From a virus, in IMG/VR virus record IMGVR_UViG_3300008952_000224, positions 1 to 29,024 of that record: 29,024 bases of DNA. One strand, written 5' to 3'. Numbering within the stretch: position 1 is the stretch's first letter; the number at the start of each line of letters is the position of its first letter. The notes below the pieces were generated by a model. The model saw only the letters and a list, made by a program, of their open reading frames with translations. It did no database searches and had not been told where the DNA came from. A program made the translations under genes and the position numbers. Below, piece by piece: positions 1-29,024 of the stretch.

Positions 1-1677
1 AGAGAAGCTGTAAAGAGGGAAGAAGCTATTCAGGCTGACTTCACCGGAATGGGGGATACCGACCTTGCTCGGCAGCAATGGGAGTTTGAGAAGGAAACTT
101 CACCGGAAAGAACGCAGTTCCTGCTGGATCAAGCAAAGCAGTTTGGGCCGGAGTTCATGGAGCAAGCAAGAGACTTGGTTGAGCGCAGTGACCCCACTGG
201 ATTTGCCGCACGAGAATTGCTTGGAAAGTTGGCACAGGAATATCAACCAGCAGATGTTCCTGAAGGGCCAGCAATGGAACAGTTTGGTGAGGTTGCTGCT
301 GCTGAAAGGCTTGCTGCCCCTCCTTCACTTGGTGAAGTAGCTTACACTCCTGAATACGAGAGAGCCGGAGAGCAGGAAGCATTGCGAAGAGTTGGTGAAG
401 CCCCGCAGTTTGCGGAACTGGATACCTACGGCCCTAACCTTGAGAGGGCTGCGGCAATGAATCAGCTTGAACGATCTCAAGCTGCACCCAGCCTTGAGAG
501 GTTGGAGGATGTTCCTGAAATAACTGCTGATCCAGACTCGATTGCAGGTCGGAGATACATTGAGCAGCAATTACTTGGCAGAGCCGAGTCAGGGAGAACT
601 GCTGACCTAATGTCGGAGGAAGCCAGAAGGATTGCACGGGGTCGTGCTGCTGCAACTGGAAACATTTTTGGAGGCGGAGCGGTCATTGAAGAATCAAGGG
701 CAGTGCGGCAAGCGGAGGACGCAGGGCAACGTCAGGCAATATCGGAGTTACTCGGATTCCTTTCCTCCGGCCAAACAGCTAGTGATTATGAGTCACGCAT
801 AGCCCAACAGAATCTAGCCAACCGCCTAATGGGCATCCAGCAGAGGACAGGAGCGGAGCAAGCAGAGTTTGGTATGGGCCAGACGGTTACTGGACAACGC
901 AATCAAGCAGCGATGCAGGAAAGGGCTGACGAACTGGCAGCTTTAGGGCAGCGCAATGCAGCCGAGCAACAGGAGTACCAGAACCTACAGGCATCCCTAG
1001 CCCAAATCAATCAAGTCAGGCAGCAGCAACTCGCCGCAGATGTGCAAGCAGCAGGATTTGATAACACGGCAGTCATGCAGGAGCGGGCTGATGAATTGGC
1101 CGCAATGGGTCAACGCAATCAAGCTGAAGAGTCTGAATACCAGAATCTATTGCAGGGTTTGCAGCAGCAACAGAACGCGAGAACCGCAGGGTTCGGGATG
1201 CAAGCACAGGCAGTCGGTCAACGTAACCAAGCGCAGGAAGCTGACTTTGCCAGAGAGCAAGCTGCAATCGCGCAACGAAACCAAGCTCGCCAGCAATCCT
1301 TTGCTAATGCGATGCAGCGCACTGCAACACAACAGCAGATGCAGCAGCAGCAAATGGCTAACCTACAGAGCTTCAGTGGACTTGCTCCGGTTAGCAGTCA
1401 ATTTGGGGGATTAAGCGGGGCGCAACAGCAAGCTGCGGCTAACTTTAACCCAATACAGTACCAACCCACCAGTGCAGCAGCATTGTTGCAGAATCAACAG
1501 AGCTTGCAGGGTAACATCTTTGGAACTCAATCGCAGAACTGGAGGACTCAAGCACAGATGGCGGCGCAACCGAGTGGGTTTGGGCAGATACTAGGAACAG
1601 TCGGAGGCGCGTTCGCTGGTGGCTACGGCGAAGGTTTAGGTTCAAGTTTCTTTAAAAAGAATAACCCAGGAGGATAA
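1..1677 (+). CDS. Gln/Ala-rich repeat protein, probable internal virion protein (5' partial)
   Basis: The frame is open from base 1, so the N-terminus lies outside the window; the first in-window ATG is at 49. The visible part (about 558 residues) has no enzymatic motif I recognise. It is very rich in Gln, Ala and Glu and contains degenerate repeats with QRN cores. Two good copies, both starting MQERADELAA, begin at 913 and 1075, giving a 162-base (54-codon) period. The C-terminus turns Gly-rich (GTVGGAFAGGYGEG), a style common at the ends of phage virion proteins. It is followed at 31 bases by another large gene in the same direction. Gln-rich helical proteins of this size near the end of a podovirus late module are often ejected internal virion proteins. 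That role is inferred from position and composition, not from homology. Confidence 0.6.
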   Translation, partial: REAVKREEAIQADFTGMGDTDLARQQWEFEKETSPERTQFLLDQAKQFGPEFMEQARDLVERSDPTGFAARELLGKLAQEYQPADVPEGPAMEQFGEVAAAERLAAPPSLGEVAYTPEYERAGEQEALRRVGEAPQFAELDTYGPNLERAAAMNQLERSQAAPSLERLEDVPEITADPDSIAGRRYIEQQLLGRAESGRTADLMSEEARRIARGRAAATGNIFGGGAVIEESRAVRQAEDAGQRQAISELLGFLSSGQTASDYESRIAQQNLANRLMGIQQRTGAEQAEFGMGQTVTGQRNQAAMQERADELAALGQRNAAEQQEYQNLQASLAQINQVRQQQLAADVQAAGFDNTAVMQERADELAAMGQRNQAEESEYQNLLQGLQQQQNARTAGFGMQAQAVGQRNQAQEADFAREQAAIAQRNQARQQSFANAMQRTATQQQMQQQQMANLQSFSGLAPVSSQFGGLSGAQQQAAANFNPIQYQPTSAAALLQNQQSLQGNIFGTQSQNWRTQAQMAAQPSGFGQILGTVGGAFAGGYGEGLGSSFFKKNNPGG

Positions 1678-1697
1678 AAAGAATAACCCAGCAGGAG
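1654..1697 (+). repeat. 22-base tandem duplication carrying the ribosome-binding site
   Basis: AAAAAGAATAACCCAG occurs at 1654-1669 and again at 1676-1691, followed by GAGGAT and CAGGAG respectively. The first copy contains the end of the upstream gene. The second supplies the AGGAG (1693-1697) for the gene starting at 1709. Confidence 0.85.
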
Positions 1698-1708
1698 TAT
1701 AATAAATT

Positions 1709-3415
1709 ATGGCTGATTTTTGGGGAGGAGTAGGAAAAGGGTTCGCCCACGGATTTGAAAAGTCTTGGGATTCGGCTGCTAGGCGGCGTGAACGCAAGGA
1801 TGAGCGCGATGATCGGTTAACCGACCTTAAAGAAGCCGCTATTAATGCAGCCATTGCGGATTACATCAAGGCGGGGGGAACAAGAACTGGTGCCATTGCT
1901 AGTCGTGACCTGGAGGTGCTTCAGACAGAAACCGCAGAACTATTAAAAGACAAAGCCGCTGCTGAAAAAATAGAACAGCGGGAACATGAAGCGGCTGTCC
2001 GGAAGGAATTAAGTGAAGAAAAAAAAGCTAATATTCAGCGAGCTTTAGAAGCAGATGCAGAAAAGGAAAGAATAAAAGATGAAGGCATTATTGAGTCATT
2101 TACTCCAGCAGCCAAAAAGACTGCACTTGGTGGGCGCACTGTATTCACCGGCCAACAACCGCTTCCTGCTACCTCATGGAAAGGTCAAGAGCTTGGCCCT
2201 GACGTTCTTAAAGGCTTGCCCCTAGATGATGTAGGGCAGATAGGGAAATATGATGCCCTCTCACCGCAGCAGAGGCGCGGCGCAGTCTTGGCAGGTCAAA
2301 GGGTGGAAAAGGAAGAGATTGCGGAGAAGGCTGCGGAGAAGGCTGCGGAAAGGGAGAGAAAGGCAAAGCTCGACCCTAGATGGCAACCTCCCGCCAAGCC
2401 AGAGCTATCCACAGAAGATGCAGCAGATAAAATTATCCAGATGCAGGGGCAACTAGGGCAACGAGTGCCAACGCAATCAAGGGAAGCACTGTTGGCGATG
2501 GGGCGCGACCGAATAATGCGACTCTATGGAGGGTTAACGCAGCAAGTTGAGGGCATAGTACAACCAACAGCAGCGGAAAGAGATGACGCGAAGCTAGATG
2601 AGTTTGCCATAGAGTACGATGGGGCTAGTCCTGCAAGGCAAGCGCAGATAATCCGCCAAGCACAAACAATTTTCTCTAAACGGGGAGAGGGAAAGTGGAC
2701 GCCTGAAGATGTGACAAAATATCTTCAATCCGGACAACCTCCAAAGGATAGAGAAGTTCCTTTTGAGGAAACAGCAGAAGAAAGGAAATCGCGGTTACAA
2801 TTCCAGCATGGAATTATTCGGCTTGATGATTTAATCCAAGAAGCGGACGAGGATGACTTCACAGGAGTATTCCCACAGCTAAAATCAAAGCTGTTGGATG
2901 AAATTTTGCCAGCCCTGACGATTGATAAGTTTGCAGATGAAAAGCGAATGACATTCCGGCATAGGGCAATGATTTTATCCCAAAACCTTCTGCGTGCGAT
3001 GAATGAGGAAGGAAAGCTATCTGAAACCGATGCCGAAAGGATTCTGCCCTTAACACCTTTGGCAAGTGACGATAACCCAATGTTCAAGGCGAAGCTGCAT
3101 GGTATTAGGGGGTTGCTGGTTGCAAAACTGAAATTACAGGATGCAGCAGTAGGGCGAGAGGATGTGTTTAGCCTTGAGCCAGTGGACTTCTTTTCCAAGC
3201 TGGGCAACGCTGATCCGGCTCACGGAGGAGCCATTGTTATTCCGAAAGGAATGGCTGCACCCATTATCAAGACGATGCCTCAATATAAATACATCGGGGG
3301 CGATGAATCCAAACCTGTAACCAAAGAGTACATAAGTGGATTGTTAGATGAGGGTAAAATAGATGAGGAAAACGCGATTTTGTGGATTGGGTACTTGGGG
3401 CTTCCTCTTAAATAA
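1709..3415 (+). CDS. Charged coiled-coil protein, probable virion protein
   Basis: 568 residues with no family that I can name. The first 20 residues (MADFWGGVGKGFAHGFEKSW) form a Gly/aromatic amphipathic stretch. A long Ala/Glu/Lys/Arg-rich segment follows (about residues 25-130 and again 195-230, with EKAAEKAAERERKAK), which should form coiled coil. The C-terminal half is more globular, and there is no signal peptide or membrane segment. The start is supported by AGGAG 11 bases upstream. It sits 8 bases before the next gene and belongs to the same late transcription unit. A virion or ejection protein is the natural guess from position. A tail assembly factor cannot be excluded. Confidence 0.6.
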   Translation: MADFWGGVGKGFAHGFEKSWDSAARRRERKDERDDRLTDLKEAAINAAIADYIKAGGTRTGAIASRDLEVLQTETAELLKDKAAAEKIEQREHEAAVRKELSEEKKANIQRALEADAEKERIKDEGIIESFTPAAKKTALGGRTVFTGQQPLPATSWKGQELGPDVLKGLPLDDVGQIGKYDALSPQQRRGAVLAGQRVEKEEIAEKAAEKAAERERKAKLDPRWQPPAKPELSTEDAADKIIQMQGQLGQRVPTQSREALLAMGRDRIMRLYGGLTQQVEGIVQPTAAERDDAKLDEFAIEYDGASPARQAQIIRQAQTIFSKRGEGKWTPEDVTKYLQSGQPPKDREVPFEETAEERKSRLQFQHGIIRLDDLIQEADEDDFTGVFPQLKSKLLDEILPALTIDKFADEKRMTFRHRAMILSQNLLRAMNEEGKLSETDAERILPLTPLASDDNPMFKAKLHGIRGLLVAKLKLQDAAVGREDVFSLEPVDFFSKLGNADPAHGGAIVIPKGMAAPIIKTMPQYKYIGGDESKPVTKEYISGLLDEGKIDEENAILWIGYLGLPLK

Positions 3416-3423
3416 AAACAACC

Positions 3424-6400
3424 ATGGCTGAAGATTTATTAACAACTGAAAAGAAGCAGGAGATACGGGATTTCCTTAATCGCGGGAGTTCGCCTTCCCG
3501 CGCAAACCTACTGAAGCAAGAGGCTCAAAAAGCTGAACCTCTTACCACTCCAGAATCCATAGAAGCATTGGACGATGAGGCTTTTGAAAAAACAGTTCCC
3601 AGAATCCCAAGGTCATACGATTTCCTTCTTCACTTTGGCGCAGATAAAATAGACAAACAGAATATATTATCCCAAGTAAAATACGGGGAGGATAATGTAT
3701 TTTATAGCCCCAAACATGAAGCCTTCATAGTAAGGGAATTAGATAAGGACACGGGGAAAGCTAAATACTTCCGTTCAGACGAAAAAGGGGTAACTTGGAG
3801 GGACTTTGAAGATGTTGCAATGGGCATCCCAGCCTTTACCCCTGAAATACTTGCCTCGATTGCTGCGGCATCAAAACTGCAAGCCGCCCGACCTCAAATG
3901 CCCCAGACATGGGCTGGGTCTGCTGCCTTATTCGGGTTAAGCACCTTGGCAGGGGAATTGGCAGGTGGGCTAAAGGACGGGGTTATTAGACACTTTGGGC
4001 TAAAAACAGACCCGCGAACAAAAGAGATTGTTGGAAGGCGATCCTTGAATACAGCCCTTGGCACGGTTGGCGGAATGGGGCTTAACAGGGCTTTAAACAT
4101 AGAGGCATTGGGAGGTTCAGGGAAGATGCCTTGGATGGGGGCAACAGATGAAGAGAAGGCGTTGCTCAAGACGCTTGGGCCAGACGAACTAGCCACTCAT
4201 CAACAATTAATGTCCCGTGAGGGAGTAGAAGCCCAGAAGAGATTGCAGGGGGCTGGATACCAAGTAGACCTTACTGCGGGAATGAAGACGCAAGACAAGG
4301 GCTTGGCAACCCTTGAAAGATTAACCGCAAAACACAGTGAGCGGGTTCCAGGTATTGAAAGACCGATTGAGAAAGTGAGGGAGACTCACCAGCGTGCAGG
4401 TCAAAAGATGCAAAAAGACCTCACTAAAGGAGGGGTGGATTACGAGAAGATAGGGCAAACTGCAAAAGCTGTTATTAGTAAAGAGGAGGAGGCGTTAAGG
4501 CGAGCGGCGCAAGCCGATGCAACTGCCGCTGCGGCTGAAGTGGGAGAGCAAGCGTCCGAGCTTGGGATTCAGAATATGCCTAAAGGCTACCAACCTTCAG
4601 AAGCAGGGGCGGCGTTGCGTGAGCAACTCTCTACGAGAGCCGAGACAATGGCTGACGAGGTTACTACGCTCTACAATGCGGTTGAAAATAAATTAGCTGA
4701 AAACGGTGTAACTAATTTTGTCAAAGGCAATAACCTTGAAGAAGCTATTCTAAAATGGAGACAAAGCCTCCCATCTAAAGACGTATTAGAGACAATAGAA
4801 ACCCCTGCTAGTAAAATTTTGAAAGCAGAAGGAGGAGGAATTGTCCCTGCAACCCCCGCTGCTAAAGATGTTATTAAAAAAGAGGTTTCCCTTGGGGTTT
4901 ATGATGATGCAAGCAAGGTGGCAGATGATTGGCTTGCTATGGCTCAAAAAGAAGGTGGGCAAACTTTATCACAAGCCCAAATGAACATAAGGTCTATAGG
5001 GGAAAAGCTCCGTTCCGGAAGTTCCGAAACAGGATCAACCCCAATAGACAAACAGGCGTTAGGCAAGTTTCTGCGAGCAGCAAAGCAGGATTTGGAGGAG
5101 TCTTTCCATTCCCTCAAGATAAAAGATGCAAAACTTTCAACGATGTGGGACGAGGCAAACACAGCCCACCGACTAAAAGTTGAAGCCTTAAATTCCTCAC
5201 CTTTCTTCCAAAAAGCCTTAAAGGCCGGTAGACAGGGGGGGGCCGAAGTAAACGCACGGACACTGATTTCAGACCTTGCCTCCGGAAAGGGAAGCACTGG
5301 AGATTTGCGCTTGGTTAAGGAAATGATCCTAAAAGACCCCAACGGCGCAGCAAACTGGAACCAGTTAAGGGGTGCGGTTGTAGATGATTTAATCGGAAAA
5401 CCAATCACCATTTACAAGTCACTAGAAGAACCTTTAACGCTTTCTTCAGGTAAAATCCTCCGCAGAGGCCAGTCAGTTGAGGTGGTCGATATGGACAAGC
5501 TCGCCAAGCAAATGGCAAGGTTGGATGATGAATTTTTGCGCGAACTCTTTTCTGATCCTTCAGGCAAGAAAGTGGCCAGCATAAAGGGGATGCTTAAAGA
5601 TTGGGAGGTTATTTCCAAATCCAAAGGCAATGTGGGATTATCTAATGGAATGGATAAAGGCACATTAGATGACATCTGGCGTGAGCTTGACTCCACAAAG
5701 AACGTGTCAGCCGCCAGAAAGCGATTTAAGGACGCTATAAGAGCCGAGTATAAAAGGCGCGATGAATACATAGATTTGATTGGGAAAAACTGGAGGAACA
5801 ATGACTATGAACTGATTGCCTCAAACCCAGAGCAGTTTGTGGATGAAATACTTTTTTCAAACAAAGAAAGCGCACAAAGGATGGGGCGGGAGGTTTTCGC
5901 TAAACTTCCCCAAGATGTGCAGGACGAGGTTCGGGGGGGGATTGTAGACAGGGTATTCATTAACTCATACGATTTCATTGCTAACCCAGCATCCAGAACA
6001 AAAGCTGGGGGGATAATAGAAGGTAAAGAGTTCATTAAAAATGTTTATGGCGATGAAGGAAGAAGAAAGTTTATTCGGGAGATGCTTGGCAAAGACACTG
6101 CCAACTTATTGGATGATCTGGCGGTTATATTTAAGACAGATGAATCCTATAAAAATTTAGCAGGTCAAGCTGGCGGCTTCTCCGTGGAAGGGCAAATGGC
6201 AGCAGGAGATATTAAAGGTTTATTATCCACCGCTGGGTTGGCACGGTTGTTATTCCTAGGCCCAGTTCAAAAGCTCATCAGCACAGGGGCCGCAAACCGA
6301 ACGAGGCTTGAACAGCTTTATGCGATTAAATATGGAGTCCAAAGTCCTTGGCTCAAAAAGAAAATGAAAATGTCTGCGGCATTGGGTTTAGTGGGCGGCG

Positions 6401-6573
6401 AGAAAGCATCAGAGGAATTAGGGGAATTATCTGATTTAATGTTTGAAGCTAGATTAGAAGCCAGAAATCAAGGGCTAGATAACAGCCTCACTGGAGATGG
6501 GAATTCCCCAACCCGTGAAGACATTAAAAAGTGGCTAGGCGAGCAAAGCGATAAGACTAATCCCGACCAATGA
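3424..6573 (+). CDS. Very large virion protein (1049 aa), candidate ejection protein
   Basis: The longest gene in the window. I recognise no catalytic domain; in particular I see no convincing lytic transglycosylase motif, which some internal virion proteins carry. A Gly/Ala-rich, moderately hydrophobic stretch lies around residues 140-225 (for example GSAALFGLSTLAGELAGG), followed by Glu/Lys/Gln-rich helical segments (about 300-400). A second Gly/Ala/Leu-rich patch near residue 935 (STAGLARLLFLGPVQKL) could interact with membrane. This mix of helical and amphipathic patches in a 1000-residue protein at the end of a podovirus late module resembles DNA-ejection proteins, but that is inference. 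Its last 17 bases overlap the 3' end of the opposing regulator gene. Confidence 0.6.
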   Translation: MAEDLLTTEKKQEIRDFLNRGSSPSRANLLKQEAQKAEPLTTPESIEALDDEAFEKTVPRIPRSYDFLLHFGADKIDKQNILSQVKYGEDNVFYSPKHEAFIVRELDKDTGKAKYFRSDEKGVTWRDFEDVAMGIPAFTPEILASIAAASKLQAARPQMPQTWAGSAALFGLSTLAGELAGGLKDGVIRHFGLKTDPRTKEIVGRRSLNTALGTVGGMGLNRALNIEALGGSGKMPWMGATDEEKALLKTLGPDELATHQQLMSREGVEAQKRLQGAGYQVDLTAGMKTQDKGLATLERLTAKHSERVPGIERPIEKVRETHQRAGQKMQKDLTKGGVDYEKIGQTAKAVISKEEEALRRAAQADATAAAAEVGEQASELGIQNMPKGYQPSEAGAALREQLSTRAETMADEVTTLYNAVENKLAENGVTNFVKGNNLEEAILKWRQSLPSKDVLETIETPASKILKAEGGGIVPATPAAKDVIKKEVSLGVYDDASKVADDWLAMAQKEGGQTLSQAQMNIRSIGEKLRSGSSETGSTPIDKQALGKFLRAAKQDLEESFHSLKIKDAKLSTMWDEANTAHRLKVEALNSSPFFQKALKAGRQGGAEVNARTLISDLASGKGSTGDLRLVKEMILKDPNGAANWNQLRGAVVDDLIGKPITIYKSLEEPLTLSSGKILRRGQSVEVVDMDKLAKQMARLDDEFLRELFSDPSGKKVASIKGMLKDWEVISKSKGNVGLSNGMDKGTLDDIWRELDSTKNVSAARKRFKDAIRAEYKRRDEYIDLIGKNWRNNDYELIASNPEQFVDEILFSNKESAQRMGREVFAKLPQDVQDEVRGGIVDRVFINSYDFIANPASRTKAGGIIEGKEFIKNVYGDEGRRKFIREMLGKDTANLLDDLAVIFKTDESYKNLAGQAGGFSVEGQMAAGDIKGLLSTAGLARLLFLGPVQKLISTGAANRTRLEQLYAIKYGVQSPWLKKKMKMSAALGLVGGEKASEELGELSDLMFEARLEARNQGLDNSLTGDGNSPTREDIKKWLGEQSDKTNPDQ

Positions 6574-6814
6574 TAAAACGGCACATGTCAATAAACGTCC
6601 TCTCCTTCGCTTTGGGGCGACTTTTGCGCTCAATCTGCACCACAGCATCCTCCACAGCCCTACGGACGAAATTAGAGCGTGTCATGCCGCATCTACGGGA
6701 CAGTTCATCAAGTTGTTTAGCGTCTTTATTGTTGATTCGCAGAGATATGAATATATCAGCGAGTTTAGCGTTTTTAAGTGGGGGCCGACCACGTTTGGCC
6801 TTCTTGGCTTTCAT
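6557..6814 (-). CDS. Ribbon-helix-helix (CopG/Arc-type) DNA-binding regulator
   Basis: 85 residues from ATG 6814. A TTG at 6835 would add seven residues but would lie inside the operator-like palindrome at 6834-6846, so I prefer the ATG; neither start has a strong ribosome-binding site. A basic N-terminal tail with an AT-hook-like KRGRPPLK precedes the beta strand DIFISLRIN, then helix A (DAKQLDELSRRCG) and helix B beginning MTRSNFVRRAVEDAV. This is the standard RHH layout in which the strand enters the major groove as a dimer. It is the only minus-strand gene between the late genes and attP, and it overlaps the 3' end of the 1049-residue gene tail to tail. A GTGTCAC palindrome at its start suggests autoregulation, and the same element appears before other phage operons. 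Confidence 0.75.
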   Translation of the reverse strand: MKAKKAKRGRPPLKNAKLADIFISLRINNKDAKQLDELSRRCGMTRSNFVRRAVEDAVVQIERKSRPKAKERTFIDMCRFIIGRD

Positions 6815-6833
6815 AGGTGAGGAACTTACTGGC

Positions 6834-6846
6834 AACGTGACACATT
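6834..6846 (-). promoter_or_regulatory. GTRTCAC element, copy 1 (before the RHH gene)
   Basis: Read on the minus strand it is AATGTGTCACGTT, a near palindrome (AA.GTG.CAC.TT). The 15-base form TAATGTGTCACGTTG is identical to that at 23635-23649. It lies about 20 bases upstream of ATG 6814 and between divergent genes, as an operator would. Confidence 0.55.
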
Positions 6847-6891
6847 AAACAAGTTAAATCTTTTCGGGTGGAGGGATTGTATTAAAGCAAA

Positions 6892-6931
6892 ATGGGAAAA
6901 ATTCGTAGCCTTCGGTGACGCGCACGGGGAT
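6892..6931 (+). other. Out-of-frame N-terminus of the phosphoesterase (A5 homopolymer)
   Basis: The first metal-binding motif of the phosphoesterase (G-D-A-H-G-D) is encoded at 6914-6931, in the same frame as, but upstream of, the ATG at 6932. No ATG, GTG or TTG exists in that frame back to its stop at 6818. ATG 6892 would give a perfect start (M-G-K-F-V-A-F-G-D-A-H) if the A5 run at 6897-6901 had four A. The cause may be a one-base insertion, a sequencing error, +1 slippage, or initiation at ATT 6881, which has GGAGGG six bases upstream. Confidence 0.7.
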
Positions 6932-7624
6932 ATGGCTTCAAAAGAGGCCATAGTAGCCCTTGAGAAGCACATCAAAGACTTCAGGCCAGATCACCGCATC
7001 TGCCTCGGTGATTTCTTTGATTTTCGCGCATTGAGAAAGGGAATCGGGCGGGAGGAATCCGATGCCTATTCAGACCTCGTTTCCGATACCACTGCCGCGT
7101 ATGGATGGTTGGAGCGACTAAAACCAACAGTGTTTCTAAATGGCAACCATGAATATAGATTATACCGCGTTGCGGAAGAGGCAGCGAATGGCCTCGTTCG
7201 TGAATATGCCAAGGAGGGAATTGCGAAACTGGAAACGTACTTACGCAAAATGGGTTGCAAAGTCCTGCCGTACCATTTCCACAAGGGAGTCCACACTATC
7301 GGCAAAGTTGCGTTCGTCCACGGGTATGTCGCGTCGGTCCACGCGGTAAAGCATACTGCTGAAGTTTACTCCCCACCTGGGGGAGCAACCGTCATGGGTC
7401 ATCTGCACAGGATCGAGGCAGTCCATGCGGTGAGGCATGGTGGGGCGCAGGGGTACTCCGGCGGGTGTCTCGCTGACATCCCGCGTCTCCACTATGCCGC
7501 TCTCCGACACGCCACCATGCGCTGGGGCAATGGGTGGTTGTACGGGGTCATTAACACAGCCAAGGGAGGGGGTTTCAAAATATGGCAAGCCGAGCGAATC
7601 GACGGAGTGTGGATGCATCCCTAG
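6932..7624 (+). CDS. Calcineurin-like metallophosphoesterase
   Basis: A metal-dependent phosphoesterase of the calcineurin superfamily. From the ATG at 6932 it is 230 residues, with the metal-site motifs GD (LGDFFD, 25-30), GNHE (71-74), a lone His in FVHGY (130) and GHLH (156-159). The missing first motif (DAH) lies just upstream in the same frame, so the true protein is about 14 or more residues longer (see the entry at 6892). Relatives in phages are often annotated as DNA-repair exonuclease or phosphatase. The substrate cannot be told from sequence, and there is no visible capping or DNA-binding domain. It heads a three-gene unit with overlapping or touching genes and probably starts from the divergent spacer shared with the RHH gene. 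Confidence 0.85.
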   Translation: MASKEAIVALEKHIKDFRPDHRICLGDFFDFRALRKGIGREESDAYSDLVSDTTAAYGWLERLKPTVFLNGNHEYRLYRVAEEAANGLVREYAKEGIAKLETYLRKMGCKVLPYHFHKGVHTIGKVAFVHGYVASVHAVKHTAEVYSPPGGATVMGHLHRIEAVHAVRHGGAQGYSGGCLADIPRLHYAALRHATMRWGNGWLYGVINTAKGGGFKIWQAERIDGVWMHP

Positions 7625-7872
7625 CGTCCCGCGACAAGGAATTAGCGAAATGGGCGAAGGCTATGGCCGATGCCAGAGACGGGCTGGATAAGATACCGGC
7701 GGGGTGGTTTAATATTGCCGAATTAGCAAAGAAATTTGGCATGGCTGAAAGCGGATTGGTTCCCCACTTGCGGCGGCTAATTAAGCAGGGCAAAGCTGAA
7801 AAGAAACGCTACTTCGTTGCGAGGGCAAAAGACGGTCGGAGGTACAAGAAAACCTATTACAAGCTAACATGA
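7582..7872 (+). CDS. Small winged-helix / helix-turn-helix protein
   Basis: 96 residues. The first 40 are Ala/Arg/Lys-rich and helical. A helix-turn-helix follows (about 43-68: FNIAELAKKFGMAESGLVPH), in which a GMAESG turn separates two helices. Then comes a two-strand basic wing (KKRYFVARAKDGRRYKKTYY). This is the shape of a winged-helix DNA-binding domain; the target is unknown. The chosen ATG overlaps the phosphoesterase by 43 bases and has a GGGAGGGGG tract 9-17 bases upstream. ATG 7663 would leave the HTH intact and is a plausible shorter start. It could regulate the neighbouring genes or serve in replication. Confidence 0.65.
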   Translation: MASRANRRSVDASLASRDKELAKWAKAMADARDGLDKIPAGWFNIAELAKKFGMAESGLVPHLRRLIKQGKAEKKRYFVARAKDGRRYKKTYYKLT

Positions 7873-8108
7873 AAAAGATCCCCAAAAGCTACCTCCAGAA
7901 GCGCGTTGCCGTAACGTGGGTTGACCCGTCGGGTTACATCAATGATGACATCTCCGAAGTGAAGCTATCAGAGTGCGTTTCAGAAGGAATGCTGGTGGTG
8001 CTTGAGGAGGAGAAATTGATTCTGCGAACGTCACTCTACACCGGATCACAAACCGGAGATTATACCATCATTCATCCCGCGTTAGTGAAGCAGGTTAGGA
8101 ACCTGTAG
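7869..8108 (+). CDS. Small unknown protein
   Basis: 79 residues, no family recognised. The start codon overlaps the stop of the winged-helix gene (ATGA), indicating translational coupling. The predicted fold is mainly beta (KRVAVTWVDPSGYI, GMLVVLEEEKLILRTSLYTG), which resembles a small SH3-like or OB-like barrel, but this is only a look. The end of the gene lies in the tandem repeat that opens the attachment region. Confidence 0.6.
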   Translation: MKKIPKSYLQKRVAVTWVDPSGYINDDISEVKLSECVSEGMLVVLEEEKLILRTSLYTGSQTGDYTIIHPALVKQVRNL

Positions 8109-8124
8109 GCACAGGTAGGCACAG
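8105..8124 (+). repeat. Tandem 10-base repeat at the attP edge
   Basis: GTAGGCACAG occurs at 8105-8114 and again without change at 8115-8124, overlapping the stop of the preceding gene. Exact 10-base phasing puts both copies on one helix face, as for excisionase or accessory-factor sites. The role is inferred. Confidence 0.6.
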
Positions 8125-8127
8125 AAG

Positions 8128-8144
8128 TGTGTCCGAATTTGTCC
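8128..8144 (+). other. Left arm-type integrase sites (candidate)
   Basis: TGTGTCC at 8128-8134 and TTTGTCC at 8138-8144, spaced 10 bases start to start. They match the repeats on the other side of the tRNA fragment, which is the arrangement of arm sites for tyrosine integrases. Confidence 0.55.
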
Positions 8145-8204
8145 AGCTAAAGAACCCTGAATCTCTAATAATACGGTATAACAATGCCGCTCTTATCCCC
8201 TCCG

Positions 8205-8248
8205 TTTGTTCCGGAAACAAGCGCTCTATCCAACTGAGCTACGGGTGC
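8205..8248 (-). other. tRNA-Arg(CCG) 5' half, candidate attP core
   Basis: On the minus strand from 8248 one reads a 7-base acceptor strand GCACCCG, TA, a D arm (GCTC, loop, GAGC), G, and an anticodon arm CTTGT-TTCCGGA-ACAAA with anticodon CCG. After that, tRNA identity stops: there is no T arm and no CGGGTGC to close the acceptor. It is therefore a fragment, not a functional tRNA. Its place beside the integrase, with arm-type repeats on both sides, marks it as the region shared with a host tRNA-Arg gene where recombination would occur. Confidence 0.7.
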
Positions 8249-8323
8249 AATCTATAAAATAACTCTGTTTTTGTGGGCTTATAATGTCCTTTACGGGGCT
8301 AAAAGCGTTGCCTATTATGAGGC

Positions 8324-8353
8324 TCCTAACGGTACTAAAAGGCACTGTTAGGA
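8324..8353. repeat. Inverted repeat between attP core and right arm
   Basis: TCCTAAC (8324-8330) and GTTAGGA (8347-8353) are perfect 7-base inverted arms separated by 16 bases. This may be a hairpin or a protein site in the attachment region. Confidence 0.4.
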
Positions 8354-8358
8354 ATGGA

Positions 8359-8398
8359 TTTGTCCGGATTTGTCCAAATGGTTTGTCCGGATTTGTCC
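8359..8398 (+). other. Right arm-type integrase sites (candidate)
   Basis: Four copies of TTTGTCC at 8359, 8369, 8382 and 8392, forming two pairs. Within each pair the copies are exactly 10 bases apart (TTTGTCCGGATTTGTCC twice). They end 22 bases before the integrase start, so binding here could also repress integrase expression. Confidence 0.6.
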
Positions 8399-8420
8399 GA
8401 ATCAATGAAAGACCAAGACA

Positions 8421-9746
8421 ATGAGTGAGCCGACTATAACTGACAAGGAAACGGTAGACAAAAAATCTGGAACCAAAAAGCACAAGGTTCTGTATTACTT
8501 TAGAGACGGTGAGAAGAGAATCCGAAGGGAGTTTGGATATTCCCCCGATGACATTAAATCGTATCAGAAAGCCCGTCAAAGTGCTGAAGACTTAAAGGCG
8601 CAATGGCTTAAAGACAAGGAGAATAATTCCGATAAAATCGGGGGAGAACTGACCTCTCTTTCACTCACCGATCAAGCCCTGCTAGTTGAAGCGTTAAGGA
8701 TCAGCAAAGAAGCTGGTGTAAGCCTTTACGATGCGGTGCGTGACGGAACTAAAACCCGCATCGTTAGCCAGCAGGATGTTGGTGAGTTATGGGATTTATT
8801 TTTGTTAGATTATAAGAATGGTCACGATGGATCAGAGCGCGTCTTTATGAAGCCACGCGCAGCCAATTCGGTGAGAGGAGTAAGATGCACTGGGAGGTAC
8901 TTTAAGGATCACTTCAGGGGCAGAACCTTGGGTGAGATGACGGCTGATTCGGTTAAGCCTTTTATTTTCAAGAACAAAGGCCATGACTATCACCGTAAAA
9001 CTAAATCAGAACTCTCCTCGTTCTTTAGCTGGTGCAAGGACAACAAATACTGCGACCATAACCCCTGCACGGAAATAAAATTAACTGACCCCAAGGGCCG
9101 AGAGAAAAAGAAGGTAACTAGCTGCCTGAATACTGAACAGGCCGCTCAATTCATGCGAATAGTTTTAGAAGACGAACCAAGACTAGCGGCTTACTTTGCA
9201 TTGCAACTCTTCGGGGGCTTACGCGCAGGGGAGGTGAACGGGCAAAGGCCCATCAAGGAGAATGGAGAGGTTACAACACCAGGAATGGTGGGGATTAATT
9301 GGAAGAATATATTTCTAACAAATAAAACTCCAGTGATGTTGATACCCTCCGGCAAAAACCTGAAGGACAGAAAAAACAACATCCACCCCACCCTCCTTGC
9401 TTGGCTCAAGTTGGGCGGAGACTTGTACCCCGACTTTGGTAGACCTAAACTAAAGGCTGGGCAGAAGCGTCACAAGAAAGGCCATAGACCCATTGACAAG
9501 CGAGCAGCCGATATTCGTAGACGCGCTAACCTGAAGGGGATTCGCGGCATAGACGCAGAATTAGATTGGGATTCTAACCTGCTGCGCCACACCTACGGCA
9601 CAATGCACTACGCTGCTTACGGAAATAAAGCAGACACAATAATGCTAATGGGGAACTCTGAACAAACCTTTGATAAGCATTATGATTCTCAAATATTTGA
9701 AGAAGAAGCCCTGAAATTCTGGGACTTAACGCCAGATAATCTTTAA
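8421..9746 (+). CDS. int: Tyrosine recombinase (phage integrase)
   Basis: 441 residues. Integrates and excises the phage by site-specific recombination. An N-terminal arm-binding region (1-140) is followed by a SAM-like core-binding domain (about 150-225) and the catalytic domain (240-430). The active site shows R268 in GGLRAGEV, R389 in NLLRHTYGT and the nucleophile Y421 in KHYD. The His three residues before the second Arg is Asn here, and the later His/Trp position is Asn in LMGNS. I know this N/N variant from integrases of Verrucomicrobiota and relatives, so it need not mean loss of function. Gene, attP and arm sites lie together, as in most integrating phages. The TTTGTCC repeats just upstream suggest self-regulation. 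Confidence 0.95.
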   Translation: MSEPTITDKETVDKKSGTKKHKVLYYFRDGEKRIRREFGYSPDDIKSYQKARQSAEDLKAQWLKDKENNSDKIGGELTSLSLTDQALLVEALRISKEAGVSLYDAVRDGTKTRIVSQQDVGELWDLFLLDYKNGHDGSERVFMKPRAANSVRGVRCTGRYFKDHFRGRTLGEMTADSVKPFIFKNKGHDYHRKTKSELSSFFSWCKDNKYCDHNPCTEIKLTDPKGREKKKVTSCLNTEQAAQFMRIVLEDEPRLAAYFALQLFGGLRAGEVNGQRPIKENGEVTTPGMVGINWKNIFLTNKTPVMLIPSGKNLKDRKNNIHPTLLAWLKLGGDLYPDFGRPKLKAGQKRHKKGHRPIDKRAADIRRRANLKGIRGIDAELDWDSNLLRHTYGTMHYAAYGNKADTIMLMGNSEQTFDKHYDSQIFEEEALKFWDLTPDNL

Positions 9747-9827
9747 TTAATAATATTAAATATATAATACTTGTCAGATAATAAGCTATATCCATAATAA
9801 AAACACCCAACGCGCATATCTTACAAT

Positions 9828-10031
9828 ATGAGTGATAAAATTGAAACCTATATCGATCCTGACTCAAAAGAGGGGAAATACCTTGAATCTCATAATGGGT
9901 GTATTGAGTGTGCTTTACGTCAAAAGGTGGAAATAGAAGCCACCTCCGAGGATGGCGAGGGGATTGTGGATAATAAGACAGACTGCCAACTTGTCAGTTT
10001 CCATAATTCTGGCATGGTCCCCCCCCCTTAA
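9828..10031 (+). CDS. Small acidic protein with one CxxC pair
   Basis: 67 residues, acidic, with NGCIECALRQ near residue 24 and a Pro-rich end encoded by a C8 tract. I recognise no family. Its stop shares one base with the next start (TAATG), so it is translationally coupled to the RHH gene and is probably regulatory. The AT-rich 80-base gap before it could hold its promoter. Confidence 0.5.
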   Translation: MSDKIETYIDPDSKEGKYLESHNGCIECALRQKVEIEATSEDGEGIVDNKTDCQLVSFHNSGMVPPP

Positions 10032-10201
10032 TGCCTAACGCGCGTGATCATTCTAAAATGAAGTTGGTGAGTGCTTACGTTTCCACCGACTTCAAAAAAA
10101 AGTTGGAACGCATTGCTAAAGCGCGTGGGGTGTCAATGAGCGACTTAATCCGCGACCTTCTTGCGGAAGAGGCAGATCGCATCGCTAAAAAGAAAAAATA
10201 A
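10031..10201 (+). CDS. Ribbon-helix-helix DNA-binding protein
   Basis: 56 residues: a short basic tail, strand KLVSAYVSTD, helix A (FKKKLERIAKARG), then the typical turn and helix B start (VSMSDLIRDLLAEEADR), ending in a Lys-rich tail. This is a textbook RHH_1/CopG-size repressor that binds DNA as a dimer through its beta ribbon. It follows the integrase and a CxxC protein and precedes a 220-base regulatory gap with a perfect palindrome, so it may control the lysogeny or early genes. It is distinct in sequence from the RHH protein at 6557-6814. Confidence 0.75.
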   Translation: MPNARDHSKMKLVSAYVSTDFKKKLERIAKARGVSMSDLIRDLLAEEADRIAKKKK

Positions 10202-10423
10202 CTTGTGAATTAGGTTTAACAACCTCTTCTTCATTAGGTGTCTGACACCGGATAACATCCCTCCTTACCACTTACTGCGCCCGTGCAGTTATCTTTTTAT
10301 GTGTCAGTAATACTTTATTAGTTATTGACCTCAAGAGGAACAGGCAGGAGCGAAGTGGACTAAAGCGGAACAGGTTAAAATAAACTGTTGCTGTAAAAAT
10401 GAAAACTGAAGTAAGGAAAAGAA
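10202..10423. promoter_or_regulatory. Non-coding regulatory gap with perfect palindrome
   Basis: No gene is visible here. It contains AGGTT-TAAC-AACCT (10212-10225), a perfect 13-base palindrome GGTGTCTGACACC (10237-10249), a small hairpin ACTGC/GCAGT (10274-10289) followed by a T5 run at 10294-10298 that could be a weak terminator, and a TTGACC hexamer near 10325. Together these look like the control region before the excisionase-like and recombination genes. Confidence 0.45.
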
Positions 10424-10600
10424 ATGTATCTCACCTACAATGAATTAGCTGACAGGTTCAAAGTTACAAAGCGGTTCTTACGCAAGCTCGTGAAGGAGGA
10501 CAAAATTAAAAGCGTCCGTATTGGCCGCTGTAGGAGATTCCGGCTTGTTGATGTCGAGTCATATGAAGAGAAATTATCGTGCGAGACGACGAAGAACTAA
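10424..10600 (+). CDS. Excisionase-like small helix-turn-helix protein
   Basis: 58 residues. MYLTYNELADRFKVTKRFLRKLV has the helix-turn-helix of the HTH_17/MerR-like excisionase group, and a short wing with basic residues follows (KSVRIGRCRRFRLVDVESYEE). The pattern of an I-G-R-C-R-R-F wing and then a D-V-x-x-Y/F helix is that of phage Xis-type proteins and related small activators. The start has AAGGAAAAG just upstream. It overlaps the next HTH gene by 22 bases. Excisionase is my best guess given the integrase and attP nearby; a transcriptional regulator is the alternative. Confidence 0.65.
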   Translation: MYLTYNELADRFKVTKRFLRKLVKEDKIKSVRIGRCRRFRLVDVESYEEKLSCETTKN

Positions 10601-10896
10601 AAGTCCTGCGCTCAAGGGAAACCGAGTACGGCATTGAACTGGACGCGATGATGAACAAGGCGCAGGTAGCTGATCTGTTGGGGGTGTGCGTCCGGAGTGT
10701 GGAGTTGTACGTCCGGAATGGATGGTTGGATTGCTACAAGCTCGGAGAACTCCAGAACAGCCGCGTGGTGTTCTCCCCCAAACAGGTTGATGAATTTCTC
10801 TTAAACAAACTTAAACGCAACAAACTAAAAAAAGACCGTGCCGCCGGATTACCTGCCGATGCAACTCATTGCCCTACCCGTGCCGAGAGTAGGTAA
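10579..10896 (+). CDS. MerR/excisionase-type helix-turn-helix protein
   Basis: 105 residues from GTG; ATG 10648 (MMNKAQVADLL) is a possible shorter start and keeps the whole domain. The helix-turn-helix NKAQVADLLGVCVRSVELYV is followed by a wing (GWLDCYKLGELQNSRVVFS) and the helix PKQVDEFLLNKLKR, then a basic tail. It has the same fold class as the preceding 58-residue protein but is not a close copy. Two adjacent Xis-like genes may divide excision and transcriptional control. The 3' end overlaps the next reading frame. Confidence 0.65.
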   Translation: MRDDEELKVLRSRETEYGIELDAMMNKAQVADLLGVCVRSVELYVRNGWLDCYKLGELQNSRVVFSPKQVDEFLLNKLKRNKLKKDRAAGLPADATHCPTRAESR

Positions 10897-11077
10897 ATGC
10901 TGGATTTGCGAAGAACACCAAGCCGTGATCGTTACCGCCGACAACTCAACTAGGGGCTACATCTGCCTCGCTTGCACCGGAGACGCGCTCCAGCTTGAAC
11001 GGTTTGTCTGCCACAATTTTGCCAACTACGGAATCCGCCACCCGTTTCCGAATGAAATCCCGTTTAATAGATTTTAA
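10859..11077 (+). CDS. Small zinc-ribbon-like protein
   Basis: 72 residues from ATG 10859; a GTG at 10838 would add seven residues. Two Cys pairs, CWIC near residue 13 and CLAC near residue 35, are spaced as in a zinc ribbon. The rest has no known match. It overlaps the 3' end of the HTH gene and lies three bases before the ERF gene, so it belongs to the recombination operon. Confidence 0.5.
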   Translation: MQLIALPVPRVGKCWICEEHQAVIVTADNSTRGYICLACTGDALQLERFVCHNFANYGIRHPFPNEIPFNRF

Positions 11078-11080
11078 AAT

Positions 11081-11578
11081 ATGAAAGAAACTGAAGACAC
11101 ATTAATTAGCCGCCTTGCTCTCGCGCAAGCGGAGATGCCCCACGCGGAGATGAAGTCTGATAACCCGTATTTCAAAAGCAAATACGCAGGGTTGCCCGAA
11201 GTCATTGATGCCACCAAGCCCTACCTTAACAAGTACGGAATTGCCGTGGTACAGACCAGCAAGTTCTACCCCCGCTCAAAGGGAGAGGATGGAACTGAAT
11301 TTCCACCCATCATCACCCTCTGCACCCAGTTGTTCTATAAAGACCAGCAGATCAGCAGTGAGGTTCCTTTAATGTATAAGCCCAACGACATACAGAGTTT
11401 GATTAGCGCAAAAACGTATTCAAAGCGTACAGAGTTGCAATCGGTTTGCGTTGTTGGTGGAGAGGTGGACGACGATGGGAATGCTGCTGCTGGCAAGAAG
11501 GTTGAAAAGAAAGTTTCCAAGCCAACAAAGGCTGCAAAGCCCAGTGTCCCTGCCAAAACGGAGGCGGAACTCTTGTGA
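11081..11578 (+). CDS. erf: ERF-family single-strand annealing protein
   Basis: 165 residues. Related to the Erf/Sak group of phage recombinases, which anneal complementary single strands in phage recombination and genome circularisation. The signature region is clear: A-x-A-E-M near the start, then NPYFKSKYAGLPEVIDATKP (about 28-47), the GIAVVQTSKF strand, and the conserved SAKTYSKRTELQSVCVVG (about 109-126). The tail is Lys/Ala/Pro-rich, and its last bases overlap the nuclease gene start. Pairing with a Cas4/RecB-type nuclease and an SSB-like protein is the usual design of a phage recombination module. Confidence 0.85.
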   Translation: MKETEDTLISRLALAQAEMPHAEMKSDNPYFKSKYAGLPEVIDATKPYLNKYGIAVVQTSKFYPRSKGEDGTEFPPIITLCTQLFYKDQQISSEVPLMYKPNDIQSLISAKTYSKRTELQSVCVVGGEVDDDGNAAAGKKVEKKVSKPTKAAKPSVPAKTEAELL

Positions 11579-12192
11579 GTGAACGGGGTGATACACCTTC
11601 CGCCTCCTCAATGGAGCAGATCGCGTTGTGTCCTGGTAGCCATCTGGCACAGCGCGGTCTCTCCGACTCTGTATCTAAAGCGGCGCATCGTGGAACCATG
11701 ATTCACCTGCTCCTTGAACTGAACAAGAACGACTTTGAATGCGCGGTTGAACTGGCCGCGAAGAGGGATGACTTGATTAACCAGATATTTCCGACTGGAC
11801 GCAAGATGACAATGAAAGAGGAACGTCTCTGGTTGCGTAAAGACTTTTCAGGTCAAGCCGATCACATAGTGACTCATAGTGCTACCGGCTTAATCATGGA
11901 CTACAAGACAGGAACATTCCCCGTCACCCCTGCTGGTGAGAACTTACAGCTAATGGCCTTGGCGGTGCTGCTGAAGGCCAATAAACCGAAGCTGAAGACC
12001 ATCTATGCTGCCATCCTCCAGCCTACCTACGAGCCGGAGCTAGTCTGTTACGACGAAGACGCATTAGCTGATGCTAGGGAGCATATTGAAAGCCTTTTGG
12101 AGAAGGCAAACGCCGAGGATGCCCCCCGCATTGGGGGCGATAAGCAATGTCATTTCTGCAAAGCGAAGAAGAACTGCGATGAAAAAATTTAA
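11575..12192 (+). CDS. Cas4/RecB-like nuclease (DUF2800-type)
   Basis: 205 residues from GTG 11575, which overlaps the erf stop. The N-terminal pattern SASS...LCPGS and a His at 44 (RGTMIH) are followed by the PD-(D/E)XK core: D97 in FSGQADHI, D109-Y-K111 in GLIMDYKTG, and Q125. The C-terminus has C192, C195 and C201 (CxxCx5C), which with C19 could hold a 4Fe-4S cluster as in Cas4 and AddB. It is expected to resect DNA ends for the neighbouring ERF protein. It is not a CRISPR protein: no array or other cas gene is present. Confidence 0.8.
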   Translation: MSERGDTPSASSMEQIALCPGSHLAQRGLSDSVSKAAHRGTMIHLLLELNKNDFECAVELAAKRDDLINQIFPTGRKMTMKEERLWLRKDFSGQADHIVTHSATGLIMDYKTGTFPVTPAGENLQLMALAVLLKANKPKLKTIYAAILQPTYEPELVCYDEDALADAREHIESLLEKANAEDAPRIGGDKQCHFCKAKKNCDEKI

Positions 12193-12385
12193 GCACTATG
12201 ATGAGACTTGGGACGAATTTTGTCTCCGCAGCAAGCGATTAATTTACATCGGGATAGCCCGTGGATGGGTATTCCCTGAACTAGCTAAAACAAGAAAAAT
12301 ATATGGAACAGAAACAAACAAAGAAAATAGGAAAAGGAGCAATCTACTACAACGATCCGCAGAAGGAGAACAGCCCGAAGTATAA
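12179..12385 (+). CDS. Small unknown protein
   Basis: 68 residues from ATG 12179, which overlaps the nuclease stop by 14 bases; I chose this over an upstream ATG that would lie wholly inside the nuclease gene. MKKFKHYDETWDEF begins an aromatic, charged helix, and the end is Lys/Asn/Glu-rich. The last 83 bases overlap the next gene in another frame. There is no known family, and coding status is less sure than for its neighbours. Confidence 0.4.
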   Translation: MKKFKHYDETWDEFCLRSKRLIYIGIARGWVFPELAKTRKIYGTETNKENRKRSNLLQRSAEGEQPEV

Positions 12386-12623
12386 GGCCAAAGTCACTAT
12401 GGCAGACGGCAAGGTGTACGAGCTACCTCTCTGGTTCAATGGCACTCCTGGGGAAGTGGGATTCAACATTGGATTCAACATTGAACACGTCTTAAACCCT
12501 GCACCACCCAAGGAACGCCCCGTAAGCCAAGACGAAGCTCGCGAAGGTTGGCAGAAAGTCAAGGAAGCCGCCGGACTCAAGGAAGGGGAAGCCCCGAAAG
12601 AAGAGGATGACGTTCCGTTTTAG
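12303..12623 (+). CDS. Probable ssDNA-binding-like protein with SSB acidic tip
   Basis: 106 residues. The C-terminus ends E-E-D-D-V-P-F, very close to the DDIPF tip by which bacterial SSB recruits replication and repair proteins. The body has alternating strands (GAIYYNDP, YKAKVTMADGKVYELPLWF) that could make a small beta barrel, and a charged Pro/Lys/Glu linker before the tip. It lies between a nuclease and unknown genes in the recombination operon. I infer a phage ssDNA-binding protein, or a protein that mimics the SSB tip to dock host enzymes. I cannot assign it to a named SSB family by eye. Confidence 0.6.
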   Translation: MEQKQTKKIGKGAIYYNDPQKENSPKYKAKVTMADGKVYELPLWFNGTPGEVGFNIGFNIEHVLNPAPPKERPVSQDEAREGWQKVKEAAGLKEGEAPKEEDDVPF

Positions 12624-12626
12624 GCA

Positions 12627-13370
12627 ATGTCCTTTAACTCCTACCAATTCATGCAACGACCCTTTAACGAACGAATCAACTCCCACTGGGTGCAGGGTTG
12701 TTTCGGCGAGGATTGGCAGGAGTCTTTCAAAGCGAGAGACTTGGCGAAGGATCAAGCCCTCACTGGGGTGTGGGGCCACCCTGTCGTACAGTACCAACCT
12801 CTTTGCAGCGAGTGGGATGTGGCAAACGCATCCCGCTTGCGGCGGGAGCCGGTGGGGAGAATTATTGATGATGAGGAGAATTGGGTTTGGACAACAAACA
12901 AGCCCAAGTACCGAGTCTCTAAACTGGAAGGGATTGATCTAAAAAAGGTCAAGTTAGCCGTGGCGAAGTACGCCACTGGGCCTGAAGCCTATACTTGCCA
13001 CTACCGCCCCCTCCAACTCACTCCGGAGCAAAGGGAGAAGCGCAACAAAAAAGCCCGCGAGTATTACCGCCGGACACGGAAGGACAAGAGCCTACTCCGA
13101 GTTGTTCGTCCGAAGGTGGAAATCAGCCCTTACGCTCCGCTTGAAGATCACCTTGAGGGGTACATCAAGAAAGAGGTGAAGAACAAGAAGCTGCCCCAGC
13201 CTGAAGTGGTCACAGCGACCAAGGCATTGATTGAGCAACGGGTGGAGGAGTTCAAATCTCAAGCGAAGACGTTGGCAGACCTTGAGGACGTAAAAGAGTG
13301 GCGGCTGAAGATGCACAACGCTCTGGAAGCCCTGCTGAAAACTGGAAGAGTCCATGAATTTATTAATTAG
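12627..13370 (+). CDS. Unknown protein of the recombination operon
   Basis: 247 residues; no domain recognised. The N-terminal part is rich in aromatic residues and Trp (SHWVQGCFGEDW, WVWTTNKPKY). The middle has a strongly basic helix (EQREKRNKKAREYYRRTRKDK, near residue 135) that could bind nucleic acid, and the C-terminal third is predicted coiled coil (KALIEQRVEEFKSQ). It begins three bases after the SSB-like gene and is followed by a structured spacer. A DNA-binding or replication accessory role is plausible from context only. Confidence 0.6.
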   Translation: MSFNSYQFMQRPFNERINSHWVQGCFGEDWQESFKARDLAKDQALTGVWGHPVVQYQPLCSEWDVANASRLRREPVGRIIDDEENWVWTTNKPKYRVSKLEGIDLKKVKLAVAKYATGPEAYTCHYRPLQLTPEQREKRNKKAREYYRRTRKDKSLLRVVRPKVEISPYAPLEDHLEGYIKKEVKNKKLPQPEVVTATKALIEQRVEEFKSQAKTLADLEDVKEWRLKMHNALEALLKTGRVHEFIN

Positions 13371-13434
13371 ACCGGCGCACCGCCCTACATTCGGTACACT
13401 CTCCTTGTTTCAAGTACCTGCGGTGTGTCCGGTC
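13370..13434 (+). ncRNA. Nested imperfect hairpin before the methyltransferase gene
   Basis: Three nested paired segments: GACCGG (13370-13375) with CCGGTC (13429-13434), CACCGC (13378-13383) with GCGGTG (13420-13425), and GGTAC (13393-13397) with GTACC (13414-13418). It fills nearly the whole gap and ends 9 bases before the ATG. It could be a regulatory leader, an attenuator or a protein target. No U-run follows. Confidence 0.4.
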
Positions 13435-13443
13435 TGCCTTTAG

Positions 13444-14139
13444 ATGAATGAACAACGAACACACATCGACCTCTTCAGCGGGATCGGAGGCTTCGCCCTT
13501 GCAGCCAATGCTGCTGGGTTTAGAACCAGTGTGTTCTGCGAGCAAGACGACTACTGCGCCAAAGTCCTCCGAAGACACTGGCCGAACGTCCCGATTGTCC
13601 CAGACGTTAAAGAGTTTGACGGAGGAAGATGGAAAGGAGCCGACCTGCTTACAGGAGGATTTCCCTGTCAACCATTTTCAAACGCGGGCCTCAAGCTCGG
13701 AAAAGAGGACAATGACCGTTACCTCTGGCCGGAAATGTTCCGTGTTATTAAGGAAGCAAGACCCCGTTTCGTGCTTGCTGAAAATGTTACTCCACTCGTC
13801 CGGTTGGCACTCGACGAAGTGCTTTCTGACTTGGGAAGCGAAGGGTACTCCTGCGGGACAGTTGTACTTCCAGCTTGCGCCGTCAACGCCTCTCACCGAC
13901 GACCAAGGTGTTGGGTTCTGGCCCACGCCAACAGCGAACGAGGACGCGGCGGGGAGTGTGAACGGGAATATGCAACCAATGCTGGGGAACCATCCGGCAG
14001 TCCGGAACTCCGGAACTGGGACGTTGAACCCCCTTTGGGTCGAGTGGCTCATGGGATACCCCATCGGACACACCGACTTAAAGCCCTTGGAAACGCCATA
14101 GTACCCCAAGTGGCTTATGAAATCTTAAAACATATATGA
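13444..14139 (+). CDS. dcm: DNA (cytosine-5) methyltransferase
   Basis: 231 residues. Transfers methyl from SAM to cytosine C5. Motif I is DLFSGIGGF (9-17), motif IV is GGFPCQPFS with nucleophile C75, motif VI is ENV (113-115), motif VIII is HRRPR (151-155), and the closing motif is ALGNAIVPQVA (about 215-225). All key positions are present. The target-recognition part (about 160-205) is very short, which is usual for small phage Dcm proteins but well below the 320-400 residues of bacterial ones. No restriction enzyme gene is adjacent, so it is probably an orphan methylase protecting phage DNA from host restriction. A second long frame overlaps almost the whole gene (see findings). It overlaps the next gene by ATGA. 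Confidence 0.93.
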   Translation: MNEQRTHIDLFSGIGGFALAANAAGFRTSVFCEQDDYCAKVLRRHWPNVPIVPDVKEFDGGRWKGADLLTGGFPCQPFSNAGLKLGKEDNDRYLWPEMFRVIKEARPRFVLAENVTPLVRLALDEVLSDLGSEGYSCGTVVLPACAVNASHRRPRCWVLAHANSERGRGGECEREYATNAGEPSGSPELRNWDVEPPLGRVAHGIPHRTHRLKALGNAIVPQVAYEILKHI

Positions 14140-14489
14140 AAACCAAATCCATTCTTAAACCCGATGATGAAGCCATGATTAAAAGGATCGTGGAGCTTGT
14201 CGCCGAGCAAACTTATATCCCCGTGAAGGACATCCTGGGGAAGAGTAGGCGCGAAGACATCGTGGACTCACGGCATCTCTGCTGGTTCTTTGCAGTGAAG
14301 CACGGGGGTTTACCTCTCACTGCTGCTGCGAGGCACTTTGGAGTGCATCACGGCGCGGTAATTCACGCTCTGAAGAACCTGTCTTACCGCATTCTCCTGC
14401 ATCGGAACAAGAAGATGGAGCGGGATATGCACTTTATTGCGAAGGAATTGAAGTGCGAAGAACTCGCAGAATCTTTGGAGGTCGCTTGA
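14136..14489 (+). CDS. Stand-alone DnaA domain IV-like DNA-binding protein
   Basis: 117 residues. The centre matches the C-terminal DNA-binding domain of DnaA: VAEQTYIPVKDILGKSRREDI, then DSRHLCWFFAVK, then a helix-turn-helix ending GVHHGAVIHALKNL, where DnaA has the G-x-x-H-S/T-V-x-H-A signature. The AAA+ domain is absent, so it cannot act as a full initiator. Similar short proteins occur in phages and may mark or compete for DnaA-box sites at an origin. The ATG overlaps the methyltransferase stop (ATGA), and the next gene starts directly after its stop, so it is part of the replication operon. Confidence 0.8.
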   Translation: MKTKSILKPDDEAMIKRIVELVAEQTYIPVKDILGKSRREDIVDSRHLCWFFAVKHGGLPLTAAARHFGVHHGAVIHALKNLSYRILLHRNKKMERDMHFIAKELKCEELAESLEVA

Positions 14490-14785
14490 GTGGGCATCCG
14501 CATAGAAATAGCGGAAAGGGTTCCGAGCCTAAATCGGCTCTTTGGATTGAACCCGTGGAGCAGGAAGCGGATGAAGGAGGAAACCTTCGTCGCAGTCGCA
14601 TCAGCATTACGAGCAAAAGAATCCGGCTCCTCGACCCAGATAATCTCTGCGTCAAATACATTATTGACGCGCTTCGCTACTGCGAAGTCATCCAAGACGA
14701 CACGACGAAAGAAATTGAAGTCTACATCAAGCAAGAAAAAGTCAAGAAGCGCAAAGAAGAGAAGACGATCATAGAGGTGGAATGA
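14490..14785 (+). CDS. rusA: RusA-like Holliday junction resolvase, reading frame broken
   Basis: RusA resolves Holliday junctions as a Mg-dependent dimer. The N-terminal half reads from GTG 14490 in one frame (RIEIAERVPSLNRLFGLNPW, then a basic helix SRKRMKEE). The catalytic half reads one base back, in the -1 frame (RISITSKRIRLLDPDNLCV, then KYIIDALRYCEVIQDD), and ends at 14785. The D-x-D-N-L and IQDDT acidic motifs are intact in the second frame. The change must fall at about 14573-14615. The joined protein would be about 95-98 residues, shorter than the usual 120, so a small deletion is likely. Options are a mutated gene, a sequence error, or -1 slippage at AAAA 14615-14618. Confidence 0.75.
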
Positions 14786-14955
14786 TGATGCGCTGGGACT
14801 TTTGCGACTTTGAAATACACGATGCACCGCGCAACCAGTGTCCGGATTGCGGCACGCTCCGATGGCACGAGGCCGGAAGCAGCAACTTGATGCCCTGCCA
14901 TAGCTGCGGCTTCGGGGAACCTGAACCGGAACCCGATGCCGATGCCTACGAATAA
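14782..14955 (+). CDS. Tiny zinc-ribbon protein
   Basis: 57 residues. Two CxxC knuckles, CPDCG near residue 20 and CHSCG near residue 39, form a classic zinc ribbon, followed by an acidic E-P-E-P-E-P-D tail. The first of three consecutive ATG codons overlaps the end of the resolvase frame (AATGA). No known partner; small ribbons of this kind in phage replication operons may bind DNA or proteins. Confidence 0.65.
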   Translation: MMMRWDFCDFEIHDAPRNQCPDCGTLRWHEAGSSNLMPCHSCGFGEPEPEPDADAYE

Positions 14956-15142
14956 ACCAGGAACGATTGAAGAATGGGAAAACATAGCAAGAAAACTATT
15001 AGTAGTGCCGGACAAGGAAGTGAGCCGGAGCGAAGTGGACTCGGTGCTGATCGGGATAACCCAGAGCAAAGACCGCTGGCTGCGGGAGAGGCTTCAGGAG
15101 AAACGCCTACGAGCGTGGACGGCATCTGTTACGAAGAGATGA
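14936..15142 (+). CDS. Small helical unknown protein
   Basis: 68 residues, with ATG 14942 as an equally good start. Trp-containing charged helices (TIEEWENIARKLL, DRWLRERLQEKRLRAW) and no Cys. It overlaps both neighbours by a few bases, consistent with coupled translation. No family recognised. Confidence 0.5.
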   Translation: MPMPTNKPGTIEEWENIARKLLVVPDKEVSRSEVDSVLIGITQSKDRWLRERLQEKRLRAWTASVTKR

Positions 15143-15216
15143 AAGACTTTTACGAAGCCAAGATCGTGGTGCTGGAAAAGCAAGTTGCCCACTGGAAGGA
15201 GATAGCAAAGAGATGA
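15139..15216 (+). CDS. Possible 25-residue coiled-coil microprotein
   Basis: ATGA overlap at the start and a 4-base overlap with the next ATG. The product (MKDFYEAKIVVLEKQVAHWK and on) has a heptad-like helix. Short, but the coupling on both sides argues that it is translated. Confidence 0.35.
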   Translation: MKDFYEAKIVVLEKQVAHWKEIAKR

Positions 15217-15374
15217 GTACAGGTTTAAAGGTAGATAGGGAGAATGAAAGGCGTTGCCATGGCGGTGTGAACGAGTCGGAAAAGAAATCCCCAGAGCGGC
15301 GAAGGAGGCGTAAGCAGGAGCGCAAGCTCAAGGCTGAATTGAGAAAGAGAATGAAGCGCGAAGGGAAACTATGA
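15213..15374 (+). CDS. Small highly basic protein
   Basis: 53 residues with a long Arg/Lys-rich helix (SPERRRRRKQERKLKAELRK). It is coupled to both neighbours by ATGA overlaps. Probably nucleic-acid binding by charge; no family recognised. Confidence 0.5.
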   Translation: MSTGLKVDRENERRCHGGVNESEKKSPERRRRRKQERKLKAELRKRMKREGKL

Positions 15375-15547
15375 GCTTACTTAATCAAGCAGCCGTGCGG
15401 AAAGAAGCCATGGAAACGGCGAAGCGGTACAAGAAAGATGTGACGCAAGTTAGCCAACCTTGGGTCGATGAAGTCGAGCAGGATGTTCGCATGATGATTT
15501 TTAGGAAAGTCATGGCGCACAAGAAAGGCAAGACGCTGAAGCCATGA
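15371..15547 (+). CDS. Small unknown protein
   Basis: 58 residues, mainly helical, with a basic C-terminal tail (AHKKGKTLKP). ATGA overlaps on both sides keep it within the operon. No motif recognised. Confidence 0.5.
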   Translation: MSLLNQAAVRKEAMETAKRYKKDVTQVSQPWVDEVEQDVRMMIFRKVMAHKKGKTLKP

Positions 15548-16020
15548 AAGACCCCGAAGTAGCCGAGCGCGACCATACGCGCTTCATTGAGCATCTGGAC
15601 GCAAGCAATCCAACCGTGTTTCAGTGCGCCAAGTTCTTCTATGACAAAGGGATTCAAGTCGCCATTAGTCCCATGAGCAAGTCCAAGGGCTACAATGACC
15701 GGCTGGATCACACTGATGACGGGGATTTGTTCATTCAACAGAGAATAGAGGTCAAAGGACTGTCAGCAGACTTCACTAATGGCTCGGATTGGCCCTTTAG
15801 AGACGAGTTTATTGTCTGCGCGGCACATTCCTATGACCGAGCGAAGCCGAAGCCTTACGCGTACATGATTTTGAACCGTAACCGCACCCACGTTGCCATT
15901 GTTTACGGTAAAAGCCGCCCCCAGTGGACTACTAAACGCATCAAAGACGGACGCTATGAGGATATGACTCAAGAGTTCTATTTATGCCCCCTTGAACACG
16001 TTGATTTTAGACAATTATGA
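15544..16020 (+). CDS. PD-(D/E)XK nuclease-like phage protein
   Basis: 158 residues. The motif D61-L-F-I with E69-V-K71 (DDGDLFI...RIEVKG) has the Asp and ExK spacing of the PD-(D/E)XK fold. The rest is strand-rich, with a Tyr-rich region (RAKPKPYAYMILN). I recall close relatives as a conserved hypothetical family in phages and metagenomes, some annotated as endonuclease. The substrate is unknown; a structure-specific or nicking enzyme in replication would fit the operon. The start overlaps the previous gene by four bases. Confidence 0.65.
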   Translation: MKDPEVAERDHTRFIEHLDASNPTVFQCAKFFYDKGIQVAISPMSKSKGYNDRLDHTDDGDLFIQQRIEVKGLSADFTNGSDWPFRDEFIVCAAHSYDRAKPKPYAYMILNRNRTHVAIVYGKSRPQWTTKRIKDGRYEDMTQEFYLCPLEHVDFRQL

Positions 16021-16745
16021 AAGAAGACAAAGACCGATTATTTCAGTTTCCATTCTATCCGGCTGACTTCCTGGTAAGCACCATGCTAATGAAACCTGAC
16101 CAGCGCGGGGCATATATTACCTTGCTCTGCCATGCGTGGATTGAGGATGGTTTAGAGGATAATGAAGAGACTTTATGCGCCATGAGTGGACTCAAACCGG
16201 CGCGATTGAAAGAAGTTTTGAAGCGATTCGCACGCGATTCTGATGGAAAACTGCGTCAACCACGAATGGAAAAGGTTCGCGATGAGATTAAGGTGCTTCG
16301 GGACAAAAGGGCAAAAGCCGGTAGAAAAGGTGCAGAAGCTAAATGGCAATCGCATAGCAAAGCCACCGATTTGCCAATGGCAAAACGATGCGATTTGATG
16401 GCAAGTAAAACAAAACAAAGCAAAGCAAAACAAAGCCCCTCTATATCTCCCCAAATTAATCATGGCAAAGCCATGAGTACAGCCGACCGGATTGGCATGG
16501 AAAAGTCTCTTGTCCTCATCAGCGATGAAATCAAAACCATCCTGAACAAAGCCGGACGCAACGCGATGCAAGAAGTCATTAGCTGGGGTTCCCCCGATGA
16601 TCCCGAAACCCTGAAAGGCTTGCGAGCGCGAGAGCGCGAGATCAAACAACAGCTAATGGGCTTCTCCCCCCGCCAGCGCGAGGAACAGGTTCCTCAAGGC
16701 ATGGCAGAGCTTGCCAGCGAGTTAGCTGATGAGATGCGACTCTAG
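16017..16745 (+). CDS. DUF1376-like replication protein
   Basis: 242 residues. The N-terminus FQFPFYPADFLVSTMLMKPD, then GAYITLLCHAWIEDG, matches the DUF1376 family of phage proteins, which are usually found next to helicase loaders or act as replication initiator-like DNA binders. A Lys/Ala/Ser-rich linker (KTKQSKAKQS) and a helical C-terminal domain follow. It is the last gene of the plus-strand recombination and replication operon, and no helicase or primase follows in this window. Start by ATGA overlap. Confidence 0.7.
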   Translation: MKEDKDRLFQFPFYPADFLVSTMLMKPDQRGAYITLLCHAWIEDGLEDNEETLCAMSGLKPARLKEVLKRFARDSDGKLRQPRMEKVRDEIKVLRDKRAKAGRKGAEAKWQSHSKATDLPMAKRCDLMASKTKQSKAKQSPSISPQINHGKAMSTADRIGMEKSLVLISDEIKTILNKAGRNAMQEVISWGSPDDPETLKGLRAREREIKQQLMGFSPRQREEQVPQGMAELASELADEMRL

Positions 16746-16922
16746 GCATAGCTCTATTTGCCCTTCTTTGCCCTGCTCACGCCTTTTAAAGTGTCACTTG
16801 GTGATACAGTGGCGGGAGGGCAATTAGGATGCGTTAGAGGGGCGTTTAAGGGCTAAAGAGAAAGGGCCGACCGCTCGCGCAGTCGACCCGACTAGGATTC
16901 CCCCAGGAACGGGGGAAAGGGG
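16746..16922. terminator. Convergent operon end with perfect hairpin
   Basis: Non-coding gap between convergent operons. It holds TTCCCCC (16898-16904) and GGGGGAA (16911-16917), a perfect 7-base stem with a 6-base loop that could stop transcription from both sides although no T-run follows. It also carries copy 2 of the GTRTCAC element. Confidence 0.5.
16791..16807. promoter_or_regulatory. GTRTCAC element, copy 2 (full palindrome)
   Basis: GTGTCAC-TTG-GTGATAC, a 7-3-7 inverted repeat. Read on the other strand it is GTATCAC-CAA-GTGACAC, the same form as the copy at 26085-26101. It lies between the convergent operons. Confidence 0.55.
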
Positions 16923-17216
16923 TTAATCTTCATTCCATTCAGCCCAAATCTCTTTGGCTTCATCTTCAATGGCTTGCAATGCTTTCCAGAATTCGTCCAA
17001 TTCAAAGGGATATTTTAGATAATGAGGGGTGCAATCCGCGTCCGACCCTTCCACTATTGATCCCACGGCAATACCGTCCGGCTCACTTTGTATCCACGCT
17101 CCGCAATCTGTATATTTAAACGTGTTTTTTTCTACTTGGTGGAATTCGGTTTCACCAAATCCCCTTGCGTCCATAAATTCAGCAAGGTTATTAATTGTTT
17201 TTGTCTTGGTTTTCAT
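16923..17216 (-). CDS. Small acidic unknown protein
   Basis: 97 residues from ATG 17216, chosen because AAGGAG lies five bases upstream; a start at 17249 would add 11 basic residues. The C-terminus is acidic and Trp-rich (EAKEIWAEWNED). No family recognised. It is the last gene of the minus-strand operon and overlaps the gene before it by 26 bases. Confidence 0.55.
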   Translation of the reverse strand: MKTKTKTINNLAEFMDARGFGETEFHQVEKNTFKYTDCGAWIQSEPDGIAVGSIVEGSDADCTPHYLKYPFELDEFWKALQAIEDEAKEIWAEWNED

Positions 17217-17562
17217 AAGTCTCCTTCTCTGTATCTTCCTCCGGCTCAATCCAGCCTAATTCAATTGCTGCTTTTCGGACTTCTGTTAATTTTTCAATAG
17301 CTTGATGCCCGCGAGTTTCTTCTTTTTCAAGAAACTCTAAAGCCTCGCTTTTTGAGAGTTCTTCGTAGGTATGCAAGTCTCTGCCGATCCATTCTAGACG
17401 GTCTGCAAGGTCTGGGTTTGGTTCTTCTAATTCAAAAGCCGATATTTCCTCGACCCACGCAATGAATTCAGGTCGAGAACCGAACGCGAACGCTTGCGCT
17501 CGCCGTTGGTGCGGGACTTCCACAAATATAATGCCATCGTCAATTTCAGTCTTGGTTTTCAT
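17191..17562 (-). CDS. Acidic unknown protein
   Basis: 123 residues, Glu-rich, helical. No known domain. It shares the MKTKT opening with the next gene of the operon, which may mean an old duplication of the start region only. A short run of Glu and Thr precedes its end. Confidence 0.55.
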   Translation of the reverse strand: MKTKTEIDDGIIFVEVPHQRRAQAFAFGSRPEFIAWVEEISAFELEEPNPDLADRLEWIGRDLHTYEELSKSEALEFLEKEETRGHQAIEKLTEVRKAAIELGWIEPEEDTEKETYENQDKNN

Positions 17563-17602
17563 AAGGTTAATTTTACTGGGTTTTGGGTTTGGGTTAAAGG
17601 GG

Positions 17603-18160
17603 TTAATACAGTAATTCGCTTGCGTAGCCGCAAAAGTATTGACCGCGTACGCATCCGGCCATGTCTTGCCATGTCTGAAAATGGAATTGATCCGGAAATT
17701 TTCGGATATATTCCACGCGGTCTTTTACGTCGTAACAGTCCTTCCAAACGGTATCCGCCTCTTCACTTTCAAGTTCCGAAAAGTGTCCCTCATCAATCAC
17801 GGGGTAATCCTCCAAGGCGCAAGCAATTTCAGCCGCCGCTTCTAAATGCTTTGCCGCGTTTTTATGGATAGCTATCCATTCAATCCAGCCGCAAGCCCAG
17901 TGACCCTCTCGGACTATTGTCCAAGGCTCAACGTCGCCGCTATCATCTCCCCAAGCTAACTCGCCGCTATACTCTGGGGAAATTTCCTCCATAGCTTTGA
18001 CCGCGCAAGCGAAATTGCTACGCTCCAAAGCGTCGGAGTCTCTATTCTGACTGACAAAAACATAATGATTTTGCCATTCCGTGCCTCCCCAACTATCGGG
18101 CCGCGTCCATTTTTGGAGGTATCGCAAGGTGTTTTCTTCTAAATGTTCCAAAGGTTTCAT
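17603..18160 (-). CDS. Unknown Trp-rich acidic protein
   Basis: 185 residues with many Trp, Tyr and Cys (for example GHWACGWIEWIAIH). I recall similar hypothetical proteins in other phages but no function. No catalytic motif is visible. It lies within the minus-strand operon with a weak ribosome-binding site. Confidence 0.55.
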   Translation of the reverse strand: MKPLEHLEENTLRYLQKWTRPDSWGGTEWQNHYVFVSQNRDSDALERSNFACAVKAMEEISPEYSGELAWGDDSGDVEPWTIVREGHWACGWIEWIAIHKNAAKHLEAAAEIACALEDYPVIDEGHFSELESEEADTVWKDCYDVKDRVEYIRKFPDQFHFQTWQDMAGCVRGQYFCGYASELLY

Positions 18161-18164
18161 AATT

Positions 18165-18359
18165 CTAATAGGTTAAGTTTTGTTCCTGGTGGAATATCCT
18201 TTGCCCAGTGGGGCTTGTGATATGGTAAATCGCCCGTGTTCGGGGATCATAAGCGCAAAGCTCGCCCCGCCGGATTGAATAGCCGGTTTCTAGGCATCGG
18301 CTAATGAATCGCGCTTTGATTACGCGGGGGTCGGTTACTGTTTGAAAACGGGTAATCAT
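18165..18359 (-). CDS. Small basic unknown protein
   Basis: 64 residues from ATG 18359. A longer frame to 18503 would run through the upstream zinc-finger gene and is unlikely. Arg-rich, with PRVIKARFISRCLETGYSIR suggesting a helix and strands. It starts five bases after the preceding gene ends. No family recognised. Confidence 0.5.
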   Translation of the reverse strand: MITRFQTVTDPRVIKARFISRCLETGYSIRRGELCAYDPRTRAIYHITSPTGQRIFHQEQNLTY

Positions 18360-18364
18360 GGCTT

Positions 18365-18580
18365 TTAGTCTCCGTTGTATTGGTTTTGCAGTTGGTAAAA
18401 ATCCGTTTGCCTTGGGATTGATCCATAGTCGGCCAAGGTTAACGGGGAAAAATCCGCGTGCCTTGGCGTGCCAAGAATGCTTTGCAAGAAATCTTGGCGG
18501 CATTCTTTAGAGCATAGGGGCAAGCTCAATTTAGTGTTGCTTTTCGTTTGTTCCCCGCATTGTATACAATTGTGAATCAT
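18365..18580 (-). CDS. Small zinc-finger protein
   Basis: 71 residues. CIQCG near residue 5 and CSKEC near residue 23 form a treble-clef-like CxxC...CxxxC pair, as in small zinc-binding phage proteins. A Gln/Tyr-rich tail follows. It begins four bases after the Cys-rich 230-residue gene stops. Confidence 0.6.
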   Translation of the reverse strand: MIHNCIQCGEQTKSNTKLSLPLCSKECRQDFLQSILGTPRHADFSPLTLADYGSIPRQTDFYQLQNQYNGD

Positions 18581-18584
18581 GACT

Positions 18585-19277
18585 TTAACCTTTTGCTATT
18601 TCACCGGCTTTTCGTTTGCTTGCCCCATGAGCCGGAAAACCGACAATTGCGCTTCGTTGCTTCTGGCAAAGCTGGCAAGATTCACAACTTGCGTCTTTGC
18701 CATCAATAGTGGCTGGGCATTGGACAACCCTGCGCCCTTTTGGCGTTTCGGTGTTTCCCGTATGATCCACCGGCAAAACACAAACTACCGGCCCGATATT
18801 TAAATCTGCGAGCTTGTCAGCTTCGCGCAGATTGTTTGCCGACAAATTAACCGTGAAACCGGCTTTATTAGCTTTTTGAACTAATTGCCTATTCTTGGCG
18901 TTTTTCAATACTGGCTTGTGGGTATAGGTAAATCCACGTTTGCCAGCATTGGCCTTTGTCAATTGACGTAACAGATTGCCGTCAATGTTGTTGTCAAAAC
19001 CTGGTAAATCACCGGCTTGATTATGCCGCCAAAATTGTCCGTCTGGTAAACCGGCTATTTTGCCAAGAAACAAACGCCAGTTTTCCCCGCGTTGTCTTTT
19101 GGTTACCTTTAGCCAATGCATACCCAAAGGCCCACCATCAGCATAACAGCCATTTTTCTTGAATGGACAAGCTGATGGGCAAGACTCCGCGCTTGTCGTA
19201 GTAACGGGGATTTTCCCCGTTTTTCTATTTGATGAAACCAACGTCAAATGAACATTGGGGATTGTACGCTTTGCCAT
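18585..19277 (-). CDS. Conserved Cys-rich phage/plasmid protein (DUF7227-like)
   Basis: 230 residues. The N-terminal CPSACPFKKNGCYA and C-terminal CPAT, then CESCQLCQ and IVGFPAHG, are hallmarks of a family I know from phages and plasmids without an assigned function, and I tentatively equate it with DUF7227. Eight or so Cys residues could bind a metal or an Fe-S cluster. The first cluster recalls, but does not match, radical-SAM CxxxCxxC. Its translation start follows AAAACTAGGAT, the shared leader of this operon. The gap before it carries three hairpins. Function unknown. Confidence 0.6.
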   Translation of the reverse strand: MAKRTIPNVHLTLVSSNRKTGKIPVTTTSAESCPSACPFKKNGCYADGGPLGMHWLKVTKRQRGENWRLFLGKIAGLPDGQFWRHNQAGDLPGFDNNIDGNLLRQLTKANAGKRGFTYTHKPVLKNAKNRQLVQKANKAGFTVNLSANNLREADKLADLNIGPVVCVLPVDHTGNTETPKGRRVVQCPATIDGKDASCESCQLCQKQRSAIVGFPAHGASKRKAGEIAKG

Positions 19278-19280
19278 TTT

Positions 19281-19291
19281 ATCCTAGTTTT
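19281..19291 (-). promoter_or_regulatory. Shared AAAACTAGGAT leader (gene ending 18585)
   Basis: On the minus strand AAAACTAGGAT precedes the ATG by three bases. The same 11-mer stands before the genes starting at 19973, 20549 and 20751, and as AAGACTAGGAT before the gene starting at 21004. Its AGGA is the likely Shine-Dalgarno core, but the flanks are conserved as well. Confidence 0.6.
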
Positions 19292-19334
19292 CTCCTCCCT
19301 AGGGGCGTGCGCAAACACGTTTGCCGGTTGTTCT

Positions 19335-19424
19335 ATCCTAGTCAGTCCGGCTCCCTAGGGATTTCCTGACTAGGTTTTGTGTTAATCACACAAGGCAAAC
19401 ACCAGTGTTCCTGGTGCTTGCACA
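19335..19424. repeat. Cluster of three hairpins in an intercistronic gap
   Basis: CCTAGTCAG (19337-19345) and CTGACTAGG (19366-19374) are 9-base perfect arms. TTGTGT and ACACAA (19377-19393) form the next hairpin. GCAA-A-CACCAG and CTGGTG-C-TTGC (19395-19421) form a 10-pair stem with one mismatch. They fill the space between the clamp-like gene and the Cys-rich gene. They may protect or terminate part of the transcript. Confidence 0.5.
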
Positions 19425-19430
19425 ATGGGA

Positions 19431-19973
19431 TTAATCGCGGGTTGGCATTAAGATGCCTTTTCCGCCGGTTGTCTTTTCTTCAATGATGAGGGCGGCGCGT
19501 GGATCAATTTGACCAGTGGCCGGATTTGTTTCTATTTGCAATTTTACATTGTCATTAGGGCAACCTATGGCTTGCGCTAATTCATAAAGAAATTTTGCAT
19601 TAAAACTGATGGTTTGCCGTGGGTTATCATTAGGCGGGACAACTTGCCGCCAGTTAGGATATTTCAAGTCTGTCCTGATGGGGTAAATTTCCCCGTTTGG
19701 CATCATGGCCGCGCCATTTAAGCCAATGGTGCTTTCTTTTGCTTGCTTGGCTTGTTTCCTTGCCTCAATCAATGCCTTGGGGAACATTAGCTTTTGACCC
19801 TCTAACTGATCTTCGTCAGCTATCTCAACAGGAACAACAGCCATTCTCCGGCCATCAGTTGCAACGGCGTTTGCTTTCCCGTCTTTTGATTCAATCAAGA
19901 TTGATAGCAACGCTTCGCGGCTTTCATCTTTTGATACTACTTTCTCGAGTTTGCACGTTTTTGGTATTTTCAT
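19431..19973 (-). CDS. Beta-clamp (DnaN)-like protein, half length
   Basis: 180 residues, about half of a 366-residue DnaN. Signatures of the clamp fold are AVATDGRRMAVVP (about 37-49), YPNWRQVVP (about 105-113, compare the clamp's Y/F-P-x-Y/W...P) and a C-terminal GILMPTRD like the clamp's VMPMR ending. It could dimerise or trimerise into a ring, or form a clamp-decoy or loader-binding protein. No phage polymerase is present in the window, so it would have to serve the host polymerase or compete with the host clamp. Preceded by the shared leader. Confidence 0.7.
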   Translation of the reverse strand: MKIPKTCKLEKVVSKDESREALLSILIESKDGKANAVATDGRRMAVVPVEIADEDQLEGQKLMFPKALIEARKQAKQAKESTIGLNGAAMMPNGEIYPIRTDLKYPNWRQVVPPNDNPRQTISFNAKFLYELAQAIGCPNDNVKLQIETNPATGQIDPRAALIIEEKTTGGKGILMPTRD

Positions 19974-19979
19974 TGGTTT

Positions 19980-19990
19980 ATCCTAGTTTT
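19980..19990 (-). promoter_or_regulatory. Shared AAAACTAGGAT leader (clamp-like gene)
   Basis: Minus-strand AAAACTAGGAT six bases before the clamp-like ATG at 19973. Confidence 0.6.
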
Positions 19991-19999
19991 TATTGGTTA

Positions 20000-20185
20000 T
20001 TATTTGCAGTGATAGGTTGGGATTGAATCGGCGAGTAAATCCATTAGCTCTGGCTTATCATTAATATCATCAATTTCAATGTTTTGGGTTACGGTGATGA
20101 ATTGCCCGAAATCGCTTTTATAAGTGAAAGAAACGCTATATTCATCCTCTACAATGTGGGTGATTGAATTTATTTTAATATTCAT
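20000..20185 (-). CDS. Small unknown protein
   Basis: 61 residues, mostly predicted beta (INSITHIVEDEYSVSFTYKS). Its start follows the preceding stop by one base. No family recognised. Confidence 0.5.
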   Translation of the reverse strand: MNIKINSITHIVEDEYSVSFTYKSDFGQFITVTQNIEIDDINDKPELMDLLADSIPTYHCK

Positions 20186-20186
20186 A

Positions 20187-20549
20187 TTACGCCGCTAGTT
20201 GAATTAATAACGCGGCGCAGCTTGCTCCCTTTGCCAAGCTAATCCGGATCAAGCCTTGGCAGAATTCCACCGTTACTTGCTCGCCAATCTTGCCAACCTT
20301 TGACAAGTCAAGGTTGCCCGTCTGGTTTAAGTCAATCACCGGCAATTTGTTCCCGTGATTCATTACACCAGCAACCTTGCGTTTGCCGTCCTTGTTGGGC
20401 CGTATTTCAATCGTGGAGCCGGTTTGAGTGATTTCAATAGGTTGACCTATGGTAAATCCGCCGTCGATCATGGCGCGATTCCAAAGGCAGATTCTAGCAA
20501 TGTTTTTCTTGCTACCTATGTTTTGATTTTGTGTCTTGATGGTTTTCAT
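20187..20549 (-). CDS. AbrB/SymE-like small protein
   Basis: 120 residues from ATG 20549, directly after the shared leader; a start at 20573 would lie upstream of that leader. Core IARICLWNRAMIDGGFTIGQ, PIEITQTGSTIEIRPN resembles the swapped-hairpin AbrB or SymE fold (a GF...G...I...G..I.I pattern). The sequence then continues KLPVIDLNQTGNLD and VTVEFCQGLIRIS as a second such repeat. Such phage proteins may be DNA- or RNA-binding regulators. The assignment is by pattern only. Confidence 0.5.
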   Translation of the reverse strand: MKTIKTQNQNIGSKKNIARICLWNRAMIDGGFTIGQPIEITQTGSTIEIRPNKDGKRKVAGVMNHGNKLPVIDLNQTGNLDLSKVGKIGEQVTVEFCQGLIRISLAKGASCAALLIQLAA

Positions 20550-20550
20550 A

Positions 20551-20561
20551 ATCCTAGTTTT
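20551..20561 (-). promoter_or_regulatory. Shared AAAACTAGGAT leader
   Basis: Minus-strand AAAACTAGGAT two bases before ATG 20549. Confidence 0.6.
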
Positions 20562-20751
20562 AGAGTGTTTCAAATTCTGGCTTGTCTGCCGGTGCTGTTG
20601 GAAAGTCGATTGTGTTCAATGGCTCCAGCTTTAGACAAGCTGCGCCAATAGCGTTGGCGTCAATGTCTTGCGGTATTGCTTCCGCATCAATCGCCCGCTT
20701 TACAAACAGCCATAGTGCGTAGCGTTCGTTTACAGTGAGTGGTGTTTTCAT
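20560..20751 (-). CDS. Small unknown protein
   Basis: 63 residues, helical (NERYALWLFVKRAIDAEAIP). Its stop overlaps the leader of the next gene. No family recognised. Confidence 0.5.
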   Translation of the reverse strand: MKTPLTVNERYALWLFVKRAIDAEAIPQDIDANAIGAACLKLEPLNTIDFPTAPADKPEFETL

Positions 20752-20752
20752 A

Positions 20753-20763
20753 ATCCTAGTTTT
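20753..20763 (-). promoter_or_regulatory. Shared AAAACTAGGAT leader
   Basis: Minus-strand AAAACTAGGAT one base before ATG 20751. A partial copy (AAACTAGGA) lies at 20769-20777. Confidence 0.55.
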
Positions 20764-20770
20764 AATGGTC

Positions 20771-21004
20771 CTAGTTTGCTAAAACTTCATTGTCAAATTC
20801 ATCCATTACACGTTGCCATCCACAATCAATGTAGTATTCAGCGTCTTCAATCGGTAAGCATTCCAGCCAACCAATAATTCGCCAGCTTGCAACGTATGAT
20901 TCGCGCTGTCTCAATTCCAGATCATCAGAATGATCTGTTAGGTTATTTAGTATCCACGAGATTAAATGTTCCCTCTGGAATTCGGTGAGTATTATATTCT
21001 GCAT
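20771..21004 (-). CDS. Small acidic unknown protein
   Basis: 77 residues, Trp- and acid-rich (SWRIIGWLECLPIEDAEYYI). First gene of the minus-strand operon. AAGACTAGGAT stands before its ATG. No family recognised. Confidence 0.55.
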   Translation of the reverse strand: MQNIILTEFQREHLISWILNNLTDHSDDLELRQRESYVASWRIIGWLECLPIEDAEYYIDCGWQRVMDEFDNEVLAN

Positions 21005-21180
21005 AATCCTAGTCTTTCATTAACCGGCGGATTCATTCCGACCGGCTGAAATCAAAGTCTCATGGATTCCCTTTCCCGTCAATAATTATTTCGGCACAAT
21101 GTATCACGTTATTCACAATAGATTTGAATAAATGGCTCGCAATCCCAGTCCCTAGATACTAAAACACCTTACTTTTTATT
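21005..21180. promoter_or_regulatory. Divergent promoter region (minus operon / terminase)
   Basis: No gene. It holds the leader copy at 21006-21016, a hairpin CCGGCGGA/TCCG-A-CCGG (21024-21045) in the minus-strand leader, a minus-strand TTGACG hexamer near 21075, and copy 3 of the GTRTCAC element at 21098-21110. Both the minus operon and terS should start here. Confidence 0.5.
21098..21110 (+). promoter_or_regulatory. GTRTCAC element, copy 3 (before terS)
   Basis: AATGTATCACGTT, one base different from AATGTGTCACGTT at 23636-23648. It lies 71 bases before the terminase gene. Confidence 0.5.
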
Positions 21181-21636
21181 ATGGCTGTCAAAGTAGTCAA
21201 ACCAGTATCAAAGAAGCTCGCAAAGCCAAAGACGGGCCGGAAACCGGCTTGCATGAGCTTGACTGATGAGCAGTTAGCAGAGGCAAAACAGGCTTTAAGC
21301 GTGGGTTTTCCACAAACAAGAGTAGCCCAACTCCTGGGTATTTCAGATAGTGCATTCTCCAGAATGTTAAACAAGAACAAGGGGAAGAATGAGCTTGCTA
21401 CTACCCTTTCCCTTGCAAAGGAGAAGGGGAAAAAGAGATTGCTGGGTTTGGTGGACAAGCACGCTCAAAAGAACTGGCAAGCAGCAGCATGGCTGCTTGA
21501 ACGGTGCAACGGTTCAGAGTTCGCACAAAGAACCCAAACCGGCAATGCTAGTTCTGTCACCGTAAACCTGCAAAATGTACTGGCCGCGCAGTCTAAACGT
21601 CCGGCAGAATCGGGCAGCAAGCCAGTTGACGTGTAA
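21181..21636 (+). CDS. terS: Terminase small subunit-like protein
   Basis: 151 residues. It recognises the packaging site and hands phage DNA to the large subunit. A helix-turn-helix (VAQLLGISDSAFSRML, about 44-60) is followed by helices with AKEKGKKRLLGLVDKHAQ and the hallmark KNWQAAAWLLERCNGSEFAQR (about 96-116), which occurs in many small terminases. The N-terminus is Lys-rich. It lies directly upstream of terL. No strong ribosome-binding site is visible. HTH, signature and position agree. Confidence 0.8.
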   Translation: MAVKVVKPVSKKLAKPKTGRKPACMSLTDEQLAEAKQALSVGFPQTRVAQLLGISDSAFSRMLNKNKGKNELATTLSLAKEKGKKRLLGLVDKHAQKNWQAAAWLLERCNGSEFAQRTQTGNASSVTVNLQNVLAAQSKRPAESGSKPVDV

Positions 21637-21675
21637 GAATATGCCTGTAATTGTGGGTTATTCTGAAACAGTCTA

Positions 21676-21692
21676 CTAGTTTGGTAAACTAG
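21676..21692 (+). repeat. Hairpin just upstream of terL
   Basis: CTAGTTT-GGT-AAACTAG, a perfect 7-base stem with a 3-base loop ending 10 bases before the terL ATG. No Shine-Dalgarno sequence is visible between them, so it could affect terL initiation. Confidence 0.5.
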
Positions 21693-21702
21693 CTCCCTAA
21701 TC

Positions 21703-23235
21703 ATGGCCAGCAAATCCTCAAAGCCCACTGGTCCGGACCACGGGGAGGGGGGACCACCCAAGCGGGGTGGGGTTGCTTCTGCTCCCCCCCTTCCGAAACA
21801 GCCCAAAACAAAAAGGTTATCCAAGAAAGCATTGGAGCAGAGTAAGACCTATGACTTGCAGTGGTTTCCGGAGCGTTGGTTGGGTGAGAAACCGTATGGT
21901 TGGCAGTTTGATGTATTGGAAGCGTTGAACTATCGGGAGAGTCGGGTTGCGTTGAAGGCGGCTAACGGGTCAGGGAAGACTAGCATGGTAGCCGCAGCGG
22001 CGGTGGTTTGGCATGTGGTGAACTTTCCGGAGAGTTTGTGTGTTTGTACTGCTGGAGTGTTTAGACAGGTTGAGGGGGCGTTATGGCCCGCTATACGGCG
22101 GTTCACCAATCAGATGACAAATGGGGATGGCTTTGAGGTGACACAAAGTGGTTTAAGGTTTGTGAATGGGGCTAGGGCGATAGGGTTTAGTGCTAGTGAC
22201 GCGCACAAGGCGGAGGGTTGGCATAGGCAAGGGCCGACTGACAATTTGATGTTCATTGTGGATGAAGCGAAGGGCATACAGGATGAGGCGATCTTCCATG
22301 CGGTTGAGAGGTGTCAACCTAGTCGGTTACTGATGATGAGCAGTCCTGGGGCGGCTAGTGGATTCTTTTATGAAGCCTTTACGAAGCAGCGGGACAGGTG
22401 GGACACATTTACTGTTACGGCGTTTGATTGCCCGCATTTGACGAAGGATTGGATTGAGGAACAGGTGAGGACGTATGGTGAGAAGAGTCCGTTGATCCGG
22501 TCTATGATTTATGGGGAGTTTGTGGATGACAGTGATGAGGGTGTGGTTTTGAGTTTGAGAGAACTTGAAGAATCCCTCCAAAGCCCTCCTAAAAGGGGGG
22601 AGGGGTTGAATGTGGCTTTTGTGGACTTTGCGGCTGGGGGAGATGAAACGGTGTTTTGTTTGCGGAAAGGCAATGAGATCACGGAGATGGAGACTTGGAA
22701 GGAAAGAGACACCAACAAGACCATAGGCAAACTGATTAATTTATTTGATAAACATGGACTTGTCCCAGATGAGATATACGGGGATGAAGGCGGGCTAGGC
22801 TTACCGTTGTGCGATGCGTTGATGGATGCGGGGTATGATATTCATAGGGTGAACTTCGGGGGCAAACCGTTTGATGCGCGGTATCAGAATCGGGGCGCGG
22901 AGATGTGGCACACGGGGGCGAGGGCGATAGCCAATAAGGAAGTGATATTGCCTGATGACAAGAAACTCCATCAACAGCTTGTTTCCAGACGAGTGGAAGT
23001 GAGTCGGCAAGGCAAGCTGGGGCTTGAGCCGAAAGACAAGATGAAGTTAAGGGGGTTAGCCAGTCCGGACAGGGCTGACGCGGTGTTGGGGGCCATTAGT
23101 TGTGGAGGGGGTGTGGGGGGTAGTTGGGAGAAATACGAGGCTTTAAGCCGCCCCACCCTTGAGCAGTTGTACGAGGAAGCCAATGCTATGGCAGAGAGCA
23201 GCGGTGTCCCAGACGGGATGTTCACAGGGTATTAG
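21703..23235 (+). CDS. terL: Terminase large subunit (ATPase and nuclease)
   Basis: 510 residues. It pumps phage DNA into proheads using ATP and cuts it. Walker A is AANGSGKT (86-93), Walker B is FIVDEAKG (184-191) with D187 and E188, and the coupling motif is SSPG (213-216). The RNase H-like nuclease shows D308 in AFVDFAAGGDE, D361 in GDEGGLG and D457/D459 in PDRADAVL, so all catalytic acids are present. The N-terminal 35 residues and the linker at 293-300 hold short Pro/Gly-rich tracts of low complexity (PPKRGG, SPPKRGEG). The second is encoded by a small inverted repeat. Codon use is richer in TTG and GGG than in neighbouring genes. It is followed by a terminator-like repeat. Confidence 0.93.
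   Translation: MASKSSKPTGPDHGEGGPPKRGGVASAPPLPKQPKTKRLSKKALEQSKTYDLQWFPERWLGEKPYGWQFDVLEALNYRESRVALKAANGSGKTSMVAAAAVVWHVVNFPESLCVCTAGVFRQVEGALWPAIRRFTNQMTNGDGFEVTQSGLRFVNGARAIGFSASDAHKAEGWHRQGPTDNLMFIVDEAKGIQDEAIFHAVERCQPSRLLMMSSPGAASGFFYEAFTKQRDRWDTFTVTAFDCPHLTKDWIEEQVRTYGEKSPLIRSMIYGEFVDDSDEGVVLSLRELEESLQSPPKRGEGLNVAFVDFAAGGDETVFCLRKGNEITEMETWKERDTNKTIGKLINLFDKHGLVPDEIYGDEGGLGLPLCDALMDAGYDIHRVNFGGKPFDARYQNRGAEMWHTGARAIANKEVILPDDKKLHQQLVSRRVEVSRQGKLGLEPKDKMKLRGLASPDRADAVLGAISCGGGVGGSWEKYEALSRPTLEQLYEEANAMAESSGVPDGMFTGY
22584..22604 (+). repeat. Small inverted repeat inside terL
   Basis: CCCTCC (22584-22589) and GGAGGG (22599-22604) flank a short loop and encode the SPPKRGEG tract between the ATPase and nuclease domains. 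It may be an inserted short palindromic element in a tolerant linker. Confidence 0.4.
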
Positions 23236-23239
23236 ACCC

Positions 23240-23547
23240 ATAGGAGCCTTATTCGTCGTAATAGGCTCCTACGGAGTTAATCCCCTTAATTAACCCCGTA
23301 AACAGATGGGAAAAATCCCCCCCCTTGTTTTTGCCCATAGGAGCGCAATTAGCTGTAATAGGCTCCTTGACAGGTTTGGGAGAAAATAGGGGAGGTTATT
23401 TTGGCCCATTAAATCCCCTGACTATAGGGGCGTATAATAGGGGTTTTCGTCCCCTAAAAATGCCGACGTAACTAAAAATGTTACGGTTGTTACGGTTGTT
23501 ACGGTCTCACAGGAAGGTGGGGGACGTAATTAGTCGTAATAGGCTCC
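23240..23547 (+). repeat. Three-copy ATAGGAGC...GTAATAGGCTCCT repeats
   Basis: Copies at about 23240-23271, 23335-23373 and 23521-23552. Each has GTAATAGGCTCCT; the first two also have CCCATAGGAGC. Copies 2 and 3 continue with TTGACA. The first copy folds as TAGGAGCC/GGCTCCTA with TATT/AATA above it and could end terL transcription. The other two are not needed as terminators, which hints at another role. Confidence 0.6.
23418..23456 (+). repeat. Two adjacent small hairpins
   Basis: CCCCT-GACTAT-AGGGG near 23415-23430 and TAGGGG-TTTTCGT-CCCCTA at about 23438-23456. Confidence 0.45.
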
Positions 23548-23586
23548 TTGACAAAACGCCGTAGTAAAGAAGTGGAGAAATTACGG
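23461..23586 (+). repeat. TTACGG iteron-like repeats
   Basis: CGTAAC (inverted) is followed by TTACGGTTG, TTACGGTTG and TTACGGTC in direct 9-base repeats at about 23481-23506, and TTACGG recurs at 23581. Direct short repeats with an inverted partner beside AT-rich sequence are typical of replication origins or terminase recognition sites. Confidence 0.5.
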
Positions 23587-23635
23587 AATACTTGAATCTT
23601 TTTTGAATAAAAATCGTCTACCCAACTATTGCATT

Positions 23636-23655
23636 AATGTGTCACGTTGTGGTAA
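23636..23655 (+). promoter_or_regulatory. GTRTCAC element, copy 4 (before portal operon)
   Basis: AATGTGTCACGTTGTGGTAA. Its first 13 bases match the copies before the RHH gene (identical) and the capsid gene (one difference). Confidence 0.6.
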
Positions 23656-23666
23656 GGGAGTTTTAA

Positions 23667-23682
23667 GGTGTGTGACGTTGTG
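23667..23682 (+). promoter_or_regulatory. GTRTCAC element, copy 5 (degenerate, 31 bases on)
   Basis: TGTGTGACGTTGTG, one difference from TGTGTCACGTTGTG in copy 4. The 31-base spacing equals three helical turns. Confidence 0.45.
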
Positions 23683-23771
23683 TTGGGTGCGGAGATCGCA
23701 TCAACGGCAGTCTTGGTGAGATATTACTTCAATTCGCCGCATGAATCAGAGTCACGCACTAATTTGAATTT

Positions 23772-23879
23772 ATGAAGCAACCCAACAAGTACGGAGCGGA
23801 AAAGCCCACGAAAAAGCAGGTGAAAGCTAATAAGCCACCCAAGGGCAACCGTAACCGCAAACGGGGAAGAGGACGGTAA
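23772..23879 (+). CDS. 35-residue basic protein
   Basis: Very basic (ends GNRNRKRGRGR), Lys/Asn/Pro-rich. It is joined to the next gene by a one-base TAATG overlap, so it is probably translated. No function known. Confidence 0.5.
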   Translation: MKQPNKYGAEKPTKKQVKANKPPKGNRNRKRGRGR

Positions 23880-24001
23880 TGCCTTTCAAGAGCAAAGCCC
23901 AGAGGAAGTGGATGTACGCTAATGACCCAGAAATGGCGAAGCAATGGGAAAAGGAAACCCCCAAGAGCAAGAAGCTGCCTAAACGTAAAAAGCGTAAATG
24001 A
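23879..24001 (+). CDS. Conserved 40-residue phage head-module protein
   Basis: The sequence MPFKSKAQRKWMYANDPEMA, followed by a Trp and a Lys-rich tail, is a small family I know from many phages and prophages, often beside head or packaging genes. Function unknown; it may bind DNA or help assembly. ATGA overlap with the portal gene. Confidence 0.7.
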   Translation: MPFKSKAQRKWMYANDPEMAKQWEKETPKSKKLPKRKKRK

Positions 24002-25902
24002 GCCAAAAACTTTACAGTCTGATTGTTGATGACATCAAAAGCCGCTCCCGCTGGGAGCAAAGGCAGAGTATCTGGTATCGGATGCGAAATGACGGGTTGC
24101 GCCGGAAAGTGAAGCCTTGGCCCAACGCGGCTGATATGCACTTCCCTCTGGTGGACACCACCATTAACAAGCTCAAGCCAGCCTTCTTTCAGCAAGCCAT
24201 GGGGTTGGATGTACTTGCCACCTTTGTTCCTATGCGAAGCCAACTGGCCGGATTCACTTCCGCAGCAGAACATTGGTTCTCCTATAAGCTCCATGAAAAG
24301 AGCAACTACTCCACGGAAGTAATGAGTTGGATTGACCACATGCTGGTCAGTGGTCACGGGGTCATTAAGACAATATGGAATCCGGACAAGAAACAGGTTG
24401 AGTTTCAAGCCATTGATCCCATGCACATAATTGTGCCGCCGTGGACAAAGGAAATTTCGGGGGCAGACCGCATTACGCAGGTGATTCCCATGAGCTTGGA
24501 AAGCTACAAGCGAGCGGGAATTTACGACACCAGCGACAAGGTGATAAAACAGATTGTCGGCAACCAAGAGGAGGATGCCGGTATCAGTAACGAGCTAAAG
24601 GATAACAAGCTCAACCGTGAAGGGTTAACCTTTTCGCCGGAGAAAGATCAAGTGGTGGTGTGGGAAGTATACCAGCACAACAAGGACGGCGAGTGGGAGA
24701 TGGAAACCTTTTCTCCCCAAGCCCCAGAGGTGAAGTTAAGGGACTCTATGAAGGTTCCCTATGACCACGGGCAACCTCCATTCGCTTCTGCCAAGTACGA
24801 GATCACCGATGGAGGTTGGTTCTCCCCGCGTGGCGTGTGTGAAATGCTCGCCAACTTTGAAGCGTCCCTGAACAAGACATGGAACGAAAAGATGGATGCG
24901 TCCACCTTGTTCAACAAACCCCTTTTCAGGGCCGAAAGGGATTTACCCAATTCAGTTAACCTGCGCCTTAATCCTGGGCAAATACTTCCCTTTGGAATTG
25001 CCCCTGTTCAAATGCCCAACACCCCAATGGACTTTGATAAGGACATGATGCAAACGCAGTCGATTGCCGAACAGCGCGTAACGGTTCCGGATTACGGAAT
25101 CATGGCTGACAGAGATCGCCGCACGGCCACGGAGATTGAGTCGATAAATGCTCAATCCCAACAAAACATGGACTTGCGTTTGCGTCTCTTCAGGCAAGCT
25201 CTTGGAGATTGCTTCCGTCAGGCATGGGGGTTGTTGTTACAGTTTGATAAGAAGGATTTACAGTACCGTTACTTGGAGGATTCATTGCAGCTTGATCCGG
25301 TGGCACTCCATGACGATTACCAACTGGAACCACGCGGAGGCATGGACATGGTTAGCCGCGCCATGCTTCTTAACAAGGCAATCCAGCGCAAGCAGTTGTT
25401 TATGAACAGTCCTTGGATCAACCAAGTTGAACTGGATAAAAGTATTCTTGAACTGGAAGACCCCTCCCTTGTTCCCCGCTTGGTTCAAGACCCGAACCAG
25501 AAAGAGGGTGACGAGGTTATTGCCGAGAAGAAATTGATTCCGGCGTTGCTGGTGGGCGAACAGATTCCGGTGCAACAAGGTATTGATGCGCGGGTACGCA
25601 TTGGCGTGTTGATGCAATTCCTTGAAAGGTCAGCGCAGACCGGCGTGATGGTCAGCCCACAGGGACAACAGGCTATTAGCTCGCGACTCGGTGAACTTCT
25701 CAATGCCTACGAACAGGTGGACACGAATAACGCACGGGCGTTAAGGAAAGATGTTGAAGGATTTCTGGTGCAACTGGGCTTCATGCCTTCCAAGGAGGAG
25801 CAGCAAGCCATGGAGATTCAGGCAGTTACAGGACAGCTTCCGCCGCAGGAAGCGCAAATGGTGGAGGAGACTGAAGCAGTGGTGCAACAGGGAGATTATT
25901 AA
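23998..25902 (+). CDS. Portal protein
   Basis: 634 residues. Forms the dodecameric ring at the capsid vertex through which DNA is packaged and ejected. Typical podovirus portal layout: a helical start with SRSRWEQRQSIWYRMRNDGL, a clip/stem core with a Trp/Pro-rich region (EHWFSYKLHEKSNYSTEVMSW), the conserved RVTVPDYGIMADRDRRTATEI (about 360-380) where phage portals have V...P..G...R...TATE, and a long helical C-terminal part with Gln-rich crown helices. It sits between terL and scaffold/capsid genes, as expected. The start overlaps the 40-residue gene by four bases. Confidence 0.88.
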   Translation: MSQKLYSLIVDDIKSRSRWEQRQSIWYRMRNDGLRRKVKPWPNAADMHFPLVDTTINKLKPAFFQQAMGLDVLATFVPMRSQLAGFTSAAEHWFSYKLHEKSNYSTEVMSWIDHMLVSGHGVIKTIWNPDKKQVEFQAIDPMHIIVPPWTKEISGADRITQVIPMSLESYKRAGIYDTSDKVIKQIVGNQEEDAGISNELKDNKLNREGLTFSPEKDQVVVWEVYQHNKDGEWEMETFSPQAPEVKLRDSMKVPYDHGQPPFASAKYEITDGGWFSPRGVCEMLANFEASLNKTWNEKMDASTLFNKPLFRAERDLPNSVNLRLNPGQILPFGIAPVQMPNTPMDFDKDMMQTQSIAEQRVTVPDYGIMADRDRRTATEIESINAQSQQNMDLRLRLFRQALGDCFRQAWGLLLQFDKKDLQYRYLEDSLQLDPVALHDDYQLEPRGGMDMVSRAMLLNKAIQRKQLFMNSPWINQVELDKSILELEDPSLVPRLVQDPNQKEGDEVIAEKKLIPALLVGEQIPVQQGIDARVRIGVLMQFLERSAQTGVMVSPQGQQAISSRLGELLNAYEQVDTNNARALRKDVEGFLVQLGFMPSKEEQQAMEIQAVTGQLPPQEAQMVEETEAVVQQGDY

Positions 25903-26267
25903 TGAGCAGGTTCATTAGATTTATTCGGGTTGCTTGGAAGCTGTCGGGCCATATGCCTTGGATAGATGAGGCGGAGTGGGAGTCCGAAGATGTTGCCACG
26001 CTCCGGCAGTTTCTTGTGTCCAAGTCCGGACGGAAGTTCAGGAGGATTTTATTGAACATGGTGTTGCGACAAAACGCGGCTGTAGTATCACAACGTGACA
26101 CCAACCAATTGAAGTTTGAGGCAGGGTACGCCAACGGGATGCGTACCACGGTTCACACGCTTGAGGCACTGGCGCGTGATATTGAGCCGGAAGAAGATTT
26201 ACCATCGGACGTATTCGGGGTCGGACGGACGATGAGTGAAGACCCCACAGCACGGCGCGTGTTTTGA
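25902..26267 (+). CDS. Unknown head-module protein
   Basis: 121 residues. N-terminal Arg/Ile/Phe-rich segment (RFIRFIRVAWKLSG), then a helical body (QNAAVVSQRDTNQLKFEAG). It starts on the last base of the portal stop (TAATG). I recall similar small genes after portals in environmental phages without assigned function. It contains copy 6 of the GTRTCAC element within its coding sequence. Confidence 0.6.
   Translation: MSRFIRFIRVAWKLSGHMPWIDEAEWESEDVATLRQFLVSKSGRKFRRILLNMVLRQNAAVVSQRDTNQLKFEAGYANGMRTTVHTLEALARDIEPEEDLPSDVFGVGRTMSEDPTARRVF
26085..26101. promoter_or_regulatory. GTRTCAC element, copy 6 (inside coding region)
   Basis: GTATCAC-AAC-GTGACAC, the most regular 7-3-7 palindrome of the set, lying 212 bases before the scaffold gene start. 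Being inside a gene it could also be chance or codon constraint. Confidence 0.45.
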
Positions 26268-26312
26268 TTGCGAACACACGACGAGGATTAAGCAGTCATA
26301 GGGAAGTACAGT

Positions 26313-27263
26313 ATGCCAGAAGAATCCGGCGAAGTAACCGCCGAACAACTATTGGCCGCTGCCACGCAGTATGATGCTGCATTGGAAGCGGGGGAAGAGC
26401 CGAGCATGGTTATTGAGTCTCCAGATGGGGGCGAATATCCGGCAGTGGAAGAAACCGAAGCTGAAGTTGAACCGGAGGAAACTCCACCGGAACCGGAGGC
26501 AGACAGTACGGATAAAGAACCTGAAAGTTCTTTGACAGAAGAGGAAGAGGCGCAAGCCCCTTCTCCGAAAGAAAAGAAGAGTAAGTACGCCAAGAACCGT
26601 GAGCGTTTGAATAAAACTTGGGCCGAAGCCAATGAGGTTAAGGAACAAAACAAACGGGATCGGGATGCGATTGAACAGGCTAAAGCGGAACTGGAACAGC
26701 AGCGACAACAAATCGCTGCCACCCACGGATACCGCGATGAGCATGGTCATACCGCCAAGGACTACGAGGAAGCCGCGAAAGGTTTCAGGGATGAAGGTGA
26801 AACAAAACTGGCTGAAGCCGCTGACAGGAAAGCCAACGAGCTTTCCGAAAAGCAGGATCAAGCAGTGGCGCAGAACCGCCAACAACAGAGCGCACAGGCT
26901 TTTGAAGCCAAACGCCAGGAGTTGATGAATCAGTACCCTGACCTTCGTGACGTAAACACCGAGTTAGCCCAAAAAGCGAACGCACTGCTGAAACAGCATC
27001 CGCAGGTGGCAAATATGCCGGACGGATTACAAGCAGCAGTCAATGGCGCACTAATGCAAATGGAAGCGGAGAAAGGGAAGAGCGCATCAACTGAACTGTC
27101 AGAACTACAGGAACGATATAACAAACTGGAAAAGAAATTGTCAGTCACGGGTGGATACACCAATGGGAAACCTGACGGAGAAAAGGGATTTGATGATATG
27201 AGCGATGACGAGCAAACGCAGCATTTACTGCGAGCCGCCATGGCCCATGACGATGATCTTTAA
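26313..27263 (+). CDS. Scaffolding protein
   Basis: 316 residues, very acidic N-terminal third (Glu/Pro-rich, about 1-90), then a long coiled coil (about 95-210) with RQQIAATHGYRDEHGHTAKD, and a helical C-terminal part ending in Asp-rich sequence. Lack of Cys and high Glu, Lys and Gln content, the coiled coil, and position directly before the capsid gene match phage scaffolds, which template prohead assembly and leave before packaging. Homology is by composition and context, so it is not certain. Confidence 0.75.
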   Translation: MPEESGEVTAEQLLAAATQYDAALEAGEEPSMVIESPDGGEYPAVEETEAEVEPEETPPEPEADSTDKEPESSLTEEEEAQAPSPKEKKSKYAKNRERLNKTWAEANEVKEQNKRDRDAIEQAKAELEQQRQQIAATHGYRDEHGHTAKDYEEAAKGFRDEGETKLAEAADRKANELSEKQDQAVAQNRQQQSAQAFEAKRQELMNQYPDLRDVNTELAQKANALLKQHPQVANMPDGLQAAVNGALMQMEAEKGKSASTELSELQERYNKLEKKLSVTGGYTNGKPDGEKGFDDMSDDEQTQHLLRAAMAHDDDL

Positions 27264-27271
27264 CGCCCTAG

Positions 27272-27291
27272 GTATCACATTGTGTCACGTT
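27272..27291 (+). promoter_or_regulatory. GTRTCAC element, copy 7 (before capsid gene)
   Basis: GTATCAC-ATT-GTGTCAC followed by GTT. The stretch 27279-27291 is ATTGTGTCACGTT, one difference from copy 4. It ends 34 bases before the capsid ATG. Confidence 0.6.
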
Positions 27292-27325
27292 ATGGCTGAC
27301 TAAAAAGAAAAAGGATAACAGGCTT

Positions 27326-28384
27326 ATGCCTACTACAACTACAACATTATCCAACCAGTATCAGAACTATTTCAGCAAGAAATTGCTGTCCTACGCTGTT
27401 CAAGCACTGGTTATGGATCAGTTCGCCGAAAAGGCTCCCCTTCCTGCGAAGGCGGGCCACAAGGCGATTACCATGTTCCGCTTCGGCGCACCCTCAACGT
27501 CAGACATTGAAGCTCTGACCGAAGGCACTGCACCCAGCGGAACCCGCAACCTCTCACTCGCCAAGATTGAGAAGACACTATCACAACGTGGTCAGGTCAT
27601 TAAGTTGACTGACATCCTCACCGCAACGGACTTGTTCAACAGCTTGCAGCAGTCGATCAAGACCAACGGTGAAGATGCCGCACTGGACATGGACACCCTT
27701 ACCCGTAACACGGTTGTTGGTTCCAACGCTGCTGGCACAGCAAAAGAGAATGGAGATGGTTCCGCCCTCGACAACAGCGACACGCTCACCGAGCAGTACG
27801 CTGATGGCGGTACGGACTACTCCACCTTTGATGCTGCCACCGGCACTGACACAGTGATGTCTGCTTCGTCCATTCTGGACGCAGTGACCAAGCTGAAGGT
27901 GAATCGCGCACAACCTGCCAAGGGCGGAATGTACGCTGCGATTACCAGCCCACAGGTGTTGAGTGACATCATGCAGGTCAACGAGTGGTTGAACGCAAGT
28001 CAGTACAGTAATGTGCAGGAATTGTATAAAGGTGAGGTTGGTTCTCTTTACGGAGCCAAGTTCATCACTTCCACAAATGGCTGGTCTTCGGTTTACGCAT
28101 CTAATGACGATGACCGATTCGCCTACTCCGCAGCCGGTACGAAAGATCGTGCCGCCGGAGCGAACATCTACGCCACGATCTTCACAGGTCAACAGGCTTA
28201 CGGTGTTCCGGAATTGGCTAGTCAGTCTCCATTCAGCCCGAAGGTGATTATCACCGATCAAGCTGACAAGACTGACCCATTGAACCAGCTAACTACTGCC
28301 GGAATTAAGATGTTCTGGACTGCGTTACGACTGAACTGCAACTACTACACAATCATGCGTAGTAAGAGCAATTCAACTGCCTAA
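27326..28384 (+). CDS. Major capsid protein, N4-gp56 family
   Basis: 352 residues. Main shell protein. The opening TTTLSNQYQNYFSKKLLSYAVQALVMDQFAEKAPLP, here split around residues 5-40, followed by AGHKAITMFRFGAP and LTEGTAPSGTRNLSLAKIEKTL, is the characteristic N-terminal region of N4-gp56-type capsids. The middle has beta-rich sequence with LFNSLQQSIKTNGEDAALD. A GTRTCAC element and AAAAGGATAACAGG precede the ATG; the AAGGA acts as ribosome-binding site. Next to scaffold and portal, as expected. Confidence 0.9.
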   Translation: MPTTTTTLSNQYQNYFSKKLLSYAVQALVMDQFAEKAPLPAKAGHKAITMFRFGAPSTSDIEALTEGTAPSGTRNLSLAKIEKTLSQRGQVIKLTDILTATDLFNSLQQSIKTNGEDAALDMDTLTRNTVVGSNAAGTAKENGDGSALDNSDTLTEQYADGGTDYSTFDAATGTDTVMSASSILDAVTKLKVNRAQPAKGGMYAAITSPQVLSDIMQVNEWLNASQYSNVQELYKGEVGSLYGAKFITSTNGWSSVYASNDDDRFAYSAAGTKDRAAGANIYATIFTGQQAYGVPELASQSPFSPKVIITDQADKTDPLNQLTTAGIKMFWTALRLNCNYYTIMRSKSNSTA

Positions 28385-28432
28385 CAGTTAAACAAGTTAT
28401 GAAACCTAAAGGTGGAGTAACCCTTATAATTG

Positions 28433-28463
28433 CCGTGGGAGGGGGGAAACCCCCTCACCACGG
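28433..28463 (+). ncRNA. Strong GAAA-tetraloop hairpin after the capsid gene
   Basis: CCGTGG-GAGGGGG, loop GAAA, then CCCCCTC-A-CCACGG: 13 pairs with one bulged A at 28457 and a GNRA loop. It is 48 bases after the capsid stop and 35 before the next ATG. Lack of a U-run argues for an mRNA stability or attenuation element rather than a simple terminator. Confidence 0.7.
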
Positions 28464-28497
28464 TCGTTCTGGTAAAGACAAGGAAGAAGGTTGCGAA

Positions 28498-28767
28498 ATG
28501 ATTAAAATTCCATTGGCAGCATTAGCTGCGGATTCAGAAGAAGGCGAAGGCGTTTCCCCAGAAGTGGGTGATGCAGTTGTCCTTGATAGCGTTGAAGGTG
28601 AACTGGTGAATGTGGACGGTGATGCCGCGCACATTGAACTCAAGACCGCCAACGGCGCACCCATTGAGTATGTAGAGCATGAAGCCAAAGTTGAAGAGGA
28701 GGACTTGGATGCGGAAGAGGATATGCTTCGCGCAATGGCCGAGGCTGAAGACGAAGAGGAGGAGTAA
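28498..28767 (+). CDS. Small acidic head-module protein
   Basis: 89 residues from ATG 28498, which has GAAGAAGG close upstream. A start at 28399 would translate the GAAA hairpin and give a Gly/Pro/His-rich stretch unlike the rest, so I reject it. A small beta-rich core (GDAVVLDSVEGELVNVDG) ends in an acidic tail (EEEDLDAEEDM, then EDEEEE). No family assigned; it may be a capsid accessory or decoration protein. Confidence 0.6.
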   Translation: MIKIPLAALAADSEEGEGVSPEVGDAVVLDSVEGELVNVDGDAAHIELKTANGAPIEYVEHEAKVEEEDLDAEEDMLRAMAEAEDEEEE

Positions 28768-29024
28768 ATGCCCATTTATTCCTTTCTCTCTGAAAAGGGC
28801 CACTTAATCGAGAAGATCGTTCCCCCAGGAACAAAGAGACTCACGGTTGAGGGGATGGATTACGAGCGTTGCATAGCCAGCGAAGGTTTTTCCATCGGCA
28901 ATCAAGTTAAGATTCCCTCTCAAGCAGAGCAGGTAAAGGACGGTTATCATAAGCTGGAGCAAAAGGAAGGCTCCCGTTTCCTTCGTAAATCACAATTTAG
29001 TACGAAACAAATAAAGAGAGCTTG
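28768..29024 (+). CDS. Unknown protein, 3' partial
   Basis: Starts at ATG 28768, directly after the acidic gene and with GAGGAGG six bases upstream, and runs off the window (85 residues visible). MPIYSFLSEKGHLIEKIVPP resembles the opening of FmdB-like small zinc-ribbon proteins, but the expected CxxC pair is missing. Probably a head-completion or accessory protein. No firm assignment. Confidence 0.5.
   Translation, partial: MPIYSFLSEKGHLIEKIVPPGTKRLTVEGMDYERCIASEGFSIGNQVKIPSQAEQVKDGYHKLEQKEGSRFLRKSQFSTKQIKRA

Follow-up and report, generated by a model that had tools for sequence, protein, structure and literature searches.

A repeated start-codon leader and a candidate riboregulatory pseudoknot RNA in a variable phage operon

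A block of eleven open reading frames runs against the rest of the phage genome in a viral contig of 29,024 bases (the window, meaning the whole stretch of DNA that was analysed), and nearly identical leader sequences stand before several of its start codons. The locus raises the question of what such a leader does: is it an ordinary ribosome-binding site, or could it place differing genes under a shared control? Because many of the start codons are tagged with CTAGGA and a folded RNA in the block is able to pair with the tag, control of the block looks to operate at the RNA level and not via gene identity.

The opposing operon and its tagged start codons

From promoter through terminator, the block occupies 16864-21082 on the minus strand. 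Protein family searches placed integrase, Erf, exonuclease, methyltransferase and primosomal genes on one side of it, and small and large terminase, portal and major head protein genes on the other. The opposing orientation, the eleven reading frames and the divergent promoter region described in the first-pass annotation were borne out; together with a strong intrinsic terminator, the reading frames and the promoter region are consistent with a single operon. Three elements lie at its ends:

21054-21082, minus strand: predicted sigma-70-type promoter (-35 TTGACG at 21082-21077, 17-nt spacer, -10-like GACTTT at 21059-21054)
21024-21048, minus strand: hairpin at the predicted mRNA 5' end (CAGCCGGTCGGA..TCCGCCGG), arm-swap test
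16864-16889, minus strand: intrinsic terminator (11-bp stem, GCGA loop, TTTCTCTTT)

A promoter scan of the sequence did not list TTGACG-17-GACTTT, so we infer the block promoter from its conservation in relatives, most of which carry TTGACR at the matching position. For the hairpin at the mRNA 5' end, own arms paired more strongly than swapped arms (10 phages; p = 0.0002). The genes, all on the minus strand, are as follows:

20771-21004, minus strand: g1, 77 aa, without a family match
20560-20751, minus strand: g2, 63 aa, without a family match
20187-20549, minus strand: g3, 120 aa, AbrB-like label unsupported
20000-20185, minus strand: g4, 61 aa, without a leader
19431-19973, minus strand: g5, truncated beta-clamp homologue of 180 aa, resembling the DnaN middle domain
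18585-19277, minus strand: g6, DUF7227 protein of 230 aa (PF23872, 4e-90), with homologues in phages
18365-18580, minus strand: g7, 71 aa, Cys-containing, matching YacG only (E = 0.04)
18165-18359, minus strand: g8, 64 aa
17603-18160, minus strand: g9, 185 aa, weak match to phrog_4313 (2.7e-4)
17191-17562, minus strand: g10, 123 aa
16923-17216, minus strand: g11, 97 aa

Searches of Pfam and PHROGs upheld two of the labels proposed earlier, clamp-like for g5 and DUF7227 for g6, and gave no support to two others, zinc protein for g7 and AbrB-like for g3, the latter with zero matches. The g5 protein matched PF02767 (1.2e-6), phrog_947 (4e-13) and the clamps 6man and 1vpk in the PDB, and a profile search with its family retrieved host-type clamps of ~370 aa. 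At 180 aa against ~370 aa, and with matches confined to the middle domain plus a portion of the one after it, g5 falls short of a three-domain beta sliding clamp; its AlphaFold model (pLDDT 46) is too poor for structural judgement.

All leader copies in the block lie on the minus strand:

21006-21016, minus strand: leader AAGACTAGGAT (one mismatch), before the g1 ATG at 21004
20768-20778, minus strand: extra leader CAAACTAGGAC, a sixth copy in tandem with the next, before g2
20753-20763, minus strand: leader AAAACTAGGAT, before the g2 ATG at 20751
20551-20561, minus strand: leader AAAACTAGGAT, before the g3 ATG at 20549
19980-19990, minus strand: leader AAAACTAGGAT, before the ATG of clamp-like g5 at 19973
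19281-19291, minus strand: leader AAAACTAGGAT, before the ATG of DUF7227 gene g6 at 19277; the anti-leader described below can pair with it

The five start codons to which a near-identical leader had been assigned (ATGs 19277, 19973, 20549, 20751 and 21004) were all correct, and exact AAAACTAGGAT occurs four times; the leader-bearing genes make up only 5 of the 11 in the block. The CTAGGA core is found seven times on the block strand within 1.8 kb, where 0.1 would be expected at the rate of the rest of the window. A search allowing two mismatches was at chance level (9 found, 9.2 expected), so the signal consists of the exact motif and the CTAGGA core. Genes in the rest of the phage lack a CTAGGA leader and mostly have weak Shine-Dalgarno sequences.

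We collected relatives by searching with the clamp-like protein, which yielded nine contigs (48-87% identity), and found further loci by pattern scans. Most of the extra pattern-scan loci (L033-L041, L079-L092 and L094-L120) were rejected as chance matches in which the fold is absent, and a search of host genome contigs with the clamp alignment returned zero relatives. A CTAGGA leader stands ahead of the clamp gene in all nine clamp relatives; one clamp match, in genome fragment L061, is without a leader. The clamp gene is missing from its usual place in L021, L024 and L121, and in L021 and L024 a different gene, itself bearing the leader, occupies the slot. Most relatives also carry the leader ahead of the block's first gene, inside GTTAATGAAAGACTAGGA or close variants, and these first genes differ. 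Altogether, the leader (consensus AAAACTAGGAT / RCTAGGAY) is retained in 15 related loci with differing adjoining genes: its position is independent of gene identity. The conserved gene set that had been anticipated was not found, the gene content of the block being hypervariable; the leader half of the same co-conservation proposal stood. A leader kept while genes change is the opposite of separate genes with unrelated leaders, which the first-pass annotation had named as counting against its proposal.

Across loci, CTAGGA mostly lies 1-12 nt from the ATG, in about half of the cases at 1-4 nt and in some at 17 and 24 nt; the window, L026 and L027 also have tandem copies spaced by 13-18 nt. 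In L093, no leader precedes the gene that follows the RNA element described below, and CTAGGA sits in codons 2-4. These spacings, often of 1-4 nt, and the position past the ATG in L093 set the leader apart from an ordinary ribosome-binding site. The earlier suggestion that it exceeds such a site and may be a target of coordinated control is thereby supported in kind, by 15 related loci and by a covarying RNA within the block that itself contains the leader and can pair with it.

A pseudoknot RNA supported by covariation

Between the clamp-like and DUF7227 genes, at 19275-19434 on the minus strand, lies a structured RNA of ~150 nt that the first pass had overlooked and that is the strongest feature of the block. 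It opens with a long hairpin; a fold of three helices comes next and includes a pseudoknot, a loop of which holds the leader motif. Among relatives, the stretch running from the clamp stop codon to the downstream start is conserved and placed identically relative to the leader. Its parts are:

19382-19434, minus strand: helix P1, a long hairpin spanning the clamp stop codon (TTAATCCC...GTGATTAA), arm covariation
19275-19376, minus strand: pseudoknot RNA element, covariance model R1 (16 copies, E<=3e-9)
19374-19366, minus strand: 5' strand of the pseudoknot, the anti-leader CCTAGTCAG
19361-19353/19304-19296, minus strand: helix P2
19351-19347/19327-19323, minus strand: helix P3
19345-19337, minus strand: 3' strand of the pseudoknot, CTGACTAGG
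19319-19316/19309-19306, minus strand: helix P4

From 5' to 3' the order is P1, CCUAGUC(AG), P2, P3, P4, the closing strand of P2 and, last, the leader. The P3 loop reads CUGACUAGGAUARGAACAA, and its pairing with CCUAGUC (CCUAGUC with CUGACUAGG) produces a pseudoknot whose third loop is A-rich.

Full copies number 16, with one per contig. A covariance model built from 14 of them recovered all 14, and two copies outside model building were matched as well (L121, E=1e-20; L093, E=1e-8), as was a truncated copy in L015. There was no Rfam match at the gathering threshold over the whole window, and a search of the element at E up to 10 returned chance-level matches only; we regard the element as a candidate phage riboregulator absent from Rfam. 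The model found no match in 384 genomes from a single host class, a search run with stricter filters and hence weak evidence of absence, or in Akkermansia phages and phage P8625.

In the 16-copy alignment, 15 pairs had changed on both sides, compared to 6.9 in shuffled alignments (0 of 500 shuffles) and to 0-5 when the partner was shifted by 1-3 columns, and 95.6% of the pairing cells were paired. These compensatory changes, beyond both the shuffled and the shifted controls, are what is asked of a structured cis-regulatory RNA. P2 is off register in some rows of this alignment, which makes its counts conservative; after manual placement it pairs fully in 16 of 16 copies. The hand alignment revealed compensatory changes in every helix, including a change from U-A to C-G at the sixth pseudoknot pair and further ones in the extension of the pseudoknot. 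An alignment-free arm-swap test, in which phylogeny is ignored, gave the same picture: own arms beat swapped arms for P1 (-25.3 versus -17.0 kcal/mol; p<0.0001) and, with p<=0.0004, for P2, P3 and the pseudoknot. Covariation thus supports both the RNA fold and the pseudoknot. Intermediates of the U-G type are present in hand-aligned P2 and C-A is absent, indicating that the molecule that folds is block-strand RNA. The pseudoknot opens with five pairs, CCUAG with CUAGG, that are the same in all copies and make up the longest invariant run; most other helix positions vary.

Immediately after this conserved element come at least seven unrelated gene families:

window and L042: DUF7227
L017 and L018: DUF7249
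L027: DUF1419
L012, L013, L021 and L024: a 149-aa family
L014, L019 and L026: a 163-169-aa family
L016 and L121: a second 149-aa family
L011; L093: single-case genes

The block had also been thought to hold takeover or defence-related genes. Pfam and PHROGs gave no match to known defence or anti-defence families among the block proteins and the relatives' downstream genes that were scanned; since the genes after the RNA element are without known function, such a role is possible but unproven. The large terminase groups near those of Verrucomicrobiota phages and prophages, suggesting that the hosts of these marine phages are probably Verrucomicrobiota.

How the leaders might be controlled

The invariant CCUAG strand has a second potential partner. 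In 16 of 16 copies it can alternatively pair with CUAGG at the downstream start, with at least six pairs in 13 and, in the remaining three, a five-pair core whose sixth pair fails; in L093 the anti-leader spans the AUG with 11 bp. Nested folding favours the pairing of anti-leader and leader in nearly all sequences folded (probability 0.68-0.99 in the six examined). Exchanging anti-leaders and leaders between copies did not significantly weaken the pairing (p=0.94, or p=0.16 for longer segments), and because this covariation test failed it is the invariance that points to a switch step. The leaders of g1, g2, g3 and g5 have no anti-leader nearby. One further leader complement is found at the end of the transcript:

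16890-16899, minus strand: AATCCTAGTC, an exposed leader complement flanked by two 3'-end hairpins, read directly

A similar strand lies at the same place in nine relatives (L011, L014, L016, L018, L019, L024, L027, L093 and L121) and is lacking in L017; its pairing with own versus swapped leaders was not significantly different (p=0.086).

We think it probable that the block is a variable accessory operon under post-transcriptional control, with the CTAGGA leaders at start codons as shared translational operators and the new structured RNA, which follows the clamp-like gene or its replacement, as a cis-acting control element. The element would adopt two states. In one, CCUAG(U/C)C would pair with the P3 loop, forming the pseudoknot and leaving the downstream start open; in the other, the same strand would pair with the following gene's CUAGG leader and mask the start there. 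The remaining leaders may be acted on by the CCUAG strand or by a trans factor recognising GRCUAGGAYA. The translation-level effect, the switching and any trans action are what we infer from these arrangements. A more far-reaching version, in which tagged cassettes make up an operon-wide code and the pseudoknot RNA and the 3' strand AATCCTAGTC act as a cis/trans antisense switch over all of them regardless of product, seems doubtful to us.

It is possible, and to our minds considerably less probable than not, that the leaders are instead targets of a phage RNA-binding repressor resembling T4 RegA or CsrA, with the pseudoknot as a high-affinity or autoregulatory site and the CCUAG pairing playing no switching role. 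The GRCTAGGAYA string is common to the leaders and the pseudoknot loop, several small uncharacterised backbone genes are common to these phages, and ACUAGGAU lies one base off the CsrA-type core, ACANGGAU. However, CUAGG is base-paired in the pseudoknot and single-stranded in the leaders, so one repressor protein would need to read both, and no regA or csrA homologue was present among the proteins scanned (Pfam and PHROGs; a subset of the open reading frames).

Two other readings appear unlikely. The leader contains AGGA and precedes start codons, so it could simply mark strong starts in this phage group and regulate nothing; that fits poorly with the 1-4 nt spacing in about half of the copies, with the tandem arrangement at 13-18 nt, with copies lying 11-24 nt upstream and one inside a coding region, and with other genes of the same phage that do without it. 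The sharing of one slot between conserved flanks by DUF7227, DUF7249, DUF1419 and several orphan families could mean, just as improbably in our estimate, that conserved boundaries, formed by the leader and the RNA element, promote cassette swapping by recombination, with regulation secondary; recombination requires sequence identity, yet the helices change sequence while keeping their pairing, which, with U-G and no C-A in P2, points to RNA structure. A pseudoknot with a conserved A-rich loop near a start codon is the architecture of several riboswitches, but a metabolite riboswitch governing the downstream gene was dropped as a leading idea since the genes that follow the element are unrelated among phages (at least seven families, no single pathway), and with Rfam riboswitch matches absent we hold it to be very unlikely.

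Relation to known systems

The preferred reading, shared operators with a structured control RNA, would bring a structured RNA class new to Rfam, present as a single copy in each of 16 viral contigs, and the locus illustrates how phage accessory genes may be swapped under one retained control signal. The closest known system is that of the Start-Associated Sequences (SAS) and ESAS of cluster K mycobacteriophages (Pope et al., 2011, PMC3203893; a 2025 survey, PMC12699233). SAS are short, asymmetric repeats in one orientation, a few nt from the starts of many non-structural genes and maintained beside unrelated ones, and their function is unknown, with a role in translation suspected (PMC3203893; PMC12699233). 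The leader likewise lies a few nt upstream of the starts of many genes in one orientation and is retained across differing adjacent gene families. It differs in sequence, being AAAACTAGGAT / RCTAGGAY where the 13-bp SAS consensus is GGGATAGGAGCCC, with a full AGGAG inside (PMC3203893), and it occurs in phages linked to Verrucomicrobiota. ESAS comprise 17-bp imperfect inverted repeats, for which the authors discounted RNA hairpins (PMC3203893; PMC12699233), whereas the upstream structures here covary as RNA helices, and the pseudoknot both contains the motif and can pair with it. The leader may thus offer a second independent example of start-associated repeats, unexplained in mycobacteriophages since 2011, together with a testable mechanism, the pairing of the repeat with a pseudoknot strand.

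The likeness to translational repression by T4 RegA (reviewed in PMC3014915) is a functional analogy only: a common operator at many phage gene starts would permit coordinated translational control, but a structured RNA and a complementary strand are present here and a RegA homologue was not found among the proteins scanned (PHROGs). As in ribosomal-protein leader pseudoknots and pseudoknot riboswitches, a pseudoknot lies just upstream of a start with a possible alternative pairing of the start region; unlike them, the element has no Rfam match, is not bound to one gene or pathway, and has a loop motif that recurs in leaders elsewhere in the operon.

An overlapping frame in the methyltransferase gene

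Two ORFs in different frames share one stretch of the + strand:
13444-14139, + strand, C5-cytosine methyltransferase ORF
13448-14101, + strand, overlapping ORF in the +1 frame

The first matches PF00145 (7e-41), and the second, of 217 aa, matches the PHROG family phrog_1008 (6e-25). In six homologues the second frame has likewise stayed open, exceeding the codon-shuffled expectation in five of these. Synonymous differences are reduced here, at 8-11%, when compared to the 21-44% that these phage pairs show in their other genes. The two ORFs look like a dual-coding overlapping gene; alternatively, the gene may have been transferred recently.

A large protein without PHROG matches

3424-6573, + strand, 1049-aa protein

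Comparison of this protein to PHROG matched nothing, and the sole similar protein, which resembles it weakly, is in one sister contig.

The truncated clamp homologue and P1-like hairpins

19431-19973, - strand, truncated clamp homologue (180 aa)

This homologue, which lacks the first clamp domain, might act as a mini-clamp or inhibit the clamp of the host. In the related loci L011, L012, L014, and L019, a second hairpin resembling P1 (the long hairpin that includes the clamp stop codon), with the 3' end TTGTGYGATTA, precedes the clamp leader (the CTAGGA-core repeat before the clamp gene). Since it does so in several relatives, P1 may represent a repeated module in its own right, e.g., an RNA processing site.

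Inverted repeats between the terminase genes

about 21640-21700, short conserved sequence with CTAGTTTAC/GTAAACTAG-type inverted repeats

This sequence, located in the gap that separates the small terminase gene from the large one, is present in the window and also in L011, L014, L018, and L024, and is possibly a packaging site.
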